Assembly (NCBI RefSeq): GCF_029643425.1
Contig: NZ_CP119106.1
Coordinates: forward strand, 310,001 to 374,000
DNA from: Isoptericola sp. AK164
GTDB taxonomy: Bacteria > Actinomycetota > Actinomycetes > Actinomycetales > Cellulomonadaceae
Direction of reading: 5' to 3'
DNA length: 64,000 nucleotides
Positions 1-64,000 of the stretch are shown here, piece by piece. Position 1 is the stretch's first letter. Every line of letters begins with the position of its first letter. Below the pieces are notes generated by a model. That model saw only the letters and a program-made list of their open reading frames with translations, was not told the origin of the DNA and did no database searches. A program made the translations under genes and the position numbers.

Positions 1-152
1 ACGGCGTGGCGCAGCGCGGTCAGCTCGGCGACCTGCGCCGTCCCGTCGGCGGCGCCGCCGGAGTCGAAGCGGCCGGAGCCATGGGCGACCCATGCCCAGC
101 CGATCGCGTCGCCGTCGGTCGGGCAGGAGCCGTCGGTGCTGACAATGATCAC
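1..152 (-). CDS. Ribonuclease H-like protein, 5' part only (runs off window start)
   Basis: The minus-strand frame beginning with GTG at 152 reads VIIVSTDGSCPTDG, then a GWAWV strand, then AQVAELTAL. This is the start of an RNase HI fold: the first catalytic Asp in the TDGS strand and the second catalytic Glu in the AEL helix are both present at the usual distance of about 40 residues. RNase HI cleaves the RNA strand of RNA/DNA hybrids. A GAGGGA ribosome-binding site sits 7 bases ahead of the GTG. Only 50 residues are visible, so the remaining catalytic residues and any C-terminal fusion cannot be judged. Confidence 0.7.
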   Translation of the reverse strand, partial: MIIVSTDGSCPTDGDAIGWAWVAHGSGRFDSGGAADGTAQVAELTALRHA

Positions 153-364
153 GCCGGTGTCCCTCGGAGTCCGCGGATGCTGTCGCGTGTCGGGCGACGG
201 GTTCCATTGTGCCTTCTCCCGGTGACATCCAGGTGAATCCTCCGGGTGCGGATCTGCGGGCGTCCGGCTCGCGGAGGTCCGCAACCCTCCCGGGCGGTCC
301 CGGCAACCGTCGGCGGCGACCACCGGAACGCACGGACCGCCGTCGGACGCCATGATGGTGCCCC

Positions 365-1453
365 ATGGACGCGACCACGCCTGCCCGCACGCCGGCCGAG
401 ATCCGCCGGTGGCGACGCTACCTCGCCGCCGAGCGCGCCGAGGCCGCCGTCTACCGCGACCTCGCCTCGCGGCGCACCGGCGAGGATCGCGAGATCCTGC
501 TCGCCCTCGCGGCGGCCGAGAAGCGGCACGAGCAGCACTGGCTGGACCTGCTCGGCGACGACGTCGGCATGCCGCTCCAGGGCGACCTGCGCACCCGGAC
601 GCTGGCCTTCCTGGCGCGCCGGCTGGGCGGGGTCTTCGTGCTGGCGCTCGTGCAGCGCGCCGAGTCGCGGTCCAGCTACGCCGACGACGACCACGCCACC
701 GCGCAGATGGCCGCCGACGAGCAGATCCACGAGGAGGTCGTGCGCAGCCTGGCGACCCGCGGCCGCAACCGGCTCTCCGGCTCCTTCCGCGCCGCCGTCT
801 TCGGGGCGAACGACGGCCTCGTGTCCAACCTCGCGCTCGTGCTCGGCATCGGCGCCGCCGGCGTGACGACCGGGACCGTGCTGCTGACCGGCCTGGCCGG
901 ACTGCTCGCCGGCGCCCTGTCCATGGGCGCCGGAGAGTACGTGTCGGTGCGCTCCCAGCGCGAGCTGCTGCAGGCCTCGACGCCGGACCCCTCGGCGACC
1001 GACGCGCTGCCGGATCTGGACGTCGACGCCAACGAGCTGGCGCTCGTCTACCGGGCGCGCGGGATGGAGGCGTCCGAGGCGGAGGCCCGTGCCGACCGCG
1101 TGCTGGCACGGCTGGAGGCCACCGGCGTGGTCGAGGGCATCGTCGACGACGCCGAGCCCGACGACCACGAGACGCACGGCACCGCCTGGGGCGCGGCGGT
1201 GTCCAGCTTCTTCTTCTTCGCCTCCGGCGCGATCGTGCCGGTCCTGCCGTACCTGGTCGGGCTCACGGGCACCGTCGCCGTGCTGGTCGCCAGCGTGCTC
1301 GTCGGCGTGTGCCTGATCGTCACCGGTGCGGTGACGGGGCTGCTGTCGGGGACGTCGCCGATCACCCGGGCGGTGCGTCAGCTGCTCATCGGCTTCGGCG
1401 CCGCCGGTGCCACCTACCTGCTCGGCCTGGCGTTCGGCACGAGCGTCGCCTGA
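365..1453 (+). CDS. Ferritin-like/VIT1 fusion, membrane iron or manganese transporter (MbfA type)
   Basis: The 362-residue protein has two parts. Residues 10-140 are a rubrerythrin-like helical domain with E26, the pair E52-x-x-H55 and E119-x-x-H122, the pattern of di-iron ligands. Residues 145-362 are a VIT1/CCC1 domain starting FRAAVFGANDGLVSN and ending in hydrophobic helices. Such fusions (MbfA, 'erythrin-VIT1') are known as membrane-bound ferritins that export iron or manganese and protect against peroxide. It is divergent from the RNase H gene with a 212-bp gap, and a GNAT gene follows after 12 bases, so they may share a transcript. The metal is not determined by sequence. The start is ATG 365; no strong ribosome-binding site is visible. 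Confidence 0.88.
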   Translation: MDATTPARTPAEIRRWRRYLAAERAEAAVYRDLASRRTGEDREILLALAAAEKRHEQHWLDLLGDDVGMPLQGDLRTRTLAFLARRLGGVFVLALVQRAESRSSYADDDHATAQMAADEQIHEEVVRSLATRGRNRLSGSFRAAVFGANDGLVSNLALVLGIGAAGVTTGTVLLTGLAGLLAGALSMGAGEYVSVRSQRELLQASTPDPSATDALPDLDVDANELALVYRARGMEASEAEARADRVLARLEATGVVEGIVDDAEPDDHETHGTAWGAAVSSFFFFASGAIVPVLPYLVGLTGTVAVLVASVLVGVCLIVTGAVTGLLSGTSPITRAVRQLLIGFGAAGATYLLGLAFGTSVA

Positions 1454-1465
1454 CGAAGGAGTAGA

Positions 1466-1825
1466 TTGCCTCGGGTGTCATCCCCAGTCGACGTGGACAT
1501 CCACCACGACCCCGAGCACGGACGGTACGAGGCACGGATCGCCGGTCCCCCGGGTTCGGCCGCGGAGGACGCGCACGCGATCGGCGTCCTGCGCTACCAC
1601 CGCGAGGGCGACGTCGTGGTGATCCCCGGGACCGTCGTCGTCCCCGAGCACCGCGGTCACGGGGTCGCCGACGCCCTGGTCCGGCGCGCGCTGGACGACG
1701 TCGCCGCCGCGGGAGCGACGGTGCGACCGGACTGCTGGTTCGTCGAGACGTGGCTGCGGCACCACCCCGACTACCAGCACCTGCGGTGGCCGCAGGACTC
1801 GTCCGGCGGCAGCATGGACGCATGA
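1466..1825 (+). CDS. Small GNAT-family N-acetyltransferase (YjdJ-like)
   Basis: This 119-residue protein has the acetyl-CoA-binding signature VVPEHRGHGVADALVRRAL near residues 58-76 and the C-terminal HHPDYQHL segment typical of the short YjdJ/Gcn5-related acyltransferases. The start is TTG 1466, chosen because a GAAGGAG sequence lies 4 bases upstream; no better ATG or GTG exists. It sits 12 bases behind the VIT1 gene and overlaps the next GNAT gene by 4 bases. The substrate is unknown. The two consecutive GNATs resemble one another and probably arose by duplication. Confidence 0.8.
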   Translation: MPRVSSPVDVDIHHDPEHGRYEARIAGPPGSAAEDAHAIGVLRYHREGDVVVIPGTVVVPEHRGHGVADALVRRALDDVAAAGATVRPDCWFVETWLRHHPDYQHLRWPQDSSGGSMDA

Positions 1826-2118
1826 CCGACACCCCTGCCGTGACCGTCCGCGACGACCCGGAGCGGGGCGTCTTCCTGGCCGTGCTCGACGACGGCACCG
1901 AGGCCGGCGGGGCGTACTACCGCCACGCCGACGGCGTCGTGACCTTCACGCACACCGAGGTGCCCTCCGACTACGAGGGCCAGGGCGTCGGGTCCACGCT
2001 CGCCCGCGGTGCCCTGGACGCCGTGCGCGAGCGCGGCGAACGGGTCGTGGCGGAGTGCCCGTTCATCAAGGCCTACGTCGAACGGCACCCCGAGTACCAG
2101 GACCTGCTCGCCGCGTAG
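1822..2118 (+). CDS. Small GNAT-family N-acetyltransferase (YjdJ-like), second copy
   Basis: The 98-residue protein carries PSDYEGQGVGSTLARGAL, the pyrophosphate-binding loop of GNAT enzymes, followed by CPFIKAYVERHPEYQDLL, the characteristic end of the YjdJ-like group. It starts at an ATG overlapping the stop codon of the preceding gene (ATGA), showing translational coupling. Relative to its neighbour it is a compact version with the same order of elements. A strong hairpin follows its stop codon. Acetyl acceptor unknown. Confidence 0.85.
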   Translation: MTDTPAVTVRDDPERGVFLAVLDDGTEAGGAYYRHADGVVTFTHTEVPSDYEGQGVGSTLARGALDAVRERGERVVAECPFIKAYVERHPEYQDLLAA

Positions 2119-2120
2119 TC

Positions 2121-2149
2121 CCGCTGCGGGCCGGACCGGCCCGCAGCGG
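2121..2149. terminator. Bidirectional terminator hairpin between convergent GNAT and pgm
   Basis: CCGCTGCGGGCCGG at 2121-2134 pairs perfectly with 2136-2149 around a minimal loop. It lies in the 37-bp gap between the stop codons of two convergent genes, so it can end transcription from both sides. No U-tract is present, as is common in such genomes. Confidence 0.7.
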
Positions 2150-2155
2150 CGACGG

Positions 2156-3841
<1,686 letters not shown>

Positions 3842-3899
3842 GCTTCGATCTTGCCAGCAGGGGCGCGGTGTGTCTCCCCTGGACGGCGGGTAAGACGGG

Positions 3900-5501
3900 T
3901 CAGGACTCCTCGACGCGGCCACGGGCCGGTGCGTCCGTCTCGACGGGCCGCCGCAGCGCCCGGGTGACCAGCACCAGCGCGAGGAGCACCACGAGCGTCA
4001 CGAGGAGCCCGAGGGCGGTCCCGGCCCCGAGGGCGATCGCGACGTAGCCGGTCAGCGCCGCCACGGCCGCGCCGCCGGCGTACGGCAGCTGGGTCAGCAC
4101 GTGCGTGATGACGTTCGCCCCGGCGCCGGTGGAGGACAGGATGGTCGTGTCGGAGATCGGCGAGCTGTGGTCGCCGAGGACGGCGCCTGCCAGCACGGCG
4201 CCGAGGGCCGGCAGCAGCAGGTCCGGCTCGCCCAGGCTGTTCATGATGCCGCCCACCAGGGGCAGCAGGAGGGCGAACGAGCCCCACGAGGTGCCGGTGG
4301 CGAAAGCCATCGCCGCCGCCAGCACGAACACGACCGGCACCAGCCAGGAGGCCGCCAGGTTCGCGTCCTCGACGAGGCCGCCCAGGTAGGCACCGGTGCC
4401 GAGCTGGTCGATGAGGCCGGTGAGCATCCAGGCCAGGACGAGGATGCTCACGGCCGGCCACATGGAGCGCAGGCCCTCGACCCAGCCCCGGCCGAAGTGC
4501 CGGGCCGCGAACGCCGGGTTCGGGCCCGTGTAGCGCAGGTAGTAGAAGACGGCGGCGGCCAGACCGAGCACGCCGCCGACGAGCAGCGCCGCGCTCGTGT
4601 CCGTCGCGGCGAGGATCTCCACGGGGTCCCAGGTGCCGGCCGCGGCGTACCCGGTCCACACGATGCCGGCGAAGACACCGACGACCAGCAGCACGAACGG
4701 GACCACGAGCGCCCGCTTGGCACCGGGGTGGTGGACGGGCAGGTCCTCGGCGAGTCGGCCGGGGATGTCGTCGTCGGGGTCGAACGGCTGGTCCTCGTGG
4801 ACGGCGCGGTGCTCCTCGCGGCGCATGGGGCCGACGTCGAGCCGCAGCAGGACGGCGAGCCACACGGTCACCGCTGCGGCGATCGCGTAGTAGTTCGCGG
4901 CGGCCGCGCCGAGGAACGCCTGCACGCTGGAGGCCGTGATCGCCGAGGCCGCGACGATCGGGGCGAGGATCCCCATGATGTAGGCGCCCCAGCTCGAGAA
5001 CGGCGCGAGCACCGCGACCGGCGCCGACGTCGAGTCGATGATGTACGCCAGCTTGGCCCGCGAGACGCGGTGGCGGTCCGTGACCGGGCGCGAGGCCTGC
5101 CCCACGGCGAGCGCGTTGAAGTAGTCGTCGATGAAGATGACGATGCCCATGATCGCCGGGAGCAGCTGGGCGCCTCGTCGGGTCCGGATGCGTACGACGG
5201 CCCAGTCGGCGAAGGCCTTGGTCCCGCCCGACATCATGATCAGGGCCGCGATCACGCCGAGGACCAGCGTGAACACCAGGATGTAGACGTACCAGGTGTT
5301 CACCGCGCCGTCGACCCAGAAGATGACGGCGAAGGACTCCCCGACCAGCCGCAGCGTCTCCAGCGGGTTCAGGTCGGCCACCAGCAGGGCGGCCGCCAGG
5401 ACGCCGGCGCCGAGGCTCAGCAGCACTCTCTTGGTGAGGATCACCAGGGCGATGGCCAGCACCGGTGGGACGAGCGTCAGGATCGGGTAGTTCTCGAGCA
5501 C
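3900..5501 (-). CDS. NhaC-family Na+/H+ antiporter
   Basis: This 533-residue polytopic membrane protein has the NhaC hallmarks: an FIDDYFNAL motif in an early helix, [14 protein letters not shown] and [16 protein letters not shown] in the second half, and about 12 hydrophobic segments. A hydrophilic stretch near residues 225-255 separates the two halves. The family exchanges sodium for protons, or in some members couples malate/lactate exchange. The start is GTG 5501 with GAGGAGA 4 bases ahead. It ends 58 bases before the pgm start, on the same strand, and is divergent from the sigma-factor gene. Together with the Mrp operon at 49-56 kb it gives the window two independent sodium/proton systems. 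Confidence 0.88.
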
Positions 5502-5645
5502 GACGTCTCCTCGCGGCCGGATGGCACGACGCTAGGGCCACGGGGCGCATCCGGCATCCCGACGGGACGAGCACGGCCGATCAGGCAACCCTGGCCGGGC
5601 CCGGTCCGTGTTCCCGGTGTGACTGCCGTGCGAGAGGATCCGTCC

Positions 5646-6209
5646 GTGCCCGAGCCATGGACCCCGGTGGTCGTCGCGCGACCCGGAGAGCGGAGCAGCC
5701 GCGACGCCGAGTTCACGGCGTTCATGGCGGAGGCCGAACCCGTGCTGGGCCGCACCGCCTACCTGCTCACCGGCAACCGGCACCGCGCCGAGGAGCTCGT
5801 GCAGCAGGCGCTGGTGCGGACCTACGTCGCCTGGCCACGGGCGCGGTCCCGCGACCCGCTCGCCTATGCCCGACGTGTGCTGGCCAACGCGCGGATCGAC
5901 ACGTGGCGGAAGCATCGTCGCGAGGTCCTGCTCGCTCCCGACGACCTGCCGCACGGGCGGCACGGCGGAGCGGACGGCGGGCACGCGGAGCGTGACCTGC
6001 TCGTGCGTGCCCTTGCCCGGCTGCCGGAGCAGCGCCGCCGTGTCGTCGTCCTGCGCTACCTCGTCGACCTGGGGGAGCGGGAGGTCGCCGAGGACCTCGG
6101 GATCAGCGTCGGCGCGGTCAAGTCCGCGGCGTCGCGAGGACTCGCGCAGCTGAGAGGCGTGCTGGACGCGAACGCAGGGACGACGGCGGAGACGGAGGGC
6201 GCGCGATGA
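5646..6209 (+). CDS. SigE-family ECF RNA polymerase sigma factor
   Basis: The 187-residue protein has a region 2 helix set (FMAEAEPVLGRTAYLL ... AEELVQQALVRTYVAWPR) for core and -10 binding and a region 4 helix-turn-helix (REVAEDLGISVGAVKSAASRGLAQLR) for -35 recognition. This is the compact SigE-type ECF group common in actinobacteria. The start is GTG 5646, chosen because GAGAGGA lies 7 bases upstream; two earlier in-frame GTGs (5619, 5628) lack this. The last codon overlaps the next gene's ATG (ATGA), and that gene encodes a membrane protein likely to act as its partner or anti-sigma factor. Confidence 0.9.
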   Translation: MPEPWTPVVVARPGERSSRDAEFTAFMAEAEPVLGRTAYLLTGNRHRAEELVQQALVRTYVAWPRARSRDPLAYARRVLANARIDTWRKHRREVLLAPDDLPHGRHGGADGGHAERDLLVRALARLPEQRRRVVVLRYLVDLGEREVAEDLGISVGAVKSAASRGLAQLRGVLDANAGTTAETEGAR

Positions 6210-7549
6210 ACGACGAGCAGCTGATCGAGACGATGCGGGCGATGTCGTCGTCGACGCCCGCCGTCCGGGTCGACCGGGAACGGGTGCTCGCCCGGGGACG
6301 CCGCCGGCGGACGGTGCGTGCGGCGGGGATCGCGGGGGCGGCCGGGATGCTGTGCACCGGTCTGGTCGTCGGTGCGCTGGCCTGGCAGGTCCCGGACGGG
6401 GGGCCGACCCCGGTCCCGGCTCCCGCCGCCTCGACGTCCGCGCCGGAGCCGGAGTCCGACTCGTCGGCCGACACCGCGGAGGAGCCGACCTCGTGGGAGA
6501 CGTACCCGGCGTCGCCGGACGACGGGGAGCACGGGGTCGTCGACCACGAGCACGGCACGATCCGGCTGCCGGAGGACGACTGGGTGCTGACGGCGGCGGA
6601 GCAGGCCGTGGTCGACACCGCCCAGCAGTACCTGCAGATCGAGTGCCTCACGGACCTGGGGCTCGGGGACGAGGTCGAGTTCGTCGGCCCGGTGCCTCCC
6701 TACGACGAGCGCCGGCGCGGCCTCGGCCTCTGGTCCGAAGAGGACCTCGAGCGGGACTACGACGTGGTCGTGGACCGCGGCGCGTTCTGGTTCGGGTACC
6801 AGGACGACGACCCCCGTCTGAACGACACCACGGTGTCCGGCGACGACCCGTCCGTGCCGGCGGCACGGTGGCAGGGCTGCTCCGACGAGGCCGAGAGCCG
6901 ACTGCGGGGGATGAGTCCGCAGCAGTGGCGTGAGTCCGCGTGGTCCGCGGGCACCGGTGGCCGGCCGGACCTGGCCGTGTATCTCGGGACCTCGTTCCGG
7001 ACCGAGGAGACCATGCAGAACCTCGAGCCGGACGTGCGTCGGGTCGCTCGTCAGGCCCGCGAGATCGTCGTCGAGTGGGAGCAGTGCATCGCGTCCGAGG
7101 GGCTGAGGGCGACCGACGCCCAGGCGATGGTCCCGGACGGTCTGCACGACTTCGAGGCCGGGTACACCCGCGAGCAGCGTCAGGTGCGGGCGGACATCGC
7201 CGAGTGGGTGGCCGAGCGCGAGGCGGCCGCCGAACCGCAGCGTGCTCCGGCCGAGTGGCCGCCACCGGAGCTGGGGTACTCCGCCGAGGAGACGGCGTTC
7301 CTCGACGAGCCCGAGCCGCTTCCTGTGCTCGTCGGGACCGCCGAGGAGCGCCAGCGCGTGGCCGAGGTCGACATCCGCTGCAAGCAGACCCTCGGCACGG
7401 TGCAGCGGCTCGCGGACCTCGACGCCGCGGTACAGGTCGAGTACATCGCCGACAACCCGGAGTACTTCGAGAGCCGCCGCGAGATCAGCCGCCGGATGCT
7501 GGCCAACGCGCAGGACGTCCTCGCCCGGGCCGGCGTCGAGATGCCGTGA
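6206..7549 (+). CDS. Single-pass membrane protein coupled to the SigE-type sigma factor (putative anti-sigma/sensor)
   Basis: The protein has 447 residues: a short cytoplasmic N terminus (1-37) that begins MNDEQLIETMRAMSSSTP, an Arg-rich stop, one transmembrane helix at about 38-60, a Pro/Ser/Glu linker, and a large acidic extracytoplasmic domain. The position right after an ECF sigma factor, with translational overlap, and the N-terminal segment match the membrane partners of SigE-type sigma factors. No zinc anti-sigma motif (HxxxCxxC) is present, so its inhibitory activity is inferred from context only. The outer domain has several conserved-looking Cys (near IECL, QGCS, EQCI, IRCK) that could form disulfides. 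I do not recognise its fold. Confidence 0.72.
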   Translation: MNDEQLIETMRAMSSSTPAVRVDRERVLARGRRRRTVRAAGIAGAAGMLCTGLVVGALAWQVPDGGPTPVPAPAASTSAPEPESDSSADTAEEPTSWETYPASPDDGEHGVVDHEHGTIRLPEDDWVLTAAEQAVVDTAQQYLQIECLTDLGLGDEVEFVGPVPPYDERRRGLGLWSEEDLERDYDVVVDRGAFWFGYQDDDPRLNDTTVSGDDPSVPAARWQGCSDEAESRLRGMSPQQWRESAWSAGTGGRPDLAVYLGTSFRTEETMQNLEPDVRRVARQAREIVVEWEQCIASEGLRATDAQAMVPDGLHDFEAGYTREQRQVRADIAEWVAEREAAAEPQRAPAEWPPPELGYSAEETAFLDEPEPLPVLVGTAEERQRVAEVDIRCKQTLGTVQRLADLDAAVQVEYIADNPEYFESRREISRRMLANAQDVLARAGVEMP

Positions 7550-7554
7550 GGGCT

Positions 7555-7575
7555 CCGGACGGCGCGTCCGTCCGG
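7555..7575. terminator. Terminator hairpin after the sigma factor operon
   Basis: CCGGACGG at 7555-7562 and CCGTCCGG at 7568-7575 form a perfect 8-bp stem with a 5-base loop, right after the stop codon at 7549 and before the stop of the convergent small gene. Confidence 0.55.
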
Positions 7576-7586
7576 ACGCTCACGGA

Positions 7587-7778
7587 TCAGCCGGCGTCGA
7601 ACCGGTCGTGCTCGTCGGTCTCCTCGTAGCCCGCGTCCACCTCGACCTGAGGTCCCTTGAACCGCGGGTCCGTCACCGTCGGTTCGTGGGCCAGCAGCAG
7701 CCGTGCGAACGCGTTGGGCGGGATGTGTCGGGCGGGCCGGTCGTGCCGCGGCTCCTGCTCCGGCGCGTGGGTCGTCAT
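7587..7778 (-). CDS. Small hypothetical protein, 63 residues
   Basis: A short frame with an excellent ribosome-binding site (AAAGGAGG, 5 bases before ATG 7778) encodes a hydrophilic 63-residue protein containing RHIPPNAFARLLLAHEP and an acidic C terminus (YEETDEHDRFDAG). The strong translation signal makes it likely to be real. It has no membrane segment or recognisable domain. It lies between the sigma-factor operon and the secreted M23 peptidase and points toward the former. Function unknown. Confidence 0.6.
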   Translation of the reverse strand: MTTHAPEQEPRHDRPARHIPPNAFARLLLAHEPTVTDPRFKGPQVEVDAGYEETDEHDRFDAG

Positions 7779-7911
7779 CGTCGCCTCCTTTGCCGGTCCC
7801 TTCCAGACTAGGCCCGCGAGGCGCCTGGGCGCGCGTGGTTGCGCAGAGCGACTTACCGTGCTCGAGGCGGGCGTCCCGATCCGTCACCGACGAGGCGACG
7901 GAGACGGTCGC

Positions 7912-9132
7912 ATGGTCCAGCTCAGCAGTCTCTCGCGCAGGAGTGCCGCCCTGCTGCTCGCAGCCGCCGTCGTGCTGGCGCCCGCCGCGGTGGACGTCGC
8001 GGTGGCACCTCCCGCCGACGCCGCCGCGAGGCCGGTGGCGGCTCCGCTGAAGAACGACACCTACGTGCTGTCCTCGTACTACGGCCCGCGGTGCATGCCG
8101 GTGCGTTCGGCCTCGGCGTTCCACCGGGGCCAGGACCTGGGGGCCGCCCGCGGCACCGACGTCCGGGCCGTGGCCCGGGGAACGGTGCGGCGCGCCGGCG
8201 CCGTGCGTGGCTTCGGTCAGTGGGTCGTCGTCGACCACACGATCGACGGCGTGCGGTTCTCCTCCCTGTACGCGCACCTGATCGACGGCGACCGGCGCGT
8301 GAAGGCAGGTCAGCGGGTCAGCAAGGGACAGCACATCGGCGACGTCGGCTCGACGGGCACGTCGACCAGCCCCCACCTGCACCTGGAGATCTGGCGCGGG
8401 GGCTACGGCACCGGCCGGACCGTCGACCCCCTGCGGTTCCTCGAGAGACGGGGCATCGACCTGACGACGAGGTCGATCCGCAACTACTCCCGGTCGGTGC
8501 CTTCGTCCTGCCGGTACTACACCGCCGCCAAGGTCAACTTCCGCACCGGCCCCGGGACGGGGTACCGGGTGATCCGCGAGCTGCAGTCCAACGTGACCCT
8601 CGGGGCGCTGCCCGGTGACGAGTCGGGCGTCTGGCGCAAGGTCACCCGCTCCGGGCGCACCGGGTGGATCCACCGCGACTACGTCTCCCCGGGCTACACG
8701 TCCCAGGGGACCCGCTACGTCCTGGCCGGGTCGCTCAACCTGCGTTCGGGGCCCTCGACGTCGCACCGGGTCAAGCGTGCTCTGCCCCACGACGCGAAGG
8801 TCGCCCTGCTGCGCACCGGATACCGCAACGGCGTGTGGCAGCGGGTCCGCCACGGCGGCACCAACGGCTGGGTGTCGGCGCGCTACCTGGCCCTGAACCG
8901 CGACGGGGCCCGCATCGTGCCGAAGTCGTCGGGACGCACGTACGCCTGGGTCGACACCAGCACGCTCAACCTGCGGTCCGGCCCCTCGGCCTCCGACCGG
9001 GTGCGGCTGAAGCTCCGTCGCGACGAACGCGTGCGCCAGCTGGAGCGGGTCAGGGACGGCTGGGTGAAGGTGCGCCACGACGGCAGGACGGGCTACGTGG
9101 CAGCGCGCTACCTGACCTCGTCCCGGCCCTGA
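7912..9132 (+). CDS. Secreted M23 (LytM-type) peptidase with three SH3b domains
   Basis: A Sec signal peptide (residues 1-39, ending in ADAAA) precedes a lysostaphin-type zinc metallopeptidase domain (about 45-185). Its ligands are visible as H71-x-x-x-D75 and the HLH pair H155/H157. Three bacterial SH3 domains follow at about 201-262, 268-328 and 344-402, each with the NFRTGP/NLRSGP and GW motifs. Such enzymes cut peptide cross-bridges in peptidoglycan, with SH3b domains binding the wall. I chose ATG 7912 because it starts the signal peptide and GGAG lies 8 bases ahead; the frame is open further upstream but that part is not signal-like. It is convergent with purB. Confidence 0.92.
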   Translation: MVQLSSLSRRSAALLLAAAVVLAPAAVDVAVAPPADAAARPVAAPLKNDTYVLSSYYGPRCMPVRSASAFHRGQDLGAARGTDVRAVARGTVRRAGAVRGFGQWVVVDHTIDGVRFSSLYAHLIDGDRRVKAGQRVSKGQHIGDVGSTGTSTSPHLHLEIWRGGYGTGRTVDPLRFLERRGIDLTTRSIRNYSRSVPSSCRYYTAAKVNFRTGPGTGYRVIRELQSNVTLGALPGDESGVWRKVTRSGRTGWIHRDYVSPGYTSQGTRYVLAGSLNLRSGPSTSHRVKRALPHDAKVALLRTGYRNGVWQRVRHGGTNGWVSARYLALNRDGARIVPKSSGRTYAWVDTSTLNLRSGPSASDRVRLKLRRDERVRQLERVRDGWVKVRHDGRTGYVAARYLTSSRP

Positions 9133-9163
9133 CGACCGGGCCCGTACCGACCCGGCACGCGGC

Positions 9164-10639
9164 TCAGTCCAGGTAGTCGTCCACGAGCCGCGCCGCGATG
9201 CCCGTGTACGCCGCCGGGGTGAGCTCGGCCAGCCGCGCCGCGACGTCGTCGGGCAGCCCGAGACCGCCGACGAACTCGCGCATGCGCTCCTGGTCGACCC
9301 GGTTCCCGCGGGTGAGCTCCTTGAGGCGCTCGTACGGGTTCTCCATGCCCTCGACGCCGGCCACGGACGCCGCGCGCATCGCCGACTGCACGGGCTCGCC
9401 CAGGACCTCCCAGTTCTCGTCGAGGTCGGCGGCCATGAGGTCGGCGTTGACGGCGAGCGCCTGCAGACCGCGGCGCACGTTGTCGATGGCGAGCAGCGAG
9501 TGGCCGAACGCGGGACCGATGTTGCGCTGCGTCGTGGAGTCCGTCAGGTCGCGCTGCAGGCGGCTCGTCACGAGCGTGGCGCTGAGCGTGTCGAGGAGCG
9601 AGCAGGAGATCTCGAGGTTCGCCTCGGCGTTCTCGAACCGGATCGGGTTGACCTTGTGCGGCATCGTCGAGGACCCCGTGGCCCCCGCGACGGGGATCTG
9701 GGTGAAGAAGCCCATCGAGATGTACGTCCACACGTCGGTGGCCAGGTTGTGCAGGATCCGGTTGAACCGCGCGACGTCCGCGTAGACCTCGGCCTGCCAG
9801 TCGTGGGACTCGATCTGCGTCGTCAGCGGGTTCCAGGTCAGCCCGAGGTGCTCGACGAACCCGCGCGAGACCGCCGGCCAGTCGGCGTCCGGGACGGCGA
9901 CCGTGTGCGCGCCGAAGGTGCCGGTGGCGCCGTTGAGCTTGCCGAGGAACTCGGCCCCCTCGATGCGGCGCAGCTGGCGGCGCAGGCGGTGCGTGAGCAC
10001 CGCGAGCTCCTTGCCCATCGTGGTCGGGGTGGCCGGCTGGCCGTGGGTGCGGCTCAGCATCGGCACCTCGGCGTGCTCGCGGGCCATGTCGGCGAGCTGG
10101 TCGGCCAGCGCGGTGGCGGCCGGGAGCCACACCTCGGTGACGGCGTCGCGCACCATGAGCGCGTAGGACAGGTTGTTGACGTCCTCGGAGGTGCAGGCGA
10201 AGTGCACCAGCTCGCTCACGGCGGGCAGGTTCGTCTCCCCGAGGACCTCGGGGGCGTCGGCGATGCGGCGCTTGATGAAGTACTCGACCGCCTTGACGTC
10301 GTGCACCGTCTCGCGCTCGATGGCGCCGAGCTCGGCGATCTCCGTGGCGCCGAACGTCGCGGGGATCGCGCGCAGGTAGGTGATCTCGGTGTCGGTCAGC
10401 GTCGGGGCGCCGGGCACCACGGGGCCGCGGACGACACCCTGGGCGGACTCGGTGCCGTTGCACAGCGTGATCAGCCACTCGACCTCGACGTGCAGGCGCT
10501 CGCGGTTCAGGGCCGCCTCGCTGAGGTGGTCGACCAGCGGGCCGACGGCGGAGCGGTAGCGGCCGTCGAGAGGGCCGAGGGCGATCGGCGGGGTGACGTC
10601 GGCCAGGGACACACGGGTGGGCTGCGCAGTGGAGGTCAC
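9164..10639 (-). CDS. purB: Adenylosuccinate lyase
   Basis: PurB cleaves fumarate from SAICAR and from adenylosuccinate in purine synthesis. The 491-residue protein has the fumarase/aspartase-superfamily signature GSSTMPHKVNP (flexible catalytic Ser loop), LSRTHGQPATPTTMGKE in the middle and TSEDVNNL near residue 130. Length and motifs match the E. coli-type PurB rather than the shorter B. subtilis type. The start is GTG 10639, preceded at 9 bases by GGGAGA; an ATG nine bases upstream would lie on top of that site. It stands alone here and is divergent from the small helical gene at 10744. Confidence 0.95.
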   Translation of the reverse strand: MTSTAQPTRVSLADVTPPIALGPLDGRYRSAVGPLVDHLSEAALNRERLHVEVEWLITLCNGTESAQGVVRGPVVPGAPTLTDTEITYLRAIPATFGATEIAELGAIERETVHDVKAVEYFIKRRIADAPEVLGETNLPAVSELVHFACTSEDVNNLSYALMVRDAVTEVWLPAATALADQLADMAREHAEVPMLSRTHGQPATPTTMGKELAVLTHRLRRQLRRIEGAEFLGKLNGATGTFGAHTVAVPDADWPAVSRGFVEHLGLTWNPLTTQIESHDWQAEVYADVARFNRILHNLATDVWTYISMGFFTQIPVAGATGSSTMPHKVNPIRFENAEANLEISCSLLDTLSATLVTSRLQRDLTDSTTQRNIGPAFGHSLLAIDNVRRGLQALAVNADLMAADLDENWEVLGEPVQSAMRAASVAGVEGMENPYERLKELTRGNRVDQERMREFVGGLGLPDDVAARLAELTPAAYTGIAARLVDDYLD

Positions 10640-10743
10640 GCCCGGCATTCTCCCACGGGCGCCCTCCACCCCCAGGGGTGGGTGTCCACAGTGCGGGCGA
10701 CGGGGCGGACGACGGTGCGGCGACCGCCCCTAGCGTCCCCGGC

Positions 10744-10974
10744 ATGCCCCTGCACACCTCCGACGTGGCCGACGCCGTGGCCCGGCTCCGTGACGCCCGT
10801 CGTCGTCTCGCCGACGCCGTGGCGACCCTGCACGTGGCCCGGGGCCCGGGCTGGGACTCGCCCGCGGCGGACGCGTGCCGAGAGGCCGTGGCCGAACGGC
10901 TCGCCGCGCTCGACACCGACCGCGGGACCGTGGACCAGGCCGTGCACCTCGTCGACGGGTGCCTCGGTCCGTGA
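10744..10974 (+). CDS. Small helical protein, WXG100-like, coupled to hydrolase gene
   Basis: The 76-residue protein is predicted to be two amphipathic helices joined at a GWDSPAAD turn, reminiscent of the WXG motif of ESAT-6-like proteins. It is followed by a GTGA overlap with the next gene, whose N terminus is also helical. A TAGCGT hexamer ends 7 bases before the ATG with no ribosome-binding site, so the message is probably leaderless. No ESX secretion genes are in the window. The WXG assignment is a structural guess from pattern and context, not a domain match. Confidence 0.62.
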   Translation: MPLHTSDVADAVARLRDARRRLADAVATLHVARGPGWDSPAADACREAVAERLAALDTDRGTVDQAVHLVDGCLGP

Positions 10975-12530
10975 GCCGCGACCCCCGGGACACGCTGCGC
11001 ATCGTCGGCGGCGCCGTCGTCACCCGCGTCGACGCCGGGTCCGTGCGCGCCGCCGCGGGCCGGCTGGCCGACGCGGCGGCCTCGTTGCACGCGGCCGCCG
11101 GCGACTGCGTCCGCGCAGGCCGTGCGCTGGAGCGTGCGCGGTGGGCTCCGGCGCCGCTCGGGGAGACGGACCCCGGCCACTCCGCTCGGCTGGCCCGGGC
11201 CGGTGCGCTCGCCGACGACGCCGCGGCGGCGCTCGGGGGGCGGGCCGACGAGTGCGCACTGCTCGGTGAGCGGCTGCTGCGTGCCGCCGGGCTGTACGAG
11301 TACACCGAGTCGCTGGCCGAACGGGTGCTCGGTGCGGGTGTGACCGGTGCGGCCGGTCTGCTGGGGCTCGGCGTGACCGGGTTCCTGCGGACGCCCGCCG
11401 GGCGGCCCCTCCTGCTGACCGGGGCGGCGGGTCTGGTCGGGCTGTCCGCCCTCGCGCCCGACCCGGACGCCCCGCGCCCGGCACCGCGGGCCGTGTCGCA
11501 CGGTGCGCCCGACCCGGTCGGGGACGCCGACGGGCCGGGAGGTTCCGTGCTGCGCACCGTCGCGCCGGTCGTCGACGAGGCGCTGACCGGCCTGGGCGTC
11601 GGGGTGGCGCTCGGTGCCCCGGGGCTGTCCGGCGGCGACTTCTCGGTCACCGGGGGAGCGAGCGTGCTGTCGAGGGCCGTCGAGGCGGTGCTCGGGACCC
11701 GTGCGGTGCTCGTCGACGCCGTCGACCCGGCCGCGTTCGCCGGTGGCCCGCCGGACCGGGACGGCCGCCCCGCCGGGAGCGTCGCGGAGGCGCTGGCCCG
11801 CACGGCGGACCTCTACCCGCACGGCAGCGGGATCCCGGGACGGCCGGCCCCCGGGCCCCCGCCCGGGACGATCGCAGTCGAGCGGGTCACCCGCGCCGAC
11901 GGCAGCGTCTCCTGGACGGTGCTGATCCCGGGCACCCAGGCCCTGCTGTCCCCGCGCAACCCCTTCGACGTCGACACCGACCTCGACCTCGTGGCGCGAC
12001 GGGCGGCCGACGTCGCCGAGGGCGTCGGGCAGGCGCTGGCGGCCGCCGGGGCCGGGGAGGACGAGCCGGTCGTGCTGGTCGGGCACTCGCTCGGCGGGAT
12101 CGCCGCGGTGTCGCTTGCCGCGTCGCCGGCGTTCCGGCGGCGGCACCCGGTGGGCGGAGTCGTCACCGCCGGCGCCCCGACGGCGACCTTCCGCACGCCG
12201 CCGGGGGTGCCGGTGCTGCACCTGGAGAACACCGAGGAGCTCGTCTCGCCGCTGGACGGTCGCTCCAGCACCGAGAACCCGGCCACGGCGGACCGGGTCA
12301 CCGTCGGGCGCGACCTGGCGGACTCCCGGGACCCGGCCGACCGGACGGCGTCGGGCGGCGTCGCCGCGGCGCACTCCGTCCGCACCCACCTGCGCACGCT
12401 GGCGCACGCGCGGGACGCGGGCAGCGTCCAGGCCGCCTCGGTCACCGGCCGGCTCGACCGTCTCCTGGACGGCGAGCGGGCCGAGACCCGCTACTACCGT
12501 CTCCGGCGCGCCCGCGCCGGGGACGGGTGA
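10971..12530 (+). CDS. Alpha/beta-hydrolase with N-terminal helical domain
   Basis: The 519-residue protein has an Ala-rich helical N-terminal region (1-110) similar in layout to WXG100/PE-type leaders, a hydrophobic Gly-rich segment near 120-165, and a C-terminal alpha/beta-hydrolase domain. The nucleophile elbow is VVLVGHSLGGIAAVS (about residues 363-377), with WTVLIPGTQ as the preceding strand/oxyanion region and a possible catalytic His in AAHSVRTH near 465. Lipase or esterase activity is likely, but the substrate is unknown. The start GTG overlaps the stop of the small helical gene, so the two are made together. It may act on the envelope if the N-terminal part directs export. Confidence 0.75.
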   Translation: MSRDPRDTLRIVGGAVVTRVDAGSVRAAAGRLADAAASLHAAAGDCVRAGRALERARWAPAPLGETDPGHSARLARAGALADDAAAALGGRADECALLGERLLRAAGLYEYTESLAERVLGAGVTGAAGLLGLGVTGFLRTPAGRPLLLTGAAGLVGLSALAPDPDAPRPAPRAVSHGAPDPVGDADGPGGSVLRTVAPVVDEALTGLGVGVALGAPGLSGGDFSVTGGASVLSRAVEAVLGTRAVLVDAVDPAAFAGGPPDRDGRPAGSVAEALARTADLYPHGSGIPGRPAPGPPPGTIAVERVTRADGSVSWTVLIPGTQALLSPRNPFDVDTDLDLVARRAADVAEGVGQALAAAGAGEDEPVVLVGHSLGGIAAVSLAASPAFRRRHPVGGVVTAGAPTATFRTPPGVPVLHLENTEELVSPLDGRSSTENPATADRVTVGRDLADSRDPADRTASGGVAAAHSVRTHLRTLAHARDAGSVQAASVTGRLDRLLDGERAETRYYRLRRARAGDG

Positions 12531-12546
12531 GGCACGGCCTCGGGTG

Positions 12547-12948
12547 TCAGCTCTTGTCGCCGGGGACGACCCAGCCGATGACGGTCTGCAGGATCGCCAG
12601 GATCAGCGCGATCCACAGGTACCACCAGAAGCCGCCCTCGATCTCCAGGCCCCAGTTGCCGAGCCAGTTCTGGCTGGTCAGCCACTCCGTGAGCCACAGC
12701 ATCCCGGCGTTGATGATCAGGTAGAACAGCCCGAGGGTGAGGATCAGCAGCGGGATCGACACGATGCTGACGATCGGCTTCACGATCGAGCTCACCAGCG
12801 TGAAGATCAGCCCCACGCCGACGATGGCGAGGACGCGCCCGAGGACGTCGTCACCGCCGAAGATCTCGAAGCTGTCGAAGATCAGGTCGCAGATCCACAG
12901 GGCCAGCGACGTCACGACGAGACGTGCGATGAAGTTCATGGCGGTCAT
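12547..12948 (-). CDS. Phage holin family 4-like membrane protein
   Basis: The 133-residue protein is almost entirely hydrophobic, with four predicted transmembrane helices, starting FIARLVVTSLALWICD. The segment GRVLAIVGVGLIFTLVSSIVKPIV followed by PLLILTLGLFYLIINAG is typical of the YvlD/phage-holin 4_2 family found in most actinobacterial chromosomes. In spite of the family name there is no phage context here. Function is unknown; homologues are linked to envelope stress. The choice between the starts at 12948 and 12939 is not decided by a ribosome-binding site. It is convergent with the hydrolase and divergent from the aminotransferase. Confidence 0.8.
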   Translation of the reverse strand: MTAMNFIARLVVTSLALWICDLIFDSFEIFGGDDVLGRVLAIVGVGLIFTLVSSIVKPIVSIVSIPLLILTLGLFYLIINAGMLWLTEWLTSQNWLGNWGLEIEGGFWWYLWIALILAILQTVIGWVVPGDKS

Positions 12949-13009
12949 CGTGGCAGGTCTCGCGCCGTACGGCACCCCCGTGCCGCGCGAGATGGCATCC
13001 TGGACCGCT

Positions 13010-14089
13010 GTGAGCTCACCGGCATCCGACCAGACCGTCCCGCTGCGCGCCGCCGTCGCGGCCCTGCCCGCCTACGTCCCCGGCGCCCGCCCGTCGGGGC
13101 AGGCGTGGAAGCTGTCCTCGAACGAGAACCCGTACCCGCCGCCGTCGGCCGTCGTCGCGGCGATCACGGAGGCCGCCACGGAGGTCAACCGGTACCCGGA
13201 CATGTTCGCCACCGAGCTGGTCGAGGCGCTCGCGACGCACGTCGGCGTCGAGCCCGAGCAGGTCGTGGTCGGCAACGGCTCGGTGGCGGTGCTGCAGCAC
13301 GTGCTGGAGGCCGTCCTCGAGCCGGGCGACGAGGTCGTCTACCCGTGGCGGTCCTTCGAGGCGTACCCGATCATCACCACGATCGCCGGGGGCACCTCGG
13401 TCACCGTGCCCGTCGCGGCCGACGGGCGGCTCGACCTGCCCGCCATGGCCGCCGCCGTCGGGCCGCGGACCCGCGCGGTGCTCGTGTGCACGCCCAACAA
13501 CCCCACCGGCCCCGTGGTGCACGCCGACGAGCTGGAGACGTTCCTGGCCACGGTGCCGCGGGACGTGCTCGTCGTCGTGGACGAGGCCTACCTCGAGTTC
13601 ATCCGCGACCCCGAGGCCCCGGTCGGCATCGACCTGCTGCGCCGGCACCCGAACGTCGTGCTCGTGCGCACGATGTCCAAGGCGTCCGGGCTGGCCGGTC
13701 TGCGCGTCGGGTACGCCGTCGCCGCACCGCGCCTCGCCACGGCGGTCCGCTCGACGTCGACGCCGTTCGGCGTCAACCACGTCGCCCAGCGGGCGGCGCT
13801 CGCCACCCTGCAGCCCGCCGTGCAGGCCGAGCTCGCCGAACGCGTCGAGCACCTCGTGACCGAACGCACCCGCGTGTGGGACGCGCTGCGCGCGCAGGGC
13901 TGGGAGGTGCCGGCCACCCACGCGAACTTCGTGTGGCTCGCCACGGGGGAGCGGACGGCGGAGCTCGCGGCCGAGGCCGCGGCGGCCGGGGTGCTCGTGC
14001 GCCCGTTCGCCGGCGAGGGCATGCGCGTGAGCATCGGTGAGGTCGAGGCGAACGACGCGTTCCTGGAGCTCGCGGCCGGCTGGCTCTGA
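13010..14089 (+). CDS. pat: HisC-like aromatic/histidinol-phosphate aminotransferase (Pat group)
   Basis: A 359-residue fold-type I PLP enzyme. The pattern LPAYVPGARP then KLSSNENPYPPP, the strand CTPNNPTGP, the DEAYLEF Asp-Tyr and the Schiff-base Lys224 in MSKASGLAGLRVGY are all in place; the C-terminal Arg is in GMRVSIG. The WRSFEAYP and ANFVWLATG segments point to the HisC2/Pat subgroup of actinobacteria, thought to transaminate phenylpyruvate and related keto acids, rather than the his-operon HisC. No his genes are near. Start GTG 13010 gives the family's normal length; an in-frame ATG 18 bases upstream is an alternative. Confidence 0.85.
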   Translation: MSSPASDQTVPLRAAVAALPAYVPGARPSGQAWKLSSNENPYPPPSAVVAAITEAATEVNRYPDMFATELVEALATHVGVEPEQVVVGNGSVAVLQHVLEAVLEPGDEVVYPWRSFEAYPIITTIAGGTSVTVPVAADGRLDLPAMAAAVGPRTRAVLVCTPNNPTGPVVHADELETFLATVPRDVLVVVDEAYLEFIRDPEAPVGIDLLRRHPNVVLVRTMSKASGLAGLRVGYAVAAPRLATAVRSTSTPFGVNHVAQRAALATLQPAVQAELAERVEHLVTERTRVWDALRAQGWEVPATHANFVWLATGERTAELAAEAAAAGVLVRPFAGEGMRVSIGEVEANDAFLELAAGWL

Positions 14090-14093
14090 CGGC

Positions 14094-15833
14094 TCAGCGG
14101 GGCAGGTTGCGCAGGTTCGAGCGCGCCATGGACATGACCTCGCCCATGCCGCCGCCGAAGATCTCCTTCGTCATCGCCGTGGTGAACCCCCGGATCTGAC
14201 CGGTGGTGATCGACGGCGGGATGGACAGCGCCCGCGGGTCGGTCATGACCTCGACCAGGGCGGGGCCGTCGGAGTCCAGCGCGCTCGAGAAGGCCTTGGC
14301 GAGGTCCTTCGGCTTGGTCACGCGCTGCGAGGGGATGCCGACGGCGGTGCCGATCGCGCTGTAGTCCACCTCGGGCGAGTCGGTGCCGTGCGAGGGCAGC
14401 CCCTCGACGAGCATCTCCAGCTTCACCATGCCGAGGGTGGAGTTGTTGAAGACGACGACCGTCACGGGCAGGTCGTAGGCCCGGACGGTGATCAGCTCGC
14501 CCAGCAGCATCGACAGCCCGCCGTCGCCGGCCAGCGCCACCACCTGGCGGTCGGGCTGGGACATCGACACCCCGATGGCGTGCGGCAGAGCGTTCGCCAT
14601 CGACCCGTGGATGAACGACCCGATCACGCGGCGCCGACCGTTCGGCGTGAGGTACCGGGCGGCCCACACGTTGTTCATGCCGGTGTCGACGGTGAACACG
14701 GCGTCCTCGGCGGCGGCCTCGTCGAGCTGCACGGCGGCGTACTCCGGGTGGATCGGCGTGTGCTTCTCCACCTTGCGGGTGTACGCGCCGACCACCTTGG
14801 TCATGACCTTGGCGTGGCGGTCGACCATCGCCTCGAGGAACTTCCGGTCGCTCTTGCGCTCGATCTGCGGGTTGAGCAGCCGCAGCGTCTCGCCGACGTC
14901 GCCGTGCACCGGCAGGTCCAGGCGTGTGCGCCGGCCCAGGTGCGAGGCGTCGATGTCGATCTGCGCGGTGGGGACGTCGTCGGGCAGGAACGAGTCGTAC
15001 GGGAAGTCGGTGCCGACGAGGATCAGCAGGTCGGCGTCGTGGACCGCCTCGTGGCAGGAGCCGTAGCCGAGCAGGCCGGACATCCCGACGTCGTGCGGGT
15101 TGTCGTACTGGATGATCTCCTTGCCGCGCAGCGAATGCCCCACCGGGGCCGCCGCGAGGTCGGCGAGCTCGAGGACCTCCGCGCGGGCGTCGCGCGCACC
15201 GGCACCGACGAACAGCGTCACCTTGCGGGCGGCGTTGATCGCGTCGGCCAGCGCGGCGACGTCCGCGTCGTGCGGGACGACGCGCGCGGGGCAGGCGCCC
15301 GGGATGGGGATGGGTGCGTCGTCGTCGGGCACCTCCTCGTCGGCGACGTCGCCGGGCAGGGTGAGGACCGCGACGCCCGGCTCGGCCAGGGCGTGCTGGA
15401 TCGCCGAGCGCGTGACCCGGGGGAGCTGGGCGGCCGTCGAGATCATCTCGGAGAACACCGAGGCCTCGGTGAACAGCCGGTCCGGGTGGGTCTCCTGGAA
15501 GAACTTCGTGCCGATCTGCGCGCTGGGGATGTGCGAGGCGATGGCCAGGACCGGCACGCCGGACCGGTTCGCGTCGTACAGCCCGTTGATCAGGTGCAGG
15601 TTGCCGGGGCCGCAGGAGCCGGCGCACACGGCGAGCTTCCCGGTGACCTCGGCCTCGGCCGCCGCGGCGAAGGCGGCGGCCTCCTCGTGGCGCACGTGCA
15701 CCCAGTCGATGCCGTCGGTGCGGCGGACGGCGTCCACGACGGGGTTCAGGGAGTCCCCGACGATGCCGTAGACGCGTTCCACGCCGGCGGCGACGAGCTG
15801 GTCGACGAGGTGTTCGGCGACGGTGCGAGCCAT
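14094..15833 (-). CDS. poxB: Pyruvate dehydrogenase (quinone)/pyruvate oxidase
   Basis: A 579-residue TPP- and FAD-dependent enzyme that decarboxylates pyruvate to acetate and CO2 and passes electrons to quinone at the membrane. The N-terminal TPP pyrimidine domain shows the catalytic Glu in VRHEEAAAFAA, and the C-terminal domain has the TPP motif GDGGLSMLLGEL ending in NNSTLGMV. The last 20 residues are the amphipathic membrane-binding tail region. AGGAGG lies 6 bases ahead of ATG 15833. It is convergent with pat with only 4 bases between stop codons. Confidence 0.93.
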   Translation of the reverse strand: MARTVAEHLVDQLVAAGVERVYGIVGDSLNPVVDAVRRTDGIDWVHVRHEEAAAFAAAAEAEVTGKLAVCAGSCGPGNLHLINGLYDANRSGVPVLAIASHIPSAQIGTKFFQETHPDRLFTEASVFSEMISTAAQLPRVTRSAIQHALAEPGVAVLTLPGDVADEEVPDDDAPIPIPGACPARVVPHDADVAALADAINAARKVTLFVGAGARDARAEVLELADLAAAPVGHSLRGKEIIQYDNPHDVGMSGLLGYGSCHEAVHDADLLILVGTDFPYDSFLPDDVPTAQIDIDASHLGRRTRLDLPVHGDVGETLRLLNPQIERKSDRKFLEAMVDRHAKVMTKVVGAYTRKVEKHTPIHPEYAAVQLDEAAAEDAVFTVDTGMNNVWAARYLTPNGRRRVIGSFIHGSMANALPHAIGVSMSQPDRQVVALAGDGGLSMLLGELITVRAYDLPVTVVVFNNSTLGMVKLEMLVEGLPSHGTDSPEVDYSAIGTAVGIPSQRVTKPKDLAKAFSSALDSDGPALVEVMTDPRALSIPPSITTGQIRGFTTAMTKEIFGGGMGEVMSMARSNLRNLPR

Positions 15834-15946
15834 GCGGGGCCTCCTGCGGTGGCGGGACGGGTCTCTGGCGATGCTGCCGCAGGCGGTGCCGATGTGCGCG
15901 GGGAAACGGCCGTGGCACCGGTCACCGCTCGTGATGGGATGGCCGG

Positions 15947-16288
15947 GTGAGCGGGGAGGACGACGCGGAGCAGGTGCTGCTGGCCGATGACTACGGCGTG
16001 CGGTGGCCGCTGTGGACCGAGGGGGAACCTGCCGCCGAGGACCGCTTCGCCCTGACAGCCCCGGTGCGACGACGGCTGCGTGCCTGGGCGGCCGAGTTCA
16101 ACACGTCGTACCACCACATGACGGGCTGGCCTCGTCGCGAGCAGATGGAACGCCATCGTGCGGAGGGCATCGAGCTGTACCGCGCGCTCCGCGCCGAGCT
16201 GGTGGGTGTCCGAGTTCGCTTCGCGTACTGGGAGGTCAACATCGACGGCGTGGCGGACGAGGGCGACGAGCTCGTGCTCGGTGGCTGA
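15947..16288 (+). CDS. Hypothetical protein, 113 residues
   Basis: A soluble mixed-charge protein with YHHMTGWPRREQMERHRAEG in the middle and an acidic C terminus (VADEGDELVLGG). I recognise no domain. It is divergent from poxB (113 bp) and convergent with the SDR-type gene. GTG 15947 is the first start of the open frame. Confidence 0.6.
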   Translation: MSGEDDAEQVLLADDYGVRWPLWTEGEPAAEDRFALTAPVRRRLRAWAAEFNTSYHHMTGWPRREQMERHRAEGIELYRALRAELVGVRVRFAYWEVNIDGVADEGDELVLGG

Positions 16289-16331
16289 CGGGATCCGCAG
16301 GCCCTGGTCGCACCGGTCGAGGACCCGAGGC

Positions 16332-17012
16332 CTACTCCAGGTTTCGCAGCGCCGCCGGGATCGTCTCGTCACCGGTCGTGAACCGCACGAACCGACCGAT
16401 CGTGGCGTCGATGCGCAGCGAAGCGGCCGCGACCTGGGCGACGTCGGCCCGCGGTACCTGCGAGGGCTCCCCGCGCTCGACCCGCTCGTCGGCCCCCAGG
16501 ACCCGGATGCGCCCGGTGGGCGGGTCGTCGGTCAGGCTGCCCGGCCCGAGGATCGTCCAGTCCAGGTCGGTGGTGCGCAGGTGGTCGTCCGCGGCGAGCT
16601 TGGCGTCCGCGTAGGGGAAGAAGCTCGCGTCGGACGGGACGCCGTGGTCCGCCACGGACCCGACCCACGACACCATCACGTAGCGGCGCACGCCCGCGTC
16701 GGCGGCGGCGTCCATGGAGCGGATCGCGGCGTCGCGGTCGACGGCGTAGGTGCGGTCGGGGTTGCCGCCGCCCGCGCCGGCGGACCAGATCACGGCGTCG
16801 GCGCCGTCGAACGCCCGGGCCATCTCCTCGGTGCTCGCGTGCTCCACGTCGAGGAGCAGCGGCTCGCCGCCGATGTCGGCGACCCGGTCGATCTGCTCCT
16901 CCTTGCGCACGACCCCGACGACGTCGACCGCGGGGCCGGACCCGCCGTCGGCCAGGAGGGGGACCAGCTGGCGGGCGACCTTGCCGAGCGCGCCGATGAC
17001 GACGACCTTCAT
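16332..17012 (-). CDS. NAD(P)-binding atypical SDR (YwnB/BVR-B-like)
   Basis: The 226-residue protein has the N-terminal Rossmann motif VVIGALGKVARQLVP (a GxxGxxG variant with Ala/Val substitutions), AVIWSAGAG and a YADAKLAADDHLR helix, typical of NmrA/BVR-B-like atypical SDRs. These bind NADP and act as redox sensors or small reductases. GGAGGT lies 5 bases before ATG 17012. It is divergent from the NTF2-like gene and the SoxR region, which fits an oxidative-stress role, but the substrate is unknown. Confidence 0.85.
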   Translation of the reverse strand: MKVVVIGALGKVARQLVPLLADGGSGPAVDVVGVVRKEEQIDRVADIGGEPLLLDVEHASTEEMARAFDGADAVIWSAGAGGGNPDRTYAVDRDAAIRSMDAAADAGVRRYVMVSWVGSVADHGVPSDASFFPYADAKLAADDHLRTTDLDWTILGPGSLTDDPPTGRIRVLGADERVERGEPSQVPRADVAQVAAASLRIDATIGRFVRFTTGDETIPAALRNLE

Positions 17013-17133
17013 GACGGACCTCCGTGGTGTCGGGGGAAGACCTTCCCACCGTCGCGCACCCTGCGGCGGAGCGCCAGCGATGCCGTCACGTCGCGACGGT
17101 GTGACATCGGCCCGTCCCGGCTACGGTCGGGGA

Positions 17134-17472
17134 ATGGACGCGACCGCGGACGAGCTCATGGTGATCGAGAGGCGGCTCGCGCGGGGCACCGGCGGCGACT
17201 ACGCCGAGGTGCTGCACCCGGACGCCGTCGTCGTCGTCCCGGGCGCTGTGCTCGACAAGTCGGCTTGTGTCGCGGCGATGGACTTCTCGCCGGGCTGGGA
17301 CGAGGTGGATCTCGGCGACGTGCAGCTCGTGCGGAGCGCCGACACCGCGACGGTGGTCTACCGGTTCACGGGGCGCCGGGGTGGGGACACCTACGCGGCG
17401 ACGCTGGCCAGCACGTACGTGAGCACCGACGACGGCTGGCGACTGCTCGTCCACCAGCAGACACCCGACTGA
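17134..17472 (+). CDS. NTF2-like/SnoaL-fold protein (DUF4440 type)
   Basis: The 112-residue protein has the order helix-helix-beta sheet of the NTF2 superfamily: ELMVIERRLARG at the start, a VVVVPGAV strand, then VVYRFTGRRGGDTYAATLASTYVSTDDGWRLLVHQQTP as the C-terminal sheet. Family members are small hydrolases, isomerases or ligand binders; nothing here fixes which. TACGGT ends 6 bases before ATG 17134 and no ribosome-binding site exists, indicating a leaderless message. One base separates its stop from the stop of convergent soxR. Confidence 0.8.
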   Translation: MDATADELMVIERRLARGTGGDYAEVLHPDAVVVVPGAVLDKSACVAAMDFSPGWDEVDLGDVQLVRSADTATVVYRFTGRRGGDTYAATLASTYVSTDDGWRLLVHQQTPD

Positions 17473-17473
17473 C

Positions 17474-17947
17474 TCACCGACCTTCGCCCACGACGTCGGA
17501 GGGCGAGTCGCCCTCGAGGTAGCGCGGCCCCGGGCCCAGGGCCGCGGCCCGGTCGTCGGGGTTCTGCAGCGCGCACCGGTCCAGGGACAGGCAGCCGCAG
17601 CCGACGCAGGAGTCGAGGTCGTCGCGCAACCGTTCGAGGACGGCGATCCGTTCGTCGAGCAGGCTGCGCCAGGATTGCGACAGCAGCCGCCAGTCCGCGG
17701 CGGTGGGGGTGCGCCCGTCGGGCAGCGTCGCCAGGGCGTCCCCGATCTGCTCGAGCGTCAGTCCGAGCCGCGACGCCGTGCGGATGAAGGCCACGCGGCG
17801 CAGCGTCGTGCGCTCGTAGCGGCGTTGGTTCCCGCCCGTGCGACGGGCCGCGATGAGGCCTCGTTCCTCGTAGAAGCGCAGGGCCGACGGCGCGACGCCG
17901 CTGCGGCGCGCGACGTCCCCGATCGTCAGGTAGCGCTCGACCACCAC
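17474..17947 (-). CDS. soxR: Redox-sensitive transcriptional activator SoxR (MerR family)
   Basis: The 157-residue protein has a MerR helix-turn-helix (LTIGDVARRSGVAPSALRFYEERGL, residues 7-31), a dimerisation helix, and the [2Fe-2S] cluster motif C114-x2-C117-x-C119-x5-C125, spaced exactly as in E. coli SoxR. Oxidation of the cluster by redox-cycling compounds or superoxide turns the bound protein into an activator. The gene is divergent from a split transketolase, and a SoxR-box-like palindrome lies between them. There is no soxS, as expected in actinobacteria, where SoxR acts directly on target genes. Confidence 0.93.
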   Translation of the reverse strand: MVVERYLTIGDVARRSGVAPSALRFYEERGLIAARRTGGNQRRYERTTLRRVAFIRTASRLGLTLEQIGDALATLPDGRTPTAADWRLLSQSWRSLLDERIAVLERLRDDLDSCVGCGCLSLDRCALQNPDDRAAALGPGPRYLEGDSPSDVVGEGR

Positions 17948-17959
17948 GGGACCCTCCTC

Positions 17960-17990
17960 TTGACCTGAAGTGAACTTGAGATCCGATCAT
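17960..17990 (+). promoter_or_regulatory. SoxR box within a 19-bp-spaced promoter
   Basis: The palindrome at 17963-17980 (reverse strand CTCAAGTTCACTTCAGGT) matches the E. coli SoxR box CCTCAAGTTAACTTGAGG at nearly every position. It lies between a -35-like TTGACC (17960-17965) and a -10-like GATCAT (17985-17990), 19 bp apart, which is the over-long spacing used by MerR/SoxR activators. The -10 ends 6 bases before ATG 17997, so the transketolase message would be leaderless. The box is also just upstream of soxR on the other strand. Confidence 0.8.
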
Positions 17991-17996
17991 CCTCCC

Positions 17997-18725
17997 ATGA
18001 CGACGACACGGCTCGGGCCCGCCCACCGGCTGGACGCCGGCAGGGTCCGTGACCTCGTGGCCCGCGTGACCGGCGACGAGAAGCACGATCCCAGCGCCCA
18101 CTCCACGCTCGACGTCGTGCGGGTCCTGTACGACCAGGTGCTGCACGTCGATCCCGACGCGCCCGACGACCCGGACCGCGACCGGTTCGTGCTGTCCAAG
18201 GGCCACGGGCCCGCGTCCACCTACGCCGTGCTGGCCGCCCGCGGCTTCTTCCCCGAGTACTGGCTGGACGACGTCGCCTCGTGGGACTCGGCGCTCGGGC
18301 ACCACCCGGACCGCACCCTCGTGCCCGGCGTCGAGATCGGCAGCGGCTCGCTGGGCCACGGGCTCCCGCTCGCCGTCGGCATGGCTCTCGGTCTGCGGGT
18401 ACGCTCCCCGGCACGCGTCGTGGTGCTCGTCGGGGACGCCGAGCTGGACGAGGGCAGCAACGCCGAGGCGATCCAGGTCGCGGGGCGGTTCGCGCTGGGC
18501 AACCTCACCTGCGTCGTCGTCGACAACCGCAGCGACGGGCACGGCTGGCCGGGCGGCGTCGCGGCACGGTTCGCCGTCGAGGGGTGGACGACGACGGACG
18601 TCGACACCCGCTCGGACGACGGGCTCGCGGCCGCGTTGCGCCGGGCCGAGCCCGACCGGCCCACCGCCGTCGTCGTCGACACGACGCGGGTCGCCACGGC
18701 CACGGGACGGACGGTGACGGCATGA
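17997..18725 (+). CDS. Transketolase, N-terminal subunit (split form)
   Basis: The 242-residue protein is the TPP pyrophosphate-binding half of transketolase: SKGHGPASTYAVL carries the catalytic His, GSGSLGHGLP follows, and GDAELDEGSNAEAIQVAG with CVVVDN is the metal/TPP motif (GDxE...N; the usual third residue Gly is Ala here). Transketolase moves two-carbon units in the non-oxidative pentose phosphate pathway. The start ATG 17997 is supported by the SoxR promoter six bases upstream; nine extra codons upstream would overlap the operator. It overlaps the C-terminal subunit gene by 4 bases. A split rather than single-chain enzyme suggests a paralogue of the housekeeping transketolase. Confidence 0.88.
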   Translation: MTTTRLGPAHRLDAGRVRDLVARVTGDEKHDPSAHSTLDVVRVLYDQVLHVDPDAPDDPDRDRFVLSKGHGPASTYAVLAARGFFPEYWLDDVASWDSALGHHPDRTLVPGVEIGSGSLGHGLPLAVGMALGLRVRSPARVVVLVGDAELDEGSNAEAIQVAGRFALGNLTCVVVDNRSDGHGWPGGVAARFAVEGWTTTDVDTRSDDGLAAALRRAEPDRPTAVVVDTTRVATATGRTVTA

Positions 18726-19711
18726 GGGGCCCCGGCACGAGCGCCGGCCCGGACCTCGACATGCGCACCCGTTTCTACGCCGAGCTCGACCCGCTGCTGG
18801 ACGCCCACCCGGACCTGGACGTCGTCCTCGCCGTCATCGGCGCCGCCCAGCTCGCCCGGGTGGCGGATCGTCACCCCGGCCGCGTGGTCGACGTCGGCAT
18901 CCGCGAGCAGGCCATGATCGGCGTCGCCGGCGGGCTGGCGCTGACCGGACGGCGCCCCGTCGTGCACACGTACGCCCCGTTCCTCGTCGAACGCCCCTAC
19001 GAACAGCTCAAGATCTCGCTCGGTCACCAGGACGTCGGCGCGATCCTCGTCAGCATCGGCGCGTCCTTCGACGCGAGCGCCGCGGGACGCACCCACCAGG
19101 CCCCGGCCGACGTCGCCCTCGTCGCAGCACTGCCCGGCTGGACGGTCCACGTGCCCGGGCACCCGGACGAGGTCGCCGCGATCCTGCGGGCCGAGGCCGG
19201 CCGGACGGGACGCGTCTACGTCCGGCTGTCCGGGCAGCGCAACGAGCGGCCACGGCCCACCGACGGACGGGTCCACCTGGTGCGCGACGTCGCCGACGGA
19301 CCCGGCGCCGCTCCCGCGCCGCTCGTGCTCGCCGTCGGGCCGATGCTCGACACGGTGCTCGCCGCCACCGCCGACCTGCCGGTGCGGGTCGCGTACACGG
19401 CGACGCCGCACCCCCTGGACGCGGTCGGGCTGCGGCGGCTGGCCGGGCCGACGCCGGCGCTCGCCGTCGTCGAGCCGTACCTGGAGGGCACGAGCGCGGC
19501 CGCCGTGGCGGCGGCGCTCGCCGACCGGCCGGCGCGCGTCGTCCACGTCGGGGTGCCCCGGGACGTCGAGCTGCGGCGGTACGGCTCGCCGGACGACCAC
19601 GCCGCGGCGCACGGGCTGGACGTGGCGGGCGTGCGCCGTCGGGTCGAGACGTTGGTCCCTCGTCGCGTCGGCAGTTCGTCGTCAGGTCGGCAGTCCGAAC
19701 TGCCGACCTGA
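18722..19711 (+). CDS. Transketolase, C-terminal subunit (split form)
   Basis: The 329-residue protein has the pyrimidine-binding domain with the catalytic Glu in VDVGIREQAMIGVAGGLAL, HTYAPFLVERPYEQLK, and a C-terminal transketolase domain (HPLDAVGLRRLAG ... VVEPYLEG). It pairs with the preceding gene (ATGA overlap) to form an alpha2beta2 enzyme. The last ten codons run into a long palindrome (19666-19727), so the C-terminal tail VGSSSSGRQSELPT is encoded by that element and may be a late extension. Confidence 0.88.
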   Translation: MRGPGTSAGPDLDMRTRFYAELDPLLDAHPDLDVVLAVIGAAQLARVADRHPGRVVDVGIREQAMIGVAGGLALTGRRPVVHTYAPFLVERPYEQLKISLGHQDVGAILVSIGASFDASAAGRTHQAPADVALVAALPGWTVHVPGHPDEVAAILRAEAGRTGRVYVRLSGQRNERPRPTDGRVHLVRDVADGPGAAPAPLVLAVGPMLDTVLAATADLPVRVAYTATPHPLDAVGLRRLAGPTPALAVVEPYLEGTSAAAVAAALADRPARVVHVGVPRDVELRRYGSPDDHAAAHGLDVAGVRRRVETLVPRRVGSSSSGRQSELPT

Positions 19712-19727
19712 CGACGAACTGCCGACG
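19666..19727. repeat. Perfect 29-bp inverted repeat, built from a 9-nt word (palindrome P1)
   Basis: 19666-19694 and 19699-19727 are exact reverse complements around a 4-base loop. Each arm holds the word GTCGGCAGT twice (19667-19675 and 19686-19694) with a 10-base linker TCGTCGTCAG. The tkt stop codon lies inside the right arm; the BCCT gene ends convergently 27 bp later. It can act as a bidirectional terminator, but the internal word structure is not needed for that. Confidence 0.85.
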
Positions 19728-19753
19728 AGATCGGCGGTCGCTGAGCCGGTACG

Positions 19754-21820
19754 TCAGGACGTCGAGCGCGGTTCCGGCTCCTCCGACCGGTCCGCCGGGT
19801 CCCCGTCCTCCCCGGTGCCGTCCTCGTCGGTGTCCAGCGGGATCGGGTTCCCGTCCTCGTCGAGCTGGCCGCCCTGGTTGAGGAACTCCTGGGAGGACTC
19901 GAACTCCGGGGTGTCGAACACCTCACCGGCCAGCGGGTCCTCGACCTGCTCGACCTCGACGGGGTCGCCCGTCTCCGGGTCGAGGACGACGTCGCTCGGG
20001 TGCAGCGTCCGGTAGGTGATGATCTGCGGCTCCGGTTCCGCCTCGGGCTCCGGTTCCGGTGCGGCCGCCGGCCGTCCGTTCGAGCGCGTCGTCGACAGCC
20101 CGTCGAGGGTCATCGAGACGTCGCCCAGCTGCGGACGGTGGCGCAGCGCGGAGGCCAGCGGTGGCGGCTCGGGCTCGGCCTCCTCGGACTGCGGCAGGAC
20201 CTGGATGTAGCTCGGCATCGTGGCCACCTCGTGGCGGAACGCCTTGATCAGGGAGATGCACGCCAGGACGAGGATGATCGAGAAGGGTGCGGCGGTCGAG
20301 ATCGACAACGTCTGCAACGCCGTCAGGGCGACGTTGCCGCCGACCACGAGCAGCACCGCGGCGGCCACGCCCTCCAGCACGGCCCAGTAGACGCGGGTCG
20401 TGGCGGAGGTCTGGGTGCTGCCACCGGAGGCGAGCATGTCGATGACCAGAGAGCCGGAGTCGGAGGACGTGACGAAGAACAGCACGACCACGAGCATCGC
20501 GACCACGGACAGCAGGACGGGCAGACCGCCGGGGAACGACTCGAAGAGCTGGAACAGCGCCGTGGTGCTGTTGACCACCATGTCGCCCGTCTCGGGGTCC
20601 TCGACCAGCATCGTGCCCTGCTCGCGCTGCTGCAGGATTCCCGAGTCGCCGAAGATCGTGAACCACAGCAGGGAGGCCATGGTCGGCGCGAGGAGCACGC
20701 CGACGACGAACTCGCGGATGGTGCGCCCGCGGGAGATGCGGGCGATGAACATGCCGACGAAGGGCGCCCAGCTGGTCCACCAGCCCCAGTAGGCGATGGT
20801 CCAGGCGGCCTCCCAGCCGTCGCTGGAGAACGGGCCGGCGTGGAACATCGTCTCGGGCAGCAGCGAGAGGTAGACGCCGGCGTTCTCCGGGATCGACTTC
20901 AGCAGGAAGATCGTCGGGCCGAGCAGGAAGACCACCAGGGCCAGCAGCGCGGCCACGGACATGTTGAAGTTCGACAGCCACTTCAGGCCCTTGTGGACGC
21001 CGGAGACCACGGACCACACCGCGACCGCCGTGATGCCCGTGATCAGTCCGATGATCAGCGGGTCGGACGTCTCGGCCCAGCCGAGGAACTCCAGGCCGCC
21101 GAGGATCTGGCTGATGCCGAACCCGAACGAGGTCGCGACGCCGAACAGGGTGCCCACGATGGCGACGGTGTCCACGGTGTGGCCCATCCAGCCCTCGACG
21201 CGCTTGCGGCCGATGAGCGGCTCGAGCAGCCAGCGCACGGCCAGCGGGCGTCCGCGCCGGAAGGACATGTATGCCAGGCCCAGGCCGACGACGGCGTAGA
21301 TGGCCCAGGGGTGGAAGCCCCACTGCAGCATCATCAGGCCGACCGACTCGCGCGCGGCGGCGTCCGACTCCGGGGTGTTGCCGAAGGCCTCGGGCGGGGC
21401 CACGTAGTGCCACAGCGGCTCGGCGACGCCGAAGAAGACGAGCCCGATGCCCATGCCGGCGCTGAAGAGCATGAGGAACCAGGAGACGACCCCGAACTCC
21501 GGGCCCTCTCCGTCCCGGCCGAGCCGGATGAGCCCGATCCTGGAGAACGCGCAGTAGAGCGCGAACACCAGGAAGATGTTGACGGCGATGACGTACCACC
21601 AGCCGACACCGTCGGTGATCCAGGTGTTGAGCTGCGTCGTGGCCTCCTCGAGCGCGTCGCCGGCCACGTTGGCGAAGACGATCGTGGCGACGATCAGCCC
21701 GATGATGATGATGGAGGCCGGGATGAAGACGGGCCTCAGGATCGCCGAGCGACGGCCCTCGGAGTCCGGGTCGTGCTCCGACGAGGTGGCGGAGTCCTGT
21801 GTCGGCGGTGTGGAGGTCAC
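19754..21820 (-). CDS. BCCT-family glycine betaine/choline/carnitine transporter
   Basis: The 688-residue protein has 12 predicted helices with the family motifs MGIGLVFFGVAEPLWHY and the signature WGWWTSWAPFVGMFIARISR, containing the Trp-rich substrate box. BCCT carriers import osmoprotectants with sodium. The usual ~560-residue body is followed by a long cytoplasmic tail of about 120 residues, rich in Glu, Pro and Asp (with PEPEPEAEPEP and ITYRTLHPSDVVLDPETGDPV). C-terminal tails sense osmotic stress in BetP, but this one is acidic instead of basic. Upstream is a 318-bp gap shared with the dehydrogenase operon. Confidence 0.92.
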   Translation of the reverse strand: MTSTPPTQDSATSSEHDPDSEGRRSAILRPVFIPASIIIIGLIVATIVFANVAGDALEEATTQLNTWITDGVGWWYVIAVNIFLVFALYCAFSRIGLIRLGRDGEGPEFGVVSWFLMLFSAGMGIGLVFFGVAEPLWHYVAPPEAFGNTPESDAAARESVGLMMLQWGFHPWAIYAVVGLGLAYMSFRRGRPLAVRWLLEPLIGRKRVEGWMGHTVDTVAIVGTLFGVATSFGFGISQILGGLEFLGWAETSDPLIIGLITGITAVAVWSVVSGVHKGLKWLSNFNMSVAALLALVVFLLGPTIFLLKSIPENAGVYLSLLPETMFHAGPFSSDGWEAAWTIAYWGWWTSWAPFVGMFIARISRGRTIREFVVGVLLAPTMASLLWFTIFGDSGILQQREQGTMLVEDPETGDMVVNSTTALFQLFESFPGGLPVLLSVVAMLVVVLFFVTSSDSGSLVIDMLASGGSTQTSATTRVYWAVLEGVAAAVLLVVGGNVALTALQTLSISTAAPFSIILVLACISLIKAFRHEVATMPSYIQVLPQSEEAEPEPPPLASALRHRPQLGDVSMTLDGLSTTRSNGRPAAAPEPEPEAEPEPQIITYRTLHPSDVVLDPETGDPVEVEQVEDPLAGEVFDTPEFESSQEFLNQGGQLDEDGNPIPLDTDEDGTGEDGDPADRSEEPEPRSTS

Positions 21821-21940
21821 GGTACGTCTCCTCGTGTCGCGAGGCGTCTGTCACATGCTCTCCACGGTAGATGATCCACGGAAGGTCGCGGGAAAGTGGT
21901 CCGCGACCACACCGTTCGCCGCGCACGCCCTCGCGGCCCG

Positions 21941-21957
21941 TTGGAGGAATCCTCCAA
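21941..21957. promoter_or_regulatory. Lrp/AsnC-like operator palindrome
   Basis: TTGGAGGA-A-TCCTCCAA is a perfect 8-1-8 palindrome of 17 bp, 182 bp before the E1alpha start. The shape resembles Lrp/AsnC binding sites, which often control branched-chain 2-oxoacid dehydrogenase operons in actinobacteria. No Lrp gene is in the window, so the cognate regulator is inferred. Confidence 0.5.
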
Positions 21958-21985
21958 AGCGGGGCGTCGAGCCTTGGACGGCTTG

Positions 21986-22004
21986 CCGGGGGGTGATCCC
22001 CCGG
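21986..22004. repeat. GC-rich hairpin in the intergenic region
   Basis: CCGGGGG (21986-21992) pairs with CCCCCGG (21998-22004) across a 5-base loop. It lies between the two operator-like palindromes; it could be a terminator of upstream transcription or part of the leader of the dehydrogenase operon. Confidence 0.35.
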
Positions 22005-22010
22005 TCCGGC

Positions 22011-22045
22011 AACCTACGCTGGCGTAGGCTACGAAGGCGTAGGTT
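22011..22045. promoter_or_regulatory. Nested TACG-type operator (TetR-like)
   Basis: Outer arms AACCTACGC (22011-22019) and GCGTAGGTT (22037-22045) are exact reverse complements. Inside are CCTACGC-TG-GCGTAGG (7-2-7) and CTACG-AAGG-CGTAG, giving two overlapping operators made of TACG/CGTA half-sites as bound by many TetR regulators. It lies 94 bp before the E1alpha start. Confidence 0.55.
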
Positions 22046-22138
22046 CGGGGTCGCCGCCGTCGCGGCGGCAGGACTCCGGGCCTCGCGCGCAGCCGGAGCA
22101 GCCCAGCCCCGCCCGGGGCCGCCAGCGAAGGAGACCGT

Positions 22139-23335
22139 GTGCCGCACCAGGTCATCGACGGGTCCGACGTCGGGTCCGCCGACGTCACCCCGCTCGTCCA
22201 GCTCGTCGCCCCCACCGGGGAGCGCGTCCACGAACCCGACAACGACGGTGACCATCCCGGTTACGCGGCACGGGTCGCCCACCTGACCGGTGACGACCTG
22301 CGCGCGATGTACCGCGACATGGTCCTGACGCGCCGGTTCGACGACGAGGCCACCGCGCTGCAGCGACAGGGCGAGCTCGCCCTGTACGCCCAGGCGACCG
22401 GCCAGGAGGCCGCGCAGGTGGGGCCCGCCCACGCGCTGGCCGCCCCGGACATGGTGTTCCCCTCGTATCGCGAGCACGGCATCCTGCACGTCCGCGGCGT
22501 CGACCCGGTCGACCGGCTGCGGCTGTACCGCGGCCAGGACCACGGCGGCTGGGACCCCGCGGAGCACAACGTCGCGCTGTACACGCTCGTCATCGGCTCC
22601 CACGTGCTGCACGCCACCGGGTACGCCATGGGCGTCCAGCGCGACGGCGCCGTCGGGACCGGCGACCCGGAACGGGACACCGCCGTCGTCGCCTGCTTCG
22701 GCGACGGCGCGACGAGCCAGGGCGACGTCAGCGAGGCGCTCGTGTTCGCCGCCGTCAACGACGCCCCCGTCGTGTTCTGGTGCCAGAACAACCAGTGGGC
22801 CATCTCCGAGCCGACCACCCGTCAGTCCAGCGTCCCGCTGTACCGCCGCGGCGAGGGCTTCGGCGTGCCGAGCGTGCGCGTGGACGGCAACGACGTCCTC
22901 GCCTGCTACGCCGTGATGGCCGAGGCGCTGGAACGGGCCCACGCCGGTCACGGACCCACGTTCGTGGAGGCGTACACGTACCGGATGGGTGCCCACACCA
23001 CCTCCGACGACCCCACCCGGTACCGCGAGCGTGCCGAGGAGGAGTACTGGCGCCAGCGTGACCCCATCGACCGGCTCGCGGCCCTGCTGCGCGCCGAGGA
23101 GCACTGGGACGACGACTGGGCGGCCGGCGTCGCCGCCGAGGCCGACGCGCTCGGCGAGACCCTGCGGGCCGGCGTCCGCGCCCTGGGCGCCCCGGAGACC
23201 ACGTCGATGTTCGACCACGTCTACGCCACGCCGCACGCGCAGGTCGCCGCCGAGCGCGCCTGGTTCGAGCGGTACGAGGCCGAGACGGCCGAGCAGACCG
23301 CGCAGGACGCCGAGACCGCGGAGGTGGCCCGATGA
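22139..23335 (+). CDS. 2-oxoacid dehydrogenase E1 component, alpha subunit
   Basis: The 398-residue protein binds thiamine diphosphate: GDGATSQGDVSEALVFAAV followed by NNQWAISEP is the TPP motif, and MGAHTTSDDPTRYR is the phosphorylation-loop-like segment with the catalytic His. It decarboxylates pyruvate or branched-chain 2-oxoacids. AAGGAG lies 5 bases before GTG 22139. E1beta and E2 follow, but no E3 (dihydrolipoamide dehydrogenase). The alpha2beta2 form next to E2 resembles both Gram-positive Pdh and Bkd; in actinobacteria, which use AceE for pyruvate, this set is more often the branched-chain enzyme. I therefore leave the gene symbol blank. Confidence 0.9.
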   Translation: MPHQVIDGSDVGSADVTPLVQLVAPTGERVHEPDNDGDHPGYAARVAHLTGDDLRAMYRDMVLTRRFDDEATALQRQGELALYAQATGQEAAQVGPAHALAAPDMVFPSYREHGILHVRGVDPVDRLRLYRGQDHGGWDPAEHNVALYTLVIGSHVLHATGYAMGVQRDGAVGTGDPERDTAVVACFGDGATSQGDVSEALVFAAVNDAPVVFWCQNNQWAISEPTTRQSSVPLYRRGEGFGVPSVRVDGNDVLACYAVMAEALERAHAGHGPTFVEAYTYRMGAHTTSDDPTRYRERAEEEYWRQRDPIDRLAALLRAEEHWDDDWAAGVAAEADALGETLRAGVRALGAPETTSMFDHVYATPHAQVAAERAWFERYEAETAEQTAQDAETAEVAR

Positions 23336-24339
23336 GCACCCAGACCATGCCGCTGGCCAAGGCGGTCACCGCCGGCCTGCGTGCCGCCCTCGAGGCCGAC
23401 CCGTCGGTGATGCTCATGGGCGAGGACATCGGCCGGCTCGGCGGCGTCTTCCGCGTCACCGACGGGCTCCAGAAGGACTTCGGCGAGCACCGGGTCGTCG
23501 ACACCCCGCTGGCGGAGTCCGGCATCGTCGGCACGGCCATCGGCCTCGCGATGCGCGGCTACCGGCCCGTGTGCGAGATCCAGTTCGACGGCTTCGTCTT
23601 CCCCGCCTACGACCAGATCACCACCCAGCTCGCCAAGATCCACAACCGCTCCCGCGGGCGGATCCAGGTGCCCGTCGTCATCCGGATCCCCTACGGCGGC
23701 GGGATCGGCGCCGTCGAGCACCACTCGGAGTCGCCGGAGGCGCTGTTCGCGCACACGGCCGGCCTGCGGGTCGTCTCCCCGGCCACGCCGCAGGACGCCT
23801 ACGACATGATGCGCGCCGCCGTCGCCTCCCCGGACCCGGTGATCTTCCTCGAGCCCAAGGGGCGCTACTGGTCCAAGGGTGACGTCGACCTGGACAGCCC
23901 CGTGCCGTCCCTGGACGACGCCGCCGGCCCGGACCCGCTCGGGACGGCCCGGGTCGCCCGGTCCGGGACCGACGTGACCCTGGTCGCCTACGGACCGACG
24001 GTCGCCACGGCGCTGTCCGCCGCCGAGGCGCTCGCCGCCGAGGGCACGAGCGCCGAGGTCGTGGACCTGCGGTCGGTCTCCCCGCTGGACGTGCCCACCG
24101 TCGCGGAGTCGGTGCGCCGCACCGGTCGCTGCGTCGTCGTGCACGAGGCGCCGTCGTTCTTCGGCTCGGGGGCGGAGCTCGCCGCACGCCTGACCGAGGA
24201 GTGCTTCTACTCCCTCGAGGCACCCGTGCTGCGGGTCGGCGGGTACCACGCGCCCTACCCGGTGGCGAAGCTCGAGCACGAGTACCTGCCGAGCGTCGAC
24301 CGCGTCCTGGACGCCGTCGACCGCACCCTGGCCCACTGA
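23332..24339 (+). CDS. 2-oxoacid dehydrogenase E1 component, beta subunit
   Basis: The 335-residue protein has the expected beta-subunit motifs: VMLMGEDIGRLGGVFRVT, DTPLAESGIVGTAIGLAMRG (with the TPP-contacting Glu) and EIQFDGFVFPAYDQI, then a C-terminal transketolase-like domain with VVDLRSVSPLD. It starts at an ATG overlapping the alpha stop (ATGA), so the subunits are coupled. HHSESPEALFAH is the conserved E2-facing loop. Confidence 0.93.
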   Translation: MSTQTMPLAKAVTAGLRAALEADPSVMLMGEDIGRLGGVFRVTDGLQKDFGEHRVVDTPLAESGIVGTAIGLAMRGYRPVCEIQFDGFVFPAYDQITTQLAKIHNRSRGRIQVPVVIRIPYGGGIGAVEHHSESPEALFAHTAGLRVVSPATPQDAYDMMRAAVASPDPVIFLEPKGRYWSKGDVDLDSPVPSLDDAAGPDPLGTARVARSGTDVTLVAYGPTVATALSAAEALAAEGTSAEVVDLRSVSPLDVPTVAESVRRTGRCVVVHEAPSFFGSGAELAARLTEECFYSLEAPVLRVGGYHAPYPVAKLEHEYLPSVDRVLDAVDRTLAH

Positions 24340-24364
24340 CCCGCCCGCTGACCGGAGGAACGAG

Positions 24365-25882
24365 ATGAGCACCCAGCGTTTCCCCCTGCCGGACGTCGGT
24401 GAGGGGCTGACCGAGGCCGAGATCGTCGAGTGGAAGGTCGCCGTCGGCGACACCGTCGAGGTCAACCAGGTCGTCGTCGAGATCGAGACCGCCAAGTCCC
24501 TCGTGGAGCTGCCCAGCCCGTGGGCCGGCACCGTGACCGCGCTGCTGGCCGAGGAGGGCACCACGGTCGACGTGGGCGCCCCGATCCTCGAGATCGGCGA
24601 CGGCGCGGCACCGGCCACCGAGCCCGCGGCACCGGCCGCGCCCGTTGAGGGGACCGCCGCGCCGCAGAGCCCGTCGAACGGGGAGTCCTCCGGGTCGGTG
24701 CTCGTCGGGTACGGCACCGCCGACGCCGGGGCGGGCGGACGGCGCCGGCGTCGGCGCGGGGGGACCCCTGCGCCGACGGCCGAGGCCGCCGCGACGCCGC
24801 CCCCGGCTCCGGCTGCCCCGGCCGCTCCGGCTGCTCCGGCTGCCCCGGCACCGGCCGCCGCCGCGACGCCGGCCCCGACGCCGGAGCCCCCCGCGCCGTC
24901 CGGCCCCTCGATCGACCGCGCGATGGTGAGCGTGCCGGCGGCCTCGTCCCCGGCCGACGCACCGTCGTCGACCCGGGTGCGGGTGCTGGCCAAGCCGCCG
25001 GTGCGCAAGCTGGCCCGCGACCTGGGGGTCGACCTGGCCTCCGTGCACCCCACCGGCCCCGGCGGGATCGTCACCCGTGAGGACGTCACCGCCCACGCGG
25101 CGGCCGCCGAACCGCGGGCGCTCGCGACCTACCCCGGTGACGACCAGCCCTGGATGGCCTCGGGCGGCGTCTCCGACGACGGTCGCACCACCCGCGTCCC
25201 GGTCAAGTCCGTGCGCCGGCGGACCGCGGAGGCGATGGTGGCCAGCGCGTTCACCGCCCCGCACGTGACGGTCTTCCACACCGTCGACGTCACGAAGACG
25301 ATGAAGCTCGTCGAGCGGCTCAAGAGCGACCGTGACTTCGCCGACGTGCGGGTGACGCCGCTGCTCATCGCGGCGAAGGCGGCGCTGCTGGCCATCCAGC
25401 GGCACCCGGAGATCAACGCGAGCTGGGACGACGAGGCGCAGGAGATCGTCTACCAGCACTACGTGAACCTCGGGATCGCCGCGGCGACCCCCCGGGGCCT
25501 CGTGGTGCCCAACGTCAAGGACGCCCACCGCCTCGAGCTGCTCGGGCTCGCCCAGGCGCTCGGCGAGCTGACGGCGACCGCGCGGGCCGGACGCACGACG
25601 CCGGTGGACATGTCCGGGGGCACGTTCACCATCACCAACGTGGGCGTGTTCGGCATCGACACCGGGACGCCGATCCTCAACCCGGGGGAGTCGGGCATCC
25701 TCGCGTTCGGCGCGATCCGCCAGCAGCCGTGGGTGCACAAGGGCAAGATCAAGCCGCGCTGGGTCACCCAGCTCGCGCTGAGCTTCGACCACCGGCTCGT
25801 CGACGGCGGGCTGGGCTCGCGCTTCCTGTCCGACGTCGCGAAGGTGCTGGAGGACCCCGCGCAGGGGCTCGTCTGGGGCTGA
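24365..25882 (+). CDS. Dihydrolipoamide acyltransferase (E2)
   Basis: The 505-residue protein has one lipoyl domain (1-80) with the lipoylated K44 in EIETAKSLVELPSP, a long Ala/Pro-rich flexible linker (about 85-205), a peripheral-subunit-binding domain (VLAKPPVRKLARDLGVDLASVHPTGP..., about 210-245) and the acyltransferase core with catalytic H476 and D480 in FDHRLVDGG. It passes the acyl group from E1 to CoA. GGAGGAACG precedes the ATG. The linker includes a basic GGRRRRRRGGT patch near residue 122, unusual for such hinges. Palindrome P2 lies downstream. Confidence 0.93.
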   Translation: MSTQRFPLPDVGEGLTEAEIVEWKVAVGDTVEVNQVVVEIETAKSLVELPSPWAGTVTALLAEEGTTVDVGAPILEIGDGAAPATEPAAPAAPVEGTAAPQSPSNGESSGSVLVGYGTADAGAGGRRRRRRGGTPAPTAEAAATPPPAPAAPAAPAAPAAPAPAAAATPAPTPEPPAPSGPSIDRAMVSVPAASSPADAPSSTRVRVLAKPPVRKLARDLGVDLASVHPTGPGGIVTREDVTAHAAAAEPRALATYPGDDQPWMASGGVSDDGRTTRVPVKSVRRRTAEAMVASAFTAPHVTVFHTVDVTKTMKLVERLKSDRDFADVRVTPLLIAAKAALLAIQRHPEINASWDDEAQEIVYQHYVNLGIAAATPRGLVVPNVKDAHRLELLGLAQALGELTATARAGRTTPVDMSGGTFTITNVGVFGIDTGTPILNPGESGILAFGAIRQQPWVHKGKIKPRWVTQLALSFDHRLVDGGLGSRFLSDVAKVLEDPAQGLVWG

Positions 25883-25915
25883 TCGGAGTCCCCGGGCCCG
25901 CGCGCGTCCCGTCGC

Positions 25916-25987
25916 CGCGAGATCGACCCACCCGACCGAGATCGACGCACCGTCAGTCGATCTCGGTCCCGGTGGGTCGATCTCGCG
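25916..25987. repeat. Intergenic palindrome with 9-10-9 word structure (palindrome P2)
   Basis: Outer arms 25916-25932/25971-25987 (17 bp) and inner arms 25934-25946/25956-25968 (13 bp) are exact reverse complements; only a 1- vs 2-base junction differs. Each arm holds GAGATCGAC twice (25919-25927, 25938-25946 on the left) separated by 10 bases. The loop is 9 bases. It lies between the E2 stop and the CopD-CtaG start, on the path of one transcription direction. Confidence 0.85.
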
Positions 25988-26054
25988 CGGAGGCGGCGAG
26001 GGTCACAGCGACGGCGGTCCGGGACGTCCCCGCACGCCGCCTACCCTGGATGCT

Positions 26055-28094
26055 GTGACCGCGCCCGCCGCCCCGACGACCCGCCCCGCCCCGGCGCCCA
26101 CGTCGGCGCGCCCCTGGTGGCTGATCGCCGCCGGGCCGGGCGCCGTCGTCGTCGCCCTGCTCGCCCTGCTGGCCGCCGGCTCCTACTCGGGCGCCTTCGA
26201 CCCGCTGGGGACCTTCAGCGACCCGGGGCCGGCGGTGCGCTGGGGGCTGCCGGCCGCGACGGTGCTGTCCGAGCTCGCGCTTGCCGTGACCGTGGGCGGC
26301 CTGTTCGCGGTCGCGTTCCTGCTGCCGCGCGGACGGCACACCGACCGCGTCCTGCTCGTGGCCGGCTGGGCGTCGAGCCTGTGGGCGGTCGCCGCCGTCG
26401 TCCAGCTCGTCCTCAGCTACTCCTACGTCTCGACGATCTCCCTCGCCGCGGAGACCTTCGGGCAGGGCCTGTGGCAGTTCGTGCTCGACGTCGAGCTGGG
26501 GCAGATCGGGCTGTGGACGATCCTGCTGGCTGCGGTCACGTCGGCCCTCGCACTGGGGGTGCGGGGTCCGGTCGGAGCCCTGTGGACGGCCGTGCTGCCC
26601 GGGGCGGCGCTCGCCCTGCAGTCCACGACCGGGCACGCCGCCGGGGCCGTCAACCACGACCTGGCCGTCGGGGCGATGCTGCTGCACCTGGTCGGCGCGG
26701 CGCTGTGGGTCGGGGGGCTCGCGGCGCTGCTCGTCGTGGTGCTCACCCGCACCAGGAGGCGCCGGGACGACGACCTCCTCGCCGCGAGCGCGGTCGCCCG
26801 GTTCTCCCCGGTCGCGGCCTGGTGCTTCGTCCTGGTCGCCCTGTCCGGCCTGATGAGTGCCCTGATCCGCATGCAGCACCTGGACGACCTCGTCACCCGG
26901 TGGGGCGTCCTGCTGCAGGCCAAGGTGCTCCTGCTGCTCGCGCTCGGTGCCTTCGGCTGGGCCCACCGGCGCTGGGTCGTCGGTCGGCTCGCCACCGACC
27001 CCGGCCGCGTGCGACGGCTGTTCTGGCAGCTCCTCGCCGCCGAGCTCGTCACCATCGGGGCGGTCTCCGGCGTCGCGGTGGCGCTCGGGTCGACGGCGCC
27101 GCCGGTGCCGGACGAGGAGCTCGTCGACGCCTCGCCCGCCTTCCAGCTCACCGGCTACGCCCTGCCGCCCGAGAACACGCTGGGCAACTACTTCACGCAG
27201 TGGAGCTTCGACCCCCTGTTCGCCGTCGCCAGCGTCGCCGGGGCGCTGGTCTACGTCACCTGGGCGCTGCGGCTGCGCCGCCGCGGCGACCGCTGGCCCC
27301 TCGGTCGCACGATCTCCTGGTGCGCCGGCATGGCGATCATGGTCTGGGTGACGAACGGCGGCCCCTCGGTGTACGGCCACGTGATCTTCTCCGGGCACAT
27401 GACCCAGCACATGATCCTGGCGATGGTCGTCCCGCTGCTGCTGGTCCTCGCGGCCCCCGTGACGCTGCTGCTGCGGGCGGTCCCGGCCCGCAAGGACGGC
27501 TCCCGCGGGCCCCGGGAGTGGGTGCTCGCGATCGTGCACTCCCGCGTCGGCAGCTTCGTGGCGAAGCCGGTCGTGGCGGCGGTGGTCTTCGCCGGCGGCA
27601 TGATCGCCTTCTACTTCACGCCGGTGTTCGGGTGGGCGCTGTCCAACCACGCCGGGCACGTGTGGATGATCATCCACTTCACGCTCGCCGGGTACCTGTT
27701 CGCCAACGCTCTCGTCGGCATCGACCCCGGTCCGCAGCGCCCGCCGTACCCGCAGCGGCTGCTCCTGCTGTTCGCCACCATGGTGTTCCACGCCTTCTTC
27801 GGGGTCGTGCTCACCACCGGCACGTCGCTGCTCGTGGCCGACTGGTTCGGGAACATGGGACGGCCGTGGGGTCTGCCCGCGATCGACGACCAGCAGCTCG
27901 GCGGCGCCATCGCCTGGGGGATCGGGGAGCTGCCCACGCTGGTGCTCGCCGTCGTCGTGGGCGTGCAGTGGGCCCGGTCCGACGAGCGGGAGGCCCGCCG
28001 CAGCGACCGTCGGGCGGAGCGGGACGACGACGCCGAGCTGCGGGCCTACAACCGGATGCTGGCCGACATGGCCGAGCGCGACGGGCGCGACTGA
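26055..28094 (+). CDS. CopD-CtaG fusion: copper uptake/cytochrome c oxidase assembly protein
   Basis: The 679-residue protein has about 15 transmembrane helices in two parts. The N-terminal half (to about residue 350) resembles the CopD copper-resistance membrane protein (GHAAGAVNHDLAVGAMLLHLVGAALWVGG with His and Met). The C-terminal half is a CtaG/Cox11-unrelated assembly domain (ISWCAGMAIMVWVTNGGPSVYGHVIFSGHMTQHMIL, HPxxQ-like metal ligands). Actinobacterial members supply copper to the aa3 oxidase. TACCCT ends 7 bases before GTG 26055, so it is probably leaderless. It is convergent with the sugar ABC genes. Confidence 0.9.
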   Translation: MTAPAAPTTRPAPAPTSARPWWLIAAGPGAVVVALLALLAAGSYSGAFDPLGTFSDPGPAVRWGLPAATVLSELALAVTVGGLFAVAFLLPRGRHTDRVLLVAGWASSLWAVAAVVQLVLSYSYVSTISLAAETFGQGLWQFVLDVELGQIGLWTILLAAVTSALALGVRGPVGALWTAVLPGAALALQSTTGHAAGAVNHDLAVGAMLLHLVGAALWVGGLAALLVVVLTRTRRRRDDDLLAASAVARFSPVAAWCFVLVALSGLMSALIRMQHLDDLVTRWGVLLQAKVLLLLALGAFGWAHRRWVVGRLATDPGRVRRLFWQLLAAELVTIGAVSGVAVALGSTAPPVPDEELVDASPAFQLTGYALPPENTLGNYFTQWSFDPLFAVASVAGALVYVTWALRLRRRGDRWPLGRTISWCAGMAIMVWVTNGGPSVYGHVIFSGHMTQHMILAMVVPLLLVLAAPVTLLLRAVPARKDGSRGPREWVLAIVHSRVGSFVAKPVVAAVVFAGGMIAFYFTPVFGWALSNHAGHVWMIIHFTLAGYLFANALVGIDPGPQRPPYPQRLLLLFATMVFHAFFGVVLTTGTSLLVADWFGNMGRPWGLPAIDDQQLGGAIAWGIGELPTLVLAVVVGVQWARSDEREARRSDRRAERDDDAELRAYNRMLADMAERDGRD

Positions 28095-28111
28095 GCCCGC
28101 CTGTCCCGGCG

Positions 28112-28136
28112 GGGTCGGTCAGCCCTTGACCGACCC
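28112..28136. terminator. Hairpin terminator between convergent CopD-CtaG and ABC permease
   Basis: GGGTCGGTCA (28112-28121) pairs exactly with TGACCGACCC (28127-28136), loop of 5. The permease stop codon lies in the left arm, so on the minus strand the stem covers the last codons. Confidence 0.65.
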
Positions 28137-29012
28137 GGACATCAGCCCCCCGACGAAGTACTTGCCGAGCAGGATGTAGACCAGCAGCGGCGGCAGCGAC
28201 GCGAGCAGCGCCCCGGCCATCGAGACGCCGTAGTCCTGCAGCAGCGCGCCGTTGGCCAGGTTGTTCAGTGCCAGGGTGACCGGGCCGTTCTGGCTCGAGG
28301 AGAAGAACACCGCGAACAGGAAGTCGTTCCACGCGTTCGTGAACTGCCAGATGAGCACGACGACGAAGCTCGGCACCGAGATCGGCAGGATGATCGACCA
28401 GTACGTGCGCAGCATCCCCGCGCCGTCGACGCGTCCGGCCTCGACCAGCTCGTGCGGGACGGTCTGGTAGTAGTTGCGGAAGATCAGCGTCGTGATCGGG
28501 ATCCCGTAGATGACGTGCAGGATGATCAGCGACGGGACGCCGCTGGGGACCCCCGCCCCGAGCATCAGCTCCAGCAGCGGGATCATCACCGCCTGGTACG
28601 GGATGAACATGCCGAACAGGATCAGCGTGAAGACGACGTCGGCGCCGCGGAACGACCAGCGCGACAGCACGAACCCGTTCATCGACCCGAGCATCGCCGA
28701 GATGATCGCGGCCGGGACGACCATCTGGAAGGTGCGCCCGATGGCGGGGGACAGGGCGTTCCAGGCGCCGACCCAGTTGTCGAGGGTCCAGTCGGTCGGC
28801 AGGTTCCACGCGCGGGCCGGGGAGGCGTCGCCGGCCCCCTTGAAGCTCGTCACGAACAGCACGTAGACGGGGATCAGCACGATGAGGACGAACAGGATCA
28901 TCGCCGCGTACTTGGCGGTGCGGCCGACGGTGAACCGGCGGCGCGCGGTGTCGTCCCGGAGCCCGACGGGTTCGCCCGTGACGCCCGGTGGCGTGGAGAC
29001 GTGGGTGCTCAT
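28119..29012 (-). CDS. Carbohydrate ABC transporter permease, MalG type
   Basis: The 297-residue permease has six helices and the EAA loop ELVEAGRVDGAGMLRTYWSIILPIS that contacts the ATPase. It overlaps the MalF-type permease by 4 bases. Its periplasmic segment after helix 1 and the SVPSFVVVLIWQFTNAWNDFLFAVFF helix are typical of CUT1 sugar permeases. No ATPase gene is present; CUT1 systems in actinobacteria commonly share the MsiK ATPase encoded elsewhere. Confidence 0.93.
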   Translation of the reverse strand: MSTHVSTPPGVTGEPVGLRDDTARRRFTVGRTAKYAAMILFVLIVLIPVYVLFVTSFKGAGDASPARAWNLPTDWTLDNWVGAWNALSPAIGRTFQMVVPAAIISAMLGSMNGFVLSRWSFRGADVVFTLILFGMFIPYQAVMIPLLELMLGAGVPSGVPSLIILHVIYGIPITTLIFRNYYQTVPHELVEAGRVDGAGMLRTYWSIILPISVPSFVVVLIWQFTNAWNDFLFAVFFSSSQNGPVTLALNNLANGALLQDYGVSMAGALLASLPPLLVYILLGKYFVGGLMSGSVKG

Positions 29013-29911
29013 CGCTTCTCCGCCTTGTGGGTCCGGACGAGGTAGGGCACGACGACCAGCGCGACGATGACCAGCAGGATCGTCCCGACGGCGGCCGCGT
29101 CGGCGTAGTTGAAGCTCGACTTGAACACGTACATGTCGACCGCCGGCACCTTGGTCTGGTAGTTCGCCGGCTTCGAGATCGACATGATGAGGTCGAACGA
29201 CTTCAGCGACATGTGGCCGATGATGATCAGCGCGGACAGGGCGATGGGCGACAGCTGCGGGAAGAGCACCAGCCGGTAGAGCTGCCACTCGCGGGCCCCG
29301 TCCACGCGGGCGGCCTCCCGCAGCTCGTCGGGGATGCCGCGGAAGCCGGCGAGGAACAGCGCCATCACGTACCCCGAGAGCTGCCAGATCGCCGGCAGGG
29401 CGATCGCCAGGATGCCGAACGTGATGTTGTTCCACCAGTTGTTCTGCAGGAAGTCCAGCCCGACCATCTGGAACAGGCGGTTGAGGCCGCTGGCGCCCTC
29501 GCCCTGGTTGGAGTTCAGCAGCCACCGCCACACGACGCCGGAGGCCACGAACGACACCGCCATGGGGAACAGGTAGATCGAGCGGAAGAACCCCTCGCCG
29601 CGGTCCGGCTTGTCGAGCATCCAGGCCCAGCCGAACCCCATCACCATGGTCCCGACGAGGAACGCGACCGTGAACAGCACGAGGTTCGTCAGCGAGTGCT
29701 GGAAGTCGTCGCTGCCCAGCAGGGCGACGTAGTTCTCGAACCAGACCGTCGTCACGGGCTGCTGCCCGGTGGCCTGGGCCGCGGTGTGGTTGTCCGTGAT
29801 CGAGGTCCGGAAGTTCGCGGCGATGAGGCCGTAGACGAACACGGCCAGCAGGATCAGCGACGGGGCGAGCAGCAGGAGCGGTGCTCCGAACCGCCGCAGA
29901 CGGTGTCTCAT
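29009..29911 (-). CDS. Carbohydrate ABC transporter permease, MalF type
   Basis: The 300-residue permease has six predicted helices and the EAA motif ELREAARVDGAREWQLYRLVLFPQLSP. It partners with MalG and the binding protein in the CUT1 family. The ribosome-binding site GGGAGGACGC lies just before ATG 29911. It follows the binding-protein gene by 61 bases, the normal position for a terminator-attenuated gap in such operons; a hairpin-like ggccggcctgcgggccggcc sequence is in that gap. Confidence 0.93.
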   Translation of the reverse strand: MRHRLRRFGAPLLLLAPSLILLAVFVYGLIAANFRTSITDNHTAAQATGQQPVTTVWFENYVALLGSDDFQHSLTNLVLFTVAFLVGTMVMGFGWAWMLDKPDRGEGFFRSIYLFPMAVSFVASGVVWRWLLNSNQGEGASGLNRLFQMVGLDFLQNNWWNNITFGILAIALPAIWQLSGYVMALFLAGFRGIPDELREAARVDGAREWQLYRLVLFPQLSPIALSALIIIGHMSLKSFDLIMSISKPANYQTKVPAVDMYVFKSSFNYADAAAVGTILLVIVALVVVPYLVRTHKAEKR

Positions 29912-29936
29912 GCGTCCTCCCGGGGGCGGACGGCGG

Positions 29937-29959
29937 CCGGCCGGCCTGCGGGCCGGCCA
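29937..29959. terminator. Inverted repeat in the binding protein-permease gap (mRNA stabiliser or partial terminator)
   Basis: The segment GGCCGGCCGGCC around 29937-29946 and GGGCCGGCC at 29951-29959 can pair with each other. Hairpins directly after the binding-protein gene are common in sugar ABC operons and raise the ratio of binding protein to permease. Confidence 0.35.
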
Positions 29960-29972
29960 CCGTCGGACGGCG

Positions 29973-31271
29973 TCACATGGTCGCCGCGGCCAGCTCGGAC
30001 TGGAACGTGGCCAGGTCCGAGGCGCCGGTGGTGAATTTGCTCGTGGCGTCCGAGATCGCGTTGAGCGTGGCGACCGGTGTCGCGGCACCGTGCGCGAGCG
30101 AGGACACGATGGTGTCGCTGGCGAACGCCTCGACGGCGGTCTGCTGGTACTCGGAGAAGTCCGAGGTGTCGGCGTCCGTGCGGGCCGGGATGGACCCCTT
30201 GGCCTTGTTGAACGCCTCCTGGCCCTCGGTCGACCCGGCGGTGTCGAGCCAGGCGCGCGTCCCGTCGGGGTTCGGGGCCCCGACCGGCATGGTGAACGAG
30301 TCCGCCAGGAAGTCGAACTCCCCGTCGGTCCCCGGGACCGGGAAGTAGACGTAGTCGTCGGGCGCCATGGAGCCCGCTTCCTGGAACGCCGCCTCCGCCC
30401 AGTCGCCCATCACGTTGAAGCCGGCGTCGCCGTCGATGACCTGCTGGGTCGCGTCGGGCCAGTCGAGGCCGTCCCGGTCGCCGTTGGTGTAGCCCATCAG
30501 CCTCTCGAAGTGCTCGAGCGCCGCCGTCACCTCGGGGCCCTCCCAGTCGGTCGACCCGTCCCACAGCCCGGTGTAGGCCTCGGGACCGAGCGTGGACAGC
30601 AGCACCGTCTCCAGCAGGTGGACCTGCGTCCACGTCGTCGCGATCGACAGCGCGGTCGCGCCGGACTCCTGCACGGCGTCGAGCGCCTCGTACCAGGCGT
30701 CGAGGTCGGCGTACTCGGCGGCGGGGTCCAGTCCCGCGTCCTCGAGCACGGTGGGGTTGGCCCACACCACGTTCGCGCGGTGGATGTTCGACGGGACGGA
30801 GTAGATCGCCCCGTCCTCGGTGGTCAGCCGGTCGACGAGGTCGGGCGGGAACGCGTCGGTCAGGCCGAACTCGTCGTACAGGGCCGAGACGTCCTCGATC
30901 TGCGCGGCGTCGATGTAGTCCTGCAGCTCCGCTCCGGCGTGCGCCTGGAACGTGTCCGGCGGGTCGCCCGCCTGCAGCCGCGACTGCAGCAGGTCCTTCG
31001 CCGCGGAGCCCGCGCCGCCCGCCACGGCGCCGTTGACGAAGGTGAAGTCGGGGTGCTGCTCCTCGAACACCCCCACCAGGGCGTCGAGCCCGGCCTTCTC
31101 CGAGCCGGCGGCCCACCAGGTGAACACCTCGACGTCCCCACCGGCCATGTCCTCGCCGCCGGTGCTCCCGTCGGAGGTGTCGCCGGTGTCTCCGGATCCG
31201 CCGCAGGCCGCCAGGCCCAGGGCGAGGACGGCGGCACCCGCCGTCGCTGACACGAGTCGTCCGCTACGCAT
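29973..31271 (-). CDS. Sugar ABC transporter substrate-binding lipoprotein
   Basis: The 432-residue protein begins with a lipoprotein signal MRSGRLVSATAGAAVLAL and lipobox LAAC (Cys23), then a Gly/Ser/Asp linker. The body is a family-1 extracellular binding fold: VEVFTWWAAGSEKAGLDALVGVFEEQHPDF at the start and FNVMGDWAEAAF plus PVGAPNPDGTRAWL later. Similar proteins bind glucose, trehalose or oligosaccharides; the WWAAGSEKAGL segment resembles glucose/mannose-binding members. It is the first gene of the operon. Two ATGs (31271, 31280) are possible; I chose 31271. Confidence 0.92.
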   Translation of the reverse strand: MRSGRLVSATAGAAVLALGLAACGGSGDTGDTSDGSTGGEDMAGGDVEVFTWWAAGSEKAGLDALVGVFEEQHPDFTFVNGAVAGGAGSAAKDLLQSRLQAGDPPDTFQAHAGAELQDYIDAAQIEDVSALYDEFGLTDAFPPDLVDRLTTEDGAIYSVPSNIHRANVVWANPTVLEDAGLDPAAEYADLDAWYEALDAVQESGATALSIATTWTQVHLLETVLLSTLGPEAYTGLWDGSTDWEGPEVTAALEHFERLMGYTNGDRDGLDWPDATQQVIDGDAGFNVMGDWAEAAFQEAGSMAPDDYVYFPVPGTDGEFDFLADSFTMPVGAPNPDGTRAWLDTAGSTEGQEAFNKAKGSIPARTDADTSDFSEYQQTAVEAFASDTIVSSLAHGAATPVATLNAISDATSKFTTGASDLATFQSELAAATM

Positions 31272-31375
31272 GCTCCTCATCGCCTTCGGTGCGGTGCGAG
31301 GGGATCGCGAGCCCGGGGCCGCGACCAGGCGCGTCGGTGCGCCCGTCCTCCCCACTTTTCAGAGAACGCCTGGCA

Positions 31376-31389
31376 GAAACCGTTGTCAA
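31376..31389. promoter_or_regulatory. LacI-like operator overlapping a TTGACA element upstream of the sugar operon
   Basis: GAAACCGTTGTCAA fits 7 of 8 positions of the LacI-type core AANCGNTT, and on the minus strand it starts with TTGACA (31389-31384), a good -35. No clear -10 follows at 17 bp, so the promoter itself is uncertain. No LacI gene is in the window. Confidence 0.3.
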
Positions 31390-31485
31390 CACGCCGTCCG
31401 AACTTCACCCGAACCGTGACCGGTGCGTGATCCTGCGGCCGACGAGCCCCCTGGGCGACCGGTCTCCTCGCGGTCGTGCCGCGGG

Positions 31486-32658
31486 TCAGAAGAGCTCGTC
31501 GAGCACCCGCGGGGCCAGCCCCAGCGCCGTCGTCGTGGCCAGCCCGTCGGTGACGTTGACGGTCCGCACGCCGGGCAGCGGCTCGGTGACGACGAACGGG
31601 TCGGCCACCGGCGCGGTGCGGGCGCGCACCGGCTCGGTCGCCGTCCAGCGGCCGAGCACCGTGAGCGGACCGGTGCCGAGCAGCTCGGCGGTCGCGTCGA
31701 GCAGCAGCCCGTCCACCGCCTCGGAGCGGCCCGGCACGTCGGCGGGGGCCCGCCCGTCGCCGACGACGACGGAGCCGTCGGCCTGGGAGTGCAGCGACAG
31801 GTGGATCTCCGCGGCGAGCAGGTCCGGCCGGTGCCGGCGCCACCGGTCGCGCACCTCGCCGAGCGCCCGCGAGTGCAGGTAGGCGGCGTCGCGCAGCACG
31901 GTCGTGCCGCCGAGCACGACGGGCCCGGAGGCGAGCCGGGCCTGCGCGGCGACGTCGTCGGGCGTGGGCGGCGCGACGCGCAGGAGCTGGCGGCGCACGG
32001 GGGTCAGGTCGGCCCCCGCGGACCAGAAGAGGGAGCCGACCGCCTGCCCGGCGGCGACCACGACCCGCTTGGCCACGACCTCGCCCCGCGAGGTGCGCAC
32101 CAGGGTGCAGCCGCTGCCGGCGTCGAAGGTCTGGGCGGCGGTACGCCAGGCGACGTCCACCTGGGGGCGCGAGGAGAGCCAGTCGCAGATCGCCAGCAGC
32201 GCGGCGTAGGGGTCCAGCCGCAGGTCGAGGGGGAGCCACACGCCCCCGACGGCGTGCGCGACCGGGGTCCGGTCGGCCACGCTGCGGTGGTCGAGCAGCT
32301 CGGCGTCGCCGGCGCGCGCGGCGACGAGGTCGTCGAGCACGGCGAGCTCGTCGGCGTGCTGGGCGACGACGACCGCGCCGCTCTCGCGCACCCCGAAGCC
32401 GGCGTCGCGGCCGAGCTTCAGCCAGCGCTCCCGGGAGGCCAGCGCGCAGGCGAGCGCGGTCGAGTCCTGGGTGGTGACGGCCACGTGCCCGCTGCGCCGG
32501 GCGGTCGACCCGTCGGGCCGGGCGGCGCCGTCCAGGACGAGCACCGAGTGGCCCCGGGCGTGGGCCTCGACGGCGTGCGCCAGCCCCACGATGCCCGCGC
32601 CGACGACGACCAGGTCGACCTTGGCGGGCAGGGGAGGCGGGGCGCTGTCGTGACTCAC
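31486..32658 (-). CDS. FAD-dependent oxidoreductase (DAO/TIGR03364-like)
   Basis: The 390-residue protein has the dinucleotide-binding motif VDLVVVGAGIVGLAHAVEAHARGHSVLVLD at residues 13-42 and the glycine/sarcosine-oxidase-type middle (VVVAAGQAVGSLF) with a C-terminal VNVTDGLATTTALGLAP motif. This layout fits the TIGR03364 FAD oxidoreductases, some of which sit with phosphonate genes, though none are here. It ends 214 bp upstream of the sugar-binding gene and could be read with neighbours on the minus strand. Substrate unknown. GTG 32658 gives the natural N terminus; an upstream ATG adds 26 unlikely residues. Confidence 0.75.
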   Translation of the reverse strand: MSHDSAPPPLPAKVDLVVVGAGIVGLAHAVEAHARGHSVLVLDGAARPDGSTARRSGHVAVTTQDSTALACALASRERWLKLGRDAGFGVRESGAVVVAQHADELAVLDDLVAARAGDAELLDHRSVADRTPVAHAVGGVWLPLDLRLDPYAALLAICDWLSSRPQVDVAWRTAAQTFDAGSGCTLVRTSRGEVVAKRVVVAAGQAVGSLFWSAGADLTPVRRQLLRVAPPTPDDVAAQARLASGPVVLGGTTVLRDAAYLHSRALGEVRDRWRRHRPDLLAAEIHLSLHSQADGSVVVGDGRAPADVPGRSEAVDGLLLDATAELLGTGPLTVLGRWTATEPVRARTAPVADPFVVTEPLPGVRTVNVTDGLATTTALGLAPRVLDELF

Positions 32659-32843
32659 GTCCAGAATCTGCCTGAGCGCGCGGGCGCCGTTCAAGGCGCG
32701 TCGTGCCCCCCGACGAGGTGTTCGACCACTGTTCACCTGCGGTTCGGCCCGGCGTTCCCGGAGCGTCGCGAGCGCCGCGCGGGAGCCCTTCCGACGGCGC
32801 CGTGCGGGGTCGGCCGTCCGGGGCGTGTGGTAGACCCGGGAGG

Positions 32844-34973
32844 GTGACTCAGGACACCTCCGCGGAGACCCCGCGCACCCCCTTCGACGACCTCGACGAC
32901 TACCTGGCCCTCGGCCGCCTCGGGGGCCTCGCCCTCAGCGCGGACGGACGGCGGCTCGTCACGACCGTGCAGACCCTCGACCCGGAGCGCACCGGCTCCG
33001 TCTCGGCGCTGTGGGAGATCGACCCGACCGGCGCCCGGCCGGCGCGACGCCTGACCCGCAGCGCGGCCGGCGAGTCCGCCGCCGTCTTCACCGCCGGCGG
33101 CGACCTGCTCTTCACCTCCGCCCGCCCCGACCCCGAGAGCACGGGGTCCGACGACGAGAAGAAGGCGGCCCTGTGGGCGCTGCCCGCGGACGGCGGCGAG
33201 GCGCGCGTGGTGGCGACGGCGCCGGGCGGCGTCGGCGGGGTCCTCGCCGCCCGCGACGCCGACGTCGTCTCGCTGTCGACGGCCGTGCTGCCCTCGGCCG
33301 ACGACCTCGAGGCCGACGCCGAGCTCCGCACGGCGCGGCGTGACACGAAGGTGAACGCGATCTGGCACACCGGCTACCCGGTGCGCCACTGGGACCACGA
33401 CCTGGGCCCGGACGCGCCGCGCCGGTACGCGTTCGCCCTCGGCGACGTGGCCGAGGGGGAGCGGGCCGAGCCGCGTCAGCTCACGGGGGCCGGCCGCCAG
33501 CTCGAGGAGCACGACGCGGCCCTGAGCCCGGACGGCGGCACGCTGGTCGCGAGCTGGGCGGTCGCCGACCCGGGCGCCGCGCGCCGCACGATCCTCGTCG
33601 CGATCGACACCGCCACCGGCGAGCGGCGCACCCTCGTCGACGACCCCGACGCCGAGATCGGCGCGCCGACCGTCTCCCCGGACGGCCGGTGGGTCGCCTA
33701 CGTGACCTCGACGATCACGACGCCCACCGACCCGCCGGTGGTCCGGGCCGCCCTCGTGGCGCTGGACGGCAGCGGCGAGCCCGAGGTGCTCGCCGACGAC
33801 TGGGACCGCTGGCCGTCGTCGCTGACCTGGCTGCCGGACGGGGGCGGGCTGGTCGTGACCGCGGACGACGACGGGCGCGGCCCGGTCTTCCTGCTCACGT
33901 TCGACGGTGCGCCCGGCGAGGGGCCGGTGACCGTCGAGCGGGTGACCGCGGACGACGCCGTGCTCACCGACGTCCGCGTCGCGCCGGACGGGTCGGCGCT
34001 GTACGCGCTGCGCACCTCCTACGCCGCGCCGTCGGAGCCGGTGCGGGTCGACCTGGCGGCGTTCGTCGCCTCCGGGGAGCCGGGGGAGCGCGAGCCGGTC
34101 GACGCCGTCGCGCTGCCGTCCCCGGTGCCCGCCCCGGAGCTCCCGGGCTCGCTGACCGAGGTGGTCACGACGGCGGCCGACGGGACCCGCGTCCGGGCCT
34201 GGCTGGCGCTGCCCGCCGGGGCGTCGTCGTCGGACCCGGCGCCGCTGCTGCTGTGGATCCACGGCGGCCCGCTCGGCTCGTGGAACGCCTGGTCGTGGCG
34301 CTGGAACCCGTGGCTGATGGTGGCGCGCGGGTACGCGGTGCTGCTGCCGGACCCGGCCCTGTCCACGGGGTACGGTCAGGAGTTCGTCGCCCGCGGGTGG
34401 GGTGCGTGGGGCGACGCCCCGTTCACCGACCTCATGGCGGTCCAGGACGCCGCCGAGGCCCGCGACGACGTCGACGCGTCCCGGACGGCCGCGATGGGCG
34501 GCTCGTTCGGCGGGTACATGGCGAACTGGGTGGCCGGGCACACCGACCGGTTCCGCGCCGTCGTCACGCACGCCTCGCTGTGGGCGCTGGACGGGTTCGG
34601 CCCGACGACGGACCACGCCTACTACTGGGCGCGGGAGATGACCCCCGAGATGCGCGACGCGCACAGCCCGCACCGGTTCGTCGGGGACATCACCACGCCG
34701 GTGCTGGTGATCCACGGCGACAAGGACTACCGGGTGCCGATCGGCGAGGGTCTGCGGCTGTGGCGAGAGCTGCTCGCCGACTCGGGGCTGCCCGCGGCCG
34801 ACGACGGCTCGACCGTGCACCGCTTCCTGTACTTCCCGGACGAGAACCACTGGATCCTGACCCCGCAGCACGCGAAGGTCTGGTACCAGGGCGTGCTGGC
34901 CTTCCTGGCCGAGCACGTGCTCGACGTGCCGGCCGGTGAGGGCGACACGGTCCTGCCGACGACCCTCGGCTGA
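32844..34973 (+). CDS. S9 family prolyl-oligopeptidase-like peptidase
   Basis: The 709-residue protein has an N-terminal seven-bladed beta-propeller (about 25-420) and a C-terminal alpha/beta-hydrolase domain. The triad can be placed: nucleophile S554 in GGSFGGYMANW, D628 in HGDKDYRVP and H669 in DENHWI. S9C acylaminoacyl-peptidases share these features and cut short or N-acylated peptides. The start GTG 32844 immediately follows GGGAGG, with short spacing; the frame continues upstream but the extra sequence is not protein-like. It is convergent with a TetR gene with a shared stem-loop. Confidence 0.93.
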   Translation: MTQDTSAETPRTPFDDLDDYLALGRLGGLALSADGRRLVTTVQTLDPERTGSVSALWEIDPTGARPARRLTRSAAGESAAVFTAGGDLLFTSARPDPESTGSDDEKKAALWALPADGGEARVVATAPGGVGGVLAARDADVVSLSTAVLPSADDLEADAELRTARRDTKVNAIWHTGYPVRHWDHDLGPDAPRRYAFALGDVAEGERAEPRQLTGAGRQLEEHDAALSPDGGTLVASWAVADPGAARRTILVAIDTATGERRTLVDDPDAEIGAPTVSPDGRWVAYVTSTITTPTDPPVVRAALVALDGSGEPEVLADDWDRWPSSLTWLPDGGGLVVTADDDGRGPVFLLTFDGAPGEGPVTVERVTADDAVLTDVRVAPDGSALYALRTSYAAPSEPVRVDLAAFVASGEPGEREPVDAVALPSPVPAPELPGSLTEVVTTAADGTRVRAWLALPAGASSSDPAPLLLWIHGGPLGSWNAWSWRWNPWLMVARGYAVLLPDPALSTGYGQEFVARGWGAWGDAPFTDLMAVQDAAEARDDVDASRTAAMGGSFGGYMANWVAGHTDRFRAVVTHASLWALDGFGPTTDHAYYWAREMTPEMRDAHSPHRFVGDITTPVLVIHGDKDYRVPIGEGLRLWRELLADSGLPAADDGSTVHRFLYFPDENHWILTPQHAKVWYQGVLAFLAEHVLDVPAGEGDTVLPTTLG

Positions 34974-34978
34974 GGACG

Positions 34979-35044
34979 CGACCTCCTCGTGGCGCGTGGC
35001 CGGGCGCCCGACCGGGCCCCTACCGGGGCGTCACGAGGAGGTCG
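34979..35044. terminator. Bidirectional stem-loop at the S9 peptidase/TetR junction
   Basis: CGACCTCCTCGTG (34979-34991) is the exact reverse complement of 35032-35044, with 40 bases between. Inner self-complementary GGGCGCCC and GGCCCC..GGGGC add to the fold. The right arm is the end of the TetR coding region (codons for VDLLVTPR). Confidence 0.6.
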
Positions 35045-35658
35045 ACCAGCCGCTCCAGGCGGGCGATGGCCTGCTGGTCGGCCGGGGCGCCGAGCACCGC
35101 GGCCCGCGAGCCGGCGTCCTCGACGCACATGAGCAGGTCGACGGCGGTGGGCGTGTCCACGATGAACCGCAGGTCGAACTGCTCCAGCAGCCCGTCGATC
35201 ACGGCGGCGACCTCGCCGCGCAGGCGGTTCTGGGCGCCGACGTACTGCTGCGCGACCTCGGGGTCGCGCATGGCCATCAGCTCGAACTCGGCGTTCATCA
35301 GGCACCACAGCCGGTGCTCCTCCTCGTCGAGCTCGAACGCGACGAGGACCTGCCGGACGGCGTCGCGGAACCCTTCGGGGGTCGCGGCGCGGGCGGCGGC
35401 GAGCTGGGGGCCGAGCTGCTCGAGCGACCGCAGGTGGTCGCGGGCCTTGCGTTCCACGAGGGCGTGGAACAGCTCCTCGCGCGAGCCGAAGTTCGAGTAG
35501 AACGCGCCGCGGGTGAACCCGGCGGCCTCGCAGATCGCCTCGATCGGGGTGGCGGCCACGCCGTGCTCGGAGAAGAGCGCGAAGGCCGCGTCGAGCAGGC
35601 GCTCACGCGTGCGCTCGCGGCGCGCGGAGCGCACGCTGGTGGCGTGCTCGGTCGTCAC
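35020..35658 (-). CDS. TetR-family transcriptional regulator
   Basis: The 212-residue protein has an N-terminal TetR helix-turn-helix (ERLLDAAFALFSEHGVAATPIEAICEAAGFTRGAFYSNFGSREELF) and a variable helical ligand domain. GGGAGGG lies 5 bases before GTG 35658. It is divergent from the MMPL gene, and a tandem pair of 11-bp palindromes lies in the 126-bp gap, so it most likely represses both its own gene and the export module until a hydrophobic ligand is bound. Ligand unknown. Confidence 0.9.
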   Translation of the reverse strand: MTTEHATSVRSARRERTRERLLDAAFALFSEHGVAATPIEAICEAAGFTRGAFYSNFGSREELFHALVERKARDHLRSLEQLGPQLAAARAATPEGFRDAVRQVLVAFELDEEEHRLWCLMNAEFELMAMRDPEVAQQYVGAQNRLRGEVAAVIDGLLEQFDLRFIVDTPTAVDLLMCVEDAGSRAAVLGAPADQQAIARLERLVDLLVTPR

Positions 35659-35710
35659 GTGGGCCCTCCCTGGAACGTGGTGCGGTGCCCACTGTAGTCA
35701 GTGCACCGGT

Positions 35711-35738
35711 GTATCCGATACATTTGCGTATCGGATAC
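35711..35738. promoter_or_regulatory. Tandem TetR operators between regulator and MMPL gene
   Basis: GTATC-C-GATAC (35711-35721) and GTATC-G-GATAC (35728-35738) are two 5-1-5 palindromes with centres 17 bp apart; together they form a 12-6-12 inverted repeat (35710-35721/35728-35739). A third half-like GTATCGATCG follows at 35745. GC is far below the surroundings. Typical for two TetR dimers on opposite or adjacent faces. Confidence 0.8.
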
Positions 35739-35784
35739 AGTGGCGTATCGATCGTCCTGTCGTTCCTGCCCTCGGGAGTCCCGC

Positions 35785-38652
35785 GTGTCCTCCGTCCTGT
35801 ACTCGCTCGGCCGCTGGGCCGCCGGCGCGCGTCGGCTCGTCGTCGTCGCCTGGCTCGGGATCCTCGTCCTCACGGGGGCGGCCGGCGGCCTGCTCTACCA
35901 GGGCTTCGACAACTCGATCACCATCCCGGGCACGGAGGCGCAGGAGGCGCTGGACCAGCTCTCGGCCACGTTCCCCGAGGTCAGCGGGTCCTCGGCGCAG
36001 ATCATCGTCGTGGCGCCGGACGGCGAGACCGTCGAGTCCGACGACGTGCGCGGGCCGGTCGAGGACGCCGCCGAGGAGATCGGCGAGCTCGACGAGGTCC
36101 GGGTCGTCACCACGCCGTACGACGACCAGCTCTCCGCCTCGGTCAGCGACGACGAGCAGGCCACGATCCTGCAGGTGCAGCTCGACGGCGACGCGTTCTC
36201 GATCAGCGACGCCACCAAGGACGCCCTGCACGAGACCACCGACGAGCTGTCCGCCGTGCTCCCGGCCGGCGCGCAGGCCTCCCTGGGCGGGGAGCTGTTC
36301 TCCACCGAGCTGCCGGCGCTGAGCATCGTCGAGGCCGTCGGCCTGGTGATCGCGCTGGTGGTGCTCGTGCTCACCCTCGGCTCCTTCGTCGCCGCCGGGC
36401 TGCCGCTGGTCAACGCCCTGGTCGGCGTGGGCGTGTCGATGCTGCTGCTCCTGGCCACGACGGTGCTCGGCCCGATCAACTCCACCACCCCGATGCTCGG
36501 GCTGATGCTCGGTCTCGCCGTCGGCATCGACTACGCGCTGTTCATCGTCTCCCGCCACCAGGAGCTGCTGCGCGACGGCGTCGACGTGCACGAGTCCGTC
36601 GCGCGCTCGACCGCCACGGCCGGGTCCGCCGTCGTCTTCGCGGGGCTGACCGTGATGATCGCGCTGGTCGGCCTCAGCGTCGCCGGCATCCCGTTCCTGT
36701 CGGTCATGGGTGTCGCCGCGGCCGTCGCCGTCGGGTTCGCCGTCCTGGTCTCCCTCACCCTGCTGCCGGCGCTGCTCGCCATGGCGGGCGACCGGCTCCG
36801 CCCGAAGCCGCGCCGGAAGGCCCGTCGCGGGAAGACGGTCGCCCCGGCCGCCGACGCGACCGGCCACGAGAACCGCTTCTTCGCCGGCTGGGTCGCGGCC
36901 GTGACGAAGAAGCCGATCGTCACCATCGTGCTCGTCGTCGTCGCGCTCGGGGCCCTCGCGTTCCCGGCCACCAACCTGCGCCTGGCGCTGCCCGACGCCG
37001 GCTACCTGCCCGAGGGCAACGAGGCCCGGCAGACGTACGAGCTGGTCGGGGAGAACTTCGGCGACGGGTTCAACGGACCGCTGATCGTCACGGGCACGAT
37101 CATCGAGTCGACCGACCCTCTCGGCCTCATGGACGACCTCGCCACCGAGATCGAGGCGCTGCCCGGCGTCGCCGACGTCCCGATGGCCACGCCCAACCAG
37201 AGCGCGGACACCGGCATCATCCAGGTGGTCCCCGAGGGGGCGCCGGACTCCGAGGCGACCAAGGCGCTCGTCAACGAGATCCGCTCGATGCACGACTACT
37301 GGATCGACGAGTACGGCGTCGACCTGTCCGTCACCGGGTTCACCGCCGTCGGCATCGACGTGTCCGACAAGCTCGGCCAGGCGCTGCTGCCGTTCGGCAT
37401 CGTCGTCGTCGGCCTGTCGCTGCTGCTGCTCATGATGGTGTTCCGGTCCATCTGGGTACCGGTCAAGGCGACCGTCGGGTACCTGCTGAGCGTCGGCGCG
37501 GCGTTCGGCGCGGTCACCCTCGTGTTCGAGAACGGGCTGTTCGCCGACGCGCTGCACGTGACCAAGCTCGGTCCCGTCATCAGCTTCATGCCGATCATCC
37601 TCATGGGCGTGCTCTTCGGCCTGGCGATGGACTACGAGGTGTTCCTCGTGTCCCGGATCCGCGAGGACTTCGTCCACAACGGACGTCGCGCCCGCCGTGC
37701 CGTGCACACCGGCTTCCAGGGGGCCGCCAAGGTGGTCACCGCGGCCGCCGTCATCATGTTCAGCGTCTTCGTGGCGTTCGTCCCCGAAGGCGACATGTCC
37801 CTCAAACCGATCGCGCTCGGTCTGGCGGTCGGCGTCGCCGTCGACGCGTTCGTGGTGCGGATGGTCCTGGTCCCCGCCGTGCTCGCCCTCCTGGGCGACC
37901 GGGCCTGGTGGATCCCGCGCTGGCTCGACCGCGCCCTGCCGACGTTCGACGTCGAGGGCGAGGGCATCGCCCGCGAGCTGCGCCTCGCCGACTGGCCCGG
38001 GCCGCGGCCCGACGGCCGCGAGGACGCCGTCGCCGCGCACGAGGTCACCGTCGCCGGGCCGCACGCCCGCCCCGGCGACGCGCCGCTCGTCGGCCCGGTG
38101 AGCGTCCGGGTCCCCGCGGGCGGGGCGCTCGCCGTGCACGGTGACGCCACCGCGGCCGTCAACGCCCTGCTGCTGGCCGTCGCCGGCCGCATCCACCCGG
38201 ACGACGGCGTGGTCAAGACCGCCGGGTACGTCCTGCCCGAACGGGCCCCGGCCGTCCGGTCCCGCGTCGCCGTCGTCGACGCCGCCGCCCCCGACGCGCC
38301 GGCCGCCGGTGCCGTGACGCAGGCCGTGCGCGAGGGCGCGCGCGTCGTCGTCGTCGACCGGACCGACGTCGTCGCCGACCGTGCCGACCGCGAGGCGCTC
38401 GCCCACGCGCTGTCGGCCGCCGCCGGCACCGGGACGACGCTGCTCGTCGGGTCCACCGGGGTCGCCGCGACCGACCTGCTGCCGACCGGGACGCCCGTCC
38501 TCGACGTCGGTTCCGGCTGGGGCTCCCCCGGCACGTTGCACGGCGGGGAGACTCCGCCACCGCCGCCGGCCGAGGAGCACGGCGCGGACGACGAGCACGC
38601 CGGGCACCCCGAGCACGACCAGAACTCCACCACCCAGGAGGTGCGGGCATGA
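35785..38652 (+). CDS. MMPL/RND-type exporter fused to a degenerate ABC-ATPase-like domain
   Basis: The 955-residue protein has the 2 x 6-helix MMPL body (residues 1-720) with GLMLGLAVGIDYALFIVSRHQELL and the matching GVLFGLAMDYEVFLVSRIREDF, i.e. the proton-relay Asp-Tyr pairs (GIDYALF, AMDYEVF). These proteins export lipids or drugs using the proton gradient. From about residue 749 onwards is an unusual C-terminal domain laid out like an ABC ATPase: G786 to N793 takes the place of the Walker A loop but lacks the Gly-Lys-Ser/Thr, then LLLAVAGRIHPDDGVV and a YVLPE strand, and VVVVDRTD at the Walker B position. No LSGGQ is seen. The end is Pro/His/Glu-rich. Start GTG 35785 has CGGGAG 7 bases ahead. 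Next gene overlaps by 4. Confidence 0.9.
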   Translation: MSSVLYSLGRWAAGARRLVVVAWLGILVLTGAAGGLLYQGFDNSITIPGTEAQEALDQLSATFPEVSGSSAQIIVVAPDGETVESDDVRGPVEDAAEEIGELDEVRVVTTPYDDQLSASVSDDEQATILQVQLDGDAFSISDATKDALHETTDELSAVLPAGAQASLGGELFSTELPALSIVEAVGLVIALVVLVLTLGSFVAAGLPLVNALVGVGVSMLLLLATTVLGPINSTTPMLGLMLGLAVGIDYALFIVSRHQELLRDGVDVHESVARSTATAGSAVVFAGLTVMIALVGLSVAGIPFLSVMGVAAAVAVGFAVLVSLTLLPALLAMAGDRLRPKPRRKARRGKTVAPAADATGHENRFFAGWVAAVTKKPIVTIVLVVVALGALAFPATNLRLALPDAGYLPEGNEARQTYELVGENFGDGFNGPLIVTGTIIESTDPLGLMDDLATEIEALPGVADVPMATPNQSADTGIIQVVPEGAPDSEATKALVNEIRSMHDYWIDEYGVDLSVTGFTAVGIDVSDKLGQALLPFGIVVVGLSLLLLMMVFRSIWVPVKATVGYLLSVGAAFGAVTLVFENGLFADALHVTKLGPVISFMPIILMGVLFGLAMDYEVFLVSRIREDFVHNGRRARRAVHTGFQGAAKVVTAAAVIMFSVFVAFVPEGDMSLKPIALGLAVGVAVDAFVVRMVLVPAVLALLGDRAWWIPRWLDRALPTFDVEGEGIARELRLADWPGPRPDGREDAVAAHEVTVAGPHARPGDAPLVGPVSVRVPAGGALAVHGDATAAVNALLLAVAGRIHPDDGVVKTAGYVLPERAPAVRSRVAVVDAAAPDAPAAGAVTQAVREGARVVVVDRTDVVADRADREALAHALSAAAGTGTTLLVGSTGVAATDLLPTGTPVLDVGSGWGSPGTLHGGETPPPPPAEEHGADDEHAGHPEHDQNSTTQEVRA

Positions 38653-41258
38653 ACCGCGTCAGGCAGAACCCGTGGGCGGTCGCAGCGGTCGCCCTCCTCC
38701 CCGTCCTCGTGCTGGGCATCCTGCTGGCGTCCCTGTGGAACCCGGTCGACCGCCTCGACACTGTCCCCGCCGCGATCGTCAACGACGACGAACCCGTCGA
38801 GATGGACGGCCAGACCGTCCCGCTCGGCCGCCAGCTCGCCGCCGGGCTGGTCGGCGGTGCCGAGGACTCGGACGTGAACTACGACTGGACCATCACCGAC
38901 ACCGAGCAGGCGGCCGAGGGGCTCGACGACGGCACCTTCGCCGCCGTGGTGACGATCCCCGAGGACTTCTCGGCCGCCGCGACGTCGTTCGGGTCCGAGG
39001 ACCCGACCGAGGCACGCCAGGCGACGATCGACGTGTCCACGCCCGCCGGCGGCCGCGTGGTCGACGACGCGCTGGCCCGCATCGTCGCCACCACGGCCAC
39101 GACGGTGCTCGGGTCCTCCCTGACCGAGACGTACGTGGACAACGTGCTGATCGGCTTCAACGACCTCTCCGACGGGATCGGGGAGGCCGCCGACGGGGCG
39201 AACCAGCTCGCCGACGGTGTCGACGAGACCGCCTCCGGGGCCGACGACCTGGCCGACGGCGCCCGGCAGTACGCCGACGGTGTCGGCCAGTTCGCCTCCG
39301 GTGTGGGCGAGGCCGCGGACGGTGGCTACGCGCTGGCCGACGGCGCGAGCCAGTTCGCCTCCGGTGTCGGTCAGGCGGCCGACGGCGGTTATGCGCTGGC
39401 CGACGGCGCGGACCAGTTCGCCTCCGGTGTCGGTCAGGCGGCCGACGGCGGTTATGCGCTGGCCGACGGCGCGCAGCAGTACGCCGCCGGTGTCGGCCAG
39501 GCCGCCTCCGGGGCGGACGAGCTCGCGACCGGCGCCGACCAGTACGCGGCCGGCGTCGGGTCGGCGGCGACGGGTGCCGAGGAGCTGGCCGCCGGTGCCG
39601 GGCAGGTCGCCGACGGTGTCGACGGCATCACCGGAGGCATCGTGGAGAGCGCCGACGGGGCCGACGACCTGGCCGCCGGCGGCTACGAGGTGGCCGACGG
39701 CGCGGACCAGGTGGCCACCGGGGTGCGCCAGCTCGCCGACCAGGCCGGCCAGATCGACGAGCAGGTGCCCACCGAGGACCAGATCCAGGCCGGGCTCGAC
39801 GAGATCTCCGCCGGCTACGAGGCCAACGCCGCCGAGATCGCCGCCGCCCTGGACGACGCCGAGGCGGCCCTGGGCTGCGCGACGACGCCGGAGAGCGACG
39901 CCTGCCAGCAGCTCGAGACGATCCGGACCGTCCTGGCCAGCCTGGACAGCGGGGTCACGGGCGAGTTCGACGAGCTCGCCGACCAGCTGCTCGGTGCCCG
40001 CGGGCAGCTCACCGACCTCGCCGAGGGGACCGACCAGCTCGCCACGGGGGCCGAGGGTGTCGCGACCGGTTCCCGCGGGATCGCCGACGGGACGGCCGAG
40101 CTCGGCGACGGGCTGCGGGACCTGGCCGACGGCAACCGACAGGTCGCCGACGGTGCCGACGGCGTGGCTGCCGGCGCCTCCGAGCTCGCCGCCGGGGTGA
40201 ACCAGCTCGACTCCGGGGCCCAGCAGCTCGCGGGCGGCGTGGACGACCTGGCCGACGGCGTCGGGCAGCTCGACGCGGGCGCCCAGGAGCTGGCGACCGG
40301 GGTGACCGGGTTCGCCTCGGGCGTGGGGCAGCTGGACTCCGGTGCGCAGGAGCTGGCGACCGGCGTCAGCGGGTTCGCCTCGGGTGTGGGTCAGCTGGAC
40401 TCCGGTGCGCAGGAGCTGGCGACCGGCGTCAGCGGGTTCGCCTCCGGTGTGGGGCAGCTCGACTCCGGTGCGCAGCAGCTCGTGACCGGTGCCGACGGCG
40501 TGGCCGACGGCTCGGGGCAGCTCGCGGACGGCGTCGACCAGCTCGCCGACGGCGCCGACGAGCTCGCCGTCGGGCTGGACGAGGCCGCCGCGGGGATCCC
40601 GACCTACTCCGAGGACGAGCGGGAGAACCTCTCGGGCGTCGTCGCGAACCCGGTCTCGGCACCGGGGGTCGACGACCTGTCCACCGGTGCCACGGGACCG
40701 CTGTTCGCCGTCGTGGCCCTCTGGCTCGGGGCCCTCGGGCTGCTGACCGTGTACCCGCCGGTGGCAGCGCACGCGCTCGGCTCGACGCGGTCCTCGGTGC
40801 GGCTCACCCTCGAGGCTCTCGCCCTCCCGGCCGCGATCGGCGCCGGCACGGGTGCTCTCGTGGGCGGGATCCTCGCCGCGGTCGAGGGGGCGTCGCTCCT
40901 GGGCTGGGTCGGCGCGATCGCCATCGGCGTCCTGGTCTCGGTGTGCTTCGTCGCGGCGCACCTCGGCTTCCTCGGCTGGCTCGGCCACGTCGGGCGCGGC
41001 ATCAGCCTGCTGATGGCGGTGCTGCTCATCGGCACCGGCGTCGTGGCCACCGTGCCGGACGCCCTGGTCTCGCTGGTGGAGTTCCTGCCCACCGGTGCCG
41101 GTCGGGACGCCTTCGCCGCGGTGCTGCTGCCCGCGGTGGGCGGACTGGGGCTGGCCCTGACCGCCCTGGTGCTGGGGACCGGCGTCGGGCTCGTGCTCGG
41201 GATCGCCGCCGCGGCACGCGCGCGGCGTACGCGGGTGGCGGCGCTGCTGCCCGCGTAG
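38649..41258 (+). CDS. YhgE/Pip-family membrane protein with long repeat-rich extracytoplasmic domain
   Basis: The 869-residue protein has one N-terminal helix (about 10-30), a large exported region, and about five C-terminal helices (about 685-860), the YhgE/Pip or EsaA-like topology. The exported region carries many units such as QLADGVD, QFASGVGQAADG and QLDSGAQELATGVSG, expected to form long coiled coil. Two blocks are DNA-level 63-bp repeats (see repeats). It starts inside the MMPL stop (ATGA), so the products are probably partners in an envelope complex under TetR control. Pip-type proteins act as phage receptors or in type VII-like export; function here is unknown. Confidence 0.88.
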   Translation: MNRVRQNPWAVAAVALLPVLVLGILLASLWNPVDRLDTVPAAIVNDDEPVEMDGQTVPLGRQLAAGLVGGAEDSDVNYDWTITDTEQAAEGLDDGTFAAVVTIPEDFSAAATSFGSEDPTEARQATIDVSTPAGGRVVDDALARIVATTATTVLGSSLTETYVDNVLIGFNDLSDGIGEAADGANQLADGVDETASGADDLADGARQYADGVGQFASGVGEAADGGYALADGASQFASGVGQAADGGYALADGADQFASGVGQAADGGYALADGAQQYAAGVGQAASGADELATGADQYAAGVGSAATGAEELAAGAGQVADGVDGITGGIVESADGADDLAAGGYEVADGADQVATGVRQLADQAGQIDEQVPTEDQIQAGLDEISAGYEANAAEIAAALDDAEAALGCATTPESDACQQLETIRTVLASLDSGVTGEFDELADQLLGARGQLTDLAEGTDQLATGAEGVATGSRGIADGTAELGDGLRDLADGNRQVADGADGVAAGASELAAGVNQLDSGAQQLAGGVDDLADGVGQLDAGAQELATGVTGFASGVGQLDSGAQELATGVSGFASGVGQLDSGAQELATGVSGFASGVGQLDSGAQQLVTGADGVADGSGQLADGVDQLADGADELAVGLDEAAAGIPTYSEDERENLSGVVANPVSAPGVDDLSTGATGPLFAVVALWLGALGLLTVYPPVAAHALGSTRSSVRLTLEALALPAAIGAGTGALVGGILAAVEGASLLGWVGAIAIGVLVSVCFVAAHLGFLGWLGHVGRGISLLMAVLLIGTGVVATVPDALVSLVEFLPTGAGRDAFAAVLLPAVGGLGLALTALVLGTGVGLVLGIAAAARARRTRVAALLPA
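39288..39476 (+). repeat. Three 63-bp tandem repeats inside the Pip gene
   Basis: Units start at 39288, 39351 and 39414. The second and third are identical over the first 60 bp. Each codes for 21 residues beginning QFASGVG and ending LADGA plus one variable residue. Recent duplication is likely. Confidence 0.9.
40266..40517 (+). repeat. Four 63-bp tandem repeats inside the Pip gene
   Basis: Units start at 40266, 40329, 40392 and 40455 (CAGCT..). The middle two are almost identical; they encode QLDSGAQELATGVSGFASGVG. A separate amplification from the block at 39288. Confidence 0.88.
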
Positions 41259-41275
41259 CCGTCAGGACGCCTGGC

Positions 41276-41542
41276 TCAGCGCGTGACCCGGGGCAGCGGC
41301 ACCGGGTCACGCGTCCAGGCGACCGTCACGGCGTTGCCCGTGGCCTGCTGCCAGCGGGCGACCAGGGTCGCGTCGGCCTGCCACCGGGCGCTCGGCTCGA
41401 GCAGAGCGACCTCGCGGTAGTCCCTCAGCGCGGCGAGGTCGTGGCTCAGAGCCCAGCGGACAGCGGCGCGCACGTCGGTGACCGTCGGATTCCTCATCAC
41501 CCCCAAGAGAGGGTCCAGGACGGGATCCATGACGTGATTCAC
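41276..41542 (-). CDS. Small hypothetical protein, 88 residues
   Basis: The frame encodes a soluble protein with an Ala/Arg-rich helix (VTDVRAAVRWALSHDLAALRDYREVALLEPSARW) and a C-terminal VAWTRDPVPLPRVTR. I see no known domain. The start could be GTG 41542 (GAGAAAG at 7 bases) or ATG 41497. It is convergent with the Pip gene (18 bp) and divergent from the protease. Codon usage agrees with its neighbours, but it remains hypothetical. Confidence 0.5.
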   Translation of the reverse strand: MNHVMDPVLDPLLGVMRNPTVTDVRAAVRWALSHDLAALRDYREVALLEPSARWQADATLVARWQQATGNAVTVAWTRDPVPLPRVTR

Positions 41543-41622
41543 GACACTTTCTCGGACTTTTCCGTTCCCGCACCCGGCGCGCCCGCCGGACCCCTCGTCG
41601 ACGGGTGGGTGAGACTCGCGGC

Positions 41623-42774
41623 ATGGATCTGACCCAGGCGCGCGAGATCAAGGCCCAGCTCACCGGCTACGCCCGTGACCTGGCGGAACGCTACGAGGTC
41701 GCCGTCGGTCCGCAGTCCGCGGCCACGACGGCCCCCGACCCGGTGCGTGCCCCCACGCTCGCGATCGGCGTGGCCCCCGCCGGACGGTCCGGCGAGTTCG
41801 AGATCGCCGTGCGCTACCGGCTCGGCCTGCCGGCGGCCCGCGCCGTCGTCCGCCGGATCGCCGCCGAGGCGGGGCCGTCGCCCGACGTGCGCCGCACCGG
41901 CCGCATCCGCCGGCTCGGCCCCGGACGGCGGGGGTCCACCCGCGACCCCGGCCTCGACCCGCAGCCGCCGGTCGCCACCGCCCTCGCCGTCGGGGAGACG
42001 GGCCGCGTGCGTCCGCTGCGCCCCGGGGTGTCGCTCGCGCACGTCGACGTCACCGCCGGCACGCTCGGCGCGTTCGTGGTGGCCGACCCGGCGTGCTCGG
42101 CCGGCGGGCACCTGCCCGGCGGCCCGGGCGCCATCTACGCGCTGTCGAACCGCCACGTGCTCGACGGCGTCCCCGGCGACGGGGTGCTCCAGCCCGGGCC
42201 CGCGGACGGCGGGCGCGATCCCGTCGACCGCGTCGGCGCCGTCGCGGCCGTGGTGCCGCTGGCCGCGGGGGAGCGTGCGGCGGTCGACGCCGCCGTCGCC
42301 CTGCTGGACTCCGCGGAGGTGGACCCGACCTACCCGGTAGGTCCCGTGACGACGACGGCGGAGGCGGTGCCCGGCGACGCGGTCGAGAAGATCGGGCGGA
42401 CCACCGGCCACACGCACGGGCGGGTCAGCGCCGTGGAGATGGACGACGTGCTGGTCGGGTACGGGCCCGAGCTCGGCGTCCTGGCGTTCGACGGCCAGAT
42501 CGAGGTGGAGTCGACCGGCACCGGGCCGTTCTCCCGGGGCGGGGACTCCGGGTCGCTCGTGTACCGCCACGACGCCGCCGCCCTGGGGCTGCTGTTCGCC
42601 GGCTCGGAGACCGGAGGGCCCCACGGGACCGGGCTGACGTACGTGAACCCGATCGGCGCCGTCGTCGGTGCCCTGGGTGTGCGCCTGGTCGGAGCGGCCG
42701 GTCAGGACCACACGGGTCAGGACCACACGGGGACGGGCGAGCGGGCCTCGCCGAGCGGGACGAACACGCTGTAG
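41623..42774 (+). CDS. Trypsin-like serine protease, Nal1/S1-like (cytoplasmic type)
   Basis: The 383-residue protein has no signal peptide. The catalytic triad of a chymotrypsin fold can be read: H178 in LSNRHVLDG, D222 in ERAAVDAAVALL and S309 in SRGGDSGSLVY. The region 1-95 is a separate N-terminal domain, helix (LTQAREIKAQL) plus strands (LAIGVAPAG ... FEIAVRY). A small protein at 47122 resembles this domain alone. The GHTHGRVSAV segment lies between Asp and Ser. Plant NAL1 and related bacterial proteins share this triad; targets unknown. Its 3' end overlaps the convergent GntR gene by 58 bp. Confidence 0.82.
   Translation: MDLTQAREIKAQLTGYARDLAERYEVAVGPQSAATTAPDPVRAPTLAIGVAPAGRSGEFEIAVRYRLGLPAARAVVRRIAAEAGPSPDVRRTGRIRRLGPGRRGSTRDPGLDPQPPVATALAVGETGRVRPLRPGVSLAHVDVTAGTLGAFVVADPACSAGGHLPGGPGAIYALSNRHVLDGVPGDGVLQPGPADGGRDPVDRVGAVAAVVPLAAGERAAVDAAVALLDSAEVDPTYPVGPVTTTAEAVPGDAVEKIGRTTGHTHGRVSAVEMDDVLVGYGPELGVLAFDGQIEVESTGTGPFSRGGDSGSLVYRHDAAALGLLFAGSETGGPHGTGLTYVNPIGAVVGALGVRLVGAAGQDHTGQDHTGTGERASPSGTNTL
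42701..42730. repeat. 15-bp perfect tandem duplication in the overlapping 3' ends
   Basis: GTCAGGACCACACGG occurs at 42701-42715 and again at 42716-42730. On the plus strand it codes GQDHT twice in the protease tail; on the minus strand the GntR stop codon lies in the second copy (42717-42719). Confidence 0.9.
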
Positions 42775-43463
42775 CGGTCGCCCCGGTAGGAGAACCGCGA
42801 GTGGATGAGCGGCGTCTGCGCGGCGTACGTGCGCCGCTCGATCCGCATCACGGCGTGCGTGCCCGTCATGCTCAGCAGCCGGCACTCGGTGTCCGTGGCG
42901 TCGGCGGCCGTGATCGTCTCGTCGCCCCCGGTCGGGACGTGGCCGCGGCGCCGCAGCTCGGCGTCGAGGCTCTCCGGCACCCCGTCGTCGAGCAGGTCGG
43001 GCGCGAGACCGGCCGGGATCCAGGCGTCCTCGACCGCCCAGGGCTCACCGTCGGCGGTGCGGACCCGCAGCACCCGGTGCGCGTCGTCGCCGGGCCGCAG
43101 CGCCAGGACGTCCGCCACCGCGGCCGGGCAGGGCCGTGTCGCGGCCTCGAGCACCTGCGAGCCGGGCGTCATGCCGCGGCGCCGCACCTCCTCGCCGAAG
43201 GTCGTCAGGCGCATCTCGAGGTCGGCCGGCGGGGGCGCCACGAACGTGCCGCGGCCCTGCGCCCGCTCCAGCAGCCCGTCGGCGACGAGGGCGTCGATCG
43301 CCTGCCGGACCGTCATGCGCGAGACGTCGAAGCGTTCCCCCAGGGCGCGCTCGGACGGGATCGCGTCGCCCACGGCGAGCTGATCCACGAGCTCGGCCAG
43401 GTAGGCGCGGACCACGCGGTACTTCTGACCGGTGCCGTGCCGGCCGGCGGGGCGCGTCGCCAT
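42717..43463 (-). CDS. GntR/HutC-family regulator (UTRA domain)
   Basis: The 248-residue protein has a GntR winged helix (PSERALGERFDVSRMTVRQAIDALVADGLLERAQGRGTFV, about 37-76) and a UTRA effector domain with the fold segments LRVRTADGEPWAVEDAWIP and RIERRTYAAQTPLIHSRF. HutC-type regulators of PTS and aminosugar genes (NagR, DasR) have this build and bind sugar phosphates. It lies 71 bp downstream of crr on the same strand, so it probably controls that transcript and perhaps the divergent ptsI. No DasR-type operator was seen in the gap. Confidence 0.9.
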   Translation of the reverse strand: MATRPAGRHGTGQKYRVVRAYLAELVDQLAVGDAIPSERALGERFDVSRMTVRQAIDALVADGLLERAQGRGTFVAPPPADLEMRLTTFGEEVRRRGMTPGSQVLEAATRPCPAAVADVLALRPGDDAHRVLRVRTADGEPWAVEDAWIPAGLAPDLLDDGVPESLDAELRRRGHVPTGGDETITAADATDTECRLLSMTGTHAVMRIERRTYAAQTPLIHSRFSYRGDRYSVFVPLGEARSPVPVWS

Positions 43464-43534
43464 CGTCGAGTCGTGTCCTCCCTGACACCGCCGGACCTCG
43501 GACGGGTCGTCCGCCACAGTCTGCCACCGACCGC

Positions 43535-43984
43535 TCACGGCACGGCGAGCAGGGGGTCCCCGGGCTCGACCGCCGCACCGGGCGCGGCGCGCAGCTCCAC
43601 CTGCTCCGGGGACGCCTCCAGCAGCACCACCGGGCAGACTGCCGAACGTCCGCCGGCACGCACCTCCGCCGGGTCCCACTCGACCAGGAGCTGACCCGTG
43701 ACCACCGCGTCGCCCTCGGCGACGTGGACGGTGAACCCCGCCCCGCCGAGCTGGACGGTGTCGATCCCCAGGTGCACCAGCACCGCCGGACCGGACGGCG
43801 GCTGCACCACGAAGGCGTGCGGGTGCAGCTTGACCACCCGCCCGTCGACCGGTGCCAGGACCTGCGACCCCGCGGGCTCGACGGCGGTGCCGGGGCCGAC
43901 CAGGCCGGCGGAGAAGACCGGGTCCGGGACCTCGCCGACCTCGACGACGGTCCCGGCGACGGGCGAGCTGACGAGCAGGGTCAT
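43535..43984 (-). CDS. crr: PTS glucose-type EIIA component (EIIA-Glc/Crr)
   Basis: The 149-residue protein is a stand-alone EIIA-Glc with the two active-site His: H56 in LHPHAF and H71 (phosphorylated) in VLVHLGIDTVQL. It receives phosphate from HPr. AGGAGG lies 4 bases before ATG 43984. It is divergent from ptsI. No EIIB or EIIC gene is in the window, so it serves permeases encoded elsewhere or has a regulatory role. Confidence 0.93.
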   Translation of the reverse strand: MTLLVSSPVAGTVVEVGEVPDPVFSAGLVGPGTAVEPAGSQVLAPVDGRVVKLHPHAFVVQPPSGPAVLVHLGIDTVQLGGAGFTVHVAEGDAVVTGQLLVEWDPAEVRAGGRSAVCPVVLLEASPEQVELRAAPGAAVEPGDPLLAVP

Positions 43985-44123
43985 CGGTCCTCCTGGGATT
44001 CGGGGGGCGGCGCAGCGCCGGGTCCTTGACACAGGGTGCCGCATCCGACAGCGTGCGAGACACACGACGGCTCGGTGACGCGCGGGTGCGGGACCGGTGG
44101 GGCGGACGGAGGCCACGGAAGCG

Positions 44124-45797
44124 ATGAGCACCACTCTCTCAGGAGCGCCGGTCAGCCCCGGCCGGGCCGCCGGCCCGGCCGCGACCATGCCTCCGCCGGT
44201 GCCCGAGCCCCGCACGACGCGGCTCGGCGGCGAGGACGTGGAGGCCGCCGTCGGGCACCTCACCGCGGCCGCCCGCGCCGTGCGGGACGAGCTCACCGAC
44301 CGGGCGGGACGGGCGACCGGCACCGCGGCCGACCTGCTCGCCGTCACCGCGGCGATGGCGGCGGACCCGGCCCTGGTGGCGGACGCCGAGCGCCGCATCC
44401 GGAACGACCACCTCACCCCGGAGCGCGCGATCTGGGACGCCGCGCGCGGCCTGATCAAGCAGTTCGAGAAGCTCGGCCCGCCGCTCGCCGAGCGCGCCCG
44501 CGACGTGGGGGACGTCCGCGACCGCATCGTCGCCGAGCTCATCGGCGTCCGCCCGCCCGGCGTCCCCCGCCTGGACCACCCGTTCGTGCTCGTCGGGGAC
44601 GACCTCGCCCCGGCCGACACCGCCACGCTCGACCCCGAGGTCGTCCTCGGCGTGGTCACCAGCGGCGGCGGGCCGACCTCGCACACCGCCATCCTCGCCC
44701 GGGCGCTGGGGATCCCGGCCGTCGTGGCGGTCCGCGGCGCCGAGGAGATCGCCGACGGCGACACGGTGCTGCTCGACGGGTCCGCGGGGGTCGTGGTCCT
44801 CGACCCCGACCCCGACACCGTCGCGGCCGCGCAGCAGCACGAGGCGGAGCGGCGGGTGTTCGACGGCACCGGGCGCACCGCCGACGGCACGCGCGTCGAG
44901 CTGCTCGCCAACGTCGCCGACCCGGCCGGGGCGCAGGCCGCGCTCGAGGCGTCGGCCGAGGGCGTCGGGCTGTTCCGCACGGAGTTCTGCTTCCTCGGCC
45001 GCAGCACCGAACCGGGCGTCTCCGAGCAGGTGGCCGCCTACCGCCAGGTGCTCTCCGCCTTCCCGCGGCGCAAGGTCGTGGTGCGCACCCTCGACGCGGG
45101 GGCCGACAAGCCGCTGCCCTTCGTCACCGCCGACGGCGAGCCGAACCCGGCGCTCGGGGTCCGCGGCCTGCGCACCGCGGCCACGCGGCCCGGGGTGCTC
45201 GACCGGCAGCTGCAGGCGATCGCCGTGGCGGCCGAGGCCGAGAACGCCGAGGTGTGGGTGATGGCCCCGATGGTCGCCACCGCCGGCGAGGCCGCCGACT
45301 TCGTCGCCGCGTGCGAGGCGCACGGGCTGCGGACCGCCGGGGTGATGGTCGAGGTGCCCGCCGCGGCGCTGCGGTCCGCCGACGTGTTCGCGCACGCCGC
45401 CTTCGGCTCGATCGGCACCAACGACCTCATCCAGTACACGATGGCGGCCGACCGCATGCTCGGCGAGCTCGCCGCCCTGTCCACGCCGTGGCAGCCCGCG
45501 GTGCTGGAGCTGATCCGCGCGACCTGCACCGGTGCCGCCCAGCACGACCGTCCCGTCGGGGTGTGCGGCGAGGCGGCGGCCGACGCCACCCTCGCGCCGG
45601 TGCTCGTCGGGCTGGGCGTGCGGTCGCTGTCGATGACGCCGCGGGCGCTCGCCGACGTCGCGGCGGTCCTCGAGCGGGTCACGTTCGACGAGTGCGTCGA
45701 CCTCGCGCGGCTGGCCCTGGCCGAGTCCGACCCGATGGTGGCGCGGCACGCGGTGCGGGACGCGATCCGGCCGGTGCTCACCGACCTCGGGCTCTGA
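44124..45797 (+). CDS. ptsI: PTS enzyme I (phosphoenolpyruvate-protein phosphotransferase)
   Basis: The 557-residue protein takes phosphate from PEP at H187 in GGGPTSHTAILARALGIPAV and passes it to HPr. The C-terminal PEP-binding domain has GVGLFRTEFCFL, RTLDAGADKPLPF and GSIGTNDLIQYTMAADR. Start ATG 44124 gives a normal N terminus; an earlier in-frame GTG at 44097 would add nine residues. It is divergent from crr and convergent with ptsH, an arrangement unlike the usual ptsHI operon. Confidence 0.95.
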   Translation: MSTTLSGAPVSPGRAAGPAATMPPPVPEPRTTRLGGEDVEAAVGHLTAAARAVRDELTDRAGRATGTAADLLAVTAAMAADPALVADAERRIRNDHLTPERAIWDAARGLIKQFEKLGPPLAERARDVGDVRDRIVAELIGVRPPGVPRLDHPFVLVGDDLAPADTATLDPEVVLGVVTSGGGPTSHTAILARALGIPAVVAVRGAEEIADGDTVLLDGSAGVVVLDPDPDTVAAAQQHEAERRVFDGTGRTADGTRVELLANVADPAGAQAALEASAEGVGLFRTEFCFLGRSTEPGVSEQVAAYRQVLSAFPRRKVVVRTLDAGADKPLPFVTADGEPNPALGVRGLRTAATRPGVLDRQLQAIAVAAEAENAEVWVMAPMVATAGEAADFVAACEAHGLRTAGVMVEVPAAALRSADVFAHAAFGSIGTNDLIQYTMAADRMLGELAALSTPWQPAVLELIRATCTGAAQHDRPVGVCGEAAADATLAPVLVGLGVRSLSMTPRALADVAAVLERVTFDECVDLARLALAESDPMVARHAVRDAIRPVLTDLGL

Positions 45798-45814
45798 CCG
45801 GGCCGGCGGCCCGG
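45798..45814. terminator. Hairpin after ptsI
   Basis: CCGGGCC (45798-45804) and GGCCCGG (45808-45814) pair around a 3-base loop directly after the ptsI stop, 12 bp before the convergent ptsH stop. Confidence 0.5.
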
Positions 45815-45825
45815 CCCGGGACGGC

Positions 45826-46110
45826 TCAGGACGGCTCGGGGTCGCTGAGGAACTCCTCGAGCCGGTCCAGCGCCGCGGCGGCGGCGTCCTCGTCGGTCCC
45901 CGGTGCGCCGTCGTCGACCGAGAGCGTGACCGAGGTGCCGGCGTCGGCCCCGAGGGTCATCACCGCGAGGATGCTCGCGGCGTCGACGGGGTCGCCGCCG
46001 TCCCGGGCGATCCGGACGGGGACGGGTTGGGACGCCGCGAGGCGGGTGAACAGGGCCGCCGGGCGGGCGTGCAGCCCCTCGCGGATCGCGACGACGGTGT
46101 GGCGCTCCAT
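45826..46110 (-). CDS. ptsH: PTS phosphocarrier protein HPr
   Basis: The 94-residue protein has the active-site H14 in EGLHARPAALF and the Ser46 region DAASILAVMTLGA, where kinase regulation occurs in Firmicutes. The C-terminal helix ends with an acidic tail. HPr carries phosphate from EI to EIIA. It is convergent with ptsI and downstream of palindrome P3, and it is likely transcribed on its own. Confidence 0.95.
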   Translation of the reverse strand: MERHTVVAIREGLHARPAALFTRLAASQPVPVRIARDGGDPVDAASILAVMTLGADAGTSVTLSVDDGAPGTDEDAAAAALDRLEEFLSDPEPS

Positions 46111-46137
46111 GACGACATTCTGCCCGCTCCCACCCGC

Positions 46138-46199
46138 GTTGTGGGCATGAAATCTGCAACGCCGCGCCGGAGATCACCTGCAGATTTCATGCCCACAAC
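46138..46199. repeat. Perfect 21-bp inverted repeat of low GC (palindrome P3)
   Basis: 46138-46158 is the exact reverse complement of 46179-46199, with a 20-base GC-rich spacer. The arms, which contain GGGCATGAAATCTGCA, are under 50% GC in a region over 70%. It lies between the ptsH start and the aldo/keto reductase stop, both minus-strand genes. Confidence 0.85.
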
Positions 46200-46224
46200 C
46201 CGGGGCCGGGGGTGGCGGGGCTTC

Positions 46225-47061
46225 TCAGCGGTCGGTCCTGTTCTCCCGGTCGGGGTGGGAACCCTGCCGCTCGCCGCGGTCCAGGGCGGTGATCGCCGCG
46301 ACCTCGTCCTCGCTCAGCGCGACGTCCACGGCGCGCAGGTTCGAGGCGATCCGCGACGGCGTCACGGACTTGGGGATGACGACGACGCCGCGGGCCAGGT
46401 GCCAGGCGAGGACGACCTGGGCCGGCGTGGCGCCGTGGTCCTCCGCGATCCCGGTGATCACCGGGTCCTCGAGCACGGCGCCGCGACCGAGCGGCGACCA
46501 GGCCTCGGTGGTGATGCCGTGGCTCTCGTCGAAGTAGCGCACGTCGGCGTTCGTGAACCACGGGTGCATCTCGATCTGGTTCACCGCGGGCACGACGGTG
46601 GACTCGTCCAGGAGGGTGCGCAGGTGGGCGGGCTGGAAGTTCGAGACCCCGATGGCGCGGGCGCGGCCGGAGCGCAGGATCTCCTCCAGGGCCCGCCACG
46701 CCTCCAGGTACCGCCCGACGGCGGGCAGCGGCCAGTGGATGAGGAACAGGTCCACGAACTCGAGCTGCAGCTCGGACAGGGTCCGGTCGAAGGAGGCCAG
46801 GGCGTCGTCGTAGGCGTGGTGGCCGTTGTTCAGCTTGCTGGTCACGAAGACCTCGCCACGCGGCAGGCCGGAGGCTGCGATGGCGTCGCCGACGCCGCGC
46901 TCGTTGCGGTACATCTGCGCGGTGTCGATGTGCCGGTACCCCGCCTCGAGGGCGCTGAGCACGGCGTCGCGGGTCTCGTCGTCGCCGATCTTGTAGGTCC
47001 CGAAGCCGAGCTGGGGGATCGGGACGCCGTTGTTCAGGGTCACGGTGGGAATCGTCGTCAC
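46225..47061 (-). CDS. Aldo/keto reductase (2,5-diketo-D-gluconate reductase-like)
   Basis: A 278-residue (beta/alpha)8 NADPH oxidoreductase. The catalytic tetrad is complete: D46 and Y51 in HIDTAQMYRNE, K76 in VTSKLNN and H109 in FLIHWP. The family signatures GVSNFQPAHL and IPKSVTPSRIASNL (the NADPH phosphate site) are present. Such enzymes reduce small aldehydes and sugar ketones and detoxify methylglyoxal. Start GTG 47061 gives the normal MTTIPTVTLNNG N terminus. It is divergent from the small gene at 47122. Confidence 0.93.
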   Translation of the reverse strand: MTTIPTVTLNNGVPIPQLGFGTYKIGDDETRDAVLSALEAGYRHIDTAQMYRNERGVGDAIAASGLPRGEVFVTSKLNNGHHAYDDALASFDRTLSELQLEFVDLFLIHWPLPAVGRYLEAWRALEEILRSGRARAIGVSNFQPAHLRTLLDESTVVPAVNQIEMHPWFTNADVRYFDESHGITTEAWSPLGRGAVLEDPVITGIAEDHGATPAQVVLAWHLARGVVVIPKSVTPSRIASNLRAVDVALSEDEVAAITALDRGERQGSHPDRENRTDR

Positions 47062-47121
47062 CGGTCCATCGTGGCACTGCTGGGCGCCGCGGGGGACAAT
47101 GGTGCCCAGGAGGTGGTGGCG

Positions 47122-47343
47122 ATGGCCACGATCGACCAGGCCCGTGCCGCCAAGCGGTCGCTGCGGGAGCGCATCGCGCAGGTCGACGGCGTGTGCGGAG
47201 TCGGGCTCGCCCAGCGCGGCGACGCCCACGACTGGGTGCTGCAGGTGAACGTCACCACGGTCGGCGCCCGCAAGGACGTCCCGCCGGCGGTCGAGGGCGT
47301 GCCGGTGCGGGTGCATGTGGTGGGGGCCGTCCAGGCGCTGTGA
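47122..47343 (+). CDS. Small protein resembling the N-terminal domain of the Nal1-like protease
   Basis: The 73-residue protein (helix IDQARAAKRSLRERI, strand GVCGVGLAQRGD, strand DWVLQVNVTTV, then VPVRVHVVGAV) repeats the order of helix and strands seen in residues 1-75 of the protease at 41623 (helix LTQAREIKAQL, strand LAIGVAPAG, strand FEIAVRY). AGGAGG lies 8 bases before ATG 47122. It lies 10 bp before the NHLRC2-like gene and 60 bp from the aldo/keto reductase. Inhibitor or regulator of the protease is one idea; no evidence for it beyond resemblance. Confidence 0.7.
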   Translation: MATIDQARAAKRSLRERIAQVDGVCGVGLAQRGDAHDWVLQVNVTTVGARKDVPPAVEGVPVRVHVVGAVQAL

Positions 47344-47353
47344 CAATGGGGCG

Positions 47354-49381
47354 GTGAGCACCACCCCCGCCCTGCCCAAGGTCCGCGCGTCGGAGCTCGT
47401 CGGCCGTGGCTGGTTGAACACCGGCGGCCGCGACCTGGACCTGGCCGCCCTGCGCGGCAAGATCGTCGTGCTGGACTTCTGGACCTTCTGCTGCCTGAAC
47501 TGCCTGCACGTCCTGGACGAGCTGCGCGAGCTCGAGGAGGCGCACCGCGACGTCCTGGTGATCGTCGGCGTGCACTCGCCCAAGTTCGCCCACGAGGCCG
47601 ACCCGGACGCCCTGGCCGCCGCGGTCGAGCGCTACGACGTGCGCCACCCCGTCCTGGACGACCCGGAGCTCGTGACCTGGGACGCCTACACCGCGCGGGC
47701 GTGGCCCACGCTGGTCGTGGTCGACCCGGAGGGCTACGTCGTGGCCCAGATGGCCGGGGAGGGGCACGCCTCGGCGGTGGAGGCGCTGGTGCGCGACCTC
47801 GTGGCCGAGCACGACGCCAAGGGGACCCTGCACCGCGGTGACGGCCCCTACGTGCCGCCGATGCCGGAGCCGACCACGCTGCGGTTCCCCGCGGCGGCGC
47901 TGACCCTGCCGGGCGGCACCCTGCTGGTGGCCGACGCCGGGCACCACGCGCTGGCCGAGCTCGCGTCCGACGGCGAGACCCTGGTGCGGCGCATCGGCTC
48001 CGGCGAGCGCGGCCTGGCCGACGGCGGTCCCGGCCCCGACGGCGCCCACGCCGCCCGGTTCAGCGAGCCGAACGGGCTGTGCCTCGTGCCCGAGCGCCTG
48101 CGCCCGCAGCTCGGCTACGACGTCCTGGTGGCCGACACCGTCAACCACGCCCTGCGCGGTGTACACCTGGAGTCCGGTCAGGTGTACACCGTCGCCGGCA
48201 CCGGTCACCAGTACATGGTCGGCGGTCAGGAGAACGTCGAGCTGCCGGGCCGGGCGCCCCGTGCGCACGCCGCCGACGAGGAGCTGCCCGCGACGTCGGT
48301 CCGGCTGTCCTCCCCGTGGGACGTGGCCTGGTCCGGCCCGCTGGGCGCGTTCGTGGTCGCGACGGCCGGGAACCACACCCTGTGGGCGTTCGACCCGGCG
48401 GCGTCCGACGGGCACGGCAGCCTGCGCCTCCTGGCGGGCACGATGAACGAGGGGCTCGAGGACGGGCCCGGCGAGCAGGCGTGGTTCGCCCAGCCCTCCC
48501 GGCTCGCGCCGACCCTCGACGACGACCGTCGGCCCGACGGCGGGTTCTGGCTCGCCGACGCCGAGACCTCGGCGCTGCGCCGGGTCGTGCCCGCCGCCGA
48601 CGACCCGGCCGACGACCCGGCCGACACCGACGGTGGCAGCCCCGCCGTCGTGGTGCGGACCGCCGTCGGGCAGGGGCTGTACGACTTCGGGCACCGGGAC
48701 GGAACCGCCGACCAGGCGCTGCTGCAGCACCCCCTCGGGGTCGCCACGCTGCCGGACGGTTCCGCCGTCGTCGCCGACACCTACAACGGCGCGCTGCGCC
48801 GGTACGACCCGCGCAGCGGACTCGTCACCACCCTCGCGACCGGGCTGGCCGAACCGAGCGACGTCGTCGTGCAGGCCGACGACACCGCCGTGCACCTGCT
48901 CGTCGTGGAGTCCGCCGCGCACCGGCTGACCCGCGTGGCGCTGCCTGCGGACCTGGCCGGCGAGGTGCTGGACGCGGGCGCGCACCGCGTCGCCCGGGAG
49001 GCGACCGCGATCAGCGGCGGAGCGGTGCGCCTCGAGGTGCCGTTCACCCCGGCGCCCGGCCAGAAGCTCGACGACCGCTTCGGACCGTCGACCGAGCTGC
49101 GGATCAGCGCCACCCCGCCCGAGCTGCTGCTCGACGGCGCCGGCGACGGCACGGATCTGCGGCGCGTCCTGCGCGTCGACCCCGCCGTCGGCGAGGGCGT
49201 CCTGCACGTCACCGCGAAGGCGGCCTCCTGCGACCTGCCGCCCGACGACGTGGTGCTCGGCCCGGACGGCGAGCCGGAGGACTTCTTCCCGGCCTGCCAC
49301 CTCGCCCAGCAGGACTGGGGAGTGCCGGTGACGGTCGCGGCCGACGGCGCCGCGACGCTCACCCTGCCCCTGCGCGGCTGA
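47354..49381 (+). CDS. Thioredoxin-like NHL-repeat protein (NHLRC2-like)
   Basis: The 675-residue protein has an N-terminal thioredoxin domain with the motif WTFCCLNCLHVLDEL (a CxxC in the form CLNC, with an extra Cys), a six-bladed NHL beta-propeller (NGLCLVPE ... VADTVNHALRGV, VADTYNGALRRYD) and a C-terminal beta domain. This three-part architecture is that of NHLRC2, present from bacteria to animals; its biochemical role is not established. No signal peptide is visible, so it is likely cytoplasmic. GACAAT ends 6 bases before GTG 47354 with no ribosome-binding site. DDPADDPAD in the propeller reflects a short repeat. Confidence 0.92.
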   Translation: MSTTPALPKVRASELVGRGWLNTGGRDLDLAALRGKIVVLDFWTFCCLNCLHVLDELRELEEAHRDVLVIVGVHSPKFAHEADPDALAAAVERYDVRHPVLDDPELVTWDAYTARAWPTLVVVDPEGYVVAQMAGEGHASAVEALVRDLVAEHDAKGTLHRGDGPYVPPMPEPTTLRFPAAALTLPGGTLLVADAGHHALAELASDGETLVRRIGSGERGLADGGPGPDGAHAARFSEPNGLCLVPERLRPQLGYDVLVADTVNHALRGVHLESGQVYTVAGTGHQYMVGGQENVELPGRAPRAHAADEELPATSVRLSSPWDVAWSGPLGAFVVATAGNHTLWAFDPAASDGHGSLRLLAGTMNEGLEDGPGEQAWFAQPSRLAPTLDDDRRPDGGFWLADAETSALRRVVPAADDPADDPADTDGGSPAVVVRTAVGQGLYDFGHRDGTADQALLQHPLGVATLPDGSAVVADTYNGALRRYDPRSGLVTTLATGLAEPSDVVVQADDTAVHLLVVESAAHRLTRVALPADLAGEVLDAGAHRVAREATAISGGAVRLEVPFTPAPGQKLDDRFGPSTELRISATPPELLLDGAGDGTDLRRVLRVDPAVGEGVLHVTAKAASCDLPPDDVVLGPDGEPEDFFPACHLAQQDWGVPVTVAADGAATLTLPLRG

Positions 49382-49450
49382 CCTCCGTCGGGACGGCACG
49401 CCCCGGCACCGTTAGAGTCATGTCCCCGCCCCACGACCGGACGGAGTGCC

Positions 49451-52354
49451 GTGCTGCCAGTCCTGCTGCTGACGTTCGCACTGGCCCTGTCGGCGCCCGT
49501 CCTCGTGGCCCGGCTCGGCCGGCGTGCGTTCTGGATCCTCGCCCTGGGTCCTGCCGCCGCCGCGGGCTACGCGCTGGCGAGCACGACGGCGGTGCTGGAC
49601 GGCCGGTACCCGGTCACCAGCATCCCGTGGGTGCCGGGGCTGGACCTGTCCCTGGACCTGCGCCTCGACGCGCTCTCCTGGCTCATGCTGCTCGTCGTCG
49701 GCGGGGTCGGCGCCCTGGTGCTGGTGTACTGCTCGGCCTACTTCGCCCGGGACGCGTTCGGCACCGGGCGGTTCGCCGCGACGCTCACCGCGTTCTCGGG
49801 AGCGATGATCGGCCTGGTGGTCGCCGACGACCTGCTGCTGCTCTTCGTCTTCTGGGAGCTGACCACGGTCTTCTCCTACCTGCTGATCGGCCACTACGCC
49901 GACCGCAAGGCGTCGCGGCGGGCCGCGATGCAGGCCATCGTCGTCACCACGGCCGGCGGACTGGTCATGCTGGTCGGGCTCATCGTGCTCGGCGTCTCGA
50001 CCGGCACCTGGCGGCTCTCCGAGGTCGTGGCCGCGCCGCCCACGGGAACCGCCGCCGTCGTGGCGTCGCTGTGCCTGGTCGCCGGCGCCGCGACCAAGTC
50101 GGCGCTCGTGCCGTTCCACTTCTGGCTGCCCGCCGCGATGGCGGCGCCCACGCCGGTCTCGGCGTACCTGCACGCGGCGGCCATGGTGAAGGCCGGCGTC
50201 TACCTGGTGGCGCGGTTCGCGCCCGGCCTGTCCGGGGAGCCGGTGTGGCGGTGGTCCGTGGTCGCCCTCGGCGGGGCGACCCTGCTCGTCGGCGGCTACC
50301 GGGCGCTGCGTCAGCACGACCTCAAGCTCGTGCTGGCCTTCGGCACGGTCTCCCAGCTCGGTCTGCTCGTGCTGCTGCTCGGGCTGGGCACGCGGGCGGC
50401 CGCGCTCGCGGGCCTGGCCCTGCTCGGCGCGCACGCGATGTTCAAGGCGACGATGTTCCTCGTGGTCGGGGCCGTCGACGTCGCGACCGGCACGCGTGAC
50501 CTGCGCCGGCTGTCCGGGCTGTGGCGGGCGATGCCGGTCACGGCCGCCGCCGGGCTGCTGGCCACCGCCTCCATGATCGGGGTGCCGCCGACGGCGGGCT
50601 ACGTCGCCAAGGAGGCCGCCCTGGAGGGTCTCTGGCACGACGTGACCCACGGGGCGGACGCGCTGGAGGTGGCCGCGCTGGCCGCCGTCGTCGTCGGCTC
50701 GATCCTCACCGTGACCTACGGGCTGCGGTTCTGGTGGGGCGCGTTCGGCACCAAGGCGTCGCCGGCCGACGGCGGCGCGCCCGACGGCGGCACCCCGGCC
50801 GTGCCGCACCGCCGTCAGCCCGTGCTCCTGGTCGCCCCGCCCGCGGTGCTCGCCCTCGGCGGCCTGCTCGTCGCGCTCGTGCCGTCGGCCGGGGAGCGGG
50901 TGCTGGCCCCCTACGCCGACACCTACCCGGCGGGGGACCCGGGGCACCTGGTGCTGTGGGGCGGCCTGACGCCCGCGCTGGCGACCTCCGCCGTGGTGCT
51001 CGCGGCCGGCGCCGTGCTGTTCTGGCAGCGCGTGCGCGTGGAGCGCTGGCAGTCCGCGATGCCGTCCCCGCGCGGCGCCGACGTCGTCTACCGGCGGTCG
51101 ATGCGCCGCCTGGACGACCTCGCCGCCGACGTCACCGGCGCCACCCAGCGCGGCTCCCTGCCGTTCTACCTCGGCATCGTGCTGGTGGTCCTCGCCGTGG
51201 CTCCCGGCGCGGTCATCCTGTCCGGGCTGCTCTCGGGCAGCACGGTCGCCGTCGACGTCGTGCCGTGGGACCGGCCGGCGCAGGCCGCGGTCGTGGGGAT
51301 CGTCGTCGTGGCGGCCGTGCTCGCGACGCGCGCCCGGCGGCGGCTCAAGGCCGTCGTCCTCGTCGGGGTGGCCGGCTACGCCAACGCCGCGCTGTTCCTG
51401 CTGCACGGTGCGCCGGACCTGGCGCTCACCCAGGTCCTCGTCGAGACGGTGACGCTCGTGGTGCTGGTCCTCGTGCTGCGCCGCCTGCCGCCCTACTTCA
51501 CCGACCGGCCGCTGGCCGCCAGCCGGTGGGTGCGCCTCGCCCTGGGCGTGACGACGGGGGTGGTCATGATGGCGCTCACCCTCGCGGCGCCCCTGGCGCG
51601 CGTGCAGCAGCCCATCAGCGTCGACTTCCCCGCGGAGTCCGTCGAGTACGGCAGCGGGCGCAACATCGTCAACGTCACGCTCGTCGACATCCGCGCCTGG
51701 GACACCGTGGGCGAGCTGTCGGTGCTGCTCGTCGCCGCCACGGGCGTCGCGTCCCTGGTCTTCCTGCGCCAGCGCAGCGGAGCGGTGCTGCGGCTGTCCC
51801 GGGCACCCGGCGCCGACCGCGACGACGGCGGCCCGCGCCGCGGCGTGTGGCTCGCCGCCGGCCGCACCCTGACTCCCGAGCGCCGGTCGGTGATGTTCGA
51901 GATCGTCACGCGACTGGTCTTCCACGCGATGGTCGTGTTCGCGCTGTTCCTGCTGTTCAGCGGTCACAACTCCACCGGCGGCGGGTTCGCGGCCGGCATG
52001 GTGGTCGGGATCGCCCTGGCGGTCCGCTACCTCGCCGGCGGCCGGTACGAGCTCGGCGAGGCGATGCCCGTGCCGCCGGGCCTGCTGCTCGGCACCGGCC
52101 TCTTCCTGTCGGCCGGCGTGGGGCTCGTCGCCCTGCTGGGCGGCAACGAGGTGCTGGAGAGCTTCACCTACGACGTCCACGTCCCGCTGCTGGGCGACGT
52201 CCACCTGGTGACGTCGCTGTTCTTCGACGTCGGGGTGATGCTGCTGGTGGTCGGCCTCGTCCTGGACCTGCTGCGCACGCTCGGCGCGGAGATCGACCGG
52301 CAGGGCGAGCTGCCGGAGAACGTCGTGGCCGTCGTGGGGGAGGGGTCGCGATGA
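49451..52354 (+). CDS. mrpA: Mrp Na+/H+ antiporter subunit A with fused subunit B
   Basis: The 967-residue protein has the NuoL-like body (GATKSALVPFHFWLPAAMAAPTPVSAYLHAA with the channel Lys/His/Glu), a DUF4040/MnhA C-terminal part with LHGAPDLALTQVLVE, and, from about residue 820, an MrpB domain (VTRLVFHAMVVFALFLLFSGHNSTGGGFAAGMVVG). So subunits A and B are one chain, as in many actinobacteria. It is the first gene of the six-gene mrp operon. CGGAG lies 4 bases before GTG 49451. Mrp complexes export Na+ (or other cations) using the proton gradient and are needed in alkali or salt stress. Confidence 0.95.
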   Translation: MLPVLLLTFALALSAPVLVARLGRRAFWILALGPAAAAGYALASTTAVLDGRYPVTSIPWVPGLDLSLDLRLDALSWLMLLVVGGVGALVLVYCSAYFARDAFGTGRFAATLTAFSGAMIGLVVADDLLLLFVFWELTTVFSYLLIGHYADRKASRRAAMQAIVVTTAGGLVMLVGLIVLGVSTGTWRLSEVVAAPPTGTAAVVASLCLVAGAATKSALVPFHFWLPAAMAAPTPVSAYLHAAAMVKAGVYLVARFAPGLSGEPVWRWSVVALGGATLLVGGYRALRQHDLKLVLAFGTVSQLGLLVLLLGLGTRAAALAGLALLGAHAMFKATMFLVVGAVDVATGTRDLRRLSGLWRAMPVTAAAGLLATASMIGVPPTAGYVAKEAALEGLWHDVTHGADALEVAALAAVVVGSILTVTYGLRFWWGAFGTKASPADGGAPDGGTPAVPHRRQPVLLVAPPAVLALGGLLVALVPSAGERVLAPYADTYPAGDPGHLVLWGGLTPALATSAVVLAAGAVLFWQRVRVERWQSAMPSPRGADVVYRRSMRRLDDLAADVTGATQRGSLPFYLGIVLVVLAVAPGAVILSGLLSGSTVAVDVVPWDRPAQAAVVGIVVVAAVLATRARRRLKAVVLVGVAGYANAALFLLHGAPDLALTQVLVETVTLVVLVLVLRRLPPYFTDRPLAASRWVRLALGVTTGVVMMALTLAAPLARVQQPISVDFPAESVEYGSGRNIVNVTLVDIRAWDTVGELSVLLVAATGVASLVFLRQRSGAVLRLSRAPGADRDDGGPRRGVWLAAGRTLTPERRSVMFEIVTRLVFHAMVVFALFLLFSGHNSTGGGFAAGMVVGIALAVRYLAGGRYELGEAMPVPPGLLLGTGLFLSAGVGLVALLGGNEVLESFTYDVHVPLLGDVHLVTSLFFDVGVMLLVVGLVLDLLRTLGAEIDRQGELPENVVAVVGEGSR

Positions 52355-52845
52355 TCGTCCTGGAGAACACCCCGTCGGCGGTGCTCGTGCTTGCCGTCGG
52401 CGTGCTGTGCGGCGCCGGCGTCTACCTCCTGCTGGAGCGCCCGCTGACGCGGGTCCTGCTCGGGTTCATCCTGCTCAGCAACGGGGTGAACCTCATGCTG
52501 CTCGTCGCGGGCGGCCGGGCCGGCGCGTCGCCGATCGTCGGCAACGCGGGCGACGAGCCGATGAGCGACCCGCTGGCGCAGGCCATGACCCTCACGGCGA
52601 TCGTCATCACCCTCGGGCTGTCGGCGTTCATCCTGGCGCTCGCGTACCGGTCCTGGCAGCTGCACGGCCACGACGAGGTCGCCGACGACGTCGAGGACCG
52701 CCGCGTCGCCCGGCAGGCGGCGCTCAACGCCCCCGCCTACGAGGACGCGGACGCCGCCGAGACCGGCGAGTCGCTCGACGAGGAGGCCGCCACGGTGCAC
52801 GACGAGGTCGCGGGCGACGACGCCGGGACGGAGGCGGGCCGATGA
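52351..52845 (+). CDS. mrpC: Mrp antiporter subunit C
   Basis: The 164-residue protein is NuoK-like: three helices with LGFILLSNGVNLMLLV and DPLAQAMTLTAIVITLG, containing the conserved Glu/Pro positions. The usual ~115 residues are followed by an acidic cytoplasmic tail (about 50 residues, with EDADAAETGESLDEEAA). It overlaps mrpA by 4 bases and mrpD by 4. Confidence 0.93.
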   Translation: MIVLENTPSAVLVLAVGVLCGAGVYLLLERPLTRVLLGFILLSNGVNLMLLVAGGRAGASPIVGNAGDEPMSDPLAQAMTLTAIVITLGLSAFILALAYRSWQLHGHDEVADDVEDRRVARQAALNAPAYEDADAAETGESLDEEAATVHDEVAGDDAGTEAGR

Positions 52846-54461
52846 TCCCCGCCGCCTGGGGGCCTGAGACCCTCGTCCCGCTGCCGGTGCTCGTGCCGCT
52901 GTTCGCCGCGGGCCTGACGCTGGCGCTGCACCGGTACGCCAACGTCCAGCGCACGATCTCCGTCGTCGCGCTCGTCGCGGCGACCGCGGCCTCCGTGGGA
53001 CTCGTGTTCGCGGCCGACGGCGGTCCCGTCGTCGTCGACGTCGGCGGCTGGGCCGCACCGGTCGGCATCGCGCTGGTCGCCGACCGGCTGGCCGCCCTGA
53101 TGCTCACGGTCAGCGGCGTCATGCTGCTGTGCGTGCTGCTGTACTCGCTGGGTCAGGGCGTGCCCGAGAGCGAGGCGGAGACCGTCGACGAGGCGCGCGT
53201 CGGCGGCGCGATCCCGGTGGCGATCTTCCACCCGACCTACCTGGTGCTGGCCGCCGGTGTCTCCAACGCGTTCCTCACCGGGGACCTGTTCAACCTCTAC
53301 GTCGGGTTCGAGATCCTGCTCGCCGCCTCGGCCGTGCTGCTGACGCTCGGCGGCACCGCCGAACGGGTCCGGGCCGGGTCGGTGTACCTCATCGTGGCGC
53401 TGGCGTCCTCGGTGCTCTTCCTCGCGGCGATCGCCCTGATCTACGCGGCCACCGGCACGATCAACATGGCCCAGCTCGCCGTGCGCCTGCCCGAGATCGA
53501 CGACACCGTCCGCGTGGCCCTGCAGCTCCTGCTGCTGCTGGCGTTCGGCATCAAGGCGGCCGTCTTCCCGCTGTCCTTCTGGCTGCCGGACTCCTACCCG
53601 ACGGCACCCGCGCCGGTCACGGCGGTGTTCGCCGGCCTGCTGACCAAGGTCGGCGTGTACTCGATCCTGCGCACCCAGACGCTGATCTTCCCGGACAGCC
53701 CGGTCGTGGACCAGATCCTGCTCGTCGTCGCGCTGGCCACCATGGTGATCGGCATCCTCGGCGCCGTGGCGCAGAACGACGTCAAACGGCTCCTGTCCTT
53801 CACGCTGGTCAGCCACATCGGGTTCATGATCTTCGGCGTCGCGCTGGCCTCGGAGGCCGGGACCGCCGCCGCGATCTTCTACGTCGTGCACCACATCTCG
53901 GTGCAGACGGCGTTGTTCCTCGTGGTGGGGCTGGTCGAGTGGCGCGGCGGGTCCACGTCGCTCGACCGGCTCGGCGGGCTGGCCAAGCTCGCCCCGCTGC
54001 TGGCGGTGCTGTTCTTCGTCCCGGCGCTGAACCTGGCGGGCATCCCGCCGCTGTCGGGGTTCCTCGGCAAGGTCGGGCTGCTCACCGAGGGCGTGCGCGA
54101 CGGCACCCCGCTGGCGTGGGCCCTGGTGATCGGCTCCGTGGTGACCTCCCTGCTGACCCTCTACGCGGTGGTCAAGGCGTGGAACAAGGCGTTCTGGCAG
54201 ACGGCGCCCGCCGAGGTCCCCGAGCACGCCCCGATGCCGCGCAGCATGGTCTGGCCGGCCGCGGCCCTGGTGACCTTCGGCGTCTCGCTGACCGTCGTCG
54301 CGGGCCCGCTGTACGGGTACGCCGACCGCTCCGCGGCCACGACGATGGACGGGTACACCTACATCGAGGCCGTGTACCCGGGCGGGTCCGACCGGGGCAC
54401 GGGGCAGTCCGTGGACGTCACGGACGCCCAGACCGACGGCTCGGACGGGGGTGACGGATGA
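52842..54461 (+). CDS. mrpD: Mrp antiporter subunit D
   Basis: The 539-residue NuoM/N-like protein has 14 helices with GIKAAVFPLSFWLPDSYPTAPAPVTAVFAGLLTKVG, holding the proton-path Lys residues, and VKRLLSFTLVSHIGF. The C-terminal hydrophilic end is short. Coupled to its neighbours by ATGA overlaps. Confidence 0.94.
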   Translation: MIPAAWGPETLVPLPVLVPLFAAGLTLALHRYANVQRTISVVALVAATAASVGLVFAADGGPVVVDVGGWAAPVGIALVADRLAALMLTVSGVMLLCVLLYSLGQGVPESEAETVDEARVGGAIPVAIFHPTYLVLAAGVSNAFLTGDLFNLYVGFEILLAASAVLLTLGGTAERVRAGSVYLIVALASSVLFLAAIALIYAATGTINMAQLAVRLPEIDDTVRVALQLLLLLAFGIKAAVFPLSFWLPDSYPTAPAPVTAVFAGLLTKVGVYSILRTQTLIFPDSPVVDQILLVVALATMVIGILGAVAQNDVKRLLSFTLVSHIGFMIFGVALASEAGTAAAIFYVVHHISVQTALFLVVGLVEWRGGSTSLDRLGGLAKLAPLLAVLFFVPALNLAGIPPLSGFLGKVGLLTEGVRDGTPLAWALVIGSVVTSLLTLYAVVKAWNKAFWQTAPAEVPEHAPMPRSMVWPAAALVTFGVSLTVVAGPLYGYADRSAATTMDGYTYIEAVYPGGSDRGTGQSVDVTDAQTDGSDGGDG

Positions 54462-55039
54462 CCGGCGCCGAGTCGGAGCACGCGCGGGGCGGCCTCGGCC
54501 GGGTCCTGGCCCAGTGGCCCGCCCTGGTCGGGCTGACCCTGGTCTGGGTGCTGCTGTGGGGGCAGCTCTCGTGGGGCAACGTCGTGGGCGGGCTGCTGCT
54601 GGCGGTGCTCGTCGTCGTCGCCTTCCCGCTGCCGCCGATCCCGTCGCGGGGGACGTTCCGCCCGGTGCCGTTCGCCGGTCTGCTCGGCCGGTTCGTCACC
54701 GACCTCGTGGTGGCCTCGTTCCAGGTCGCGTGGGTCGCGGTCCGGCCCGGGCCCCAGCCCCAGGGCGCCGTCGTGCAGGTCCGGCTGCGCAATCCGGACG
54801 ACGTCTACCTCACGACCACGGCCGTGCTGTCCACGCTGGTGCCCGGCACGATGATCGTGGAGGCCGAGCGGGACACCGGGATGCTGTCCGTGCACGTGCT
54901 GGACATCGAGGGCTCCGGCGGCCCGGACGGGGTGCGGCGGTACCTGCTGGACCTGGAGGACCGGGTGCTGCGCAGCTTCGCGCCCCGGGACGTGCTCGCG
55001 CGCTGCGCGGCGCAGGACGGGACGGAGGGGACCCGATGA
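54458..55039 (+). CDS. mrpE: Mrp antiporter subunit E
   Basis: The 193-residue protein starts with two helices (VGLTLVWVLLWGQLSWGNVVGGLLLAVLVVVAF) and a cytoplasmic domain with LRNPDDVYLTTTAVLSTLVPGTMIVE, the MnhE signature. It stabilises the Mrp complex. Both ends overlap with neighbouring genes. Confidence 0.92.
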   Translation: MTGAESEHARGGLGRVLAQWPALVGLTLVWVLLWGQLSWGNVVGGLLLAVLVVVAFPLPPIPSRGTFRPVPFAGLLGRFVTDLVVASFQVAWVAVRPGPQPQGAVVQVRLRNPDDVYLTTTAVLSTLVPGTMIVEAERDTGMLSVHVLDIEGSGGPDGVRRYLLDLEDRVLRSFAPRDVLARCAAQDGTEGTR

Positions 55040-55401
55040 CCGTCGTCGTCGTGGTGGCCGCGGTGATGGTGGCCGTGGCCGCGCTGCTGGCCCTGGTGCG
55101 CATCGAGCGCGGGCCGTCGATGCTCGACCGCGCGCTCGGGCTGGACCTGCTCGCAGCGACCCTCGTGGGGGCGATCGCGATCGAGGCGGCCTGGAACCGG
55201 CGGACCGAGACCATCCCGATCCTCGTCGCCCTGTCCCTCGTGGGCTTCGTCGGCTCGGTGGCCATCGCGCGCTTCGCCGCCCGGGAGCCGTCGCGCGCGG
55301 AGCGCCGGGCCGTGGACGACCGGGCTGCAGAAGACCGGGCTGCGGACGACCGGGCTGCGGACGACCGGCCTGCGGACGACCGGGCGGAGGAGGACCGATG
55401 A
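55036..55401 (+). CDS. mrpF: Mrp antiporter subunit F
   Basis: The 121-residue protein has three helices and RIERGPSMLDRALGLDLLA with the conserved Asp. After about residue 93 it carries a hydrophilic tail of pentapeptides (DDRAA, EDRAA, DDRAA, DDRPA, DDRAE, EDR) from a short DNA repeat; subunits F usually end near residue 90-95. Confidence 0.9.
   Translation: MTVVVVVAAVMVAVAALLALVRIERGPSMLDRALGLDLLAATLVGAIAIEAAWNRRTETIPILVALSLVGFVGSVAIARFAAREPSRAERRAVDDRAAEDRAADDRAADDRPADDRAEEDR
55315..55398 (+). repeat. 15-bp tandem repeat in the mrpF 3' end
   Basis: About five and a half copies of GACGACCGGGCTGCG (with small variants) code for the DDRAA-type tail. Such repeats vary in number by slippage. 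Confidence 0.85.
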
Positions 55402-55763
55402 CCGAGGTCGAACCGGGCTTCTGGACGACCGTCGCCGACGTGGTCGCCGGCGTGAGCCTGCTCGCCGGGGCGTTCCTGACCCTCGCGGCGGCGGTCGGGG
55501 CGCTGCGCTTCGACTCGTTGCTGGCGCGCATGCACGCGATCACCAAGCCGCAGGTGCTCGGGCTGGTCCTGCTGCTGCTCGGGCTCGCGCTCCGGGTCCG
55601 CAGCTGGTCGGCGGTGGCGATGCTCGTCCTGGTGGTCGTCTTCCAGCTCGCGACGGCGCCGGTGTCCGCCCACCTGGTCAGCCGTGCCGGCTTCCGCACC
55701 GGCAAGGTCGACCCGGACGCGCTGGTGCCCAACGAGATGGACCCCGAGGCGCGCCGGGACTAG
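55398..55763 (+). CDS. mrpG: Mrp antiporter subunit G
   Basis: The 121-residue protein has three helices with LRFDSLLARMHAITKPQVLGLVLLLLGLAL, the MnhG/PhaG signature. It is the last gene of the operon and starts in the mrpF stop (ATGA). Its stop overlaps by 4 bp the stop of the convergent HAD gene. Confidence 0.92.
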   Translation: MTEVEPGFWTTVADVVAGVSLLAGAFLTLAAAVGALRFDSLLARMHAITKPQVLGLVLLLLGLALRVRSWSAVAMLVLVVVFQLATAPVSAHLVSRAGFRTGKVDPDALVPNEMDPEARRD

Positions 55764-56404
55764 CGGGTCAGCAGGGCCAGGAGCTCGTGCAGGGAGTCGA
55801 CGACGTCGACCCGCGCGGCCTCGGGGCGGGTCGCGTGCCAGTAGCCCCACGGGCCGCGACGGATCAGCACGGGCCGCATCCCGGCGTCGGCGGCGGGGAG
55901 CACGTCGTTGTCCAGCCGGTCGCCCACGTAGGCGATCTGGGACGCCGGGTGGCCGGCGAGCTCGGCGACCCGCGCGAAGAACTCGGGCGCGGGCTTCTCC
56001 ACCCCCCACTCGTCGGAGGTGCGGATGCTGTCCACGGGCAGGTCCATCGCCTCGAGCGCCGCCCGGGCCTGGGGCGGCTGGTTCCCGGCGACGACGACGG
56101 CGAGACCGGCCTCGCGCAGGGCGGCCAGCGCCGGCCGGACGTCGGCGTAGAGGTCGTCGGCGTCGAAGTTCTCCCGCAGCCCCGCGGGGTCCTCGAGCGC
56201 CCACCGGTCGATCTCGCCGCCCAGGTCGAGGCCCGGGCGGGCGAGCGCGAAGGCGTCCGCCAGCGGTCGGTCGGTCGCCGCGCAGGCCCCGACCAGCCCG
56301 AGGAACGTGCCGCGCGGCACGTCGAGGCGGTCGGCCCACCGCGAGAAGATCCGGGTCTCGTCGATCAACGTCTCGCCGACGTCGAACACCACCGCGCGCA
56401 CCAT
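55760..56404 (-). CDS. HAD-superfamily hydrolase
   Basis: The 214-residue protein has the HAD nucleophile motif VVFDVGETLID (Asp8; the +2 residue is Gly, so the classical second Asp is missing, as in some HAD subfamilies), a Thr/Asn motif VVVAGNQPP, a Lys in EKPAPEFFARV and the acidic metal motif YVGDRLDNDV. A small phosphatase or dehalogenase-type role is likely; substrate unknown. TACGCT ends 7 bases before ATG 56404, so the message is leaderless. It is divergent from the TIM-barrel gene by 99 bp. Confidence 0.9.
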   Translation of the reverse strand: MVRAVVFDVGETLIDETRIFSRWADRLDVPRGTFLGLVGACAATDRPLADAFALARPGLDLGGEIDRWALEDPAGLRENFDADDLYADVRPALAALREAGLAVVVAGNQPPQARAALEAMDLPVDSIRTSDEWGVEKPAPEFFARVAELAGHPASQIAYVGDRLDNDVLPAADAGMRPVLIRRGPWGYWHATRPEAARVDVVDSLHELLALLTR

Positions 56405-56503
56405 GGGACGCAGCGTAACCGGCGGCCCGCGACCGCAGCGGCCGGGGGCATTCGGGGGTAACGTGTCCAGCGTTCTTTCAGGTGGCCGACCTAGGGTGGC
56501 GAC

Positions 56504-57364
56504 ATGGCCGAGACGCCGATTCCCGTGACACTCTCCACCGCGTCGGTGTACCCGCGCCGCGCGGCCTTCGCCTTCGAGGCGGCCGCCGAGATCGGGTACG
56601 ACGGCGTCGAGGTCATGGTCTGGTCGGACCCCGCGACGCAGGACCCGGCCGCGCTGTCCCGGCTGGCCGAGAGGTCCGGGGTGCCGATCCGGTCCATCCA
56701 CGCGCCGACGCTGCTCATCAGTCAGCGGGTGTGGGGACGGTCCCCGGCGGACAAGCTGGCCCGCACGGTGGACATGGCCGCCGAGCTGGGCGCCGGCACC
56801 GTCGTCGTGCACCCCCCGTTCCGCTGGCAGTACAAGTACGCCCGCGGGTTCGAGGAGCAGGTGCGCGAGCTCAACGCCTCCGGCCCGGTCACCGTGGCGG
56901 TGGAGAACATGTACCCGTGGCGGCCGCACTCCCGCCTCGACCGGGAGCTCAAGGCGTACCTGCCGGGCTGGGACCCGTCCGAGCACAACTACGACGCCGT
57001 GACGCTCGACCTGTCGCACGCCGCCATCGCCCAGCAGGACGGCCTGGACCTCGTCCGCGAGTTCGGGGACCGCCTGCGGCACCTGCACCTGGCCGACGGC
57101 ACGTTCAACATCCGCGACGAGCACCTGGTCCCGGGCCGCGGCGACATGCACTGCGACAAGGTGCTCACCGAGCTGGCCCACAACGGCTTCAGCGGCGACG
57201 TCGTGCTGGAGATCTCCACCCGCAAGGCCCGCGACGCCCACGAGCGGCACACGGACCTGGTGGCGGCCCTGGAGTTCGCCCGCGCCTACCTCGCTCCGGT
57301 CCCGGTGCCGTACACGCCGCCGGAGCCCGAGCACCGCCACCGGCCCTCCGACGCCTGGTGGTGA
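56504..57364 (+). CDS. Sugar phosphate isomerase/epimerase (AP-endonuclease 2-type TIM barrel)
   Basis: The 286-residue protein has the metal-ligand strands of the family: AEIGYDGVEVMVWSD, SIHAPTLL, TVVVHPPFRW, VAVENM and LDLSHA, LHLADG and VVLEIS. These give His/Glu/Asp/His/Glu ligands of the xylose isomerase-like barrel. Homologues act on inositol, sugar phosphates or hydroxypyruvate; the substrate is not shown. TAGGGT ends 6 bases before ATG, so it is leaderless. It is convergent with the TetR gene. Confidence 0.9.
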   Translation: MAETPIPVTLSTASVYPRRAAFAFEAAAEIGYDGVEVMVWSDPATQDPAALSRLAERSGVPIRSIHAPTLLISQRVWGRSPADKLARTVDMAAELGAGTVVVHPPFRWQYKYARGFEEQVRELNASGPVTVAVENMYPWRPHSRLDRELKAYLPGWDPSEHNYDAVTLDLSHAAIAQQDGLDLVREFGDRLRHLHLADGTFNIRDEHLVPGRGDMHCDKVLTELAHNGFSGDVVLEISTRKARDAHERHTDLVAALEFARAYLAPVPVPYTPPEPEHRHRPSDAWW

Positions 57365-57371
57365 CAGGCGG

Positions 57372-57977
57372 TCAGGCCGCCATCTGGGGCCGCGCGCCGA
57401 CCGCGCGCAGCACGAACGTCTCGGTCGCCCGGATGGTGCGCTCGCGCCCCTCGGGGTCGCTGGGGATGAGACGCCCCGACAGGCAGGCGTTGACGAGCTG
57501 CACGGTGGGCTCGATGTCCTGGGGCGGGAAGGCGCCCGTCTCGACGCCCTCGCGCAGGATGCGCTTGAGGATCGACTCGACGATCTCGGCGTGCTCGCGC
57601 AGCCGGGCCTGGGTGGTCCGCGACAGCACGGTGCGCAGGTCCGGACCCGGCGCGAGGTGGAAGACCGTCGTCAGCTGCGCCTGCTGGCGGATGTAGGTGC
57701 GCAGCTGCATGACGGGGTCGTCGACCTCGGTCAGCGCGCGCTCGAGGGTGTGGGCGTACTGCTCGGTCTCGTGGGTGATGAAGCCCAGCAGCAGGGCTTC
57801 CTTGTCCGCGAAGTGGTTGTACACGGCGGTGCGCCCCACGCCGGCGGCCTGCGCGATGTCGGCCAGCGTGATCGTGTCGAACCCCCGCTCGGCCATGAGC
57901 GTGGACAGCGCCGCGAACAGCTTGTGCCGGGTCATCTGGCGGTGCTCGTGAAGACTCTTGCCGATGATCTTGGGCAT
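57372..57977 (-). CDS. TetR-family transcriptional regulator
   Basis: The 201-residue protein has an N-terminal helix-turn-helix (LFAALSTLMAERGFDTITLADIAQAAGVGRTAVYNHFADKEALLLGF) and a TetR C-terminal helical domain. TATGCT (57989-57984 on the minus strand) ends 6 bases before ATG 57977, and a perfect palindrome (57976-57988) covers this -10 and the start codon, a clear layout for autorepression. It is divergent from the DinB gene at 58030, which may share the control. Ligand unknown. Confidence 0.9.
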   Translation of the reverse strand: MPKIIGKSLHEHRQMTRHKLFAALSTLMAERGFDTITLADIAQAAGVGRTAVYNHFADKEALLLGFITHETEQYAHTLERALTEVDDPVMQLRTYIRQQAQLTTVFHLAPGPDLRTVLSRTTQARLREHAEIVESILKRILREGVETGAFPPQDIEPTVQLVNACLSGRLIPSDPEGRERTIRATETFVLRAVGARPQMAA

Positions 57978-57988
57978 GCTGACAGCAT
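57976..57988. promoter_or_regulatory. Autoregulatory palindrome at the TetR start
   Basis: ATGCTG-A-CAGCAT is a perfect 6-1-6 palindrome overlapping the -10 hexamer and the ATG of the TetR gene, 42 bp from the DinB gene start. Confidence 0.6.
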
Positions 57989-58029
57989 AGGGCCCCGCCG
58001 TCAGGTCGGTGCCCGGTATCGTGCCGGCT

Positions 58030-58578
58030 GTGAGCGACGACACTTCGCCGGTCGGACCGGACGAGATCGAGCCGGACACCAAGGACTGGACCTGGGTGGT
58101 CGAGCAGCCGTGCCCGGCGTGCGGGTTCGACCCCGCCGACGTCGACCCCCTCGCGGTGGGGGACGCCGTGCGGGCCCTCGTGCCGCGCTGGCGGGCCGTC
58201 CTCGCCCGGCCCGGCGTGCGCCGTCGTCCCGTCCCGCAGGTGTGGTCCCCGCTGGAGTACGGCGCCCACGTGCGCGACGTCTTCGGGGTCTTCGACGAGC
58301 GGCTCGCGCTCATGCTGGCCACCGACGGGGCGGCCTTCGCGAACTGGGACCAGGACGCCGCGGCGCTCGCGGGCGGGTACGCCGCGCTGGACCCCGCCCG
58401 GGTGGCCGACGAGCTCGCCGTCGCGGGTGCCGCGGTCGCTGACCGGTTCGACACCGTGGCGGAGCAGGACCTGGAGCGCGTCGGGCGGCGCTCGAACGGC
58501 TCGGTCTTCACGGTCCGCACGTTCGGGCGGTACTTCCTGCACGACGTCGTCCACCACCTGGACGACGTCGACGGCTGA
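58030..58578 (+). CDS. DinB-family protein (mycothiol-dependent transferase-like)
   Basis: The 182-residue four-helix protein has the DinB metal-ligand pattern: H in LEYGAHVRDVF, and HH in FLHDVVHHLDDV at the C terminus. CPACGF near residue 30 is a zinc-binding-like pair of Cys. Actinobacterial DinB members use mycothiol or bind metal; here the exact reaction is unknown. TATCGT ends 7 bases before GTG 58030, so the message is leaderless. Confidence 0.8.
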   Translation: MSDDTSPVGPDEIEPDTKDWTWVVEQPCPACGFDPADVDPLAVGDAVRALVPRWRAVLARPGVRRRPVPQVWSPLEYGAHVRDVFGVFDERLALMLATDGAAFANWDQDAAALAGGYAALDPARVADELAVAGAAVADRFDTVAEQDLERVGRRSNGSVFTVRTFGRYFLHDVVHHLDDVDG

Positions 58579-58647
58579 GGCGAGTCGTAACACGGTCGTC
58601 ACACGAGGGGGTCCCCCGGGAACGCCGAGGGGAGTAGCGTCCGCGAC

Positions 58648-59661
58648 ATGTCGTACGTCCAGGCGCTCGTCCCCCCGGAGCACGCGTCGAACCACCTGCT
58701 CGTCCTGCCCGGCACGACCGACGTCGCCGTCGTGCGTCGCCTGGCGGAGGCATGGTTCGCGGACGTCCGCTGGCTCAAGGAGCCGGCGGCCCGGTCCGGG
58801 GCGTCACAACCGATGACCGGCGCCCGCTTCCGCGGGATGACGGCGGCACCGGCCGACCCCCAGGACGTCGGGCCGGGCGTCCTGGGCATCGGGGCCGACC
58901 ACGGCGCGGCCGGACCCTTCACCGGGTCGCAGGACGCCGCGGCCCAGCTCGGGATGCCGGAGGACGTCCGCGTCTTCGCCCTCGGCCGGGTCGACGGGAT
59001 GTTCGACCGGCGTGGCGGCCGGCCCGCCTCGCTCGACGACCGGGACGGCATCGCCCGGGCGTTCGTCGCCGGCCTGCCGGAGGGCGAGGAGCTCCGCCTG
59101 GTCCAGTGGGGCGTGGCGGTGGCCCGCAAGCTCGGTGGCCTCGTCCTGGCCGACGGCCGGCAGCTCCTGCGGCCGGACCCGGGCGGCTCGGTGGACCTGC
59201 GGCTGTTCTCGGCGCACCCGATCGCCTCGGCCGACCTGCTCGCCCTGCTGCGGTCCGTGGTGGCGACGGCGGAGCTCGACGCGGAGTCGGTGGGTCCTGA
59301 CGGCTCGGCCACCTTCCGGCTGGTGGCGCGGACGCCGTACGACGGCACCCTGACCCTGGACGCCCAGCGCGTGGACCGCGTGCCGCGGGCGCTGGTCGAC
59401 ATCGACCCCGCCGAGTACGGGCCGTTCGCGGTGACGGTCCGCTGGGTCCCCCAGGACCCCTACGAGCTCCGGCTCGAGCAGCCCTCCGGGCTCCACGTCA
59501 TCGCGCGGACGCGCATGCGGGCGATGGCCGCCCGGCTGGCCCTGCTGACGCACGCCCGGACCGGGGGCGTGCTGGTCGACGACGGTGCGTTCGTCGCCAC
59601 GACGGCCGAGATCGAGCGGCGCCTGGACGACCAGCAGTCCTCGACGCGGGCATGGGTCTGA
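58648..59661 (+). CDS. Hypothetical protein (paralogue of the gene at 62393)
   Basis: The 337-residue soluble protein shares with the 62393 gene the motif DRDGIARAFVAGLPEGEE..VQWGVAVARKLGG and the later LLRPDPGGSVDLRLFS. It has no recognisable domain or signal. TAGCGT ends 7 bases before ATG. It lies between the DinB gene and the large non-coding block. The C terminus ends in a charged helix (VATTAEIERRLDDQQSS). Function unknown, but the pair is likely to be lineage-specific. Confidence 0.8.
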   Translation: MSYVQALVPPEHASNHLLVLPGTTDVAVVRRLAEAWFADVRWLKEPAARSGASQPMTGARFRGMTAAPADPQDVGPGVLGIGADHGAAGPFTGSQDAAAQLGMPEDVRVFALGRVDGMFDRRGGRPASLDDRDGIARAFVAGLPEGEELRLVQWGVAVARKLGGLVLADGRQLLRPDPGGSVDLRLFSAHPIASADLLALLRSVVATAELDAESVGPDGSATFRLVARTPYDGTLTLDAQRVDRVPRALVDIDPAEYGPFAVTVRWVPQDPYELRLEQPSGLHVIARTRMRAMAARLALLTHARTGGVLVDDGAFVATTAEIERRLDDQQSSTRAWV

Positions 59662-59669
59662 CCAGCGAG

Positions 59670-59999
59670 TTGTCCACAGGTGTGTGGATCCGTGTCGAGC
59701 GTGGTACTGTCCGCGCCGCTCGTCGGTGAACGCCGCGCGACCTGCCGGTGTCGCCCCGCCGTGGACCGGTCTCCTGCGCCGTCCCTGACGTCCCGAAACC
59801 CCGAGATCCTGCGGTTCTGAGCAGTTTTCCGGGTGCTTGTCAGCACGTCATCCGGCCTGCCGGGCGTGGCGTCCGTCGCCAGGTGCCGGGCCGCTGCAGG
59901 GTTCTCGTCCACAGATTTTGTCCACAGCACTGTGGACGGTGTGGGGATTCCGCGGCTCCCGCTGTGGACGAGCCTGTGGCCGGAGAATCCGCCCTCCAC
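59670..59999. promoter_or_regulatory. Cluster of DnaA boxes
   Basis: Two perfect actinobacterial boxes TTGTCCACA at 59670-59678 and 59918-59926, one-mismatch boxes TCGTCCACA at 59905-59913 and its reverse at 59963-59971 (TGTGGACGA), and a near match at 59931-59939. Further weak matches: 59683, 59976, 59991. The boxes 59918 and 59931 form a perfect 8-2-8 palindrome GTCCACAG-CA-CTGTGGAC (59920-59937). Confidence 0.75.
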
Positions 60000-60004
60000 A
60001 CCCC

Positions 60005-60033
60005 TTGCAGAGCGACGTGCGCCGGTCTAAAAA
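60005..60033 (+). promoter_or_regulatory. Promoter of the candidate ncRNA
   Basis: TTGCAG (60005-60010) and TAAAAA (60028-60033) are separated by 17 bp, an acceptable sigma-A-type promoter in an otherwise GC-rich segment. Start of transcription would be near 60040. Confidence 0.5.
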
Positions 60034-60039
60034 CGATGT

Positions 60040-60362
60040 AACGGTCTCGGCGAGGAGCACCTCCCGGCCCCGCCCATCAGCGGGTCGGGACCCCCCGACG
60101 GGACGACGGTCGACCGGAGAACGACGGGCCGATCCGCACCGAGTGCGGGCCGCGGGTGACGACGCGGGTGTCCGGGCGTGGCCGGAAGACCACCCACGTC
60201 CGGGTCTCCTGTGGAGAACGCGGAGGTCGGGGCACCGACGCACCAGGCCCCGGCTCCCACGACAGGAGACCCGGGGCCGTGACGTCGACACGGCGCCCCG
60301 ACAGCGATCGCGCGGGGAACGTGGTTCCTGCCGAGGCCCCCGGCCGTCCCGGGGGCCTCGGC
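60040..60362 (+). ncRNA. Candidate structured non-coding RNA (about 320 nt)
   Basis: Downstream of the promoter, CCGGGTCTCCTGT (60200-60212) pairs exactly with 60262-60274, enclosing a second helix (GGAG..GGGGC with GCCCCGGCTCC). A GGAAC-GTG-GTTCC hairpin lies at 60316-60328, and a 14-bp terminator closes the unit. It does not show the conserved cores of RNase P RNA, tmRNA, SRP RNA or 6S RNA. Exact 5' end and orientation are inferred. Confidence 0.4.
60330..60362. terminator. Strong terminator hairpin
   Basis: GCCGAGGCCCCCGG (60330-60343) and CCGGGGGCCTCGGC (60349-60362) are exact reverse complements with a 5-base loop, the most stable stem in the block. It lies 38 bases before the pirin start. 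Confidence 0.75.
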
Positions 60363-60399
60363 CATGTCGGGGAGCGCTGTCGCGCGTAGGCTCGCCGCC

Positions 60400-61446
60400 A
60401 TGAGCAACCTGGAGCTGCGTCCCGCCGAACAGGTCTGCACCGTCGGCGACGCCCCTGCCGACGTCGAGATCCTCACCGCGCGCGAGGTCCCGCTGGGCGG
60501 CCCCCGGGCGATGACGGTCCGCCGGACCATCCCGCAGCGCCGCCGGTCCCTCATCGGCGCGTGGTGCTTCTGCGACCACTACGGGCCCGACGACGTCTCC
60601 GCCTCGGCCGGGATGCAGGTGCCGCCGCACCCCCACATCGGGCTGCAGACGGTGTCCTGGCTCTTCGCCGGCGAGATCATGCACCGCGACTCGGTGGGCT
60701 CCCAGCAGCTCGTGCGGCCCGGGGGGCTGAACCTCATGACCGCGGGGCACGGGATCTCCCACTCGGAGGAGTCCCCGGACTCGACCCCCGACCATCCGCG
60801 GCCGCCGACGCTGCACGGCGTGCAGCTGTGGACGGTGCTGCCCTCGGGCGACGCCGCCACCGCGCCGCAGTTCGACCACCACGCCGACCTGCCCGTCGCC
60901 GACGTCGACGGCGCGCGGGTGCGGGTGTTCCTCGGCGCGCTGCAGGTCGCCGGCCGCGAGCTGCGCTCGCCCGCCCGCGCCTACTCCCCGCTCGTGGGGG
61001 CCCAGCTCGACGTGCCGGCCGGCACGCGCCTGGAGCTGGACGTCGACGCCGCGTTCGAGCACGGCCTGCTCGTGGACGCCGGCGAGGCGACCTTCGAGGG
61101 CACTGAGGTGCCGCCCGCCGACCTCGCCTACGTCGCCCCCGGCCGCGACAGGCTCGTCGTGACCGCGGGGGCGACCCCGGTGCGCGCGGTCCTCCTCGGC
61201 GGCGAGCCCTTCACCGAGGACGTCGTCATGTGGTGGAACTTCGTCGGCCGCACCCACGAGGACGTCGCAGCGGCACGGGCCGACTGGACGGCTCAGCTCG
61301 CCGAGCACCCCGACGGCGTCACCGGCTACGTCGAGGGTGCGGCCGGACGCCGCTTCGGCCGGGTGGACGGGTACGACGGCGGACCGCTGCGCGCCCCCGC
61401 GCTGCCCGACGTGCGGCTCAAGCCCCGCCGGCAGCCGCCGCGCTGA
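60400..61446 (+). CDS. Pirin-family protein
   Basis: The 348-residue protein has two cupin domains. The N-terminal metal site is visible as [12 protein letters not shown] (two His) and [10 protein letters not shown] (His and Glu). Pirins bind Fe and act as quercetinases or redox-responsive regulators. The second domain lacks the ligands. TAGGCT ends 7 bases before ATG 60400, so the message is leaderless. A long terminator follows. Confidence 0.92.
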
Positions 61447-61459
61447 CGGAGCCCCGACG

Positions 61460-61499
61460 CGACGAGGCCCCGCACCGGAACCGGTGCGGGGCCTCGTCG
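61460..61499. terminator. Bidirectional terminator between pirin and tRNA-Gly
   Basis: 61460-61478 (begins CGACGAGGCCCCGCACCGG) is the exact reverse complement of 61481-61499, loop AA. It is 19 bp long and lies between the pirin stop and the 3' end of the tRNA on the opposite strand. Confidence 0.85.
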
Positions 61500-61506
61500 A
61501 GCAGCG

Positions 61507-61577
61507 AGCGGGTGACGGGAATCGAACCCGCGCTGTCAGCTTGGGAAGCTGAAGTTCTACCATTGAACTACACCCGC
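61507..61577 (-). tRNA. tRNA-Gly (anticodon CCC)
   Basis: All arms fold: acceptor GCGGGTG/CACCCGC, D arm GTTC..GAAC, anticodon stem TCAGC/GCTGA with loop TTCCCAA (anticodon CCC, reads GGG), T arm with TTCGATT. Discriminator is T and CCA is not encoded. 71 nt. Confidence 0.95.
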
Positions 61578-61608
61578 GTGACGCACCGACGTCGATGCGC
61601 GCACGGCG

Positions 61609-61614
61609 ATCATA
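61609..61614 (-). promoter_or_regulatory. -10 element for tRNA-Gly
   Basis: TATGAT on the minus strand, about 31 bases upstream of the tRNA 5' end. The -35 region is weak. The hexamer is clear in GC-rich surroundings. Confidence 0.45.
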
Positions 61615-61715
61615 CCCAACAACGGCCCGTGTCCCGAATCCGCTCCGGCACCGCGCGGCGGACCACGGCGCGGACCGCGCGGCGGGGCGCCGTCGGCCCG
61701 GCTACCGTGTGCAGC

Positions 61716-62291
61716 GTGCTGCTCTCCGACCGCGACATCCGGGCCGAGCTGGACGCCGGACGCGTCGCCCTGGACCCGTACGACCCGGCGATGGTCCAGC
61801 CGTCGAGCATCGACGTGCGCCTGGACCGGTTCTTCCGCCTGTTCGACAACCACCGGTACCCGTTCATCGACCCCTCGCAGGAGCAGCCGGAGCTGACCCG
61901 GCTGGTCGAGGTCGAGCCCGGCGAGCCGCTGGTGCTGCACCCGGGGGAGTTCGTCCTCGGGTCCACGTACGAGACGGTCACCCTGCCCGACGACGTCGCC
62001 GCCCGGCTGGAGGGCAAGTCGTCCCTCGGCCGGCTCGGCCTGCTGACGCACAGCACGGCCGGGTTCATCGACCCGGGCTTCTCGGGGCACGTCACCCTCG
62101 AGCTGAGCAACGTCGCCACCTTGCCGATCACGCTCTGGCCGGGCATGAAGATCGGCCAGCTCTGCTTCTTCCGGCTCTCCTCGCCGGCCGAGCACCCCTA
62201 CGGCTCGGAGCGGTACGGCTCGCGCTACCAGGGCCAGCGCGGCCCGACGGCGAGCCGCTCCTGGCAGTCCTTCCACCGCACCGACGTATGA
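61716..62291 (+). CDS. dcd: dCTP deaminase (likely bifunctional dCTP deaminase/dUTPase)
   Basis: The 191-residue protein matches the M. tuberculosis Dcd-Dut family: [25 protein letters not shown] with the catalytic Glu in [10 protein letters not shown], and [17 protein letters not shown] at the C terminus. It turns dCTP to dUMP via dUTP, supplying dTMP synthesis. TACCGT ends 7 bases before GTG 61716, so it is leaderless. It is divergent from the tRNA. Confidence 0.95.
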
Positions 62292-62392
62292 CCGGGGTCG
62301 ACGACACCGGGGGCCGACGTCGGTACGCTCGGTCCCGCCGCGCCGGCGACGTCCGTCGGCCGGACTCCCGGACCCGGAAGGAACGTCGCCTG

Positions 62393-63520
62393 ATGGCCCA
62401 GACCTCGTCCCCGTCCCTGCCACCGCTCCCGCGCGCGTCCACGCAGGGGCACCAGGCGCGGCACCTGCTCGCCGTGCCGGACGACGTGACGGTCGACGAG
62501 GTGGAGGTGCTGGCCCTGTCGCGGTTCGGCGGCACCCGCTGGGACGTCGCCCCGTCGGACCTGCCGGGCGCCGACCTGCCCGCGGGCCGGATCGCCGGAC
62601 CCGGTGAGCCCGGCGTGCTGCGCCTGACCCGGCACAGCCACGTGCACGGGCCCTACGCGCCGCGGGGCGACGGGTTCGAGCCCGGCCTGCCGGCGCGCAC
62701 CGCCCTGGTCTTCGACGTCGTCTGCCCGCGCGAGCGCTGGGACGACCCGCCGTTCCCCGGTGGCGGCGACCGCGACGGCCTCGCCCGGGCGTTCCCGGCG
62801 GGGCTGCCGAACCGCGAGGAGGAACGCGTCGTGCAGTGGCTGATCGCCGCCGCCCGACGCCTCGGCGGCTCGGTGCGCCTGGACGTGGCGGGCCTGTGGG
62901 ACCCGGCCGAGACCCAGCGGCGCGCCGCCGGCGCGGGTGTCGTGCTGACCCCGGACCCGGGGGCGTCGGTCGACCTGACGGTGTGGTCCGACGTCTGGCT
63001 CGACCCCCAGGCCGCCCACCGGGTGCTGCAGGAGGTCCACCCGCGCGTGGTCCTGGCCACCCAGGGCGCCGACTACCAGGGACCGCCGGAGGGCATCGCG
63101 GAGAAGCCGCTCTACCCGGGCGAGAAGCTCGACCCGGAGCTGCGGCGCGAGCTGCACGCCCGGGCCGACGACTTCGACATCGCCGCCCTGCAGGCGCCGG
63201 TCGTGCTGGACGGCTACGGGCTGACGATCGATCTGGGCCACGACGGCTGGGTGACCGTCGAGGTCATGGGCGACGAGGTGCTGCCCCTGCTCGTCAAGGA
63301 GCTGCCCTGGGCCGCGAGCGGGGCGATCTGCTACCGCGTCGTGTGGGACCCGCCGGACCAGTTCGAGGCGCAGATGGAGTTCCCCCAGCCCGGTCTGGTG
63401 GTGGCCCGCAAACGGGCGGCCGACCTGGTGGGGAAGGTCGCCGCCGCGATCCACGCCGCCGTCGGCGGCGAGATCGCCGACGAGTCGGAGTTCCTGCTGG
63501 CGCCGGAGGACCTGGCCTGA
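62393..63520 (+). CDS. Hypothetical protein (paralogue of the gene at 58648)
   Basis: The 375-residue protein repeats the family motifs DRDGLARAFPAGLPNREEERVVQWLIAAARRLGG and VLTPDPGASVDLTVWS, and has a longer middle part with EGIAEKPLYPGEKLDPELRREL. Its N terminus is Ser/Pro-rich with no hydrophobic signal. GAAGGAA precedes the ATG by about 9 bases. It follows dcd by 101 bp. Function unknown. Confidence 0.8.
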   Translation: MAQTSSPSLPPLPRASTQGHQARHLLAVPDDVTVDEVEVLALSRFGGTRWDVAPSDLPGADLPAGRIAGPGEPGVLRLTRHSHVHGPYAPRGDGFEPGLPARTALVFDVVCPRERWDDPPFPGGGDRDGLARAFPAGLPNREEERVVQWLIAAARRLGGSVRLDVAGLWDPAETQRRAAGAGVVLTPDPGASVDLTVWSDVWLDPQAAHRVLQEVHPRVVLATQGADYQGPPEGIAEKPLYPGEKLDPELRRELHARADDFDIAALQAPVVLDGYGLTIDLGHDGWVTVEVMGDEVLPLLVKELPWAASGAICYRVVWDPPDQFEAQMEFPQPGLVVARKRAADLVGKVAAAIHAAVGGEIADESEFLLAPEDLA

Positions 63521-63529
63521 CGCGCGGGA

Positions 63530-64000
63530 TCAGGCAGCCGCCTCGGCCCGTTCGCGCGCCAGCAGCGACTCCTTGACCGCGGTCCCGTACCGGAACCCGC
63601 CGAGCGTGCCGTCGGTGCGCAGCACGCGGTGGCACGGCACGAACAGTGCGGCGGCGTTGTGCGCGCACGCCCCCGCCGCCGCGCGCACCGCTGCGGGCCG
63701 CCCGGCACGGCGGGCGTACTCGGTGTAGGTGACGGGCTCGCCGGGTGCGACCTCGCGCAGCACGTCCCAGGCGTGCTCGCGGAACGGGCCGGAGCGCTGG
63801 ACGACGTCGACCCGGGCCACGGCGTCCAGGTCGCCCGCGTAGTACGCCCGGACCGCCGCGGCCGGGGCGGCGACGGCGGGGTCGGCGGTGTCGACGACGG
63901 GCACGGCCGCCGGGCGCAGGTCCCGGTGGACGAGCCCGACCAGGGCGGGGACGTCCGCGGTCCAGCCCGAGGCGAGCACGGCGCCGTCGTCGGCGACGAG
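63530..64000 (-). CDS. ogt: Methylated-DNA-protein cysteine methyltransferase, 3' part (5' end outside window)
   Basis: The visible 156 residues include the DNA-binding helix (VTYTEYARRAGRPAAVRAAAGACAHN, with the Arg finger position) and the active-site FVPCHRVLRTDGTLGGFRYGTAVKESLLARE, whose Cys takes the alkyl group from O6-methylguanine. The frame stays open to the window edge (LVADDGAVLASGW upstream of an internal GTG), which fits the usual N-terminal domain, so the true start is beyond 64000. Confidence 0.93.
   Translation of the reverse strand, partial: LVADDGAVLASGWTADVPALVGLVHRDLRPAAVPVVDTADPAVAAPAAAVRAYYAGDLDAVARVDVVQRSGPFREHAWDVLREVAPGEPVTYTEYARRAGRPAAVRAAAGACAHNAAALFVPCHRVLRTDGTLGGFRYGTAVKESLLARERAEAAA

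Follow-up and report, generated by a model that had tools for sequence, protein, structure and literature searches.

On our comparison of related genomes, the palindrome P2 of Isoptericola sp. AK164 is one of a family of modular hairpins dispersed at gene 3′ ends; its most likely function, which we favor with moderate confidence, is to stop transcription arriving from either direction. The first-pass annotation of the window (the whole 64,000-nucleotide stretch analyzed) had taken the location of P2 between codirectional genes as an argument against a terminator role. The location was described correctly, but the codirectional setting does not speak against termination, and a modular hairpin terminator is the best reading. 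We prefer it to the earlier objection because of the placement of the family and its exchange with ordinary hairpins.

Table 1 Positions in the window of P2, its parts, its neighboring genes and the sister palindrome P1.
Feature	Position	Strand	Details
Upstream gene, 2-oxoacid dehydrogenase E2 acyltransferase	24365..25882	+	PF00198, PF00364, PF02817
P2 palindrome, four-word hairpin	25916..25987	.	72 bp
Outer word GAGATCGAC, P2 left arm	25919..25927	+	
P2 left linker	25928..25937	+	10 bases; pairs with the right linker, one base less than the right linker
Inner word GAGATCGAC, P2 left arm	25938..25946	+	
P2 apical loop	25947..25955	.	9 bases; from the fold
Inner word GAGATCGAC, P2 right arm	25956..25964	-	
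P2 right linker	25965..25975	-	11 bases
Outer word GAGATCGAC, P2 right arm	25976..25984	-	
Downstream gene, CopD/CtaG-type membrane protein	26055..28094	+	PF05425, PF09678
P1, sister palindrome, word GTCGGCAGT, own family	19666..19727	.	

Each arm of P2 carries the word GAGATCGAC twice, as first noted; we write it with nine letters, and its length is about 9–10 bases. The spacing described along with it, 19 bp between word starts across a ten-base linker, applies to the left arm, while in the right arm the words start 20 bp apart. P2 begins 33 bp past the E2 stop codon, and the CopD/CtaG start lies 67 bp beyond its end. As RNA, it folds to −61.1 kcal/mol (z −10.6), with none of 200 shuffles equally good, and as in a canonical intrinsic terminator this strong stem stands right behind a gene. 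The two neighboring genes show no obvious common theme of the kind that a regulon operator would suggest. Separately, the interval between P2 and the CopD/CtaG start (25988–26054) contains a GTCACA-N33/34-TA(G/C)(G/C)CT block that 7 of 18 genomes keep behind the E2 gene and that is perhaps an operator or a putative promoter.

A shuffling test had been proposed as the means to refute the layout. By chance alone, a word repeat within a single arm proved unlikely but not impossible: nine-base repeats arose in dinucleotide shuffles of the left (218 of 20,000) and right (87 of 20,000) arms of P2 and, under the same test, of a P1 arm (594 of 20,000), and 685 of 100,000 genomic 31-mers contain an internal nine-base repeat. 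A chance origin of the P2 layout is excluded because a conserved family exists.

Searching the window’s genome (3,576,703 bases) with P2 returned ten full-length copies plus shorter partial matches. One further variant there retains only the outer words; at this shared site (901899, locus L132), the inner part is unrelated yet perfectly paired, as would result from replacement of the middle. Within Isoptericola, 8 of 18 genomes have P2 matches at E 1e-5. Scanning one genome per species across 84,980 species (records close to the window’s genome may be absent from this set) for patterns with three exact words, a requirement that would miss degenerate copies in other genera, yielded 31 stretches, all from Isoptericola, Cellulosimicrobium or Actinomyces massiliensis. 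A family-level search that scored four candidates per genome found P2 matches in at least 10 of 221 genomes and at least 2 of 25 genera. Words are the same across species and linkers species-typical; where both words of a family arm are exact (80 arms), the linker measures 11 bases in 57, 10 in 22 and 12 in one. We also considered spread by plasmids or phages and rejected it, since one P2 copy used as query had no match in either collection.

To place the copies relative to genes, we used gene calls from a codon-usage script trained on the window’s genome and checked on the window. With identical cores counted once, 60 distinct P2 copies comprised 32 in codirectional, 20 in convergent and 4 in divergent gaps, 3 at contig edges and 1 in a called gene. 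Fifty-two of the 56 placed copies thus lie in a codirectional or convergent gap and therefore beside a gene 3′ end. By genus, the counts were 16 codirectional, 16 convergent, 3 divergent and 1 within a gene in Isoptericola, and 10, 3 and 0 (codirectional, convergent, divergent) in Cellulosimicrobium; A. massiliensis, where gene calls are less certain (11 of the 60 copies), gave 6 codirectional, 1 convergent, 1 divergent and 3 at contig edges. The distance from stop codon to P2 has a median of 20 bp (n = 72 gene ends) and is at most 50 bp in 58. For comparison, we drew gaps and ordinary hairpins from 864 kb (the window, its own genome, G004 and G011). Intergenic regions of 75–1,500 bp were distributed differently from P2 (144 codirectional, 39 convergent, 122 divergent; p 2e-7), whereas ordinary hairpins were split as P2 is (37, 36 and 4; p 0.44), also when four that carry family words were taken out (37, 32 and 4; p 0.64). 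The inference drawn earlier from the codirectional setting is therefore not borne out. Counting against a terminator are the four divergent copies, one of which (O4) has a site common to three species.

The terminator reading is favored mainly because P2 can stand where some relatives carry ordinary terminator-like hairpins. At P2’s own site, 2 of the 18 genomes have P2 and one (G003) a P2 remnant; four have other word families, with GAGATAGAG in G004 and G011, GAGGTAGTAC in G010 and, in G014, a P1-like palindrome in which one word is clean. The site holds a long plain palindrome in G007 and short hairpins in three genomes, and no hairpin was found there in the remaining 7 of 18. The 380534 site is the clearest case: an ordinary hairpin (score 10–20) in eight genomes, P2 in one, GAGGTAG words flanking a hairpin in two (G004 and G011), a 39-bp plain palindrome in one, no hairpin in 5 of 18 and one further genome not comparable. 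At 1113067, P2 and an ordinary hairpin occur in one genome each and other long palindromes in two; no hairpin appears in 14 of 18, all of which have at most 43 bases before the next gene. At this gene end, which bears P2 in the window’s genome, L340 (G013) and L345 (G003) are long palindromes opening with (A)ACGAGCGTGC. The gene downstream of the compared sites is often not the same between species. The genomes lacking a hairpin at these sites speak against the terminator reading. These comparisons nevertheless show that P2 can occupy a gene end that in a relative holds an ordinary terminator-like hairpin.

In the proposed mechanism, the transcribed P2 hairpin would end the transcript of the preceding gene, here E2, and would shield the next transcription unit. 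The word may be fixed by copy-to-copy conversion within a genome or by a protein reader and not by any need of termination. A terminator needs no invariant word, so the terminator reading leaves the fixed word unexplained. The way in which transcripts of high-GC actinobacteria end at hairpins lacking U-tracts is, to our knowledge, unsettled. TTT within 12 bases was found at 0 of 72 P2 exits, and likewise at 0 of 93 ordinary hairpins here. RNA-strand signatures were sought in the codirectional P2 copies (n = 32), where G-U mismatches did not significantly exceed A-C mismatches (26 versus 19; p 0.37) and sense and antisense folds were even, 15 to 15. Ordinary codirectional hairpins gave 9 G-U to 1 A-C (10 to 3 and 9 to 0 at other thresholds); their contrast with P2 is weak, with p values of 0.075, 0.33 and 0.019 from 9 to 13 informative mismatches. 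Ordinary convergent hairpins were balanced (8 to 11, 12 to 15 and 6 to 9). The G-U versus A-C test thus gives RNA-level selection in P2 no support.

In the comparison of words and linkers for coevolution that had been suggested at the outset, words are nearly invariant and linker arms covary. The comparison covered the 35 of 60 distinct copies with a 67-base core, setting aside L168 (67 bases, five substitutions) and 24 copies of other lengths. Standard pairs make up 94.7% of pair cells, and 14 of 30 pairs have changed on both sides. Double-changed cells number 113, versus 40.4 in shuffles, none of 500 attaining 113, and no more than 15 in slid controls. Two to four Watson–Crick types are seen at the most variable linker positions, and one at most word positions. 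The two arms of each P2 copy therefore change together, which would fit selection on the hairpin or arm-to-arm copying alike and by itself does not discriminate between them.

Copies also resemble each other within some genomes. Mean identity is 0.86 within one genome (117 pairs), 0.831 for orthologs (10 pairs, including one at 0.985 from close species) and 0.802 for unrelated copies from different genomes (466 pairs), the means being compared without a significance test. The within-genome likeness comes from G001 (0.878), G009 (0.901) and G003 (0.853); the window’s own genome shows no homogenization, its copies having an identity of 0.829 among themselves and 0.829 to those of G001. At a shared pair of sites ~1.1 kb apart, the I. 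chiayiensis cores are identical to each other and the two G003 copies are mutually alike. This pattern points to conversion between P2 copies in some genomes, with recent re-amplification as an alternative. BLAST between loci showed that, of the ten I. chiayiensis loci fetched, eight have a position in common with a P2 copy of another species, and P2’s own site is also occupied in I. chiayiensis. Flanking DNA at shared places is mostly 80–87% identical (range 69–95%).

P1 and P2 had been described as sharing an architecture without sharing sequence. This description holds, and each proves to be a family in the genus, with further word families of the same layout. In P1, the word starts at 19667 and 19686 in one arm and at 19699 and 19718 in the other, 19 apart in each. 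Matches to the P1 family are present in 13 of the 18 genomes (E 0.01). Its 30 copies in fetched loci (9 convergent, 10 codirectional, 7 divergent, 4 within a called gene) show a weaker 3′-end bias than those of P2. The called plus-strand gene at 18722–19711 has its stop within P1, and the last part of its reading frame is thus made up of P1 sequence. With a GAGATAGAG element as query, matches were found in G009, G010 and G011 (3 of 18 genomes at E 0.001); the element is also present at the E2 site of G004, and G004, G005 and G010 contain GAGGTAG forms. GAGATAGAG arrays (L257–L296; G009, G010 and G011) reach 4+4 words at steps of mostly 21–22 bp. In 40 fetched loci, 34 of 39 lie between convergent genes and 5 of 39 are codirectional, and the TAG of the outermost word is the stop codon at 26 of 73 gene ends. 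The two arms of some of these arrays repeat linker units in a different order. The layout is thus wider than P2, which represents its two-word form. An ungapped scanner found no palindrome with words repeated at 19–22 bases in a G011 and G004 sample (20 stretches of 20 kb), but this scanner under-detects: it missed P2 in the window, and a search by family turned up 70 matching pieces in G011.

The alternative that survives best, although we regard it as unlikely, is that P2 acts as DNA, with a protein binding four words about two helical turns apart so that at gene ends the array is a roadblock or relieves supercoiling. It is modeled on gyrase-binding BIMEs, which are held to act so in Escherichia coli and would offer an analogy. 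Near invariance of the words within and between genera combined with free linkers would fit such a role, as would the balance of G-U and A-C and the long, mostly convergent GAGATAGAG arrays. However, the binding protein is putative only, word spacing differs among families (19–22 bp), and pairing persists in the linkers although a protein that binds duplex DNA would have no need of it. Somewhat more speculative is a dialect system in which the words GAGATCGAC, GAGATAGAG, GAGGTAGTAC and TCGGCAGT would each have their own DNA-binding partner. The ~20-bp-spaced paired arrays would then form a nucleoprotein terminator or insulator, with words switching between species at one gene end while the hairpin layout is kept, and with copies kept alike by conversion in some genomes.

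Less probable still is that P2 is a selfish dispersed palindrome, mobilized by a transposase or template switching and tolerated at 3′ ends since insertion there would do little harm. About ten scattered copies in the window’s genome, a patchy spread among species, species-typical linkers and the rearrangement of linker units in some longer arrays would be expected of such an element. However, its places are common to species, with flanks as similar as given above, its arms are kept paired, and the copy searched lacks plasmid and phage matches. REP/BIME elements, too, are palindromes scattered between genes, frequently at 3′ ends, with a short unit in alternating orientation, whereas P2 has two words per arm and several sites retained between species. 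A REP/RAYT origin was ruled out. In a search limited to Y1 transposases, the RAYT-type profile PF01797 matched none of the 18 genus genomes while matching 5 of 14 control genomes. Moreover, the GTAG or CGTC end tag that defines REP/RAYT elements in the available part of PMC3733652 is not fixed in the flanks of 11 aligned copies, where P2 ends in CG(CG)AGATCGAC and its complement.

That the word serves in DNA uptake or as another sequence recognized genome-wide, often paired at terminators like the DUS of Neisseria, is very improbable and was rejected: inverted gene-end pairs and species-typical words do resemble DUS dialects, and the word occurs ten times in the window (six outside P2) versus 1.09 expected from dinucleotide shuffles, but at 42 occurrences in 464 kb it is not in excess over nine similar codon-like words (8–142), and DUS number thousands per genome, as excerpts of PMC3630211 describe both them and their dialects. 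Neisseriaceae DUS pairs at terminators share with P2 an inverted word of ~10 bases, a gene-end position and species dialects, whereas P2 has direct repeats in each arm, tens of copies and no excess of the word outside palindromes relative to codon-like words. As far as the accessible portions of PMC3733652 and PMC3630211 go, the placement of BIMEs and of DUS inverted pairs resembles that of P2.

Returning to the modular terminator, P2 shares with intrinsic terminators the position just past stop codons, a strong GC-rich stem and, in some relatives, a place held by ordinary hairpins. It differs in the fixed word given twice per arm, the dispersed family with common sequence and the lack of a U-tract (as in ordinary hairpins here) and of a G-U bias. 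Titles and abstract openings, with few subscription journals among them, contained no description that we recognized as these elements. P2 is probably a transcription stop built from interchangeable parts. A near-invariant word, compensated linkers and interchangeable word dialects at gene ends amount to a natural experiment: sister species carry different versions at one gene end, which makes the termination-relevant parts and any word-reading factor directly testable.

Further palindromes were observed alongside these families. One dispersed family has the arm GTTGTGGGCATGAAATCTGCA (GATTTCTGCA in one copy), variable loops and no word repeat within the arm; its sites are 46133–46204 in the window, 13227–13288 in L090, 10472–10533 and 7099–7166 in L093 and 18640–18696 in L094, with a cousin in G011 (L199, 6769–6830). 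A 60-base palindrome (L081, 1712–1771) has TTCGGTC twice per arm, 19 apart, and perhaps represents a further word family of the window’s genome. Finally, short palindromes of the form GGTCGAGCC(T/C)GTCGAAACC occur in several copies in G004 (L210, L215 and L216) and G011 (L205).
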